From contig NZ_JAVHLD010000002.1 of assembly GCF_031082295.1 (NCBI RefSeq), forward strand, positions 1-40,975: a DNA stretch of 40,975 nt, written 5' to 3'. The translations under genes and the position numbers were made by a program. The DNA is from Humidesulfovibrio sp. GTDB lineage: Bacteria; Desulfobacterota; Desulfovibrionia; Desulfovibrionales; Desulfovibrionaceae. The notes beneath the pieces are model-generated. The model saw nothing but the letters and a program-made list of their open reading frames with translations. It was not told where the DNA came from and searched no databases. Positions 1-40,975 of the stretch are shown here, in pieces (positions within the stretch are counted from its first letter, which is position 1; each line of letters starts with the position of its first letter).

Positions 1-228
1 ATTTCCGACCGGGCCAACATCTATCTTAACCTGCCCTCAAGGCATGCTCAGACATCAACACACTCATTGCGCCGACGATTGAGACGATACGACATTCCCA
101 AGCGTTAGCGCAGGTTCGCTTCTCATACCAAGCGATCCGAATCCATCTCTTCATTCAAAAGCTCCTGCACGCCCTTCCCTCCTCCCATTGCCTTGACCCA
201 CAGCCTCAGCCAGCATAGGAAGCCCGGC

Positions 229-2193
229 ATGGCACTCTTCAGCGTTAACAACCTCTCCATGAGTTTCGGCGGACCCAAGCTGCTCGACAGCATTTCCTTC
301 CAAATCGAGCCTGGACAGCGCGTCTGCCTTGTGGGCCGCAACGGCGAAGGCAAGTCTACACTCCTGCGCCTGCTCTCAGGCGACCTGACTCCTGACAGCG
401 GCGACATTGCGCGCTCTGTCGGATTGACGGTTGCTCGTCTCTCGCAGAAAGTGCCCGAGGAACTTACCGGCACGGTGTATGAGGTCGTCACCCAAGGGCT
501 GGGTGAAGTCGGGCGTCACATTGCCGAACACCACAAGGCGCTGGAGAGCGGCGACATGGACCGACTGGCCGAGGCGCAAACCGCCCTGTCTGATGCCTGT
601 GGCTGGGAAGCGCTGTCCGATGTGGACGCGGCCATTTCCCGCCTGGCCCTGAATCCGAACCAGAACTTCGAAGACCTCTCCGGAGGGCTCAAGCGCAGGG
701 CGCTGCTGGCTCGGGCGCTGGTCGGCAACCCCGACGTTCTGCTGCTCGACGAGCCCACAAACCACCTGGACATCGACTCCATCGCCTGGCTGGAGGACTT
801 CCTGCTGCGCCACGTGCGCACGCTCATCTTCATCACCCACGACCGCATGTTCCTGCGGCGCATCGCCACCCGCATCATCGAACTGGACCGTGGCAAGCTG
901 GCAGACTGGTCCTGCGACTACGACACCTTCCTGGAACGCAAGGAAGCCCTGCTCGCCTCCGAGGAGAAGAGCTGGGCCGAGTTCGACAAGAAGCTCGCGC
1001 GGGAGGAAGTCTGGGTCCGCCAGGGCGTGAAGGCCAGGCGCACCAGGAACGAAGGCCGCGTGCGCGAGCTCAAGAAGCTGCGTGAAGAACGCGCCCGCCG
1101 GCGCGAGCGCACAGGCACCGCGACCATCATCGTGCAGGACGCAGAGCGTAGCGGCAAGCTGGTGGTGGAGGCCAAGGGCGTGTCCCACTACTGGGGCGAT
1201 GGCCACCTTGCTGGCGCCACGCCTGTATTTAAGGACCTCGATCTTTCCATCATGCGCGGGGACAAGCTTGGGCTCATCGGTCCAAACGGCGCTGGCAAGA
1301 CGACCCTCATACAGGTGCTTTTGGGCAGGATCAAACCCACAACCGGCATTGTGCGCCTGGGCACCAACCTCGAGGTGGCCTATTTCGACCAGCACCGCGA
1401 AGAGCTCGACCCCAACAAAAGCGTGCGGGAAAGCGTGGCCGAAGGCAGCGACCAGGTCACCATCAACGGCCATGTGCGCCACGTCATGGGCTACCTGAAG
1501 GACTTCCTCTTCTCGTCAGACCGCGCCAACAGCCCGGTCCGCGTGCTCTCCGGCGGGGAGCGCAACCGGCTGCTTCTGGCACGCCTGTTCACCCGGCCCT
1601 CCAATGTGCTGGTCATGGACGAGCCAACCAACGATCTGGACGCTGAAACCCTGGAGCTGCTTGAGGACCGCCTCATGGAGTATCCAGGCACCCTCATCCT
1701 GGTGAGCCACGATCGCGCGTTCCTGAACAACGTCGTCACGAGCACCCTTGTTTTCGAAGGGGATGGCGTTGTGGCTGAATACGTCGGCGGCTACGATGAC
1801 TGGTTGCGGCAGAGGCCCGCGCCCACGGAGTCTTCAACGACCTACGCTTCGAGCAAACCCTTGCTGGTCAAGCAACCCGCGCAGGTTACGGCACCGACGT
1901 CACCAACGCCTTCTTCCACGTCAAAGCCGAGAAAGCTGAGCTTCAAGGAACAGCGCGAGAAAGAAGCATTGGCGACAGAACTGGCGGAATTTCCGGCGCG
2001 CATCGAAGCGCTTGAAACTGAAATCGCAAAGACCACTGAGCGACTGGCCGACCCCGAGCTCTACAAGAAGGCTCCCAAGGTCATGACTGCGACACGCAAC
2101 GAACTTGTTGCCCTGGAAGAGGAGCTCGAACAGGCGTTCGCTCGCTGGGAGGAGGCTGAGGCCAGGCTGAACGAACTGAATGCGTCTGCTTGA
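229..2193 (+). CDS. uup: ABC-F family ATPase, Uup type
   Basis: Cytosolic duplicated ABC ATPase without membrane segments. The first nucleotide-binding domain has Walker A GRNGEGKST (residues 36-44), signature LSGGLKRR near 149 and Walker B/D-loop DEPTNHLD near 173. The second has GPNGAGKTT near 350, LSGGERNR near 439 and DEPTNDLD near 463. A charged linker (about 240-300) separates them, and the C-terminal ~90 residues are a Lys/Glu-rich predicted coiled coil, as in Uup, which is linked to ribosome and branched-DNA transactions. The 654-residue length fits Uup. I chose the ATG at 229 because AGGAAG lies at 217-222 and the conserved N-terminus MALFSVNNLS starts there; a TTG at 193 would add 12 unconserved residues. 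No partner gene lies nearby. The subfamily is inferred from the C-terminal coiled coil; another ABC-F branch is possible. Confidence 0.9.
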   Translation: MALFSVNNLSMSFGGPKLLDSISFQIEPGQRVCLVGRNGEGKSTLLRLLSGDLTPDSGDIARSVGLTVARLSQKVPEELTGTVYEVVTQGLGEVGRHIAEHHKALESGDMDRLAEAQTALSDACGWEALSDVDAAISRLALNPNQNFEDLSGGLKRRALLARALVGNPDVLLLDEPTNHLDIDSIAWLEDFLLRHVRTLIFITHDRMFLRRIATRIIELDRGKLADWSCDYDTFLERKEALLASEEKSWAEFDKKLAREEVWVRQGVKARRTRNEGRVRELKKLREERARRRERTGTATIIVQDAERSGKLVVEAKGVSHYWGDGHLAGATPVFKDLDLSIMRGDKLGLIGPNGAGKTTLIQVLLGRIKPTTGIVRLGTNLEVAYFDQHREELDPNKSVRESVAEGSDQVTINGHVRHVMGYLKDFLFSSDRANSPVRVLSGGERNRLLLARLFTRPSNVLVMDEPTNDLDAETLELLEDRLMEYPGTLILVSHDRAFLNNVVTSTLVFEGDGVVAEYVGGYDDWLRQRPAPTESSTTYASSKPLLVKQPAQVTAPTSPTPSSTSKPRKLSFKEQREKEALATELAEFPARIEALETEIAKTTERLADPELYKKAPKVMTATRNELVALEEELEQAFARWEEAEARLNELNASA

Positions 2194-2571
2194 ATCTATC
2201 GAGCGACTCAAACATCCTTGACTTTGCATTCAGCTTAAAAGACGAAGTACCACACGCGCTGGCTTGCTGCATTTGTAGGCGCCACAGGGTTCAGCACTGA
2301 ATGCGCTACGTTAATATCGTGAGCGCACAAACGTATCTCGGCAAGCCACATTCTTAGCACCTTATAAGTGCTGTGAAGTTTAATTACACCATGCGCTCTA
2401 ATACTGTTTTCACCTCTGAAACAGAAACGACGTCATAACGGCACACCAGACAACCAACCAAGGTATTTCAGGACAGCACATAGTCCTTGCTCAAATTATT
2501 ATTGACGCACCTCCCAAAAGTAGGTCATTAACATCTAATGCATCAAATGGATTACCACCCAAGGGATCGCT
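2194..2571. other. intergenic stretch, AT-richer than surroundings
   Basis: This 378-base gap between uup and the solute-binding protein gene holds no convincing ORF. The second half (about 2390-2560) is clearly more AT-rich than the flanking genes. An imperfect palindrome at 2356-2372 (AGCAC, 7 bases, GTGCT) could be an operator. TTGACG at 2502-2507 resembles a -35 box, but no acceptable -10 hexamer sits 16-18 bases downstream. I see no terminator with a T-run after uup. Confidence 0.5.
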
Positions 2572-3297
2572 ATGCGCACTTGTATATGCACGGTCATTAT
2601 CGTCCTCTTCCTCTTCACAAATGCATCATTTGCTCAGACGCTGGTGCTCAACACCGATGATATATATCCGCGCTCAACGCCAGATGCCACCGGCTTTGAA
2701 GACTTGATCCTCAAAATGGCTTTCCGCAGCATCGGACTCGATATCAGAGTCGTTCTTCTGCCCTCGGAACGAGCCCTTATCAACGCTGACCAAGGCATCG
2801 ACGACGGGAACTTTGCAAGGACAAGCGGAGTTGAGGACAAGTACCACAATCTTGTGATGGTCCCAGCCAAGATATGCGACTTCGCATTTACAGCCTTTGT
2901 TAAAAATCCTGACATAGTCATTAAAAAGTGGGAAGATCTTAAGCCCTACAATGTCGGGATGCTGAACGGCTGGCAATACCCTGAACGATACATGCCCAAA
3001 ACAAAATCCTTACACAAGGTACGCGACGACAAGACGCTGTTCACGTTGCTCACGAATGACCGCGTTGACGTGATTATCCATGAGGATATCGCAGGATCCA
3101 TGCTCATAAAGTCCATGGGCTTGACGGGAGTGAGAGCGCAAACACCGGCGCTGGGCAACCCAGACATGTACCTCTACCTCAACAAGAAGCACGCCGCTCT
3201 GGTTCCTCTGCTGTCCAAGGCGCTTAAGCAAATGGACGCGAATGGAACACGCCAGGCCATAATTGATCGCACATTAAAGCAGGCTGGCCTGCAATGA
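2572..3297 (+). CDS. periplasmic solute-binding protein, family 3-like
   Basis: A 241-residue exported protein. The N-terminus is a Sec signal peptide (positively charged start, hydrophobic core VIIVLFLF, likely cleavage after SFA near residue 21). The rest resembles SBP_bac_3 proteins: a first lobe with a GFEDLILKMAF segment, a hinge strand around VGMLNGW, and a VDVIIHEDIAG segment. Such proteins bind polar solutes such as amino acids in the periplasm and either feed ABC permeases or act as sensors. No permease, ATPase or sensor kinase gene is adjacent, so this one is an orphan and its ligand is unknown. AAGGGA at 2561-2566, five bases before the ATG, supports the start. Codon use looks more AT-rich than in neighbouring genes, which may hint at a different history. 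Confidence 0.75.
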   Translation: MRTCICTVIIVLFLFTNASFAQTLVLNTDDIYPRSTPDATGFEDLILKMAFRSIGLDIRVVLLPSERALINADQGIDDGNFARTSGVEDKYHNLVMVPAKICDFAFTAFVKNPDIVIKKWEDLKPYNVGMLNGWQYPERYMPKTKSLHKVRDDKTLFTLLTNDRVDVIIHEDIAGSMLIKSMGLTGVRAQTPALGNPDMYLYLNKKHAALVPLLSKALKQMDANGTRQAIIDRTLKQAGLQ

Positions 3298-3423
3298 TCA
3301 ATTCTTGCCAGTCACTCCAGCCAGTGACGCATTGACTCCGCAACGATTTTCGGACAGATATGTTTTGGCGTTAGTTCACCACTAATGCCCTAAGCAGACA
3401 TCACCCCGCTTCACAGGAACTCC

Positions 3424-4068
3424 ATGAGCGAAATCGCCAAGTTCATTTTTGGATTCAAGCGTTTCCAGAAGGACTACTTCTGCGCTGATTCCACAGTTTT
3501 TTCTGATCTCAAGGAAGAGCAAAAGCCTCGCGCCCTGCTTATTGGCTGCTCCGACTCTCGCGTTGACCCTGCCCTGCTTACCGGTTGCGCACCTGGCGAC
3601 CTCTTTGTGGTTCGTAACGTCGCCAACCTTGTGCCTCCCTGCGAAAACGACGGCGGGCACCACGGCGTCAGCGCTGCCGTTGAGTTTGCTGTGCGCTCCC
3701 TTGAGGTGGAGCACATCATCGTGCTTGGCCACTGCAACTGCGGCGGCATCAAGGCCTTGTTGCGCGAGGGCGGCGGTGGCCGAAGCGGCGCCTTCATCGA
3801 CGCTTGGGTGGGCATCGCCGCCAAGGCGCGCGAGGAAGTCCTCACCAATCTGGCTGGCCAAGAACCACGGGTACAAGAACGCGCGTGTGAGCAGGCAGCC
3901 ATCCTCATCTCGCTGGAGAACCTGTTGAGCTTCCCCTGGGTTCACGAGCGGGTCGAAGCTGGCAAATTATACTTGCACGGCTGGTACTTTGACTTCGAGA
4001 GTGGCGAACTCTTCAGCTATCTTCCGGAGACGCAGCAGTTCGAACTGCTGGTCCCTCGCTGCCCCTAA
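3424..4068 (+). CDS. can: beta-class carbonic anhydrase, cytoplasmic
   Basis: Catalyses CO2 + H2O to bicarbonate + H+. The 214-residue sequence has the beta-class zinc site: CSDSR with Cys42, Asp44 and Arg46, then GHCNCGG with His103 and Cys106. The HHGVSAAVEFAV helix (79-90) and the DLFVVRNVAN segment (59-68) are also typical. There is no signal peptide, so it should act in the cytoplasm, in contrast to the second carbonic anhydrase at 29701-30594. AGGA (3416-3419) precedes the ATG. It is probably a single-gene unit; the next gene starts 63 bases later. It could supply bicarbonate to the pyruvate carboxylase in this window, which is inference. Confidence 0.93.
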   Translation: MSEIAKFIFGFKRFQKDYFCADSTVFSDLKEEQKPRALLIGCSDSRVDPALLTGCAPGDLFVVRNVANLVPPCENDGGHHGVSAAVEFAVRSLEVEHIIVLGHCNCGGIKALLREGGGGRSGAFIDAWVGIAAKAREEVLTNLAGQEPRVQERACEQAAILISLENLLSFPWVHERVEAGKLYLHGWYFDFESGELFSYLPETQQFELLVPRCP

Positions 4069-4131
4069 CCCAACAGGAAAAAGGTTCCAGGTACGCTTCT
4101 TGCTCAGTCCATCCCGCAGACTGGAGGCAAG

Positions 4132-5010
4132 ATGCAACGCCCACAGGTAAACATCACCGTCGTCACCCACAATCGGCTGGAGCTTACGCGCCGGACCATT
4201 GACTCGGTGCTTCGCAACACGCGAGAGCATTACGCCTTATGCGTTGTCGACAATGCCAGCACTGACGGCACACGAGCATTCCTTCGCGAACTGAAGGCAC
4301 AGGGCAAGATCCAACATCTCATCATGTTTGAGAAAAACATGGGCGTCGCCTGCGCCTGCAACACGGGTTGGGCCGCTGCCGATGCCGACCACTTCCTCAA
4401 GCTCGATAACGACATCGAAGTGTTGCACATAGGCTGGCTCAAGAATCTGCTCCAATTCTTCACCCCAGGCTCAAGCATAGGCGCAGTAGCCTACAAGGTC
4501 ATCCCAGACGATGCGATCCCGACCTTGCATATTGGGCCAACCGCCATCTTCGAGACGGAATTCTGCGGCGGAGCGTGCCTGCTCACCTCCCGCGAGATGC
4601 GTTTAGCATTGGGCAATTTTTGTGAAGACTATGGGGTGTACGGCGAGGAGGATTCCGACTTCGGAATTCGCGTCGGCCTGAGTGGACGCAAAAACATCTT
4701 TGTCGATGGCGCTGGTCATGTTCTGCACAATTGCGACAGCGACTATGACATGCAGATGCAACCAGTGAAATCTCGTATCGCCCGCAAGCGTAACATTGAA
4801 CAGTTCCAGTCAAACGTCCACGCCTACGACACAGGACTACGCTCTTTGCACGTTGGGCGCAGATTCCTCCCGGTACAGAAAGGCGAACTCCATGCATGCA
4901 CTCTCAGCCAATCATATAAACGAGAAGCGCTGGCCTGGAACAAATACCGGAAGGTTGTAAGCTACGCCACACGCGACATCATTTCCGAGCATCTCTCTCA
5001 AGCCATGTAG
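4132..5010 (+). CDS. glycosyltransferase family 2 protein
   Basis: A 292-residue GT-A fold glycosyltransferase. The N-terminal nucleotide-sugar binding part reads NITVVTHNRLELTRRTIDSV with CVVDNASTDGT following, both hallmarks of GT2 enzymes. The metal-binding DXD-type motif is LDNDIEV around residues 87-93. CGGACLLTSREM and the EEDSDFGIRVG acidic segment (about residue 173) match the acceptor/catalytic region. No membrane helix is visible, so it is a soluble or peripheral cytoplasmic enzyme. GGAGG at 4123-4127, four bases before the ATG, fixes the start. The acceptor and sugar cannot be told from sequence, and no polysaccharide cluster surrounds it. Confidence 0.88.
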   Translation: MQRPQVNITVVTHNRLELTRRTIDSVLRNTREHYALCVVDNASTDGTRAFLRELKAQGKIQHLIMFEKNMGVACACNTGWAAADADHFLKLDNDIEVLHIGWLKNLLQFFTPGSSIGAVAYKVIPDDAIPTLHIGPTAIFETEFCGGACLLTSREMRLALGNFCEDYGVYGEEDSDFGIRVGLSGRKNIFVDGAGHVLHNCDSDYDMQMQPVKSRIARKRNIEQFQSNVHAYDTGLRSLHVGRRFLPVQKGELHACTLSQSYKREALAWNKYRKVVSYATRDIISEHLSQAM

Positions 5011-5120
5011 CAATCTACGCCTCTATCAGCCAGCCAAATACTGGACAAAGTCTTCCCATTGGGGCTAGATTCCAATGAGGCAGTGACAACTCTTGTGAAT
5101 GATCCGCAAAGGAGCAGCAC

Positions 5121-6104
5121 ATGTTTTTCATCACCAACAGGCCGTTCGTCGAGGGCAACAAGTCCTCTGAAATGCGCAAGGTGAGTTTCGACCTGGACAA
5201 CAACGAAGCCTCCCAGTCCGTATATTTCTGCTGGCGTGACGACAACAAGAAGGCTTACGTTGAGCTGGGCAACGAGAATTTCATGAAGGCCATGCGCAAG
5301 TCTCCTGCGCGCCAGATTCTGTTCTACATCCACGATTCAGCGCAGTTGCCCGAAGAACACATCTTCCCTTTGGCTGAAAAGCTCCAGGCACTGTTCGACG
5401 AACAAGACAAAGGCCTTGTTGATGTTGTGCCCATCATCTGGCCCTGTGACAACGGCTCGGGCATCCTCAAAGACTTCCACGAGGACCAGGTCGCCGCAGA
5501 GGCAAGCGGAATCGCCTTCGCCCGCGCTCTCGAGAAGTTTCTTGTCTGGCGCGAGTCCGTAAAGTCCAGCGACGCCCCCTGCCTCAAGCGCATGAGCGTT
5601 TTGGCCCACTCCATGGGCAACCGCGTGCTCCGGCAGGCACTGTTCTGCTGGTCTCGCTATCACCGCAAGAGCCAGGTTCCGCTGATGTTCCGCAACATCT
5701 TCATGCTAGCGGCCGATGTCTTCAACGAAGCACTCGAAAACAGCCGCGAAGGGCGTTTCATCTGCCACAGCACGCGAAACGTCATCGTCTACTACGCTAC
5801 CGACGACCGCATTCTCGGCGCAGGCACTGTCGGCCCCCTCGGCGCTGATTCCGCCTCGCGCCGCCTCGGTCATACCGGCCCAGAGCATATCCACCTGACG
5901 CCCAAGAACGTCTTTTCCGTCGACTGCGACGACGTGAACAACAAGTACGACCGCCCCAGGGGGCATACCTACTTCCTGCATGACGAAAAGGGCGAACCGG
6001 GCAAGGTCTTCCTGCACATTTACGATGCCATGAAAAAGGGGCGCCTTGAAGGCCATGACGAGCACAGGAATCTCATAGTGGACTTGAACTTCCGTTCCTG
6101 CTGA
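5121..6104 (+). CDS. alpha/beta hydrolase, DUF900 family
   Basis: A 327-residue alpha/beta-hydrolase. The nucleophile elbow AHSMGN places the catalytic serine at residue 164. The surrounding MSVLAHSMGNRVLRQAL segment, an upstream ILFYIHD strand and a downstream VIVYYATDD strand fit the DUF900 family of putative serine esterases. No signal peptide or membrane segment is seen. The substrate is unknown. AAGGAG at 5108-5113 supports the ATG. The gap from the previous gene is 110 bases and includes a CATTGG-N9-CCAATG inverted repeat (5057-5077). A bidirectional terminator follows immediately (6127-6154), shared with the convergent motB. Confidence 0.85.
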   Translation: MFFITNRPFVEGNKSSEMRKVSFDLDNNEASQSVYFCWRDDNKKAYVELGNENFMKAMRKSPARQILFYIHDSAQLPEEHIFPLAEKLQALFDEQDKGLVDVVPIIWPCDNGSGILKDFHEDQVAAEASGIAFARALEKFLVWRESVKSSDAPCLKRMSVLAHSMGNRVLRQALFCWSRYHRKSQVPLMFRNIFMLAADVFNEALENSREGRFICHSTRNVIVYYATDDRILGAGTVGPLGADSASRRLGHTGPEHIHLTPKNVFSVDCDDVNNKYDRPRGHTYFLHDEKGEPGKVFLHIYDAMKKGRLEGHDEHRNLIVDLNFRSC

Positions 6105-6126
6105 TCACCTGCCCCACCAGACAACA

Positions 6127-6154
6127 AAAAAGGCGCCCGGAAGGACGCCTTTTT
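6127..6154. terminator. bidirectional intrinsic terminator between DUF900 gene and motB
   Basis: A nine-base perfect stem, AAAAAGGCG (6127-6135) with CGCCTTTTT (6146-6154), closes a ten-base loop. It gives a T-run on both strands, so it can end both the rightward hydrolase transcript and the leftward motAB transcript. Confidence 0.85.
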
Positions 6155-6178
6155 ACTGGTAAAACCAAGCCGTAGCAG

Positions 6179-6955
6179 CTACCAGGTCTCAGTCTCTGGG
6201 CTGTGGTAATAGAACTCCACCCTTCTGTTTGCCGAGCGACTTGCGTCGTCAAAAATCGGCACAAGCGGCCTTGAGTCGGCGTAGCCCGCCGCTCGCATGC
6301 GGGTTGCTGCAATGGCGCCATTGCCCTTGGCCAGAATGAAGCGCAGGCAGGCGGCGGCACGTGCGGCGGACAGCTCCCACTTGGAGGGGTAAAGGCCGCT
6401 GCCGTTTTCCGTATCGTCCGTATGGCCACGAATGACGAGATTGACCTTCTGGGACAGCATGATGTTGGTGACGCCTTCAAGCATTTTCGCAGCTTCCGGC
6501 TTGAGCACAGCCGAATTTGGCGCGAACATGACCGAGTTGTTCACCTGCATCAGCACACCGGCGTTGTCTGAACTGATGCCGGAGTTGTTCTGAAGGTCTT
6601 GGTCCTTGGCCAACAGCTCCTTCACCAGCAGGGCCACCTGGTACTTGAGCTGATCCTTTTCGGAAAGGTTCATCTCCGCTACGCCGACCTTGGCATCTTT
6701 TGGGATGAAGGTCGCCATGACGACCTGCTTGGTCACCTGGGTGGCGTCCTTCTTGACGTCCTTAAAGACGATGGACAGGGACTCCTTTTGTTGCGGCTTA
6801 AGCGCGGCGATGAGCCACATGAGCAGGAAGAAGGCCATCATGGCCGTGACGAAGTCAGCGTAGGCAACCTTCCAGCTGCCTCCGTGGTGGGCCGCGTGCC
6901 CCTCACCACCCTTCTTGATGATGATTATGTTCTGGCTGCCTTTACTTTTGGCCAC
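6179..6955 (-). CDS. motB: flagellar motor stator protein MotB
   Basis: A 258-residue inner-membrane stator subunit that anchors the ion channel to peptidoglycan. A short cytoplasmic N-terminus is followed by one membrane helix beginning AYADFVTAMMAFFLLMWL (31-48), in which Asp34 is the ion-binding aspartate. The C-terminal half is an OmpA-like peptidoglycan-binding domain with VIRGHTDD and the ELSAARA motif. The gene starts with GTG at 6955 and overlaps the end of motA by 14 bases. GGAAGGAG in the end of motA lies 9-10 bases upstream. The overlap implies translational coupling. Proton versus sodium specificity cannot be decided reliably. Confidence 0.95.
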   Translation of the reverse strand: MAKSKGSQNIIIIKKGGEGHAAHHGGSWKVAYADFVTAMMAFFLLMWLIAALKPQQKESLSIVFKDVKKDATQVTKQVVMATFIPKDAKVGVAEMNLSEKDQLKYQVALLVKELLAKDQDLQNNSGISSDNAGVLMQVNNSVMFAPNSAVLKPEAAKMLEGVTNIMLSQKVNLVIRGHTDDTENGSGLYPSKWELSAARAAACLRFILAKGNGAIAATRMRAAGYADSRPLVPIFDDASRSANRRVEFYYHSPETETW

Positions 6956-7799
6956 CCTTCAGGGCTCCTTCCAGTTCTTCAAACGAGGGCCTGGCCTGGC
7001 CGGAAACGGCACGTCGCGCAGCCTCTACGGCGAGCATTGGCGGAAAGCCGCTGGCAAAACCGACAAGTCCAGACTTGACAACTTCAAGCATGGAGTGGGT
7101 TTCCTTCACTTGATATTCAAGATTCTGGGCCATGGGTCCGGCGAAGCCGTAGCACATGAGAATGCCCAGGAAGGTTCCGACCAGCGCCGCGCCGATGCTG
7201 TGTCCAAGCACCTCGGGGGGTTCATTGATCTTACCCATGGTGAGAACGACGCCAAGAACCGCGGCAACGATACCCAGGCCGGGCAGGGAGTCGGCGACCT
7301 TGTTGATAGCGTTTGGCGTGTTGGACTCATGCTTGTGGGAAGCCGACATGTCGATGTCCATGAGGGCTTCGAACTGATGCGGCTCGATGTTGCCAGCAAG
7401 AAGAACCTTGAAGTTGTCGCAGATGAAATCACGCACTTCGTGGTTCTTGAGCACTGACGGGAATTTTGTGAAAACAGCGCTTCCATCGGGCTTGTTCACA
7501 TGCGACTCGATGGACACGATGCCGTCGCGGCGGGCCATGTTCATGAGCGTGTAGAGCACGCTCAGGATATCGAGAAAGGTCTGCTTGGAAGCTTCCGACG
7601 CAGTGAAGACTTTTAAAGCCTTTTTCATAGTCCCAAAAATGATGCTTTTCGGCGAGGCAATGAAAAATGATCCGACAGCGGCGCCGCCAATGATGAGCAG
7701 TTCGATGGGCTGGTAAAGCACGCCAAGGGGGCCGCCCTCAAGGACATAGCCCCCAACGACACAGCCCAGAACAATAAACACACCTATAATCGCAAACAT
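6942..7799 (-). CDS. motA: flagellar motor stator protein MotA
   Basis: A 285-residue MotA/PomA family protein and first gene of the motAB stator operon. Hydrophobic segments are seen near residues 1-20, 34-50, 175-195 and 205-225, with the large cytoplasmic loop between the second and third that interacts with FliG. The third segment, PGLGIVAAVLGVVLTMG, and the stretch VGTFLGILMCYGF are typical. The ATG at 7799 is preceded by an AGGAGGAGA sequence about ten bases upstream. The promoter must lie in the 276-base gap shared with the divergent DUF4139 gene; I could not identify a clean sigma-28 or sigma-54 site there. Confidence 0.95.
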   Translation of the reverse strand: MFAIIGVFIVLGCVVGGYVLEGGPLGVLYQPIELLIIGGAAVGSFFIASPKSIIFGTMKKALKVFTASEASKQTFLDILSVLYTLMNMARRDGIVSIESHVNKPDGSAVFTKFPSVLKNHEVRDFICDNFKVLLAGNIEPHQFEALMDIDMSASHKHESNTPNAINKVADSLPGLGIVAAVLGVVLTMGKINEPPEVLGHSIGAALVGTFLGILMCYGFAGPMAQNLEYQVKETHSMLEVVKSGLVGFASGFPPMLAVEAARRAVSGQARPSFEELEGALKGGQK

Positions 7800-8075
7800 A
7801 CTGCTTGAATCTCCTCCTGGCAGCCTTCAGCGGGCGGCCTATCACGTCAACCTGCGCCATTGGCAGCAGACTCGACTGGGAATACTTATTGAATCAAGTT
7901 GTGCCCTCTTGTAAAGTACTCATTTGCAATATTCTCGTTACCAATGGGATTCTCAATAGTTATACTTTTTATAGACTCTTTCGACAGGCTCAGAAACCCG
8001 CTGGACAAACCCGCAAAACATGGTACGTATCCAATCAAAATCTTACATCTTTACTCGTCCATCCTGGAGGATGCC
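7800..8075. other. divergent intergenic region motA / DUF4139 gene
   Basis: This 276-base AT-rich spacer must contain promoters for both divergent genes. TATACT near 7959 is a reasonable rightward -10 hexamer but lacks a -35. A TTCGACAGGCTCAG segment at 7980-7993 resembles the core of a widely dispersed extragenic bacterial repeat (from memory). No gene is supported here; the open frame extending upstream from 8076 lacks a ribosome binding site. Confidence 0.4.
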
Positions 8076-9476
8076 GTGAAATACCTTTTCCTGACCATTG
8101 CCGTTGTCGCTGCTCTCTCGACAAACATTTTTGCTCAGGAGCGGTCTTCAAAAGTTCGTCTTGTCGTACAACAAAACAACCAGGCTCTGGTAACCGAGAT
8201 TCGTCATTTGACCCTGCCAAAGGGCGAAGGCAGCGTTCTTTTGACCGACCTGCCGGCCACCATAGAGGCGCACACGCTTCAGGTTGACTCCAAGTCCTCG
8301 CCTCGAGCTCTCACCATTCGTGATCTCAGTCTTGAAAACGACCTGCTGACACCGACCAACCTGTTGCGCAAACACCTTGGCAAAGAGGTCATGCTCATCC
8401 TGCCTGATGGCAAGAGCCGCGATGGCCGTGTTCAGAAGCAGGCCACTATCATGTCCACTGAGGAGGCGCCCGTGTTCCTTGTAGATGGCGCACTCTACGC
8501 TGGGCCATACGATGCGATCATCTATCCGGAGCACCCCAAGAGCCTTTCGGCACGTCCAAGAATCGTGATGAACGTCAACAACACCGGCCAGGTCAAGCAA
8601 GACATCGAGCTGAGTTACATCGCTCGCGAGATTTCCTGGCGAATGGACTACGTCCTGACAATGAACAAAGCATCCACAAGCGGCCAACTCACAGGCTGGG
8701 TGACCATCCAGAACCGTTCAGGCGCTGATTTCACAAAGGCAGAAGTCGAACTGTTGGCCGGAGAGCCGCGAAGCGTTCAACAGTTCACTCCAAGGACCTT
8801 GTTCGCGAACCAAGCAAAGTCGGCTGCGATTTCACTCGAGTCTTCAAGCACGCCGGAAGAACTCTTTGAGTACCACCTCTACCCCTTGAAGCGTCCAGTC
8901 ACCCTGGCGAACCAGCAGTCCTCGCAGGTTCAGCTATTAGCTTCCGGCCGCCTGGACGTGAGCAAAAAACTGCTTGGGCACGCAAACGCCTTGCCATCTG
9001 GTCGCGACGTTGACCCCATCAAGGAACGGCTCGACACCATTATCTCTTTTCGGAACTCCGAGGTCATGGGTTTAGGGGTTCCGCTGCCCAAAGGCATCGT
9101 GAGAGCGTTTCAGTCAGAAGGCGGCAGCAAGCATTTTCTTGGTGAAGCGCCTATAGACCCCGCCCCCGCAGGCGAAATGGTAGATCTTCGCCTTGGGCAG
9201 GCGTTTGACGTCACAGTTGAACGAGTGGCCATGGAGTTCGAAAAGACCGGCAAGAACAGCTACAGGTGCTCCTGGGAGCTGCGGGTTAAAAACGCCAAGA
9301 AACAGAAGCAGCGGGTGGTTCTGCAGGAACTGATACCTGGCAACTGGAAGGTTCAAGATTCCACGCAGAAATGGACGAAGCGTTCTTCCGGAGTTCTGGA
9401 ATTTGCGTTGGATGTGCCAGCGCAAACAGCACAGGAGCCGCTTGTCATCAAGTACACCTTCACGACGGATCTTTAG
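8076..9476 (+). CDS. exported DUF4139 domain-containing protein
   Basis: A 466-residue protein with a Sec signal peptide (MKYLFLTIAVVAALSTNIFA, cut before QE). The body matches the DUF4139 family: an N-terminal beta-rich part (SVLLTDLPATIEAHTLQV), a central stretch with LSYIAREISWRMDYVL followed by GWVTIQNRSGADF, and a C-terminal beta sandwich with RVVLQELIPGNWKV. Family members are often exported and of unknown function. I chose GTG at 8076 because GGAGG (8066-8070) sits five bases upstream and the signal peptide begins exactly there; an upstream ATG at 7899 would bury it. Its role and substrate are unknown. Confidence 0.85.
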   Translation: MKYLFLTIAVVAALSTNIFAQERSSKVRLVVQQNNQALVTEIRHLTLPKGEGSVLLTDLPATIEAHTLQVDSKSSPRALTIRDLSLENDLLTPTNLLRKHLGKEVMLILPDGKSRDGRVQKQATIMSTEEAPVFLVDGALYAGPYDAIIYPEHPKSLSARPRIVMNVNNTGQVKQDIELSYIAREISWRMDYVLTMNKASTSGQLTGWVTIQNRSGADFTKAEVELLAGEPRSVQQFTPRTLFANQAKSAAISLESSSTPEELFEYHLYPLKRPVTLANQQSSQVQLLASGRLDVSKKLLGHANALPSGRDVDPIKERLDTIISFRNSEVMGLGVPLPKGIVRAFQSEGGSKHFLGEAPIDPAPAGEMVDLRLGQAFDVTVERVAMEFEKTGKNSYRCSWELRVKNAKKQKQRVVLQELIPGNWKVQDSTQKWTKRSSGVLEFALDVPAQTAQEPLVIKYTFTTDL

Positions 9477-9556
9477 CGGCGTCCTTCTGACGCTGAACTT
9501 GCTCTGTGTCCTCACATCGCGTAGCACACTGCCCACGAGTATAGGAGTGTGCAGTA

Positions 9557-10468
9557 GTGGGACACGGCTCTAAAGGCTTCATTTATGCCGCGCTCAGCGC
9601 TTGCTGCTTCGGCATGCTGGCGGTGCTGGGAAAGCTTGCCATGACTCACGGCCTGGAGGCCGCTGAGATCCTGCAGTACCGCTTCGGATTCGCAGGCCTG
9701 ATGCTGCTTGCCTATTTTGGGCTCACGGACCGTTCTGTTCTTCGCGCACGGCCCAAGACCCTGCTCAAGGCGGCCTTTCTCGGCATCGGCCTGTACCCGG
9801 TGCAAAGCTTCTGCTTCATGTCCTCACTCAAGTACATCCCCGCAGCCACGACCTCACTCATCCTCTACTTCTACCCGGTGGCGGTGACGCTTCTTTCCGC
9901 CCTACTCTTCAAAACCCGGCTGGATCGCCTCGTTGCCATTTCGCTGGCCCTGCTGGTTGCCGGGTGCGGGCTTGTGTTTTTCGATGCCTTCCTGCGCAGC
10001 ATCAGCCAGACAGGGCTGACTCTCGCCGTCGCTTCGATGCTGATCTTCTCGCTGTATCTTCTTTGCCTGGAATACCTGCTTGTCGGAGAGAACCCGCGCA
10101 CCATCTCCGTGTACGTTGTTGTCGCCACCGCCCTTGTCTACACGACGATGGCCCCGCCGACTCGTTTTCCCGACCTCGACATGTTCACCAAAGCACTGAC
10201 CATCCTGCTCGGCCTCGTACCGACAGCCCTGGCAGTGACCCTCTTGTACCGCGCGGTTGAGCTTGTGGGCAGCGCCAAGGCCTCAATCTGCTCCACCCTT
10301 GAACCCATCACAACGGTGCTCGCCTCTGCCTTGATTCTGGGCGAAGCCATCGTTCCGATACAGGTTGCTGGCATGGCGCTGATCCTTGCCGGGATCGCGC
10401 TTCCGAACCTCAAGGTTCTGAGTCTGGCCAAGCAGCCGGACAAGCCGACACAAACCCCCAACCCTTGA
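9557..10468 (+). CDS. EamA/DMT-superfamily transporter
   Basis: A 303-residue inner-membrane protein with about ten hydrophobic helices in two homologous EamA repeats (about 5-140 and 150-285). The first begins GFIYAALSACCFGMLAVLGKL, typical of drug/metabolite exporters; the second ends with EPITTVLASALILGEAI, the characteristic second-repeat motif. The start is GTG at 9557 with AGGAG (9543-9547) nine bases upstream. It lies 80 bases after the DUF4139 gene and 63 before the PilZ gene, on the same strand, so loose cotranscription is possible. The substrate cannot be predicted. Confidence 0.88.
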   Translation: MGHGSKGFIYAALSACCFGMLAVLGKLAMTHGLEAAEILQYRFGFAGLMLLAYFGLTDRSVLRARPKTLLKAAFLGIGLYPVQSFCFMSSLKYIPAATTSLILYFYPVAVTLLSALLFKTRLDRLVAISLALLVAGCGLVFFDAFLRSISQTGLTLAVASMLIFSLYLLCLEYLLVGENPRTISVYVVVATALVYTTMAPPTRFPDLDMFTKALTILLGLVPTALAVTLLYRAVELVGSAKASICSTLEPITTVLASALILGEAIVPIQVAGMALILAGIALPNLKVLSLAKQPDKPTQTPNP

Positions 10469-10531
10469 CGCCCCAACACCTTCAACATACATTTTTCGGT
10501 AGAGCATACCGACTCCACCAAGGGGCACCCC

Positions 10532-10891
10532 ATGGAAGAAAACCGCCGTCGCCGCAGCAGGGTAAACACGCATATTATTGCGCAATACCTCCAGAAAGGC
10601 AGCACTGTGTTCCAGCTCAGCACTGAGAATATCAGCCTGAAGGGAATGTTGGCCAAGCCTCAGCCCGGCATTTCCACTGGCGAGGTTGGCGTCATTCGCA
10701 TCGAACTTTCAAGCGAGGCCAGCATTGAAATCGAGTGCGAGATCATTCGAAGCGATACCACAGGCGTCGCCATAGACTTCAAGCCCATGGACGAAGACAG
10801 CTTCTTTCATCTGCGCAACCTGGTGCGCTACAATGCGCCAGATGCCGACCAAATCGACGACGAGCTCAAGTTCCCCGCCTTTGAGGACTAA
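10532..10891 (+). CDS. PilZ domain protein (candidate c-di-GMP receptor)
   Basis: A 119-residue single-domain protein. The N-terminal RRRRSR cluster (residues 5-10) provides the RxxxR motif, and NISLKGM (about 33-39) corresponds to the second c-di-GMP motif, normally D/NxSxxG. The remainder alternates strands (EVGVIRIELS, IEIECEIIRSDTTGVAIDF) as in the PilZ barrel. PilZ proteins bind cyclic di-GMP and adjust motility or surface traits; motAB 2.7 kb away is a possible but unproven target. AAGGGGC upstream of the ATG acts as ribosome binding site. A strong hairpin follows at 10912-10941. Confidence 0.85.
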   Translation: MEENRRRRSRVNTHIIAQYLQKGSTVFQLSTENISLKGMLAKPQPGISTGEVGVIRIELSSEASIEIECEIIRSDTTGVAIDFKPMDEDSFFHLRNLVRYNAPDADQIDDELKFPAFED

Positions 10892-10911
10892 GCGTTTCCT
10901 TGCCAAACAAG

Positions 10912-10941
10912 AAGCGGCGGCCCGTCTCCAGGCCGCCGCTT
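10912..10941. terminator. bidirectional terminator between PilZ gene and PEP-synthase-like gene
   Basis: AAGCGGCGGCC (10912-10922) pairs perfectly with GGCCGCCGCTT (10931-10941) over eleven bases, with an eight-base loop. The rightward tail is TTATTACTG, a weak T-run; the leftward tail is CTTCTTGTTT, T-rich. It therefore probably ends both the PilZ transcript and the convergent PEP-synthase-like transcript. Confidence 0.8.
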
Positions 10942-10995
10942 TATTACTGTTGCTCGTCTAGCGCCGCTAGCGCGTTGTCGCCAACGGCACCATTG

Positions 10996-13900
10996 CTACC
11001 ACTGCATAGACCGCTTCACGGCCATGGCCTTGGCCTGCTCGTCGTAGGTGGCGAAGCCGGCGTGGTGCATGGCGTCTTCTACAGTGTATGTCCAGTTCCA
11101 GCTGGAATAGATCACGGGCTTGTGGAAGGTGGAACGGAAGTGCTCCATCTCCTGGCGGTAGAAGGCTTCCTTGGGGCTCTCGATATTGTCGCGCAGCTGC
11201 TCGCTGAAACGGTCAAGCTCGCCCTCGTACCATTCCATGATGTCCTCGGCGGTGTTGTAGCGCTTGAGGATGTGGCCGTAGCCGTGCTCGTCGAGTAGCA
11301 TGCGAAGGCGGGCGAAGTGCTGCTCCTTCAGCCATGCGCCGAGTTCGGACACAGGGATGTTCAGGGCTTCGACCTCGGCCATCTGGACCTTGGTCTTACG
11401 GTAGGTGTCGGGCACGACCGATGCGGAGTCGATGCCGGCGATGGCCACCAGGCCGCGCAGGATCTCGCTGTTGGACACGCCCTGGCCGCAGAAGCCGACC
11501 TTCTTCACGTACTTCTGACCCGCGAAGATGGTCACCAGGATGGCCCAAACGACAGCGGGATCTTCCTCGTCGTAGATGTGCTGCAGGCGGGGATTGTCGC
11601 GGTCGGTGGCCAGCACCATCTGGGTCATGTCGTTGGAGCCGATGGAGAAGCCGTCGACCTCCTGCAGGAACTCCTTGCAAAGAATGGCGTTGCTGGGAAT
11701 TTCCGCCATAAGGATGAGCTTGACCCCGTCCTTGCCGGACTCGATGTTGTGCACCTGCTTCAGGTAGCGCTTCATGCTGCGCGCCTCTTCAAGGGTGCGC
11801 ACGAAGGGCAGCATGATCTGCAGGTTCTTGCCGCCGAAGATGCCGCGCGCCAGCTTGAAGGCCTCAAGCTCCCAGTCGTGGATGTTGCGCGACACGCCGC
11901 GGAAGCCCAGCATGGGGTTGTCTTCGTCGTGCTCGAACAGCAGCCCGCCCAGGAGGTTGCGGTACTCATTGGTCTTGAAGTCCGTGGTGCGGTAGACGAT
12001 GTTCTTGCCGTAGAAGGCCATGGCGAACAGGGCCAGGCCCTGGGCCAGAGTCTGGATGTAGTGCTCCTTGCCGGTGCGGAACCCGCGCGATTCAAGCAGC
12101 TTGCGGATGCGCTCCGGCAGGGTGCGCACCTCGTCCATTTCGGTCTTGAGGCCCATCTTGAGGGCCACTTCCTCGCGCAGGGCGGCGATGCGATCCAGCA
12201 CCTCGACCACGCCCGGCTCGTCCTTGATGCGCGCGGCGATCTTCTCGATCTCGCGCTCGTGGTCCTGCTTGGTCTTCTGGGCGTCGGCGTAGTTCTCGTT
12301 GATGTTGTCGACGACATCGGTGTAGCCCATGATGACGGCGATATGCTTCTTCAGGGAAACCGAGGTCTTGAGGGTCTCCAGGCGCTCGGTGGCGAAGCCG
12401 ATGTGCTCGTCGAGCTTCTTGTCCAGCTCGCGCAGGCGGCGGTGCAAGGCAAGCACCTCGTCGGTACCCTTTGTGTTTTCGCGCTCGGAGAGGGCAGCGA
12501 GCTCCTTGCCCAGACCGGTGACGAGGCCGACGTAGTCGCGCAGCTTGATGCGCATGTTGATGAGGCCGGAAGACAACTGCTCCTTCATGACCTTGGACAG
12601 GATGCCGTCCAGTTCACGCAGCTTGGCATCAACCAGGGAGTTCAGCACGCCCCGGTCATAGGCCTCAAGGGCCAGCGGATGTACGCTGATGTTGCCGAGC
12701 ATGAACTCGGCGCGCAGGAGGCCGACCTCAAAGTCGGGCACATGGCGCAGGCGCGACAGGAACAGCGACTGGCCGATGTCCGCCAGGATCAGGCCGACTT
12801 TGGTCTTGGTGGCCGGAAGCTTGCTCACGTCGATTTCGCCGCCAACGTCCACCAGGGGCAACAGGCCCCGGTACACGCGACCGCGCGAGCCGTCTACCGT
12901 GATCTCCTGCCCGTCGAGAGAGCGGATGACCTCCAGGCGCTGCAGGCCGATGACGGCCGGAATGCCCAGTTCGCGCGAGGTGATGGCGGCGTGGCTGGTG
13001 TCGCCGCCAACATCGGCCAGAATGGCGCTGGCGATGCGCATTCCCGGCACCATGTCCGGGTCGGTGCGCTCTGCGGCCAGGATGTCACCCTTGTTGACCT
13101 TGTTGAGTTCAAGGGCGGAACGCAGGAACTTCACGGTGCCCTGCCCGGCCCCGCGCGAGGCGCCGTTGCCTTCAAGGATCAACTCGGCGTCGTTCAGGGC
13201 CTTGGGGTCCACTTCCTTGCGCCGCATGAAAATGGTGTGCGGGTGCTGGTCGAAGTCGTCGTTCCAGCGGGTCTCGGGCCGGGCCTGAACGAACCACAGA
13301 CGGTCGGCGGAGTCGATGCAGAACTCGGTATCCATGATCATGCCGCCATAAGCCTTGGAGATGCCGCGAACGCCGCGGGCGACCTCCTCTGCCTGGGCAA
13401 GCGAGAGAGCCCAGCGAAACACCTCGTTCTCGTCAACATGCACGTCTTTGGTGCCGCCAAGATCCTCGTCGTAGACGATCTTCTTGTCCTTGCAGCCCAT
13501 GTAGCGGACCACGACCTCGCTGCCGTCGTCACGCTGGAAGACGTAGAACTTGTCGGGGGTGACCATGCCGCCCACAACTGCCTCGCCGAGGCCGTAGCTG
13601 GCGTCGATGGAAACAAGATCGTTGCGGTCGGTGCCACGGCAGCCGGTGGCCGTGTCTGCGCTGAAGGCCGTGCCGGAAATGAGCGGGTTGATCATGCGCA
13701 TGATGCACACCGAGAGGGAGGTGTTCTCGATGGCCCATTCCTTCTTGGCCGTTTCGGCGATGGTGTCGTCGCCGGTCTGCTCGGCCTTGTGCACCGCGTC
13801 GAGGATGGCTTCGCGGCGGTAGGTCATGCTGCGCAGATTGTAGGCAGAGGCACAATCCCAGTGGTAGGCCTCGACGCAACGGTCTTCGCCCACGATGTTC

Positions 13901-14592
13901 AGGTAGGTGTCCTGCAGGCCGGCAAAGGCCTTCTTGCGGCTGTCCTCGCCCGCGGCTGAGGAGCGCACGGCCATGGGCTCGTTCTCCAGGCCGGCATCGG
14001 CGCAGATGTCGAGATAGGCGCGGCGGACGGAATCAACGACCTCCTGAGGGGGGTCGACCGAAAGAATGGCCGCCTGGACGAGGACAGAACGCTTGCGCAG
14101 CTGGTCGATGCCCTCCGGCGAGGTGGCGAAGCCCTCGACAACATTGTTCACGAAGGTACGCAGCTTGATGAGCGTGCCGGAATTGCGGACCAGCTCTTCC
14201 CTGATGCGCTTGGAGATGCGGCGGGTGAACTTGCGAAGGAATTCAACGTCGCGGTTGACCTCGTCGTCGTTCCAGTCTGTGGCGTTGTATTCCTTGTCCA
14301 CGATGGAGCGCACAAGAGCCGCGTTGACCTTGGTCTCATCAAGCAACATGTGGAAAGCGTTGGAGGAAATGGCTCTGAATTGCGGGGCGCGGATGCCGGG
14401 AACCTGGCTGATGATGGCGGTGTTGTAGTTCTTTCCGCCGACAATCAGCTCGGCGTCAGGTCCAATCTGGACGATGTCGGCGCCAGTGAGGACGATTTTC
14501 TTTGTGAGATCGGTCGCTGCGGCAGGCTTGGACTTGGACTCGGCTCCAGCGCCTTCGGGCTTTTCGCCCTGTTCCTTCTTGCTCTTGGCCAT
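10996..14592 (-). CDS. PEP synthase / pyruvate,phosphate dikinase-like enzyme with large helical insertion
   Basis: Predicted to phosphorylate pyruvate to PEP. The N-terminal ATP-binding domain has PMAVRSSAAGEDSRKKAFAG (about 207-226). The swivelling phosphohistidine domain has GGDTSHAAITSRELGIPAV with catalytic His534. The C-terminal barrel has EIPSNAI, GFSIGSNDMTQ and FCGQGVSN with Cys1035. E. coli PpsA is about 790 residues; this protein has 1198. The extra length is mainly a segment at about 650-835, rich in charged heptads and interrupting the barrel, and a C-terminal ~130 residues after the catalytic cysteine region. The first ~30 residues are Lys/Glu/Ala-rich. I start at 14592, where AAGGAGGAG immediately precedes the ATG; another ATG lies nine codons upstream. 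Regulatory candidates are in the 343-base gap after pyc. PEPS or PPDK chemistry is likely, but the direction and the phosphate donor are unproven. Confidence 0.85.
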   Translation of the reverse strand: MAKSKKEQGEKPEGAGAESKSKPAAATDLTKKIVLTGADIVQIGPDAELIVGGKNYNTAIISQVPGIRAPQFRAISSNAFHMLLDETKVNAALVRSIVDKEYNATDWNDDEVNRDVEFLRKFTRRISKRIREELVRNSGTLIKLRTFVNNVVEGFATSPEGIDQLRKRSVLVQAAILSVDPPQEVVDSVRRAYLDICADAGLENEPMAVRSSAAGEDSRKKAFAGLQDTYLNIVGEDRCVEAYHWDCASAYNLRSMTYRREAILDAVHKAEQTGDDTIAETAKKEWAIENTSLSVCIMRMINPLISGTAFSADTATGCRGTDRNDLVSIDASYGLGEAVVGGMVTPDKFYVFQRDDGSEVVVRYMGCKDKKIVYDEDLGGTKDVHVDENEVFRWALSLAQAEEVARGVRGISKAYGGMIMDTEFCIDSADRLWFVQARPETRWNDDFDQHPHTIFMRRKEVDPKALNDAELILEGNGASRGAGQGTVKFLRSALELNKVNKGDILAAERTDPDMVPGMRIASAILADVGGDTSHAAITSRELGIPAVIGLQRLEVIRSLDGQEITVDGSRGRVYRGLLPLVDVGGEIDVSKLPATKTKVGLILADIGQSLFLSRLRHVPDFEVGLLRAEFMLGNISVHPLALEAYDRGVLNSLVDAKLRELDGILSKVMKEQLSSGLINMRIKLRDYVGLVTGLGKELAALSERENTKGTDEVLALHRRLRELDKKLDEHIGFATERLETLKTSVSLKKHIAVIMGYTDVVDNINENYADAQKTKQDHEREIEKIAARIKDEPGVVEVLDRIAALREEVALKMGLKTEMDEVRTLPERIRKLLESRGFRTGKEHYIQTLAQGLALFAMAFYGKNIVYRTTDFKTNEYRNLLGGLLFEHDEDNPMLGFRGVSRNIHDWELEAFKLARGIFGGKNLQIMLPFVRTLEEARSMKRYLKQVHNIESGKDGVKLILMAEIPSNAILCKEFLQEVDGFSIGSNDMTQMVLATDRDNPRLQHIYDEEDPAVVWAILVTIFAGQKYVKKVGFCGQGVSNSEILRGLVAIAGIDSASVVPDTYRKTKVQMAEVEALNIPVSELGAWLKEQHFARLRMLLDEHGYGHILKRYNTAEDIMEWYEGELDRFSEQLRDNIESPKEAFYRQEMEHFRSTFHKPVIYSSWNWTYTVEDAMHHAGFATYDEQAKAMAVKRSMQW

Positions 14593-14722
14593 GCTCTCCT
14601 CCTTGGCATCTTGGGGCATCGGGGCCGTATGGCCGCATCAGAGGACACAAATGCGTCCATCCCTGTGCACGAGCCTCTCGTGGAAGTGGGATGAGGACGC
14701 GGTTCGTCTTCTCGTTCGAACT

Positions 14723-14752
14723 GCGATACACCGTTTGCCGACTCTACGTCAA
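14723..14752 (-). promoter_or_regulatory. candidate promoter of the PEP-synthase-like gene
   Basis: On the minus strand TTGACG (14747-14752) is followed after 18 bases by TATCGC (14723-14728). The -35 is good (five of six) and the -10 weak (three of six). The palindrome TTGTATGTACAA directly abuts the -35, so its centre falls near -42, a position typical of activators contacting the polymerase. Confidence 0.35.
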
Positions 14753-14764
14753 TTGTACATACAA
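14747..14764. repeat. 18-base element, copy A
   Basis: CGTCAATTGTACATACAA; differs from copy B at 14889-14906 by one base. Read on the minus strand it contains the near-palindrome TTGTA-TG-TACAA followed by TTGACG. Likely a transcription factor site; the factor is unknown. Confidence 0.6.
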
Positions 14765-14876
14765 CAACAGTCGCAGATAATCGAGAAGGCCTTGATGCGT
14801 GGGGTTTTTGGCAGGAATGAGAGGGTCAAAGAAACGCAGCAGAAAGGGACAGACTCAAGAAAAGAGTCGCGGACAA

Positions 14877-14929
14877 CCTCCGGCTGCGCGTCAATTGCAC
14901 ATACAAGCAACTAGACGCGCAGCCGGAGG
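14877..14929 (-). terminator. 16-bp perfect hairpin downstream of pyruvate carboxylase
   Basis: CCTCCGGCTGCGCGTC (14877-14892) pairs with GACGCGCAGCCGGAGG (14914-14929) without mismatch around a 21-base loop. It begins seven bases after the pyc stop codon. No T-run follows on the minus strand, so it may act as a 3'-end stabiliser, a Rho-assisted terminator or a control element rather than a classical terminator. Its loop carries copy B of the 18-base element. Confidence 0.6.
14889..14906. repeat. 18-base element, copy B, in the hairpin loop
   Basis: CGTCAATTGCACATACAA; 17 of 18 bases match copy A at 14747-14764. The first four bases belong to the hairpin stem and the rest to the loop. Unlike copy A it is not followed by a plausible -10 hexamer. 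Confidence 0.6.
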
Positions 14930-14935
14930 AGCGAC

Positions 14936-17900
14936 CTAGATCTTTTGGCCGCAGCCGGGGCAGAACTTGAAGTCCGCGCTACCGACAGGAGCTTTGCAGG
15001 TGGGGCAGCAGCTCTCAACCGGGCCAAGCTCCACAAGAAGCTCGCCTTCCTTAACAGGTACCATGATCTTGTCTTCCTGGTAGTTGGCGTTCTTGAGCAC
15101 GCGCTTGACCATGCCGGCCGTGGCCGCGTAGACGCTCTTCTCCTGCTTCATGATGGAGATGTTGCAGATCTCCTCGCCAAGCTTGACGTGATCGCCCACG
15201 CGAACATGCATGACCCAGAGGTCACCGTTCGAAGGCGAGGCGATGTGGTACTCGTTCTTCAGGTCGGCCATCTCCACGGCATCGCGCTCGGAGGCGGCTC
15301 CTTCACGCACCTTCACCTGATAGCTCACGCTCTCGTTGTCCACCGTGTAGCGCACCGTGCAGATGCCCTGCTCGTCCGGCTCGGAGATGTCATGGATCTG
15401 CATGACGTGCGGCTTGCCGGAAGCGCTCTGGAAGAGCAGCTTCTCGTTCTTCTCAAGCCCCTCGAACCAGACATCGACGGGCAGGTTGTTGGCATCGCCG
15501 AAGTTCTCGCAGAACTCGATGGTCTTGAGCGCATCGCCAGGGTGGTTCAGGTAGAGCACGAACTCTTCGGGCGTCGGCTTGCGGCCAAGGCGCACTGCCA
15601 AGGCCTGCTCCTCGGCGGCGAGGTCCATGTCGGCCAGGGTCTCGAGCGGGGAGGCCTCGGTGCGGCAGGCGACGGCGTCCTGCCAGTCGTTGCCGAAGGC
15701 GCTCTGGTAGACCCAGTCGGCAGGGAAGCCCAGAGGCAACTTGCCGTACTTGCCGAGCAGCAGATTGCGGAAGGCGTCGTTGCTGTCGCGATAGAGGTCG
15801 AGGCGCGCCTCGCACTCATGAGCGGTGAGGTCGGCCTCGGGCGCCAGGTTCACGATATCCAGAATGTTCAGCAGACGACGCACCTCGCGCTCGCCGCCGC
15901 GCTTGTACGCGCCGGTGACAGCCAGAAACGCCGTGTTCCAGGTGATCTGGGAACCGGGGGTGACGTCGTGGTAGCGCACGATCTTGCGCGTTCCGGCCAG
16001 GAACTTCAGCATGTAGGGCAGGAGGTGGATGTAGCCCTGCTTCATGGCCCCTTCCTGCGAAGAGGAGGTGGCCCCGCCGGGCATGCCGTGCATGACAACG
16101 TCGTGGTCGATGCCCTGGAAGTACGGCGCGCAGTAGCGGTCATAGTACGGCATGATCTGCTTGAGGGTGAAGTTGGTGGAGCGGATCATCTCCTTGTCGA
16201 TCACGGTCGACAGCCCCATCTCCTCCTCAATGTACGCGCAGGTGGAGAGCACGTCGCCCTGTCCGTACCAGCGCACGGAGGAGCCGATGGCTGTATCGAC
16301 GATGTGCGCGCCAGCGCTCGCGGCAGCGCCCATGGTGGGCACGAAAAGGCCGTCCGTGTAGTGGCGGTGGCTGTGGATGACCAGATCCGGGTACTTCTTG
16401 ACCAGCGCCTGGATGAGCTCGCGCATGAAACGCGGCGGGCAAACCCCTGCCATGTCCTTGAGCCCCAAGGTGATGGACTGGCTGGCCATTTTCTTGGAGA
16501 CGCCCAGCACGTCCGCGCACATGGCAAGGATGTTCTCAGTGACGCCCAGGTAGTGATCCACGTCAAAGCCCTTGGCCCAGGACAGGGACAAGGCGGGCTC
16601 GAAGATGTGCTTCTTGGATTCGAGGACCACTTCCGCGAACGGACGCATGTTTTCAACATGATTCAGGAAGTCAAAGCAGCGGATGACGTCGTAGTGCTCG
16701 CAGATCATCTCGCCGGTGAGGCGCATCAGGTTCTTTGGTTGCGGCTTGTAGCCCAGAACGTTGGTGGAGCGGATGAGGATCTGCTTCAGCGTCGTGGGCG
16801 CGAACTGGTTCCACTCCTTGGCCTCGGTGAAGGGGTAGGTCATGTTGGCCAGCATGGCCACGTGGAAGTGCGCGCCTCCGCCATTCTCCAGGGAGAAGAA
16901 TCCGCAGCGGTCCAGGTAGGGGCCGATGATGCGGTCTTCGGCCAGGCGGAAACGGTTTCCGGAATTGCTCTGTGTGATGTCGCGTGTGGTGGTGTCGCTG
17001 AAATGGACGATGCCCTTGGAGCGGTCCTCGCGCAGCGCATCCAGAATGGAATCACGGCTCATGCTGCGGGTGATGCGCGGCTCAAAGGCGGCGTCAGAGG
17101 TCTCCGGCGCCTTGACCAGCTGGAAGCGGCCCACACGCTTGTCGGCGCGGCCACGGTACTCTCCCAGGGACACATACGGGTTGTAGCCCTTTGCCGAAAT
17201 CTCGGCCACCAGGCGCGTCAGGCGCACGCGCTCCGGCTCCTGGTCCGAGTAGGACATGAGCTCGGCCTTTTTCAGGCGAACGAAGTTGGTGTCGTAGTAG
17301 CCGGAAACGAAGTCCGGGTGCTTGATGACCTGGCGGTGGAAGTTGATGGTGGTTTTGACACCGCTAATCATGTACTCGCGCAGGGCGCGGCGCATGAGCA
17401 TGACGGTCTTGTCCCAGCTGCTGCCGTACGTGATGAGGAGCGCGGCGGCGGAGTCGTAGCGAGAGGGGAAGCGGTAGCCCGCGCAAATGCAGGAGTCGAT
17501 GCGCACGCCCTGGCCGCCGGGAGAAACGTAGCGGGTGATGGTGCCTGCGTTGGGCGAGAAATTGTCCTGCGGGTCCTCGCAATTCACGCGCACCTGCATG
17601 GCGTGCAGGTAGGGCTTGGTGTTCTTCTCGTTGAAGCGCAACTTGGAGCCGAAGGCGATGGCGATCTGCTCCTCAACCAGGTCAATGCCGTAGCGGCATT
17701 CGGTGATGCCGTGCTCCACCTGGAGGCGCGTGTTGACCTCGATGAGGTAGGGGCGTCCGTCCTTGTCGACGAGGAACTCCACCGTGGCCAGGGAATGGTA
17801 GCCGCACGCCTTGATGAGCTTCTCAGAGTAGCCCTTGAGCTCCTTGCGCAGCTCCGGCGTGAAGACCGGCCAGGGCGAAGGGGTGATCTCAATGAGCTTC

Positions 17901-18640
17901 TGGTGGTTGCGCTGCACGGAGCAGTCGCGCTCGTCGAAGACGAAGACGTTGCCGTACATGTCGGCCACGGTCTGAAATTCAATGTGGCGCACCGAGGTGA
18001 GCAGCTTTTCCACGTAGAGGCGCGGATTGCCGAAGCTTGCCTTGGCCAGGGCCGAAGCCTTGGTGAAGGCGCTCTCAAGCTGGGATTCCTCGTAGACCTC
18101 GTAGATGCCGCGACCGCCGCCGCCGCCCTCGGCCTTGAGCATGATCGGGAAGCCGATCTCCTTGGCGATGCGGCGTGCCTCGGGGATGCTGACGGCCTCG
18201 GGGGAGCCGGGCACCACGGGTACGCCAATCTCCTCGGCCAGTTTGCGCACGGCCACCTTGTTGCCAAGAAGACGCATCGGCCCCTGGTTCGGCCCGATGA
18301 AGATGATGCCCGCTTCCTCGCATTTCTTGGGGAAGGAGTCGTCCTCGCTGCCGAAGCCCCAGCCGGGGTGGATGGCGACAATGCCGCGATCCTTGGCCAT
18401 TTTGATGACGCGGTCCAGATCGAGATAGGCGCGGGGGTCCTCGCCAAGCAGGAGCAGCTCGTGGGCGCCGGTAGTGGCCGGGGAAGTCTTGTCGACATCG
18501 GTCGCGGTCATGACGGCCACGGCCTCAAACATTTCGGTAATGGAGCGGCAGATGCGACGTGCCGGGATGCCCCGATTGGCCACCAGGATTGGCTTGCCCT
18601 TGACGATTTCCAGAACCTGCTCAAATGACTTCGGCTTCAT
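14936..18640 (-). CDS. pyc: pyruvate carboxylase with C-terminal zinc ribbon
   Basis: Biotin-dependent carboxylation of pyruvate to oxaloacetate. Biotin carboxylase domain (about 15-465): glycine loop at 172-178, KLIEITPSP, and NTRLQVEH with the catalytic region near 303-310. Carboxyltransferase (about 545-840): DTTTRDITQS from 549, carbamylated-lysine motif GLKDMAG with Lys728, and metal histidines HSH at 756-758. The tether is followed by a biotinyl domain (about 1130-1205) with ISIMKQEKS, biotin on Lys1165; the usual sequence is AMKM. The end (1212-1230) is a CPTC...CPGC zinc ribbon, absent from typical pyruvate carboxylases of about 1150 residues. The ATG at 18640 has AGGGGGA about twelve bases upstream. 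It lies 58 bases after birA on the same strand and is probably cotranscribed. The divergent carboxyltransferase motifs leave some doubt about substrate. Confidence 0.9.
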   Translation of the reverse strand: MKPKSFEQVLEIVKGKPILVANRGIPARRICRSITEMFEAVAVMTATDVDKTSPATTGAHELLLLGEDPRAYLDLDRVIKMAKDRGIVAIHPGWGFGSEDDSFPKKCEEAGIIFIGPNQGPMRLLGNKVAVRKLAEEIGVPVVPGSPEAVSIPEARRIAKEIGFPIMLKAEGGGGGRGIYEVYEESQLESAFTKASALAKASFGNPRLYVEKLLTSVRHIEFQTVADMYGNVFVFDERDCSVQRNHQKLIEITPSPWPVFTPELRKELKGYSEKLIKACGYHSLATVEFLVDKDGRPYLIEVNTRLQVEHGITECRYGIDLVEEQIAIAFGSKLRFNEKNTKPYLHAMQVRVNCEDPQDNFSPNAGTITRYVSPGGQGVRIDSCICAGYRFPSRYDSAAALLITYGSSWDKTVMLMRRALREYMISGVKTTINFHRQVIKHPDFVSGYYDTNFVRLKKAELMSYSDQEPERVRLTRLVAEISAKGYNPYVSLGEYRGRADKRVGRFQLVKAPETSDAAFEPRITRSMSRDSILDALREDRSKGIVHFSDTTTRDITQSNSGNRFRLAEDRIIGPYLDRCGFFSLENGGGAHFHVAMLANMTYPFTEAKEWNQFAPTTLKQILIRSTNVLGYKPQPKNLMRLTGEMICEHYDVIRCFDFLNHVENMRPFAEVVLESKKHIFEPALSLSWAKGFDVDHYLGVTENILAMCADVLGVSKKMASQSITLGLKDMAGVCPPRFMRELIQALVKKYPDLVIHSHRHYTDGLFVPTMGAAASAGAHIVDTAIGSSVRWYGQGDVLSTCAYIEEEMGLSTVIDKEMIRSTNFTLKQIMPYYDRYCAPYFQGIDHDVVMHGMPGGATSSSQEGAMKQGYIHLLPYMLKFLAGTRKIVRYHDVTPGSQITWNTAFLAVTGAYKRGGEREVRRLLNILDIVNLAPEADLTAHECEARLDLYRDSNDAFRNLLLGKYGKLPLGFPADWVYQSAFGNDWQDAVACRTEASPLETLADMDLAAEEQALAVRLGRKPTPEEFVLYLNHPGDALKTIEFCENFGDANNLPVDVWFEGLEKNEKLLFQSASGKPHVMQIHDISEPDEQGICTVRYTVDNESVSYQVKVREGAASERDAVEMADLKNEYHIASPSNGDLWVMHVRVGDHVKLGEEICNISIMKQEKSVYAATAGMVKRVLKNANYQEDKIMVPVKEGELLVELGPVESCCPTCKAPVGSADFKFCPGCGQKI

Positions 18641-18698
18641 GCGAAAGCGTTCCCCCTTATATCAAACTTGTCGCCCGCCAAACCCAAAACGCCAGGGA

Positions 18699-19607
18699 TC
18701 AGAGAGGCGTCACATCGCCGGCAAGGAGACGTATTTCCCTGCCCTCACTATCGAGAACCAGTTCACCAATTCCGGAGACACCCATCACCCTCGCCTCGTA
18801 CCGAACGCCTGCGCCTTCGGTCACAAGGACACGACGACCGACCCAGGCAAGCCTGGACCGGAAGATCGTCAGAAAATCACTGGGAGTGAATGTCTCAAGT
18901 AGAGTTGTGTAACCCGTTTCCATCCGATTTACAAGCATCCGCCACAGCCCGAGGACGCCAGGAATGTGCTGGAGGCCCGGAAACTGCGCTGCCGCAACGC
19001 AATGCCCGTCACGCAGGTCCGACTCGCCAGGAGCCCATGCCACGTTCAGTCCAAGCCCAGCGAGAATGCAGCCAGGCCGCTCCTCGACGAGGATTCCACC
19101 TATCTTCTTGTCATCCAACAGAAGATCATTCGGCCATTTCACGCGGACAGGCCCGCAAACGTCCTCCAAAGCCTCCGCAAGCAGATGGCCGAGCACGAGA
19201 GGGCGTAGGTCGTTCCAAAGCCCCTGCGCAGGCGGGCAGACTAGTGTCGCCAGCACGTTGCCAGGCGCCGAGAGCCAGTTCCGGCGGAGCTGCCCGCGCC
19301 CAAGCGTCTGCACCGGCGCGATGACGCTGCCGAAAACGCCCAGGCAGCCGCGCGACACCAGTTCACGGGCCACGTCCATGGTCGACGAGCAGGGGCCGCA
19401 CACGACCACCGCAGAGCCCGGCGGCGCATCTGCGCGCAACGTCCTGTCATCGCAATGGTTCCAGGGGGCAAAAGTCTGCATATCCGACGCCCAAAGCGGA
19501 TGAAACGACGCCAGCGAGTCCGGCGATATGGGGTCAGCCAGACCGGGTAGGCCTTCGGCTAGCAGGCGCACGCCGGAAGCGTCTGACTCAGGCACTGGAT
19601 GCTCCAC
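18699..19607 (-). CDS. birA: biotin--[carboxylase] ligase
   Basis: Makes biotinyl-AMP and transfers biotin to a carrier lysine, here presumably Lys1165 of the adjacent pyruvate carboxylase. Of the 302 residues, about 65-300 form the ligase: CSSTMDVA, the adenylate loop GRGQLRRNW (canonical GRGRxGRxW), VKWPNDLLLDDKKIGGILVE, and GLGLNV. The C-terminal cap domain is present (VGRRVLVTEGAGVRYEARVMGV). The first ~60 residues are not a winged helix, so this is a ligase without the repressor domain. The start is GTG at 19607 with AAGGAAAGAAGG upstream. An ATG at codon 43 is an alternative start but lacks a good ribosome binding site. It lies upstream of pyc and is divergent from cca, 47 bases away. 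Confidence 0.9.
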   Translation of the reverse strand: MEHPVPESDASGVRLLAEGLPGLADPISPDSLASFHPLWASDMQTFAPWNHCDDRTLRADAPPGSAVVVCGPCSSTMDVARELVSRGCLGVFGSVIAPVQTLGRGQLRRNWLSAPGNVLATLVCPPAQGLWNDLRPLVLGHLLAEALEDVCGPVRVKWPNDLLLDDKKIGGILVEERPGCILAGLGLNVAWAPGESDLRDGHCVAAAQFPGLQHIPGVLGLWRMLVNRMETGYTTLLETFTPSDFLTIFRSRLAWVGRRVLVTEGAGVRYEARVMGVSGIGELVLDSEGREIRLLAGDVTPL

Positions 19608-19640
19608 GAGAGACGCCTTCTTTCCTTCCAGGCCGCAAGG

Positions 19641-19649
19641 TGCTATGTT
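19641..19649 (+). promoter_or_regulatory. candidate extended -10 promoter of cca (leaderless)
   Basis: TGC-TATGTT fits an extended -10 element, with a poor TTTCCT at -35. Transcription would start at about 19655-19657, at the cca start codon, and no ribosome binding site lies at normal distance. Together these suggest a leaderless messenger. Confidence 0.35.
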
Positions 19650-19654
19650 GACGC

Positions 19655-20779
19655 ATGAAAATTCTCCTGGTGGGCGGGGCCGTCCGCAACAAACTCCTTG
19701 GACTTCCCGTCAGAGACAGGGATTATCTTGTCCTTGAGGCCACTGTCGAGGACTTCTTGGCCACTCATCCCGGGGCCAAGCCCGTCGGCAAGTCGTTCCC
19801 GGTCTTCATATATAACGGCGAGGAGTACAGCTTTCCTCGCGGCGCTGGCCTTGATGAAGATTTTGTCCGCCGCGATTTCACCATCAACGCCATTGCAGAG
19901 GATGAAGACGGCACGCTCCACCACCATCCGCTGGCCCTGGAAGACATAAATAACCGCCTGCTGCGTCCGGCCTCGGAGCATTCCCTGTCCGACGACCCCT
20001 TGCGGGCGTATCGTGCCGCGAGGTTCCTGGCGGAACTACCAGGGTTCACCCCGCACAAGGACCTTGTCGTGGCCATGCGGCAGGCCGCAGACCTCGGCAC
20101 TCTCGGGACGCCTTTTGCCGAGCGTGTCGGCCAAGAGACGCTCAAATCCTGCGCCAGCGCTCGTCCCGGAGAATTCCTGCGACTGCTGGACCAGGGGCGC
20201 TGCCTGGCGCCGTGGTTCTCTGAACTTGCCAGCGCCTCGGACATTCCGGCGGGACCGCCCAAGTTCCATGACAGCTCCCTGCTTGAGCACACGGCGCAGG
20301 TCATGGACAAGCTCGCCGGAGACGGCATGACCGTGTGGATGGGCCTGTGCCATGACCTTGGCAAAGCGACCACTCCTGCGTCGGAATTACCGCGACACAT
20401 CGGTCACGAAACGCGCGGCGAAGCCCTGGCCAAGGCTCTTGGGGAACGCCTGCGGCTGCCCACTCGCATGGTCAACGCAGGGGCCGACGCTGCCCGCTGG
20501 CACATGCTGGCCGGAAACTACCCTGAACTGCGCGAGGCGACCCGCGTAGACCTGCTGTTCCGGCTCAAGAGCCGCGGCGTGCTGCGTGAATTGTTCAGGC
20601 TTGTTCAGGCGGACAAGGATCAGGACCACCTGCCAGAGGCCCAGGCCGATCTTGATGCGGCGCTTGCCGTCTGCTTGCCGCCTGAGGCACGCGACCAGGG
20701 CGAAGCCTCCGGCGACCTCCTGCGTTCCTTGCGCATCAAGGCATTGCGCTCTGCAAAGAAGGCTGTTGGCCGCACCTGA
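19655..20779 (+). CDS. cca: CCA tRNA nucleotidyltransferase
   Basis: Adds or repairs the 3' CCA of tRNAs. The 374-residue protein begins like the E. coli enzyme: LVGGAVRNKLLGLP followed by VRDRDYLV, in which Asp21 and Asp23 bind the catalytic metals. RRDFTINAIAED (about 70-81) is the next class II motif. A middle neck and body domain follow, then an HD domain with LCHDLGKATTP near 230. Length is slightly below the ~410 residues of E. coli Cca. The start is secure from homology, yet no Shine-Dalgarno sequence is found within ten bases. The gene is divergent from birA and has no obvious partner. Poly(A) polymerase is the main alternative, but the N-terminus favours Cca. Confidence 0.9.
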   Translation: MKILLVGGAVRNKLLGLPVRDRDYLVLEATVEDFLATHPGAKPVGKSFPVFIYNGEEYSFPRGAGLDEDFVRRDFTINAIAEDEDGTLHHHPLALEDINNRLLRPASEHSLSDDPLRAYRAARFLAELPGFTPHKDLVVAMRQAADLGTLGTPFAERVGQETLKSCASARPGEFLRLLDQGRCLAPWFSELASASDIPAGPPKFHDSSLLEHTAQVMDKLAGDGMTVWMGLCHDLGKATTPASELPRHIGHETRGEALAKALGERLRLPTRMVNAGADAARWHMLAGNYPELREATRVDLLFRLKSRGVLRELFRLVQADKDQDHLPEAQADLDAALAVCLPPEARDQGEASGDLLRSLRIKALRSAKKAVGRT

Positions 20780-20835
20780 TTACCAATGCCTTGCACGGAG
20801 CGTAACACTATTTTTCACTTCGTGAGACTTTTTTG

Positions 20836-20864
20836 TTGACGCGAATCAGACCCGTGTGCATAAA
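20836..20864 (+). promoter_or_regulatory. sigma-70 type promoter of nikMN operon
   Basis: TTGACG (20836-20841), 17 bases, CATAAA (20859-20864). Expected start near 20871, leaving a leader of about 40 bases. GTAACAC at 20802-20808 matches one half of the GTGTTAC...GTAACAC NikR site described for deltaproteobacteria (from memory), but the second half is not found at the expected distance. No cobalamin riboswitch fits in this short leader. Confidence 0.55.
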
Positions 20865-20910
20865 GAACTGGCCTGGACGTCCAAGAGCTCGTTTTCTGGA
20901 GGACTAACAC

Positions 20911-21957
20911 ATGCACATGGCTGACGCTCTTCTCTCCCCCGCCGTCGGCGGGACCATGTGGGCCGCATCCGCTGGTCTGCTCGCCTACTCCTCAAGCCGC
21001 TTGAAAACCACCCTGGACGACAACCGCGTGCCCCTCATGGGTGTGCTCGCCGCATTTGTTTTCGCGGCGCAGATGATCAACTTCAGCATCCCTGGCACCG
21101 GTTCCAGCGGTCACCTCGGCGGCGGGCTAATCCTGGCCGTTCTGCTCGGCCCCCACGCCGCGTTTTTGTCCATCGCCTCGGTGCTTGCCGTGCAGGCGTT
21201 GTTCTTCGCCGACGGAGGCCTGCTGGCTCTTGGCTGCAACATCTTCAACCTCGGCTTCTTCCCCTGCTTCCTGTGCTATCCCTTCATCTTCAAGCCCCTG
21301 GCGGGCGAGGCGCCGAGCAGGGGCAGGCTCATGACCGCCTCGGTCATCGCAGCCGTAGTCGGACTGCAGATGGGAGCTTTCGGGGTCGTGTTGGAAACCG
21401 TGGCGTCCGGCATCAGCGAACTTCCTTTCAACTCCTTCGTGCTACTCATGCAGCCCATCCATCTTGCCATCGGACTAGTCGAGGGCGTTGTGACCGCGGC
21501 GCTGCTGGTGTTCCTGCACAAGGCGCGGCCGGAGCTCTTCGGCGCTGCCCAGCAGAATGCCAAGACTCGCTCCCTGCGCCCCGTCATCGTTGGCCTGGCT
21601 TTGGCGGCCATGGTCGTCGGTGGTGGCCTGAGCTGGTTCGCCGCTGGCGATCCTGACGGACTTGAATGGTCCATGGCCAAGGTGAGCGGCAAAGAAGAGC
21701 TGGAGGCCCCGGAACATGGCATCCACAGCACCCTGGGCAGTTTGCAGAAGAGCTTCGCCTTCCTGCCGGACTACAATTTCAAGGAGCCCGAGGCGACCGC
21801 CACCGATTCCGGCAAACCTGAGGCTCAGCAGACTGAGTCCTGGCCCAACGTCAGCGCTGGCACAAGCATTTCCGGCCTTCTCGGCGGGTTCATGACCCTG
21901 TGCCTGGCTGGACTCGTGGCCTTGTTGCTGCGGCGCCGCGCACCGAGCAAGGCTTGA
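20911..21957 (+). CDS. nikM: ECF-type nickel/cobalt transporter, fused substrate-binding subunit NikMN
   Basis: Membrane substrate-capture subunit of a group I energy-coupling factor importer for Ni2+ or Co2+. The 348 residues start MHMADALLSPAVGG; His2 at the free N-terminus is the conserved metal ligand of CbiM/NikM. About seven hydrophobic helices fill residues 8-215. A soluble segment with DPDGLEWSMAKVSG (about 250) and a final helix near 315-340 correspond to a fused NikN/CbiN subunit. GGAGGA lies about 11 bases before the ATG. NikQ and NikO follow on the same strand. Nickel is preferred over cobalt because no cobalamin genes or B12 riboswitch are near, but this is not decisive. Confidence 0.88.
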   Translation: MHMADALLSPAVGGTMWAASAGLLAYSSSRLKTTLDDNRVPLMGVLAAFVFAAQMINFSIPGTGSSGHLGGGLILAVLLGPHAAFLSIASVLAVQALFFADGGLLALGCNIFNLGFFPCFLCYPFIFKPLAGEAPSRGRLMTASVIAAVVGLQMGAFGVVLETVASGISELPFNSFVLLMQPIHLAIGLVEGVVTAALLVFLHKARPELFGAAQQNAKTRSLRPVIVGLALAAMVVGGGLSWFAAGDPDGLEWSMAKVSGKEELEAPEHGIHSTLGSLQKSFAFLPDYNFKEPEATATDSGKPEAQQTESWPNVSAGTSISGLLGGFMTLCLAGLVALLLRRRAPSKA

Positions 21958-21990
21958 ACCAGGTGGCTTAGGACTTACGGCATCACTCGG

Positions 21991-22012
21991 CGGGCAGGGC
22001 TCACCCTGCCCG
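21991..22012 (+). terminator. hairpin inside the nik operon (attenuator or partial terminator)
   Basis: CGGGCAGGG (21991-21999) pairs perfectly with CCCTGCCCG (22004-22012) around a CTCA loop and is followed by TTGCTTTTC. It lies between nikMN and nikQ, 18 bases before the nikQ start, so it could reduce read-through or protect the nikMN messenger. Confidence 0.55.
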
Positions 22013-22030
22013 TTGCTTTTCGGGGCATTC

Positions 22031-22864
22031 ATGGGGCTGGATAGCGCACTGCACGAGATACGACACCTGGATGACCTGTCCTCCAAGGATACGCCCACGC
22101 ATCGGCTTGACGCCCGGGCCAAGGTGTTGGTCACGCTCTTTTATCTTGTCTCGATGCTTTCCCTGGGACGCTACGAGGTTTCAGCACTTCTGCCCTTCGC
22201 AGCCTTCCCCTTGCTGCTGGCCGTTCAGGGTGAAGTCCCCCTTGCGCTTCTGCTTCGTCGTGCCGCCCTGGCCCTGCCCTTCGTTATTTTCGTCGGCATC
22301 TTCAATCCCCTGATCGACCGCGCGGTGCATTTCCATGTTGGCCCGCTCGCCATAACCGGAGGCATGCTCTCCTTTGCTTCCATCGTCCTGCGATCGCTCT
22401 TGGCCGTCACTACCGGCCTGGCGCTTGTGGCCGTAACCGGGTTCGACCAGATCTGCCGCGCCTTGGGGCGGCTTGGCATGCCGACCACCCTGCTTGTTCA
22501 GCTCCAGTTCCTTTACCGCTACCTGTTCGTCCTTGCCGACGAGGCGCTTCGCATGCTGCACGCCCGCGTCCAGCGCTGCGCCAAAAACAACCATCCGACC
22601 CTGCGCGAGTATCGCACACTGCTCGGCAGCCTGCTCCTGCGAACCCTTGACCGGGCCGGGCGCGTGCATCAAGCCATGCTCTGCCGCGGTTTTGACGGCC
22701 AGATGCCCGACCTGCGTCCTACTACGACTTTTGGCCCGGCGGAATGGCGCTTCTGCGCAATTTGGGGGCTCTTCCTCATCGCCGTGCGCATCCTCAACAT
22801 CCCCCAACACCTGGGCAACCTGCCCCTGTACCTGGGCGGCAAAGCTGGAGGCCTGTTCCCGTGA
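22031..22864 (+). CDS. nikQ: ECF transporter transmembrane subunit (T component)
   Basis: A 277-residue CbiQ/NikQ-family membrane protein that couples the ATPase to NikMN. Hydrophobic helices occur at about 35-55, 60-75, 90-110, 120-145 and 235-255. The cytoplasmic coupling helices carry the second of the two typical Ala-Arg-Gly type motifs in the form AMLCRGFDG, which contacts the ATPase. I use ATG at 22031 rather than the TTG six codons upstream, since the TTG overlaps the end of the hairpin at 21991-22012. The ribosome binding site is poor (CGGGGC), so coupling to nikMN or a modest level is likely. The stop overlaps the nikO start by four bases (GTGA). Confidence 0.87.
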   Translation: MGLDSALHEIRHLDDLSSKDTPTHRLDARAKVLVTLFYLVSMLSLGRYEVSALLPFAAFPLLLAVQGEVPLALLLRRAALALPFVIFVGIFNPLIDRAVHFHVGPLAITGGMLSFASIVLRSLLAVTTGLALVAVTGFDQICRALGRLGMPTTLLVQLQFLYRYLFVLADEALRMLHARVQRCAKNNHPTLREYRTLLGSLLLRTLDRAGRVHQAMLCRGFDGQMPDLRPTTTFGPAEWRFCAIWGLFLIAVRILNIPQHLGNLPLYLGGKAGGLFP

Positions 22865-23655
22865 GTCATCACATCGTTGAGTTGAAAGGCCTGAGCTTTC
22901 GCTATCCAGACGGCACGCCTGCCCTGGACAGCATCGACCTGACCATCCACCACGGAGAATCGGTGGGACTTGTTGGCGCCAACGGCGCGGGCAAATCAAC
23001 ACTGCTCCAGCATCTTTGCGGGGTGCATGTGCCGCAGGCAGGTCGCGTCCGTGTGGGCGATGTTCCAGTGCTGCCAAGCACCCTGGGGGAAGTGCGGCGC
23101 ACAGTCGGCCTTGTCTTTCAGGACCCGGACGATCAGCTCTTCATGCCGACCGTGGCCGAGGACGTTGCCTTCGGCCCGCTGAACATCGGCCTGCCGCCCG
23201 AGGAAGCCGCCCAACGCGTGGATGAGGCCCTGGCCCAGGTGGACGCTCTGCACCTGAAGCACCGCCCGCCGCACCGGCTCTCCGGCGGCGAAAAACGGGC
23301 CGTCGCCATTGCCACGGTGCTGGCCTGTTTGCCGGACATCATGGTCATGGACGAGCCATCAGCCAACCTGGACCCGCACTCACGCCGCCTGCTCATAAAC
23401 CTGCTGCGCAGCTTTCATCACACGAAAATCCTGGCCACCCACGATCTGGACATGGTGCTGGACCTCTGCGAACGCACCGTGGTCATGCACAAGGGCCGCA
23501 TCATGGCAGACGGTCCCACCGGGGAATTATTCTCAGATATCGAACTTTTGACAGCTTGCGCACTGGAACCACCCTTGCGCATGCAGGGTTGCCCCCTGTG
23601 CGGAGCAGGCAAAGAAGTCGTTTCCGAGTTGACAGTTCCTTCGGCATCGGGATAA
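22861..23655 (+). CDS. nikO: ECF transporter ATPase
   Basis: A 264-residue ABC ATPase that powers nickel/cobalt import. Walker A GANGAGKST (about 39-47), Q-loop VFQDPDDQLF, signature LSGGEKRAVAIA (about 140), Walker B MVMDEPSANLD (about 161) and the H-loop ATHDLDMVLD are all intact; DPDDQLF is typical of CbiO/EcfA proteins. The start is GTG at 22861, overlapping the nikQ stop codon by GTGA, which implies coupled translation; an upstream ATG at 22744 would overlap nikQ by about 120 bases and adds unrelated residues. The C-terminus carries CPLCGAG, a short Cys pair whose role is unclear. Confidence 0.93.
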   Translation: MSHHIVELKGLSFRYPDGTPALDSIDLTIHHGESVGLVGANGAGKSTLLQHLCGVHVPQAGRVRVGDVPVLPSTLGEVRRTVGLVFQDPDDQLFMPTVAEDVAFGPLNIGLPPEEAAQRVDEALAQVDALHLKHRPPHRLSGGEKRAVAIATVLACLPDIMVMDEPSANLDPHSRRLLINLLRSFHHTKILATHDLDMVLDLCERTVVMHKGRIMADGPTGELFSDIELLTACALEPPLRMQGCPLCGAGKEVVSELTVPSASG

Positions 23656-23706
23656 TAGCGTGAAGGGTCGACACATTTCGGCCAAACGCAACCAAAGGAC
23701 ACCTCG

Positions 23707-24624
23707 ATGCGACTTGTGACTCGGTCCGACTTTGACGGCCTCGCCTGCTCGGTGCTGCTCAAAGAACTGGGGCTCATCGATGACTACCTCTTCGCCCACC
23801 CCAAGGACATCCAGGACGGCTTAATCACTGTCAGCGAAAACGATATACTGGCCAACGTTCCCTATGTTCCCGGTTGCGGCATGTGGTTCGACCACCACAG
23901 CAGCGAGCAGACCCGCCTCGGCAAGGACATTAAGTTTGTGGGAATGAGCAAGCCGCTCAAGAGCTGCGCGCGCGTCATTTGGGAGTATTACGGAGGAGAC
24001 AAGAAATTCTCCAAGAGCCTGCACCCGATGCTTGAAGCCGTGGACAAGGTCGACAGCGCCACGCTGACCGCACAGGAGATCGCCGACCCCAAGGGCTGGA
24101 TCCTGCTTGGCTTCATCATGGACCCGCGCACAGGACTCGGCCGCTTCAAGGACTTCCGCATCAGCAACTACCAGCTGATGCTGGACATGATCGAGTATTG
24201 TCGCACGCACAAGGCCGAAGACATCCTGAAGCTGCAAGACGTTCAGGAACGTGTCGACATCTATCGCGAACAGTCGCGCATCTTCGTCGACATGCTGCGC
24301 CGCAACTCGACCCAGCACGGCAACCTCGTGCTGACAGATCTGCGCGGCGAGGAAGCCATTCACGCGGGCAATCGCTTCCTCATCTACACCTTGTTTCTGG
24401 GTTGCAACATCAGCATGCAGATCATGTGGGGCGTTCGAAAGCAGAACGTGGTCATCACCGTTGGCCACAGCATCCTCAAGCGCAACTGCAAGACCAACGT
24501 TGGTCGTCTCATGCTGGAATATGGTGGCGGAGGGCACGACAAGGTCGGCACCTGCCAAGTGCCCGCGGAGGGAGCGGACGCTGTCATTGACGCGCTGATG
24601 AAGCAGATTACCGCAAACGGCTGA
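23707..24624 (+). CDS. DHH-family phosphoesterase
   Basis: A 305-residue cytosolic phosphoesterase. Motif I RSDFDGLACSV (6-16) and the DHH motif FDHHSS (about 62-67) provide Mn2+ ligands. The C-terminal part ends LEYGGGGHDKVGTCQVP, the GGGH motif of DHHA1 domains that bind the substrate. Relatives include nano-RNases, cyclic-dinucleotide phosphodiesterases and exopolyphosphatase-like proteins, so the substrate is open. AAGGAC about eight bases upstream supports the ATG. It lies 51 bases after nikO and may receive some read-through. A strong terminator follows at 24651-24688. Confidence 0.87.
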   Translation: MRLVTRSDFDGLACSVLLKELGLIDDYLFAHPKDIQDGLITVSENDILANVPYVPGCGMWFDHHSSEQTRLGKDIKFVGMSKPLKSCARVIWEYYGGDKKFSKSLHPMLEAVDKVDSATLTAQEIADPKGWILLGFIMDPRTGLGRFKDFRISNYQLMLDMIEYCRTHKAEDILKLQDVQERVDIYREQSRIFVDMLRRNSTQHGNLVLTDLRGEEAIHAGNRFLIYTLFLGCNISMQIMWGVRKQNVVITVGHSILKRNCKTNVGRLMLEYGGGGHDKVGTCQVPAEGADAVIDALMKQITANG

Positions 24625-24650
24625 TCATATTCTCGCGAAGATAACGAAAG

Positions 24651-24688
24651 GGTGCTGTCGGCTAGGATAGGTCGGACAGCACCTTTTT
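24651..24688 (+). terminator. terminator of the DHH gene, overlapping the neighbour's coding end
   Basis: GGTGCTGTC (24651-24659) pairs perfectly with GACAGCACC (24675-24683), followed by TTTTT (24684-24688). The right half of the hairpin lies within the last codons of the convergent minus-strand gene ending at 24662. The stem can extend by A-T pairs and also has a CTTT tail on the other strand. Confidence 0.85.
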
Positions 24689-25429
24689 AATTTGGGTGCT
24701 GTTCCGCTTGTAATAGCCCTGGCAGAAGCTGCGTATGGCCGGTCCGCACGACTCCACAGGAGGCAGGTTGGGCGCCTTCCACAGGCCTAGCGACACGAAG
24801 TCTATCTTTGGAAACATGAGTCCGTTGTCGAGACTCTCAGCGCCCAGGGAGTTTGACAGCGTCCCATGTCCCGGCTGATCCTCTGCGCTGATGCTCCGGG
24901 CATACTGCAACACCGAGGATGGCGACATCTCCGTGTTGACCTTATCGATGCGCTCGTTAAGGCGCGCGCAATGCCGTTGAATCTGCCGATAATGCGGACT
25001 CAAGCGCTTGCGCCCGCTCCGGTCGGGATCTTCTTCGTACTCGCCATTCATGTAGACTTCACAGGTACGTCGCACTTCAGAATACGCCTGGAGGACAGCC
25101 TTCTCAAACCGCGTGCTGACAAAGAAGGCGAAAGCAACACGCTCGGGCTGCCAAGTGCGCGAACCAGGATGAAGCATCGAGCCGTTGAAGGGATCCTCAA
25201 GACCCAAGGCTGCGAATAGCTCTGCCTCGCCTTCTTGACCCAGCAGAAGCGAACGGAGGAAGAAAACTCGAGAGAACACCTTGGCCTCCCTGGCCTTGAT
25301 GTCCTCAACGAGAAGTTTGAAGTCCTCGATCAAGTCTTCAAGCGCCTTGCGCTTTCCGAAGAAGGTGTCCGCCATCTCGGTCAGCACCTCGCTCTCCAGG
25401 GCATCCGCAAGGGTCTTGTGCCTATCCAT
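24662..25429 (-). CDS. unrecognised protein, 255 residues
   Basis: I do not recognise a family. The protein is soluble, with no signal peptide or membrane helix. Residues about 5-60 are highly charged and probably helical (TLADALESEVLTEMAD, then ALEDLIEDFKLLVEDIKARE). A middle part contains WQPERVAFAFFVSTRFEKAVLQAYSEVRR. The C-terminal third ends in GYYKRNSTQIKKVLSDL. I chose the ATG at 25429 because GAGG lies six bases upstream; that GAGG overlaps an in-frame ATG four codons earlier (25441), which itself has no good ribosome binding site. The gene stands alone, convergent with the DHH gene and divergent from the GT4 gene. It is likely real because its length, codon use and start context fit, but its function is unknown. 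Confidence 0.7.
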   Translation of the reverse strand: MDRHKTLADALESEVLTEMADTFFGKRKALEDLIEDFKLLVEDIKAREAKVFSRVFFLRSLLLGQEGEAELFAALGLEDPFNGSMLHPGSRTWQPERVAFAFFVSTRFEKAVLQAYSEVRRTCEVYMNGEYEEDPDRSGRKRLSPHYRQIQRHCARLNERIDKVNTEMSPSSVLQYARSISAEDQPGHGTLSNSLGAESLDNGLMFPKIDFVSLGLWKAPNLPPVESCGPAIRSFCQGYYKRNSTQIKKVLSDLS

Positions 25430-25641
25430 GCAAAACCTCATGTAGTTCTTGCAAGAGTACTTACGTTAATACACACGGCGAAGCAATGCGCAAGCAACCG
25501 GCATTCGGGTATCCTCCAGATAATCTTGCTTGCCCGTTGATCTTCAAAAGAGTAGGAAGCATTGCGGCCTGGCACGAGTGGCTGGCCTCCGGCTCAAACA
25601 GCGACAAAACCCGATCAGGCACACTCTCACAAGGATATATA

Positions 25642-26736
25642 ATGCAGCCCAAGTGCATCTGTTTTTTCAACTCCAATAAGCCCTGGGGCGGTGGCGAGAA
25701 GTGGCATTACGAGAATGCCCTGCTTGCCCGAGACAAAGGCTATCGAGTCTGCGTCGTGGCAAACCTGGAGAGCGCGTTTGCCGACAGGATCGAGAAAGAG
25801 CCTGGCATCACGCTGCTGCGAATGGACATAAGCAGCATGAGCTTCCTGAACCCCCTGCCCCTTTTGCGGCTGGTTCGCTTTTTCCGTAGACAGGCGGTGA
25901 AGGCTGTCATCCTGTGCCTTCCAGCCGACATGAAGGCCGGAGGCATCGCCGCCAAGCTCGCCGGCGTTCCGGACATCATTTATCGCCGCGGCATTGCCGT
26001 GCCGGTGCGCGACCGCTGGCTCAACAGGATGCTGTTTCGGCATGTGCTGACAAAGCTCATCGCCAACTCGGCAAACACCCGCGATTGCGTGCTAGCCGAG
26101 AACCCTAGACTCATCGCGCCAAGCCGCGTCCATGTAATCAACTGCGGGTTCGACGTGGAGGCCTTCGACGCCCTACCGACCCGTGAGCTGTTGCAACGTC
26201 GTCCCGGCGAGATTCTCATTGGCAATGCCGGTCGCCTGACCCACCAGAAGGGCCAGAAGCTGCTCATAGACATCGCCGCACGGCTGAAAAAACAGCCGAT
26301 CCCCTTTCGCATCCTGATCGCCGGCATCGGCGAGCTGGAAGCAGAGCTCAAAGACTATGCACGCGAACAGGCCGTGGATGACGTTGTAGAGTTCCTCGGC
26401 TTCGTGTCGGACATGAAGAGCTTCCATCAACACCTCGACATCTTTGCACTTACCTCCCTATGGGAAGGCTTCTGCTACGTTCAGGTCGAGGCCATGGTGC
26501 TCCGGCGACCTGTGGTTGCCTGGAATGTCAGCAGCATCCCGGAGGTTGTCACGGACGGCGAAACCGGGTACCTATGCACCGTTTCGAAAGTTGATGATTT
26601 TGCCGATCGCCTGCTTGCCCTCATGCAGGATGAGGCTTTGCGCAAACGTATGGGAGACAAGGGCCGGGCCAGGGTTATCGAGCATTTCGAAATGCGCAAA
26701 ACCTTCGCTGACCTAGAAAAATGTCTGAATTCTTAA
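25642..26736 (+). CDS. glycosyltransferase family 4-type protein
   Basis: A 364-residue GT-B fold glycosyltransferase. The N-terminal acceptor domain starts CICFFNSNKPWGGGEKWHYENA, a form of the GG loop. The C-terminal donor domain contains ILIGNAGRLTHQKGQKLLID, the FRILIAGIGELEAEL strand, VEFLGFVSDM and the nucleotide-binding ExxxE region TSLWEGFCYVQVEAM (about 270-285). The ATG at 25642 follows AAGGA (25631-25635) by six bases; an upstream ATG at 25486 would add 52 unlike residues. A sugar epimerase gene begins ten bases after it, so the two form an operon, presumably for a surface glycan. Donor sugar and acceptor are unknown. Confidence 0.88.
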   Translation: MQPKCICFFNSNKPWGGGEKWHYENALLARDKGYRVCVVANLESAFADRIEKEPGITLLRMDISSMSFLNPLPLLRLVRFFRRQAVKAVILCLPADMKAGGIAAKLAGVPDIIYRRGIAVPVRDRWLNRMLFRHVLTKLIANSANTRDCVLAENPRLIAPSRVHVINCGFDVEAFDALPTRELLQRRPGEILIGNAGRLTHQKGQKLLIDIAARLKKQPIPFRILIAGIGELEAELKDYAREQAVDDVVEFLGFVSDMKSFHQHLDIFALTSLWEGFCYVQVEAMVLRRPVVAWNVSSIPEVVTDGETGYLCTVSKVDDFADRLLALMQDEALRKRMGDKGRARVIEHFEMRKTFADLEKCLNS

Positions 26737-26745
26737 GGGAGTAAT

Positions 26746-27711
26746 ATGGCCAAGGTATTCATCACCGGCGGCGCTGGCTTTGTAGGTTCCCGCGTGGCCA
26801 AGCTATTTGTGGATCGTGGCGACGAAGTTTTCATCTTCGACACCTTCAAGCAGTACCTCATCCCCGACTGCGAAACGACGCCTCCCAACCTGCTCATCCG
26901 TCTGCGCGACATCATGGACAAGATTGAGCTTGTACAGGGCGACACCCTGAACAAGGACCATCTGCGCCGCGTGCTGAACCGCATCAAGCCTGACATCATC
27001 ATCCACATGGCTGCACTGCCACTGGCATTTATGGCCATTGAACATACCGAGGACGCCTTCCAATCCATCCTCGGCAGCACGGTCAATTTCCTGGAGATTG
27101 TCCGCGACTTCGACCATCCCTGCCGCTTCGTGTACACGTCCTCCAGCATGACGTACGGCGACTTTGTCACCGATCCGGTCACCGAAGACTCTCCCCAGAG
27201 CCCGAAGGAGATCTATGGATCCTTTAAGCTCGCTGGGGAAATCGTCTGCAGGGGCTACATGCGCTGTTACAACCTCGACCTGGCCATTGTGCGCCCCTCT
27301 GCCATCTATGGGCCTTATGACGCCAACCAGCGCGTCATCCAGAAGTTCGTCACCCGGGCGCTGAGTGGCGAAGCCATCAAGGTCGACGGCGACGGCTCCA
27401 TGCGCCTTGACTTCACCTACGTTGACGACGCGGCCCAGGCCATCTTCCTGGTCGGCACGCATCCGGCCGCCAAGGGCGAGACCTTCAACATCACCCGCGG
27501 CGAAGCCCGTAGCCTGAAGGACGTTTTGGACATCATCCAGAAGGAAATACCTGAACTGAACGTCCAGTATGGTCCTGTCCCGTCCTATATGCCCAAGCGC
27601 GGCACACTGGACGTGACCAAGGCCAAAACTCTTCTCGGCTACAAGCCCGAGTACGATCTCGAGCGCGGCGTGAAGCTCTACATCGAGCATCTGCGCAAGA
27701 ATCCTATCTAA
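26746..27711 (+). CDS. NAD-dependent sugar epimerase/dehydratase
   Basis: A 321-residue extended short-chain dehydrogenase. The Rossmann glycine motif GGAGFVGS lies at 8-15, followed by an FIFDTF strand end. HMAALPLAFMAIE corresponds to the N-terminal cofactor wall. TSSSMTYGD contains the catalytic Ser/Thr region, and YGSFKLAGE provides the Tyr-xxx-Lys pair. RPSAIYGPYD is the usual substrate-loop motif. Relatives act on UDP- or GDP-sugars. AAGGGAG lies about five bases before the ATG, and the gene starts ten bases after the glycosyltransferase stop, so they are cotranscribed and probably act in one pathway. The exact reaction is not determined. Confidence 0.88.
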   Translation: MAKVFITGGAGFVGSRVAKLFVDRGDEVFIFDTFKQYLIPDCETTPPNLLIRLRDIMDKIELVQGDTLNKDHLRRVLNRIKPDIIIHMAALPLAFMAIEHTEDAFQSILGSTVNFLEIVRDFDHPCRFVYTSSSMTYGDFVTDPVTEDSPQSPKEIYGSFKLAGEIVCRGYMRCYNLDLAIVRPSAIYGPYDANQRVIQKFVTRALSGEAIKVDGDGSMRLDFTYVDDAAQAIFLVGTHPAAKGETFNITRGEARSLKDVLDIIQKEIPELNVQYGPVPSYMPKRGTLDVTKAKTLLGYKPEYDLERGVKLYIEHLRKNPI

Positions 27712-27745
27712 AGACAATAATCCGCAGGTTTTCGCTTGTCCTTTG

Positions 27746-27774
27746 TTGACAACCGGCACCGGCAGGGGTATCAA
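27746..27774 (+). promoter_or_regulatory. sigma-70 promoter of tRNA-Pro
   Basis: TTGACA (27746-27751), 17 bases, TATCAA (27769-27774). A perfect -35 and a four-of-six -10. Transcription would start about ten bases before the tRNA 5' end. Confidence 0.7.
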
Positions 27775-27788
27775 CCCACTTCGCAAGA

Positions 27789-27865
27789 CGGGATGTAGCG
27801 CAGCCTGGTAGCGCACCTGAATGGGGTTCAGGGGGCCGGAGGTTCAACTCCTCTCATCCCGACCA
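27789..27865 (+). tRNA. tRNA-Pro (anticodon GGG)
   Basis: A full cloverleaf of 77 bases. The acceptor stem is CGGGATG (27789-27795) with CATCCCG (27855-27861), followed by an encoded ACCA end. The anticodon stem CCTGA/TCAGG (27816-27820 and 27828-27832) encloses loop ATGGGGT, giving anticodon GGG at 27823-27825 for codon CCC and CCU. The T arm carries GGTTCAACTCC. It has its own promoter and terminator. No integrase gene or att-like duplication was seen beside it. Confidence 0.95.
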
Positions 27866-27873
27866 GAAAGAAC

Positions 27874-27906
27874 AAGGGCTTACGGTGAACACCGTAGGCC
27901 CTTTTT
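27874..27906 (+). terminator. terminator of tRNA-Pro
   Basis: AAGGGCTTACGGTG (27874-27887) pairs with CACCGTAGGCCCTT (27890-27903) with one G-U pair, forming a long stem with a small loop, then TTTTT ending at 27906. Confidence 0.9.
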
Positions 27907-28056
27907 CATTTGCCCATGACTGACATTCCGCCCCGTTCACACTTATGGCCTTCCCTGGACTTGTGCTCGCGCACGAGCTGCGGGAAGGGTCCATGTATAA
28001 AGGAGAAAAGCGGATGCTCAGCCACTGAGGCACAATGACCCGGTCGAAAACCAGAA

Positions 28057-28084
28057 GGGTTTGGGGGCGTTCGCCCCCAAACCC
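28057..28084 (-). terminator. 12-bp perfect hairpin downstream of pyruvate kinase
   Basis: GGGTTTGGGGGC (28057-28068) pairs with GCCCCCAAACCC (28073-28084) around a four-base loop. On the minus strand it lies 45 bases after the pyk stop and is followed by TTCTGGTTTTC, so it may be the main pyk terminator. Confidence 0.55.
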
Positions 28085-28102
28085 CTTGATGGTGAGATAA
28101 AG

Positions 28103-28127
28103 CCAGACCCGGGACAACCCGGCCTGG
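28103..28127 (-). terminator. hairpin immediately after the pyruvate kinase stop
   Basis: An interrupted GC-rich stem (CCAG/CTGG outside, CCGGG/CCCGG inside) starting one or two bases beyond the pyk stop codon, followed on the minus strand by CTTTATC. Probably part of a two-hairpin 3' end together with 28057-28084. Confidence 0.45.
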
Positions 28128-28128
28128 A

Positions 28129-29550
28129 CTATTTGTAATAGATCTTCAGCTCGTTGGTGTGTGTCGTGGCCTGGCCGGGCGTGGGCTGTCCGGCGGTAAT
28201 GACCACGCTCTGTCCCGGAGTGAACGCATCCGATTCGCTCACAAACTTCTCGGCTCGTGCGACATGGCTGGTGAGGGTGGTGTCGACCTGTCGTGGCTCT
28301 ACGCCCCAGAAGAAGTTCAGGTGCTTCACCACCCGCGGATCAGGTGTCAACGCATAGACGGTATGCTCCGGACGACGGCTGGAGAGATACCGCGCGGTGG
28401 AGCCGCTGCTGGAATGCGACACGATTCCCTCGGACGCGCAGTTCTGTGCCAAAAGGCAGGCGGCGTAGGACAAATACTTTGCGGGATTCTTTTCCGGCTT
28501 GGGCGCAAGCGGGCCTTTCGAGCGTTCAATGTAATACGGCTCGGCGTTGGCGGCGATCTCGCTGATGAATTTGACAGCCTCAAGCGGGTAGTTACCCATG
28601 GCCGTCTCCTCGGACAGCATGACGCAGTCGGCGCCGTCGAGCATTGCGTTGGCCACGTCAGCCGCTTCCGCCCTTGTGGGCAGAGGGTTGTTGACCATGG
28701 ACAGCAGCATCTGCGTGGCCACGATGACGGCCTTTTGGGCATGGCGGCAGGCGCGAATGATGCGTTTCTGAATAACAGGCACGGCGGACAGCGGGCACTC
28801 CAGCCCAAGGTCGCCTCGGGCCACCATCACGGCGTCGGTCAGGCTCAGGATGGATTCGATATTGTCCACCGCGTTCTGGCGCTCGATCTTCGCCACCACA
28901 GGAATCCAGACACCATGCTTCTGAATCTCGCTGCGGATGTCTCGAATGTCGTCGAGGGTTTGCACAAAGGACAGGGCCACAGCGTCCAGACCGATATCCA
29001 GCCCCTCATGCAAGTCCTTGCGATCCTTGGCGGTGAGGGCGGGCATCGGATGAAATTTTCCCGGGAAGGCAATGCCCTTTTTAGATGTAAGCACGCCGCT
29101 GTTCTTGGCCTCCATGACGAAGAGGGAGTCCGTCTTGCGAACCTCGGTGACGGTGAACTGGAGCATGCCATCTGACAGAGACACCGGCATGCCCTTGTCC
29201 AGCCCCTTGAGCAACTCGGGCATGTCCAGGTTGACGAAGACCATGTCGCGCACGCTGCCTCTATGCTCCGGCAATCCCAGCGCCAGCATGTCTCCCTTGC
29301 GGACCTGCACGGGCGAGCCCGTAATCTCGCCGATGCGAACTTTTGGTCCGCACAGGTCGCCCATGATGGTGACCGGTTGGCCAAGATCCTGCTCAACCTT
29401 GCGAATGAGCTTCACCGTAGGCGCAAAGGTCGCAGCATCAGAGTGCGAAAAGTTCAGGCGAAATATGCGCACCCCATATTCGACCATGGCCTTCATCGTT
29501 TCGTAATTGTTGGAGGCGGGCCCCAGAGTCGCGACGATCTTGGTCAGCAT
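28129..29550 (-). CDS. pyk: pyruvate kinase
   Basis: Converts PEP and ADP to pyruvate and ATP. The 473-residue protein starts MLTKIVATLGPASN and has IFRLNFSHSD (ATP/PEP-binding Arg and Asn), DLCGPKVRIG, a B-domain lid (about 70-170), the active-site segment VVAKIERQNAVDNIESIL near 220 with its catalytic lysine, ARGDLGLE, and DVANAMLDGADCVMLSEETAMG. The C-terminal domain is complete. The signature reads AKIERQNAV where most enzymes have xKIENxEGV. GAGGAGA five to six bases upstream supports the ATG. A promoter with an overlapping palindrome is seen at 29593-29627. It stands opposite in direction to the PEP-synthase-like reaction in this window. Confidence 0.94.
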   Translation of the reverse strand: MLTKIVATLGPASNNYETMKAMVEYGVRIFRLNFSHSDAATFAPTVKLIRKVEQDLGQPVTIMGDLCGPKVRIGEITGSPVQVRKGDMLALGLPEHRGSVRDMVFVNLDMPELLKGLDKGMPVSLSDGMLQFTVTEVRKTDSLFVMEAKNSGVLTSKKGIAFPGKFHPMPALTAKDRKDLHEGLDIGLDAVALSFVQTLDDIRDIRSEIQKHGVWIPVVAKIERQNAVDNIESILSLTDAVMVARGDLGLECPLSAVPVIQKRIIRACRHAQKAVIVATQMLLSMVNNPLPTRAEAADVANAMLDGADCVMLSEETAMGNYPLEAVKFISEIAANAEPYYIERSKGPLAPKPEKNPAKYLSYAACLLAQNCASEGIVSHSSSGSTARYLSSRRPEHTVYALTPDPRVVKHLNFFWGVEPRQVDTTLTSHVARAEKFVSESDAFTPGQSVVITAGQPTPGQATTHTNELKIYYK

Positions 29551-29592
29551 AGGTTCTCCTCGCAGGCAGTGCTGAAGTTCGATGAATGTTCA

Positions 29593-29627
29593 ATGATGAC
29601 TCTACGCATCATCCATTGATGGTTCAA
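29593..29627 (-). promoter_or_regulatory. pyk promoter with palindrome over the -10
   Basis: On the minus strand TTGAAC (29622-29627), 17 bases, TAGAGT (29599-29604). The perfect inverted repeat ATGATG-N8-CATCAT (29593-29612) encloses the -10 hexamer in its spacer, as expected for a repressor operator. The palindrome ends 42 bases before the start codon. Confidence 0.5.
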
Positions 29628-29653
29628 GACATAAACAGTGCACTTAAGAACGA

Positions 29654-29682
29654 GGGGAAGGCGGCGCAACTCCGCCCTCCCC
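29654..29682 (-). terminator. terminator of the periplasmic carbonic anhydrase gene
   Basis: GGGGAAGGCGG (29654-29664) pairs with CCGCCCTCCCC (29672-29682) with one mismatch and a seven-base loop. The minus-strand tail TCGTTCTT is moderately T-rich. Confidence 0.65.
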
Positions 29683-29700
29683 GACGATACTCTGCGAGGA

Positions 29701-30594
29701 TTACTGATGCGCCGGAGCGGCCGGAGCAGGATGAGCGGCAGGGGCCGGGGCAGGCGCGGAATGCGCGGCCGGGGCCGGATCGATCATGGAACCCTGATCC
29801 GCAGCTTCAGCCTTGGCCGAAGCGGCAGGCTCGGCGGCGGCAGGAGCAGGAGCGTGCTTGGGCTTCGCAGGAGCATGCGGCTTGACGGCAGCGACAAGGA
29901 GCTTGCCCTGGTCAGGATGCGCGCCCAACCACTTCACCTGTCCACTGTGCAGGTCGTAGATGCCGCCCACAACCAGCAACTTGCCCTTCTTAACCAGTTC
30001 ACGCACCTCGGAGCTTTTGCGGAACATGTTTTCCATGGTCAGATAGACATTGGCCTTGATGGAAGTCGCGACGAGGTCATCGCCGCTGGCAGTGGGATTC
30101 CAAGACCTGGCCTTGGCTACCGCTGGCTTGATCTGGTTGATGAGGAAAGGAAGGTTGCCATGAACCTTGGCGTTCTGAACGGCGGCGGTCACAGCACCGC
30201 AGGAGGTATGGCCGAGCACCAACATCACGGGGGTGTTCAAATGCCCAACGCCATACTCAATTGAAGCCAGTTCGTCGGGACCGGCGACGTTGCCGGCAAC
30301 ACGGATGACAAAAATGTCTCCAACTCCCTGGTCAAAGATATGCTCAAGGGGTTCGCGGGAATCCGAGCATCCTATAATGGTGGCAAAGGGGTGCTGACCG
30401 TTCTTCACAGTTTCGGCGCGCCTGTCGCTGCCAAGGTTCGGGTGCGTCGATTGACCTGCGGCATAGCGGGCATTGCCCTCTTTCAACAGATTCATTGCCT
30501 CGTCGGCGGGAATGGCCGGGCCTGCAGACGAGGCCAGGGCCGAAGCGCCAAAAGATAATACAAGAACTACTGTCGCCAAATAGCTGCGTTTCAT
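29701..30594 (-). CDS. periplasmic beta-class carbonic anhydrase with Ala/Pro tail
   Basis: A 297-residue exported carbonic anhydrase. Residues 1-22 are a Sec signal peptide (MKRSYLATVVLVLSFGASALA, cut near ASS). The zinc site is CSDSR with Cys76 and Asp78, plus GHTSCG with His129 and Cys132. SIEYGVGHLNTPVMLVL precedes the second pair. From about 239 to 297 the protein is a low-complexity Ala/Pro/Lys/His tail, probably a flexible periplasmic or wall-directed extension. I start at 30594, where GGAGG lies six bases upstream and the signal peptide begins; the longer frame from 30654 has no ribosome binding site. CATAAT at 30610-30615 may be the -10 hexamer, and GTGAT/ATCAC elements lie just upstream. 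Confidence 0.9.
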   Translation of the reverse strand: MKRSYLATVVLVLSFGASALASSAGPAIPADEAMNLLKEGNARYAAGQSTHPNLGSDRRAETVKNGQHPFATIIGCSDSREPLEHIFDQGVGDIFVIRVAGNVAGPDELASIEYGVGHLNTPVMLVLGHTSCGAVTAAVQNAKVHGNLPFLINQIKPAVAKARSWNPTASGDDLVATSIKANVYLTMENMFRKSSEVRELVKKGKLLVVGGIYDLHSGQVKWLGAHPDQGKLLVAAVKPHAPAKPKHAPAPAAAEPAASAKAEAADQGSMIDPAPAAHSAPAPAPAAHPAPAAPAHQ

Positions 30595-30620
30595 TATTTC
30601 CTCCAACGAATTATGTGCGC

Positions 30621-30654
30621 AAATCACTATCATCCATTCTTGGTGATTTATCAC
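30621..30654. promoter_or_regulatory. cluster of GTGAT/ATCAC operator-like elements
   Basis: AAATCAC (30621-30627) and GTGATTT (30643-30649) form a perfect seven-base inverted repeat with a 15-base spacer. The second arm is also part of the palindrome GTGATTTATCAC (30643-30654). They lie directly upstream of the candidate -10 (CATAAT, 30610-30615, minus strand) of the periplasmic carbonic anhydrase gene. Confidence 0.4.
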
Positions 30655-30755
30655 AGGAGGTTCATGGAATCAACGAGGATCATCGACTCGGGCCAAGCCA
30701 ACGGCTATAACACCAAAAATCTACGCACGCGATCGACCATTTCTTTCCATTACCC

Positions 30756-30783
30756 TAAAGATCGTGATCAACTCTGCCGATAA
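30756..30783 (+). promoter_or_regulatory. sigma-28 (FliA) type promoter of flaG
   Basis: TAAAGATC (30756-30763), 12 bases, GCCGATAA (30776-30783). The -10 matches the sigma-28 consensus at all eight positions and the -35 keeps TAAAG; the spacer is one base longer than usual. It lies 57 bases before the flaG start codon. Confidence 0.7.
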
Positions 30784-30840
30784 GAGGTGCGTAAGGATAA
30801 ATGCAAACTGTGACCACCACAACTCAAAGAGGTTAGCGCT

Positions 30841-31233
30841 ATGAACATCAACCCCTCGGACATGGAAGTCAGGCAGGGGTATTCTCCTGCCGAACATGCA
30901 GCCACCCGTGTGACCGCGAACACAGGCCAGCAGAAGCCAAATACCCAGGATTCCACTGGGGGCGTGGAGTCGGATGCTCGTTCACAAGCTGCCTCTGCAG
31001 CCGCTGACAGGATGATCGCCCTTGAAACGGCGGATAAAATCTCCAAGCAGTTGGACGCAACCGACACCACACTTAAGATAAGGCTGCTGGACAATACCCA
31101 GGATGGCGTTCAGGTGGAGATAGTTGACAAGGACAGCGACAAGGTGCTGCGGAAGATCCCGCAGGACGAGCTTATCAAGCTCTCGGCGTCCATCAAGAAG
31201 ATGTCCGGCCTGTTCCTGAATCAGACGACCTGA
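30841..31233 (+). CDS. flaG: FlaG-family flagellar protein
   Basis: A 130-residue protein. The first ~60 residues are polar and low-complexity (Ala, Ser, Gln, Thr), and the second half is the FlaG domain: LKIRLLDNTQDGVQVEIVDKDSDKVLRKIP followed by DELIKLSASIKKMSG. FlaG proteins influence flagellar filament length. AGAGG (30828-30832) lies eight bases upstream. A sigma-28 type promoter (30756-30783) and a terminator (31263-31282) make this a single-gene late-flagellar unit. Flagellin genes are not in this window. Confidence 0.85.
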   Translation: MNINPSDMEVRQGYSPAEHAATRVTANTGQQKPNTQDSTGGVESDARSQAASAAADRMIALETADKISKQLDATDTTLKIRLLDNTQDGVQVEIVDKDSDKVLRKIPQDELIKLSASIKKMSGLFLNQTT

Positions 31234-31262
31234 GCCAAGGAACAATAGAGTTAGGCAGACAC

Positions 31263-31282
31263 AGCCCCCGTTGGGGGCTTTT
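31263..31282 (+). terminator. terminator of flaG
   Basis: AGCCCCC (31263-31269) pairs with GGGGGCT (31273-31279) around a GTT loop and runs into TTTT (31279-31282). Confidence 0.85.
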
Positions 31283-31312
31283 CTGCGTTCAGGTGTCGGC
31301 TTGGGGAAACGG

Positions 31313-32641
31313 CTAGCGTTCGTGCATCGAACCGCTCAGTGCGTCGATGAACGGATCAAGGAAGTACCCCAGCACTGAACGGCGCCCAATATGAATGCCC
31401 ACGATGACGCGCATGCCGGGAAAAAGATTGTAGCGGTTTGAATTATGGGAGAAATGGTCCTGCTTTGTTTCCACGAGGACCTTGTAGAAGGTGTTCACAC
31501 CGCCAGGCATCGTCTGGGTCACGGCGTCAGGACTCACGTGCAGAACCTTGCCGTCGATGTTGCCGAAACGACGCGCATCTCGTGAAGCCAGCTTCACGAC
31601 AGCAAGCTGTCCTGGCCGCACATAGCCGATGTCCTGAATGGGAAGATGGGCCTCGATGACAAGCTTGTCACCAGCGGGAACTATCTCCGCAACGGTCATT
31701 CCCGGCTGAATGACCTCCCCTTCGCTAACCACGTTGATGCTCTTGACGATGCCCTCTTCAGGAGCGCGCAGGGTGGTTCTGTTCTGGCTGTCGCGCAGCT
31801 TCTTCATGCGTTGCGTAAGCTCCATGAGCTCGCGCTGGACCTTCTTGAGTTCCGTCTCGACGTCCTCGTTGAAGGCGTTCTGCGTGCGGACCAGCTCTTC
31901 CTTTGCCGCGGCCAGTGCGGCAACGGCGCGAGAATACGCAGCCGAGTTCTCAAGGATGGCGCTTCTGGTGTTGTTCTCTTCCTTGCGCCTGGCGATGAGT
32001 TCGTCCTCCTTGACCAGACGTTCACGGTACAGCTCTTCGCTACGCTGCACCTGACGCTGCACAAGAGGCAGATTCCGGCGCAGGTTTTCAAGCCGGGCGC
32101 CAGTCTCGCGAATATCCTGTTCGCGCTGACGTACCCGTTCGGCCTGGGACGAAATATCTGTTGTTACACGCTTTTTGCGTGCCTCGAAGAGATTCCTAGC
32201 CTGGTCCACAAGATCCTTGTGCTTTTGCTCCAACTCAGGCGTGAACTTTGGTTCCGGCAGTCCCTGCGACTCGGCTTCAAGACGAAGGGATTCGATCTTC
32301 AGTGAGTTGAGGCGCACTTCGAGTTCGTCGGCGTTGGCCTCGGCGGCGGCGGCGTCGAGAACGATGATGGGCTGGTCCTGCTTCACCAGATCGCCTTCGT
32401 GGACCAGTATCTCGCGCACAATGCCGCCCTCAAGGTGCTGGATCTTCTTGACCTTTGTCCGTGGAATGACCTCGCCAACGGCCTCGCTGACGATATCCAG
32501 GCTGGTAAGGGCCGACCAGAAAAAGGTCAAAACAAGCAGGCACCCGCACAAGTACAAGAACCTGCGGTGCGCCGCCATGGTCTTGTCGACGGCTGCGTGG
32601 AGGGCATCCGGCCCGAGGATGGAGGGGTCGGGCCTGGTCAT
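31313..32641 (-). CDS. HlyD-family type I secretion periplasmic adaptor
   Basis: A 442-residue membrane-fusion protein linking the inner-membrane ABC transporter to TolC. A short cytoplasmic N-terminus is followed by one membrane helix (about 28-47, FLYLCGCLLVLTFFWSALT). The lipoyl-like half KIQHLEGGIVREILVHEGDLV is at about 68-88. A long alpha-helical hairpin follows (about 110-290, rich in Glu, Arg and Leu). The second lipoyl half is TLRAPEEGIVKSINVVSEGEVIQPG (about 293-317), and a C-terminal beta domain ends with PGMRVIVGIHIGRRSVLGYFLDP. The start overlaps the ATPase stop by ATGA (32638-32641), with GAGGAGG just upstream, so translation is coupled. Confidence 0.92.
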   Translation of the reverse strand: MTRPDPSILGPDALHAAVDKTMAAHRRFLYLCGCLLVLTFFWSALTSLDIVSEAVGEVIPRTKVKKIQHLEGGIVREILVHEGDLVKQDQPIIVLDAAAAEANADELEVRLNSLKIESLRLEAESQGLPEPKFTPELEQKHKDLVDQARNLFEARKKRVTTDISSQAERVRQREQDIRETGARLENLRRNLPLVQRQVQRSEELYRERLVKEDELIARRKEENNTRSAILENSAAYSRAVAALAAAKEELVRTQNAFNEDVETELKKVQRELMELTQRMKKLRDSQNRTTLRAPEEGIVKSINVVSEGEVIQPGMTVAEIVPAGDKLVIEAHLPIQDIGYVRPGQLAVVKLASRDARRFGNIDGKVLHVSPDAVTQTMPGGVNTFYKVLVETKQDHFSHNSNRYNLFPGMRVIVGIHIGRRSVLGYFLDPFIDALSGSMHER

Positions 32642-34323
32642 GCGCCCTCCTCAGCCTTTGGCTCTCGCACCTGGGTGAAGGTCGGGGTCGGCTTTTCGTT
32701 CATGTCCAGCACGTACGTTGCGCCCTTGAGGATATTTTGATCCACGGTTGCCACAATGATGGTGGCGCCGACCTTGGCGAGAGCGTTCAGGACGTTGTAC
32801 ACTGCCAGGCAGCCTTCGGAATCAAGGCCTTCGGTAGGGTCGTCGAACACGACCAGACGTCCCTGGTTCATGAGTGCGCGGGCCAACGCAATGCGGCGGC
32901 GGATGCCAACCGGGAGCGTGCGGCCTCCTTCCGCGATCTCCATATCCAGCCCCTGGCGGCTGACATCGAGGAAGCGGCGCAAGGCGGCGGCACGGACGGC
33001 CTGGTTGAGCCGTTCCTGGGTTGCTGGGCTGTCTGGCTCCAGTTCCGCCAGAGTGATGTTTTCACGAATGGTCGCGTTGAGGAACGTCGGTTCCTGCGGA
33101 AGGTAGAGCAGTTGCCTCCGCCACCAATCAGGCGCGAACTGGCGCAGCTCAATGCCGTCAGCCAGGACGTGACCGCGCCCAGGTTCAAGCAGCCCTGCGA
33201 CGAGCTTGCAGAACGTCGATTTGCCGGAACCGTTGAAGCCAGAGACCGCGAGGATAGCGCCAGGAGGCAACGTAAAGCTCAAGGATTCGAAGACAGGACC
33301 AGTGGAGCCGGAATAGGCAAAGCCCACATCGCGCAATTCCAATCGACCTGAAAATTCCCGCACGGCTGAGCCGGACACAGGCTCGAGGGGCATGGAGTGG
33401 AACTCGCCAAGCTGAAGGAGAGCTTCTTCCGCCTTCTGGCCAGCCAAGTGAGACTGCAGAAAGCTCGTGCTCATCTGCATGGCCTTGGCCGAGAGGATGC
33501 TCGCGCCGATGAGCCCACCGACGCTCATCTCTCCCACGACGGCCAGCATGGCGCCAAAAAAGTAGATGGATACGCGAAGCAGCATGCTCACAGTCTCAAG
33601 CCGGGTCTTGCTTCTATCGCGCGCGTTCTCCATGACCTCGCGCAGATCCTGGATGGCCTGCATCTGCTTGCGCCAAGCCTTGCGCAAAAAGTCGCCGCCA
33701 AGAAAAGCCCGCACTGTCTCAGCACCAGCGACAGCAGAGAGCGTCAGGTTGCGGTGGGCGATTCCCTGTTCACGTTGGCGCTCGTCCAGGGGAACGTTTG
33801 CGCGCATGCTCGAGAGGGTGAAGATAATAGTCGCGATGATCGCTAGAACTGTGATGACTGCAAGCAGCGGGTGGATGAAGGCGATCGCGAGGAGGAACAG
33901 CAACAAGAAAGGGGCATCGAGAATAGCAGAGATGTTATTGGAATCGTAGGCGAATTCTACAGTCTTGAGGGCCGTGAGCATCTCCTGGTGACGCCCAGTC
34001 GGCATCCTGTACAGCGCGGTCAGGCGCGCTCTTGTAAATACCGTGAGGGTTTTCTCGTTCAGTTCGTGATCCGGCAGGACACTGACCGCACTGGCCAGGC
34101 GCCCACGTACGGAAGCGAAGCCGGTTCCAAGGATGGAAGCGATAAGCACGCCTGTTGTAAGCGTGTAAAGGGTGCCGTCAAACCCGTAGCCAATGTAACG
34201 GTTCAAAACCAGGATGACGTAAATGGAGGAAGCCACAGACATGAGATTCGCCAGAAAAGAAGCGAAGAGGATTTCCCAGGCCAACCTGGGGCGAAGAGCT
34301 AGGCGCCGGAAGAGTTCTTTCAT
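32638..34323 (-). CDS. type I secretion ABC transporter with atypical ATPase motifs
   Basis: A 561-residue permease-ATPase fusion of the type I secretion family, lacking a C39 peptidase domain. Membrane helices occupy about 17-40, 55-72, 135-170 and 250-280. Walker A GFNGSGKST (362-370) and Q-loop YLPQEPT (Gln410) are intact. The other motifs depart from consensus: the signature reads LPVGI (470-474) instead of LSGGQ, Walker B ends FDDPTEGLD with Asp495 in place of the catalytic glutamate, and the H-loop reads VATVDQN with Val527 where histidine is expected. The reading frame is full length and the operon intact, so this is not simple decay. It may be a slow or differently driven transporter. 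No secreted substrate gene is present nearby. Confidence 0.88.
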   Translation of the reverse strand: MKELFRRLALRPRLAWEILFASFLANLMSVASSIYVILVLNRYIGYGFDGTLYTLTTGVLIASILGTGFASVRGRLASAVSVLPDHELNEKTLTVFTRARLTALYRMPTGRHQEMLTALKTVEFAYDSNNISAILDAPFLLLFLLAIAFIHPLLAVITVLAIIATIIFTLSSMRANVPLDERQREQGIAHRNLTLSAVAGAETVRAFLGGDFLRKAWRKQMQAIQDLREVMENARDRSKTRLETVSMLLRVSIYFFGAMLAVVGEMSVGGLIGASILSAKAMQMSTSFLQSHLAGQKAEEALLQLGEFHSMPLEPVSGSAVREFSGRLELRDVGFAYSGSTGPVFESLSFTLPPGAILAVSGFNGSGKSTFCKLVAGLLEPGRGHVLADGIELRQFAPDWWRRQLLYLPQEPTFLNATIRENITLAELEPDSPATQERLNQAVRAAALRRFLDVSRQGLDMEIAEGGRTLPVGIRRRIALARALMNQGRLVVFDDPTEGLDSEGCLAVYNVLNALAKVGATIIVATVDQNILKGATYVLDMNEKPTPTFTQVREPKAEEGA

Positions 34324-34408
34324 CAGACTGCCAGATCATCCGTTGAGCCGAGCGCGGGCTTCACGGCGGCCCACTGCCCAAATGCGTCTGCGCTAGGAGC
34401 GCAACCGC

Positions 34409-35800
34409 TCAATTTTCAACGACATCTGGGGTGATAAGCCCCATCTGGTTGAGAAGGGTGTATGCGGCGGTGATATGCTCGATCTCGGAAGTGACCTTGC
34501 TACTCGTGGCGTTGATGTAGTCACGCTCACCGGTGATGATCTCGGTGATGCCAACCTCTCCGCCCATTGCCTTCTTCTTCTTGACGAGCTCAAGGTACGC
34601 CCAGGTGATGTTTGCTTGGTTATCGTACAAGGCAATGGTCTTCTGCAATGTCAGCATGTCGTTCCAGGCGTTGCGTATGCGCTCTTCGACGATTCTGCGG
34701 CGGTCGAGGAGAGACTTGCGGACGGAAAGGATATCACTCTTGGCGGCACGGATGTTATCCACGTCACGGAAGCCGGAGAACAGGTTGTAGCTGACCTGCA
34801 GCCCGGCGCGCTGTTCGGAGCGGATGCCGGCGTCGCCCTGATCGTTCTCCTTGCGCGTAGCCTCGGCGACCGCCTCGAGCTTAGGATACATGGCCGATTC
34901 GCGGACCTCGAGATCACCCTTCTTCGTACTCAAAGCCTGCTGCAGTTCGATGAGTGCAGGGCTGCTCTCAAGCGCCTTGGATACTGCCTCGTCCAAACCG
35001 GCAGGAAGACTCTTCTTGGGCAGGGAAGGCAGGATAAGGGAGTTGATCTGCTCTTCCGTGAGGTCAACGCCGTAGACGGACTTGTAATTATTGCGCGCGT
35101 TGGTGTAGGCGCGTTCAATGTTGATGCGGTGGGCGATGGACTGGGACAGCTGCGCCTTGATCTGCAGCTCTTCATACGACAGGCCGACGCCACGCTCGAC
35201 AAGCGCTTCCTGCATGCCGGATAGACGCTTGATGTTCTCCTCGGAGCGCAACGCATAACGCAACATTTCACGGGTGCGGATGAGGCCTAGGTAGGCGGTG
35301 ACGCCCTGCAGAGACACTTCCTGACGGATGAGATCGAGCTTCGCCAAGGACTCCTTTCGGATTCCCTCGGCCTGGGCGATGCCGCCGCTGGTGCCGCCGA
35401 AGTCGTAGATGGTCTGGGCGGCAGAGAGGGTCTGCACATTACGCCATTTGCTGGTGTTCGCTGGGTCAGCGGGCTTTTGGATGTCTTCCTTGCCGCCATC
35501 GATAACCGCGTTCAAGCGGGGATACCAGGCGCCCTTGGCGCGTTCATACATGTGCCCAGCCGAGTCGACAGCGGCCTCAGCCGCCTTTATGCGGTCATGT
35601 GTTCTGAAGAGTTCAGCAATGGAGTCCTTGAGAGTGACCTTGACCAGCCCCTGGTCTTCAGGTGATTTATGGGAAGCGGTCACGGAAGGGGGCGCCTGAG
35701 GCTCCGCATCGGCGCAATAGCTTGCTGCAGGAGCTGCGAGCAAAAGCGCAGCAATCGCGAGCGCCAATCTCGTGCTTTTCCTGATCAGATGCATGCTCAT
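34409..35800 (-). CDS. TolC-family outer-membrane channel protein
   Basis: First gene of the type I secretion operon. The 463-residue protein has a signal peptide (hydrophobic core LALAIAALLLAAPAASYC, cut after CAD or nearby) and two repeats of the outer-membrane efflux fold (about 50-245 and 260-455), rich in long helices: the ITGERDYINATSSKV segment near the end and GGIAQAEGIRKESLAKLDL in the first half are typical. I chose the ATG at 35800 with GGGGA upstream; a longer frame reaches 35878 but would precede the signal peptide with 26 extra residues. The ABC gene follows after 85 bases. The promoter region is shared with the divergent cyclase. Confidence 0.88.
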   Translation of the reverse strand: MSMHLIRKSTRLALAIAALLLAAPAASYCADAEPQAPPSVTASHKSPEDQGLVKVTLKDSIAELFRTHDRIKAAEAAVDSAGHMYERAKGAWYPRLNAVIDGGKEDIQKPADPANTSKWRNVQTLSAAQTIYDFGGTSGGIAQAEGIRKESLAKLDLIRQEVSLQGVTAYLGLIRTREMLRYALRSEENIKRLSGMQEALVERGVGLSYEELQIKAQLSQSIAHRINIERAYTNARNNYKSVYGVDLTEEQINSLILPSLPKKSLPAGLDEAVSKALESSPALIELQQALSTKKGDLEVRESAMYPKLEAVAEATRKENDQGDAGIRSEQRAGLQVSYNLFSGFRDVDNIRAAKSDILSVRKSLLDRRRIVEERIRNAWNDMLTLQKTIALYDNQANITWAYLELVKKKKAMGGEVGITEIITGERDYINATSSKVTSEIEHITAAYTLLNQMGLITPDVVEN

Positions 35801-35862
35801 TTCGCCAATCCCCGTATTGATGGTCAGGAGTCGGAACACCTCAAAAATGTGTATCAACTTCT

Positions 35863-35891
35863 TTGACGTATTCTTCAAAGTTCGTTATACG
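35863..35891 (+). promoter_or_regulatory. sigma-70 promoter of the cyclase gene, overlapping a divergent promoter
   Basis: TTGACG (35863-35868), 17 bases, TATACG (35886-35891). On the opposite strand TATAAC (complement of 35884-35889) overlaps the same -10 and could serve the divergent tolC operon, with TTGCTA 15 bases upstream of it. The two polymerases would exclude each other. Confidence 0.6.
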
Positions 35892-35986
35892 ACATGGACT
35901 GAATTAGCAAGTAATTTTCATATCCGTCATGTTTGTCGCCAAGCTGCATCAAGACCTGTCATCACCGTCGACAACGGAGAGGCACC

Positions 35987-38209
35987 ATGCTGAATTTTCT
36001 TAAAAAAATTCTTAAAAGCGACAAGACGCTGCTTGTCGCCATCGGTATCCTGGCCTCACTTTTCATGGCTGGACTGTATATCGTTCAGCCAACCGTACTT
36101 CGGTTTCTGGACTATAAGATCTACGACCAACTTCTACGCAGACAGCATACAAGACAAACATCAGGCATTCCTGTCATTGTTGACATAGACGAGAAAAGCC
36201 TCGCCGCCCTTGGCCAATGGCCATGGCCACGCTATCGAGTCGCGCTGCTGCTGGAAAAAATCCGCCTCGCCGGAGCGTTGTCCGCCGGAATGGACATCGT
36301 GCTCGCGGAACCGGACAGGACCTCACCCGCCCTGCTCCGCGAGCAGATCAAGAAGGAACTCCAGGTCAACGTTGATTTCCAGGGACTGCCCAAGGCCCTG
36401 GAAGATCACGACGCCCTTCTGGCGTCAGTCATCACCGGCAAACCCTACGTCCTCGGCTTCTACTTCAACTTCTCCAAGGCCGAAGCCGACCAGCAGATAC
36501 AGACTTCCGCCTGCATGATAAAACCGGCCCAGGTGGCCATGCTGGAAGCCCCCGGCGCCATGAAGGCCAAGAACGCCCTGCACACTGCTTCCGGCACCGT
36601 CTGCCCGCTGCCGGCATTGGCCAGCGCCGCAACGGCCACCGGCTTCTTCAACGCCACGCCGGACCCTGATGGCATCCTGCGGCGTGTCGCGCTGCTGATT
36701 CACTACAAAGACAACATCTACCCTTCCTTGGCTCTTGCGACGCTCATGGAGGCCACGGGAGAGCGGAACGTTCTGCTCAAGCTCGACACCCAGGGCACGG
36801 AATCCCTGCGATATGCAGGTACGGTCATCCCTGTCGACCGCGCCGGACAGCTTCTGGTCAACTACCGCGGACCAGGAGGCGCCTTTCCGTACATCAGCGC
36901 GGTTGACATCATCGATGGCAAGATCGCGCCAGGCGCCCTGGACGGCAAGATCGCCTTCATCGGAACCTCGGCAGCGGGCCTCAAGGATTTACGCGCAACC
37001 CCCTTCTCCGCCGTCTATCCTGGTGTTGAAACGCACGCCACCATCGTGGACAACATACTGACCCAGGACTTCATCTCCATCCCAGACTATGCTCCAGCAG
37101 TTGAGCTGCTGTGCACCATCCTTGCAGGCATCACCATCACCCTGCTGGTGGCCTGGGCGCGCGCGGTGTGGCTCATGCTGCCCCTGGCCGGCATGGCCTT
37201 CGGCATGTGGGAAGGCTCGGCCTACATGATGTCCAGCGCCCGCGTGTACATCTCGCCCCTCTATGCCTACATCATCCTCGCGGCCAACTTCACGCTGCTG
37301 ACGCTGCTCAAGTTCTGGCGCGAGGAGAAGCAGAAGAAGTTCATCCACGGCGCCTTCTCCCACTACCTCGCCCCTGCGGTCATCAAGCAGATTTATGATT
37401 CGCCAGAATCCTTAAGCCTGCAAGGCCAGGAAAAGGAAGTCACCGTCATGTTCTCCGACGTGCGCGGCTTCACCACCATGTCGGAACAGCTCACCCCGAC
37501 ACAGGTGACGGACCTGCTGCATGATTACCTGACCCCCATGACGCGCATCATCACCAGCAACATGGGCACCCTCGACAAGTTCATCGGCGACGCCATCATG
37601 GCCTTCTGGAACGCCCCCATCGACGTGCCCGATCATCAGAAAAAGGCCATGTCCTCGGCCCTGCAGATGCTCGACCACATCCACGTGCTGAACGAGGGCT
37701 TCAAGGAAAAGTTCGGCCTCACCATCAAGATCGGCGTCGGCCTGCATTGCGGTCGCGTTCGCGTGGGCAACATGGGTTCCGCCGACCTGTTCGACTACAC
37801 CCTCATCGGCGACAACGTGAACCTGACCTCGCGCCTGGAGAGCCTGACCAAATACTACGGCCAGGTGCTCCTGGTGAGCCAGGCCATGAAGGAAGTCTGC
37901 GGCGAGGACTACGCCTACGTCGAAATGGACTCCGTGCGGGTCAAGGGCAAGCATGAGCCCATCACCATCTTCACGGCCATGACGCACGAAGCTCGCGCCG
38001 CCAAGAAGGCTGACTTTGACCGCTACGAAGAGGCGCTGGCGATGTACAAGGCCATGCGCTTCGGCGAGGCCGCAGAGGTCTTCGCCGAGCTCAAGGCCAA
38101 GGGCTTCGAGGAAGTGCTCTGTTCGATGTATGAGGAACGCTGCAATCATCTGAAGGAAGAGCCCCCGGGCGAGAGCTGGGACGGCGTCTACACGCACAAG
38201 ACCAAGTAG
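35987..38209 (+). CDS. CHASE2-domain class III adenylate cyclase
   Basis: A 740-residue membrane receptor cyclase. A membrane helix at about 14-34 is followed by a periplasmic CHASE2 domain (about 36-360) that starts with VLRFLDYKIYDQLLRR and DIDEKSLAALGQWPWPR. Three hydrophobic helices follow (about 370-445). The catalytic domain (about 483-670) has metal aspartates Asp491 (MFSDVRGFTT) and Asp535 (IGDAIMAFW), Lys531 and Thr605 (DYTLIGD) as purine-selecting residues, and Asn612 and Arg616 for the transition state. The Lys/Thr pair indicates ATP, so the product is cAMP. The ATG at 35987 has GGAGAGG five bases upstream. The CHASE2 ligand is unknown. It is divergent from the type I secretion operon. 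Confidence 0.92.
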   Translation: MLNFLKKILKSDKTLLVAIGILASLFMAGLYIVQPTVLRFLDYKIYDQLLRRQHTRQTSGIPVIVDIDEKSLAALGQWPWPRYRVALLLEKIRLAGALSAGMDIVLAEPDRTSPALLREQIKKELQVNVDFQGLPKALEDHDALLASVITGKPYVLGFYFNFSKAEADQQIQTSACMIKPAQVAMLEAPGAMKAKNALHTASGTVCPLPALASAATATGFFNATPDPDGILRRVALLIHYKDNIYPSLALATLMEATGERNVLLKLDTQGTESLRYAGTVIPVDRAGQLLVNYRGPGGAFPYISAVDIIDGKIAPGALDGKIAFIGTSAAGLKDLRATPFSAVYPGVETHATIVDNILTQDFISIPDYAPAVELLCTILAGITITLLVAWARAVWLMLPLAGMAFGMWEGSAYMMSSARVYISPLYAYIILAANFTLLTLLKFWREEKQKKFIHGAFSHYLAPAVIKQIYDSPESLSLQGQEKEVTVMFSDVRGFTTMSEQLTPTQVTDLLHDYLTPMTRIITSNMGTLDKFIGDAIMAFWNAPIDVPDHQKKAMSSALQMLDHIHVLNEGFKEKFGLTIKIGVGLHCGRVRVGNMGSADLFDYTLIGDNVNLTSRLESLTKYYGQVLLVSQAMKEVCGEDYAYVEMDSVRVKGKHEPITIFTAMTHEARAAKKADFDRYEEALAMYKAMRFGEAAEVFAELKAKGFEEVLCSMYEERCNHLKEEPPGESWDGVYTHKTK

Positions 38210-38369
38210 CGCTGACGGACCTGTATTCAAGACCGTCCCCTGTTCGGCCATGCAGGCCGCATTGGGGGCGGCTTGACTTCCAGCCCGTGATGAACCAAGT
38301 TACGCGTTTCCATTGATCCAGGCATTGCACCGGCATGCGCCGACACCCCCAGCGGAGGACACACAAGGC

Positions 38370-40975
38370 ATGAGCGATTACAAGAGCACCCTCAGACTGC
38401 CGCAGACCGGCTTTCCCATGAAGGCCAACCTGAAGCAGAAAGAGCCGGAAACCCTCAAGTTCTGGGCGGAGATCGACGCCTACAGCAGGATGGTCTCCGC
38501 AAACGAGGGCAGCCAGGCCTACGTCCTGCACGACGGCCCCCCCTACGCCAACGGCAACATCCACATGGGCACGGCCATGAACAAGGTCCTGAAGGACATT
38601 GTGGTCAAGTCGCGCAACATGAGCGGCCAGAAGGCCGAATACGTGCCCGGCTGGGACTGCCACGGCCTGCCCATCGAGCACAAGGTCGAGACCGAACTCA
38701 AGAAAAAGAAGAAGGAGCTTCCCGCGGTCGTCATCCGCAAGCTCTGCCGCGAATACGCCCTCAAGTTCCTCGACATCCAGCGCAGCGAGTTCAAGCGCCT
38801 GGGCGTTCTGGGCACCTGGGACAAGCCCTACATGACGCTCGACCCCAAGTACGAGGCCGCCACCGCCCGCGAACTCGGCAACTTCATGGACAAGGGCTCG
38901 GTCATACGCGGCAAGAAGCCCATCTACTGGTGCTGCTCCTGCCACACGGCGCTGGCCGAAGCCGAGGTCGAGTACGCCGACCATTCCTCGCCGTCCGTCT
39001 TCGTGCGCTTCCCGCTCACCGACAAGCGCGTGAAGGACCTGCTGCCCCAGGGCGCCAAGTACGACGCTGCGAAGACCTTCGTGGTCATCTGGACCACCAC
39101 CCCGTGGACCCTGCCCGACAACATGGGCGTGTGCGTCCACCCCGAGTTCGACTATGTTTTCGCAGAGGTGCAGGGCAACACGTACCTCATGGCGGCCCGC
39201 CTCCTGGCGCCTTGCGCCGAAATCTTCGGCTGGGACACCCCCAAAATTCTGGCCACCGTGCCGGGACTGAAGCTTGAAGGCCTGGAGGCGCAGCACCCCA
39301 TCTACAAGCGCAAGTCGCCCATCATCCTTGGCGACCACGTGACCCTTGACGCCGGCACCGGCTGCGTCCACACCGCGCCCGGCCACGGCCGCGAGGACTA
39401 TGACGTAGGCCTGAAGTACGGCCTTGAGGTCTATTCCCCGCTGGACGACGCCGGACGGTTCTTGACGGACGTCGAGTTCTTTGCGGGCCTGAACGTCTTC
39501 GAGGCCAATCCCAAGGTCATCGAGAAGCTGAAGCAGGTCGGCAACCTCATCGTCCAGGAAAAGATCACCCACTCCTATCCGCACTGCTGGCGCTGCAAGG
39601 AGCCGGTCATCTTCCGCGCCACCACCCAGTGGTTCATCAGCATGGAGGCCAATGACCTGCGCAAGAACGCGCTCTCGGCCATCCACAACGACGTGCGCTG
39701 GATCCCCGCCTGGGGCGAGGAGCGCATCGCCAACATGATCGAGAACCGCCCGGACTGGTGTATTTCACGCCAGCGCAACTGGGGCGTGCCCATCGTCGCC
39801 CTCATCTGCGTGGACTGCGACGAGGCCTATTTCGAGACGCCCTGGGTCATGAGCGTGGTGGACCGCTTCGCCACGCACCCCACGGGCTGCGACTACTGGT
39901 TCGAGGCGCCGCTTGAGGACATCGTGCCCGCAGGCTTGGCCTGTCCCAAGTGCGGCCGCAACCACTGGCGCCGCGAGACGGACATTCTGGACGTCTGGTT
40001 CGATTCCGGCACCAGCTTCGCCGCGGTGCTGGAGCAGCGCCCCGAGCTGTCCTGCCCCGCAGACCTGTACCTGGAAGGCTCTGACCAGCATCGCGGCTGG
40101 TTCCACAGCTCGCTTCTGGCCTCTGTCGGCACGCGCGGGGTTCCCCCGTACAAGGCCGTGTTGACCCACGGCTACGTTGTGGACGGCGAAGGCCGCAAGA
40201 TGAGCAAGTCCATCGGCAACGTCATCGCGCCCCAGCAGATCATCGACAAGTACGGCGCGGAGATCCTTCGCATGTGGGTCTCGGCGGTGAACTACCAGGA
40301 AGACATCCGCATCTCCGATGAGATCCTGAACCGCCTGGTGGACGCGTACCGCCGCATCCGCAACACCTGCCGCTTCATCCTGGGCAACCTGGCGGACTTC
40401 AACCCGAAGACCGACGCGCTGCCCGTCGAGAAGATGCTCCCGCTGGACCGCTTCGCGCTTGATCTGGTGGAGCGTCGCCACAACACCATCGCCCAGGCTT
40501 ACGAAGACTTCGAGTTCCACAAGGTATACCACACCTTGCACAACCTGTGCACAACGGACCTCTCGGCCTTCTACCTCGACATCATCAAGGACCGCCTCTA
40601 CGTGTGCGCGGGCGATGACCGCCGTTCAGCCCAGACCGTCCTCTGGCGCGCGCTCCTGGTGCTCCTGCACGACATGGCGCCGGTGCTGTCCTTCACTGCA
40701 GAGGAGGCTTACGGCTACCTCTCCCCCGAAAGCCGCCCCGGGACGGAGAGCGTGTTCTCCATGCGCCTGCCCGAGGGTCCTGCGCTCATGGCGGACAGGG
40801 ATCGCCAGGCCTTCGAACTGCTGCTTGCCATCCGCGGCGAGGTCACCAAGGCCATCGAGCCCAAGCGCAAGGCCGGTGATGTCGGTCATTCCCTGGATAC
40901 CCACGTGACGCTGCACGTCAGCGGCGATGCTGCGGAGGCCTTGGCTACTCCGGGCCTGGACCTGTGCGAGTTCCT
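38370..40975 (+). CDS. ileS: isoleucyl-tRNA synthetase, 3' end beyond the window
   Basis: Charges tRNA-Ile. The frame is open from ATG 38370 to the window edge, about 868 codons. The class I signature is GNIHMGT (residues 62-68, HIGH variant) after HDGPPYANG, and KMSKS is at 610-614 within [14 protein letters not shown]. The editing (CP1) domain contains TTPWTLPDN and [37 protein letters not shown] leads back to the catalytic core, and the anticodon-binding helices begin near 655. The C-terminal zinc finger would lie outside the window. GGAGG (38354-38358) is eleven bases before the ATG, a rather long spacing. The 160-base upstream gap shows no T-box leader. Confidence 0.95.

Follow-up and report, generated by a model that had tools for sequence, protein, structure and literature searches.

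We analysed a stretch of 40,975 nucleotides from Humidesulfovibrio sp. (the window), whose minus strand carries, in this order, a birA-like gene (18699-19607), the pyruvate carboxylase gene pyc, a 316-bp spacer and a gene for a phosphoenolpyruvate (PEP)-synthase-like protein, referred to here as the pps-like gene. The pyc product scored 1246 bits against NF009554 (PRK12999.1; cut-off 965). The pps-like protein contains PPDK_N, PEP-utilizers and PEP-utilizers_C domains and scored 580.8 with the best NCBIfam PEP synthase model, just below the cut-off of 598. The features of this region, from upstream to downstream on the transcribed strand, are as follows.

14936..18640, minus strand: pyc, an open reading frame for pyruvate carboxylase (1234 aa), the upstream gene
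14877..14929, minus strand: 16-bp perfect hairpin enclosing O1, found in the window species and not general in the genus
14895..14906, minus strand: O1, palindrome TTGTATGTGCAA followed by TTGA, inside copy B, 29 nt from the pyc stop
14765..14894, minus strand: stretch between the two palindromes, 130 nt (128-131 nt in 12 genomes)
14753..14764, minus strand: O2, palindrome TTGTATGTACAA inside copy A, abutting the -35 box
14747..14752, minus strand: probable -35 box TTGACG of the pps-like gene, from the genus alignment and direct reading
14723..14728, minus strand: probable -10 box TATCGC, 18 nt past the -35 box, from the genus alignment
14643..14708 (approximate limits), minus strand: structured 5' leader of the pps-like gene, with a stem-loop kept in the genus
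10996..14619, minus strand: pps-like gene (1207 aa), thought to be the controlled gene

The first-pass annotation had reported a duplicated 18-base element in the spacer, and this was borne out. CGTCAATTGTACATACAA lies at 14747-14764 (copy A) and CGTCAATTGCACATACAA at 14889-14906 (copy B), giving two matches with at most three mismatches in the window, where shuffles predict 0.02, and these two are the sole matches at that threshold in the whole genome (3,451,090 bases; reversed control, 0). The direct repeat could be extended to 27 nt at 81% identity. The unit within both 18-mers is a 12-bp palindrome, TTGTATGTRCAA; on the pyc strand, the genus spacer alignment reads approximately ATTGTTGTATGTGCAATTGA for the whole of the kept motif. 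On the minus strand, copy A reads as the palindrome with TTGACG directly after it, then 18 nt and TATCGC; the position proposed for the palindrome centre, near -42, agrees with the usual promoter numbering. A promoter scan of the window left the pps-like promoter unlisted, because the scan demands the final T that is missing from the -10 box, and listed a promoter on the opposite strand.

The pyc C-terminus was recovered in 14 of 15 genomes of the genus (G010, 81% complete, lacked it), and the 14 spacers that were read each adjoin the best pyc match. Both palindromes were present in 12 of these 14 readable pyc-pps spacers. In all 12, O2 meets the -35 box with zero gap and the -10 box keeps TATC; the -35 box is TTGACG in 11 and TTGACT in L014. 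The spacers of G013 (L009) and G007 (L010) have neither palindrome, are shorter, retain TTGACG before the pps-like gene and also lack the stretch that carries the stem-loop in relatives. These two genomes were not sisters in a pyc tree in which only four of 15 inner branches were well supported. Absence of both copies from relatives that keep the gene order, the counter-evidence that had been envisaged for the element, was thus found in two of the 14 genus genomes and in other genera and not in the remaining 12, which makes the pair a genus-level feature that two genomes lack. Comparison within the family shows the arrangement, a pyc-pps spacer with two copies separated by about 142 bp, to be confined to this genus when searched as a strict pattern: 9 of 288 family genomes matched, all of this genus and all at the pyc-pps spacer (reversed control, 0); G005, G006 and G014 go undetected because their copies deviate from the letters of the pattern. 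No site accompanies a second pyc-like match in G006 (L033, contig C85), which encodes a 61%-identical pyc; that genome is 84% complete with 3% contamination, and the contig may be a contaminant.

Measured start to start, O1 and O2 are 142, 143, 142, 142, 141, 143, 143, 140, 142, 141, 142 and 143 bp apart in the 12 genomes (mean 142.0, sd 0.95, range 140-143 bp). Compared with eight orthologous gaps from the same neighbourhoods, this constancy is suggestive of constraint and not proof of it, since the birA-pyc gap (58.2, sd 1.7, n=12) is nearly as steady. The other gaps were a 127-bp gap with sd 14.7 (n=7), a 58-bp gap with sd 6.0 (n=7), convergent gaps of 73 bp (sd 5.9, n=9) and 23 bp (sd 15.7, n=4), and three further gaps with sd 288-460, due to outliers or changed gene content. 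The window's interior between O1 and O2 matched itself only when searched across its own genome, and had no clear homology with the other eleven interiors (z 0.1-2.9; most other pairs 3-19, some lower). Since it nevertheless has the same length, it appears that length, not sequence, is kept in the window species. One match to an IHF-like site, at up to one mismatch, was found over the 12 interiors.

A two-mismatch search of the window's own genome found the palindromes flanking a MarR-family gene on contig C11, with a flavin-reductase-like gene adjoining.

C11 60613-61041 (locus L042, genome G000), minus strand: MarR-family gene, beside the flavin-reductase-like gene

The protein matched PF01047 with 41.8 bits (cut-off 24.6) and PF12802 with 33.1 (cut-off 27), and a profile of 21 MarR orthologues matched YusO, SlyA (1lj9) and 5hlh/4hbl in the PDB. 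In a PF12802 search of the genome three MarR genes pass the cut-off, and of these the C11 gene alone has the sites. In many Desulfovibrionaceae the MarR gene has a flavin reductase gene as its neighbour. Within the genus it was present in 12 of 15 genomes, including all eight near-complete ones; it was not found in G008, G010 and G011 (86, 81 and 73% complete), of which G008 and G011 carry operators, and it is kept in G013 and G007, where both operators are absent. All 12 genus loci have an exact TTGYRYRYRCAA upstream of the gene, at a distance of 23-60 nt from the start as taken from the alignment. Past the MarR stop and before the flavin reductase gene, the palindrome was exact in nine of the 12 loci, carried one mismatch in two and was missing from one. 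At an E value of 1e-15, a MarR orthologue was detected in 34 of 247 family genomes, 22 of them outside the genus; the loci of 18 of these 22 were read, and the upstream palindrome was present in all 18 (15 exact, three with one mismatch) and a downstream one, within 200 nt and with at most one mismatch, in 16. The sites at L158, L160 and L162 are exactly TTGTATGTACAA and that at L161 is exactly TTGTATGTGCAA, the two versions found in the window, and the MarR operator of G001, TTGTACATGCAACTGATG, is identical to 18 bases at O1 of L005. Comparison thus shows the palindrome to be the kept class of putative site at the genes of this MarR clade themselves. By reading, the MarR gene's site in the window genome lies over the -10/start region of a TTGACA promoter, which would be the geometry of self-repression.

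Cys11 of the MarR protein is invariant in 30 of 30 orthologues and lies two residues off the 5hlh cysteine in the profile alignment, so that a sensor of the OhrR/MgrA type, with its sensing cysteine at the known position in helix 1, is a tentative assignment. In an excerpt of a review, MarR-family cysteines are reported to sense oxidants and sulfane sulfur (PMC11211675). As a lead only, Cys11 may point to a thiol-based signal, with the regulator acting as a redox or sulfur sensor.

A matrix built solely from the 18 non-genus MarR upstream sites ranked O2 first (22.0) and O1 second (20.5) in the window, followed by a match of 17.0 and then by scores below 10; in 50 shuffled windows the mean of the maxima was 12.9 and the highest 21.1, above the score of O1. 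The match of 17.0, at window position 2580, lies inside the 5' end of an open reading frame and was judged a chance match. Over 196,687 bases from 12 genus loci, the top 20 matches were both copies of the ten loci that possess them. Among 36 other pyc loci without operators, some perhaps from the same organisms, none reached 15, the best being 14.6 (L017) and 13.3 (L031). Five genus genomes gave 7, 12, 6, 4 and 5 matches to TTGYRYRYRCAA, seven of them in the window genome; of these 34 matches the MarR locus and the pyc-pps spacer account for 19, and the other 15 are about as many as in the reversed control (13). A site in G002 (C11:188293) follows an open reading frame taken by reading as phage-like or mobile and was set aside.

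Because the same palindrome stands at the MarR gene in 30 of 30 loci and the matrix ranks O2 and O1 top, O1 and O2 are very probably twin operators of the C11 MarR-family regulator, controlling the pps-like gene, whatever the sign of that control. A MarR dimer at O2, abutting the -35 box, would control access of RNA polymerase, and a dimer at O1 would strengthen the effect of O2 from a fixed distance, perhaps by short-range looping or a bridging complex formed around the 3' end of pyc. A ligand or redox change in the regulator would release the sites, and the pps-like gene would be switched together with the flavin reductase gene. The first-pass annotation had proposed a two-site regulator of the GntR type; the two-site part is supported by the pair at near-fixed spacing in 12 of 14 genus spacers, and the GntR identity is not supported, since the palindrome recurs at a MarR-family gene.

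As to sign, the sequences slightly favour repression over activation. An operator that runs into the -35 box favours occlusion, and this is suggested by the gapless O2 in all 12 genomes together with an NTGA tail at O1 in 11 of 12, where most show no evident promoter, so that O2 itself may enter the -35 box. This argument is weakened by the MarR genes' own upstream sites, which carry the tail in only six of 12 genus and six of 18 other loci; the MarR-locus and pyc-pps sites have different flanking sequences. The same MarR protein could instead be a class II-type activator, with the O2 dimer contacting RNA polymerase and O1 auxiliary, a variant of the operator reading that is compatible with it. 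The centre near -42, the gapless -35 box in 12 of 12 genomes and a poor -10 box, TATCNN at 18-nt spacing, leave activation in play, but the MarR gene's own site overlaps the -10/start region, and by reading the pps-like spacers of several other genera have TTGAC-type boxes without operators; we regard activation as quite possible without expecting it. Genomes G013 and G007 do not settle the sign, because their spacers are shorter and the stem-loop stretch is also absent. Another alternative is a GntR (FadR-type) regulator. GT-N4-AC is the GntR/FadR-type operator motif, and the 8-bp core GTATGTAC formally fits it, but each of the 30 loci examined has the palindrome at its MarR gene, and in the window genome the motif shows no linkage to a GntR gene: a PF00392 search gives two such genes, at C11:131136 and C22:133694, and neither is within 30 kb of any TTGYRYRYRCAA site. 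We rejected GntR as the main explanation and consider it very unlikely.

Two further alternatives would deny the pair a joint function. O1 could have been left behind when an operator was duplicated with its promoter, as an alternative or decayed copy of that promoter, the pair being a matter of history. In L006 and L008 the 32 nt past O1 resemble those past O2 (z 4.4 and 5.0; 0 of 300 shuffles each), and the window repeat reaches 27 nt; no such likeness was seen in the other ten of 12 genomes, although O1 and its spacing are kept in all 12. O1 may have originated in this way, and its upkeep is not explained by origin alone; with the likeness in just two of 12 genomes, we rejected promoter duplication as the whole answer and hold it unlikely that the pair is only history. 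The other alternative is an RNA-level device, in which the copy-B hairpin and inner stem-loops serve as attenuators or as 3'-end structures of pyc, the repeat being there incidentally. The hairpin of the window has 16-nt arms (14877-14892 and 14914-14929) that are 100% complementary, with 21 nt between them. Copy B had been placed in its loop; the hairpin is there, but copy B is not wholly in the loop, as 14889-14892 belong to the stem and the palindrome, 14895-14906, to the loop. Another such hairpin occurs in L013, and a common inner stem in ten aligned relatives. Against this device, the flanks of copy B are conspicuously complementary in two of 12 genomes only (L003 and L013, 0 of 300 shuffles), marginally so in L004 (12 of 300) and L014 (31 of 300), and no more than is usual in the other eight (at least 58 of 300). 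The hairpin was accordingly dropped as a kept feature, and the coupling to pyc 3'-end formation that had been ascribed to it gains little from these genomes. Covariation in the inner stem is weak (three of 11 pairs changed on both sides, covariation term -0.02), and the inner stem was not seen in the window species, although both palindromes are present there. Overall, an RNA-level device is hardly credible.

Cooperation between the proposed MarR operators by DNA looping is plausible. LacI and GalR are two-operator looping repressors with operator spacings of 100-200 bp, and the present locus resembles theirs in having two like operators, one at the promoter and the other 100-200 bp away, with the spacing tightly kept; it differs in that O1 is located within the 3' region of the gene before it and that a bridging protein would be hypothetical here. 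A MarR protein is generally a dimer that binds a single DNA site and, to our knowledge, the class is not usually credited with looping. The distance of 142 bp amounts to 13.5 helical turns at 10.5 bp per turn and 13.0 at 10.9. In a more elaborate model, the 3' end of pyc would sit inside a short loop held by a MarR dimer, with its length kept at 142 bp (about 13 turns at 10.9-11.0 bp per turn). A single switch responsive to redox state or sulfur would then insulate pyc read-through, control the pps-like promoter and couple pyruvate carboxylation and PEP synthesis to the flavin-reductase circuit, in one genus; we regard this model as doubtful. With its near-constant length across dissimilar DNA, the spacer would be a natural setting in which to test for action of a MarR protein through two sites far apart.

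MarR, MexR, OhrR, SlyA and AbfR have autoregulated operators of the MarR family. Like these, the C11 system has a short inverted repeat both at the promoter of the regulator itself and at a neighbouring enzyme gene; unlike them, it has a proposed third target, unlinked and belonging to central carbon metabolism, where two sites stand about 142 bp from each other and one abuts a -35 box. What emerges is a regulator of a known kind with a probable new target and an unusual arrangement of sites. For sulfate reducers, the comparison supplies a candidate regulator of a central-carbon gene that can be put to the test; it suggests that the PEP-synthase-like gene was put under a new controller in this genus, and it points to genus-level rewiring whereby two newly acquired operators brought a further target into an older MarR/flavin-reductase circuit. 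Among the literature matches, judged by title and the opening of the abstract, none describes this MarR regulator or the O1/O2 sites; the literal palindrome is absent from the matches to one of these searches, which a paper holding the palindrome alone would have escaped.

Several minor features of the spacer were also observed. By reading, the minus-strand arm of the window hairpin is followed by TTGTCC, with no T-run of an intrinsic terminator directly after it; the terminator scan admits loops of 3-8 nt only, and the 21-nt loop is outside its range. Ten relatives (L004-L006, L008, L011-L016) have the common stem between the operators. In L011-L013, L015 and L016 it reads approximately GCGGYCAGGAG...CTCCTGGCCGC, with a few T after it in some, and it is perhaps the pyc terminator; L007 has a different hairpin between the operators. 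The distance from the pyc stop to O1 is 27-31 nt except in L005, where it is about 163 nt longer. The ends of this extra stretch are nearly complementary, and its end letters resemble letters found before the MarR gene in that genome (L122); the insert is perhaps a dispersed short repeat. At Rfam gathering thresholds the window gave one tRNA and nothing else. The stem-loop in the leader of the pps-like gene had a consensus fold of -28.0 kcal/mol over eight sequences, against -5.9 (sd 2.3) for column shuffles, and of -10.4 against -0.1 (sd 0.3) over all 14; regulation of the pps-like gene through its leader is possible.
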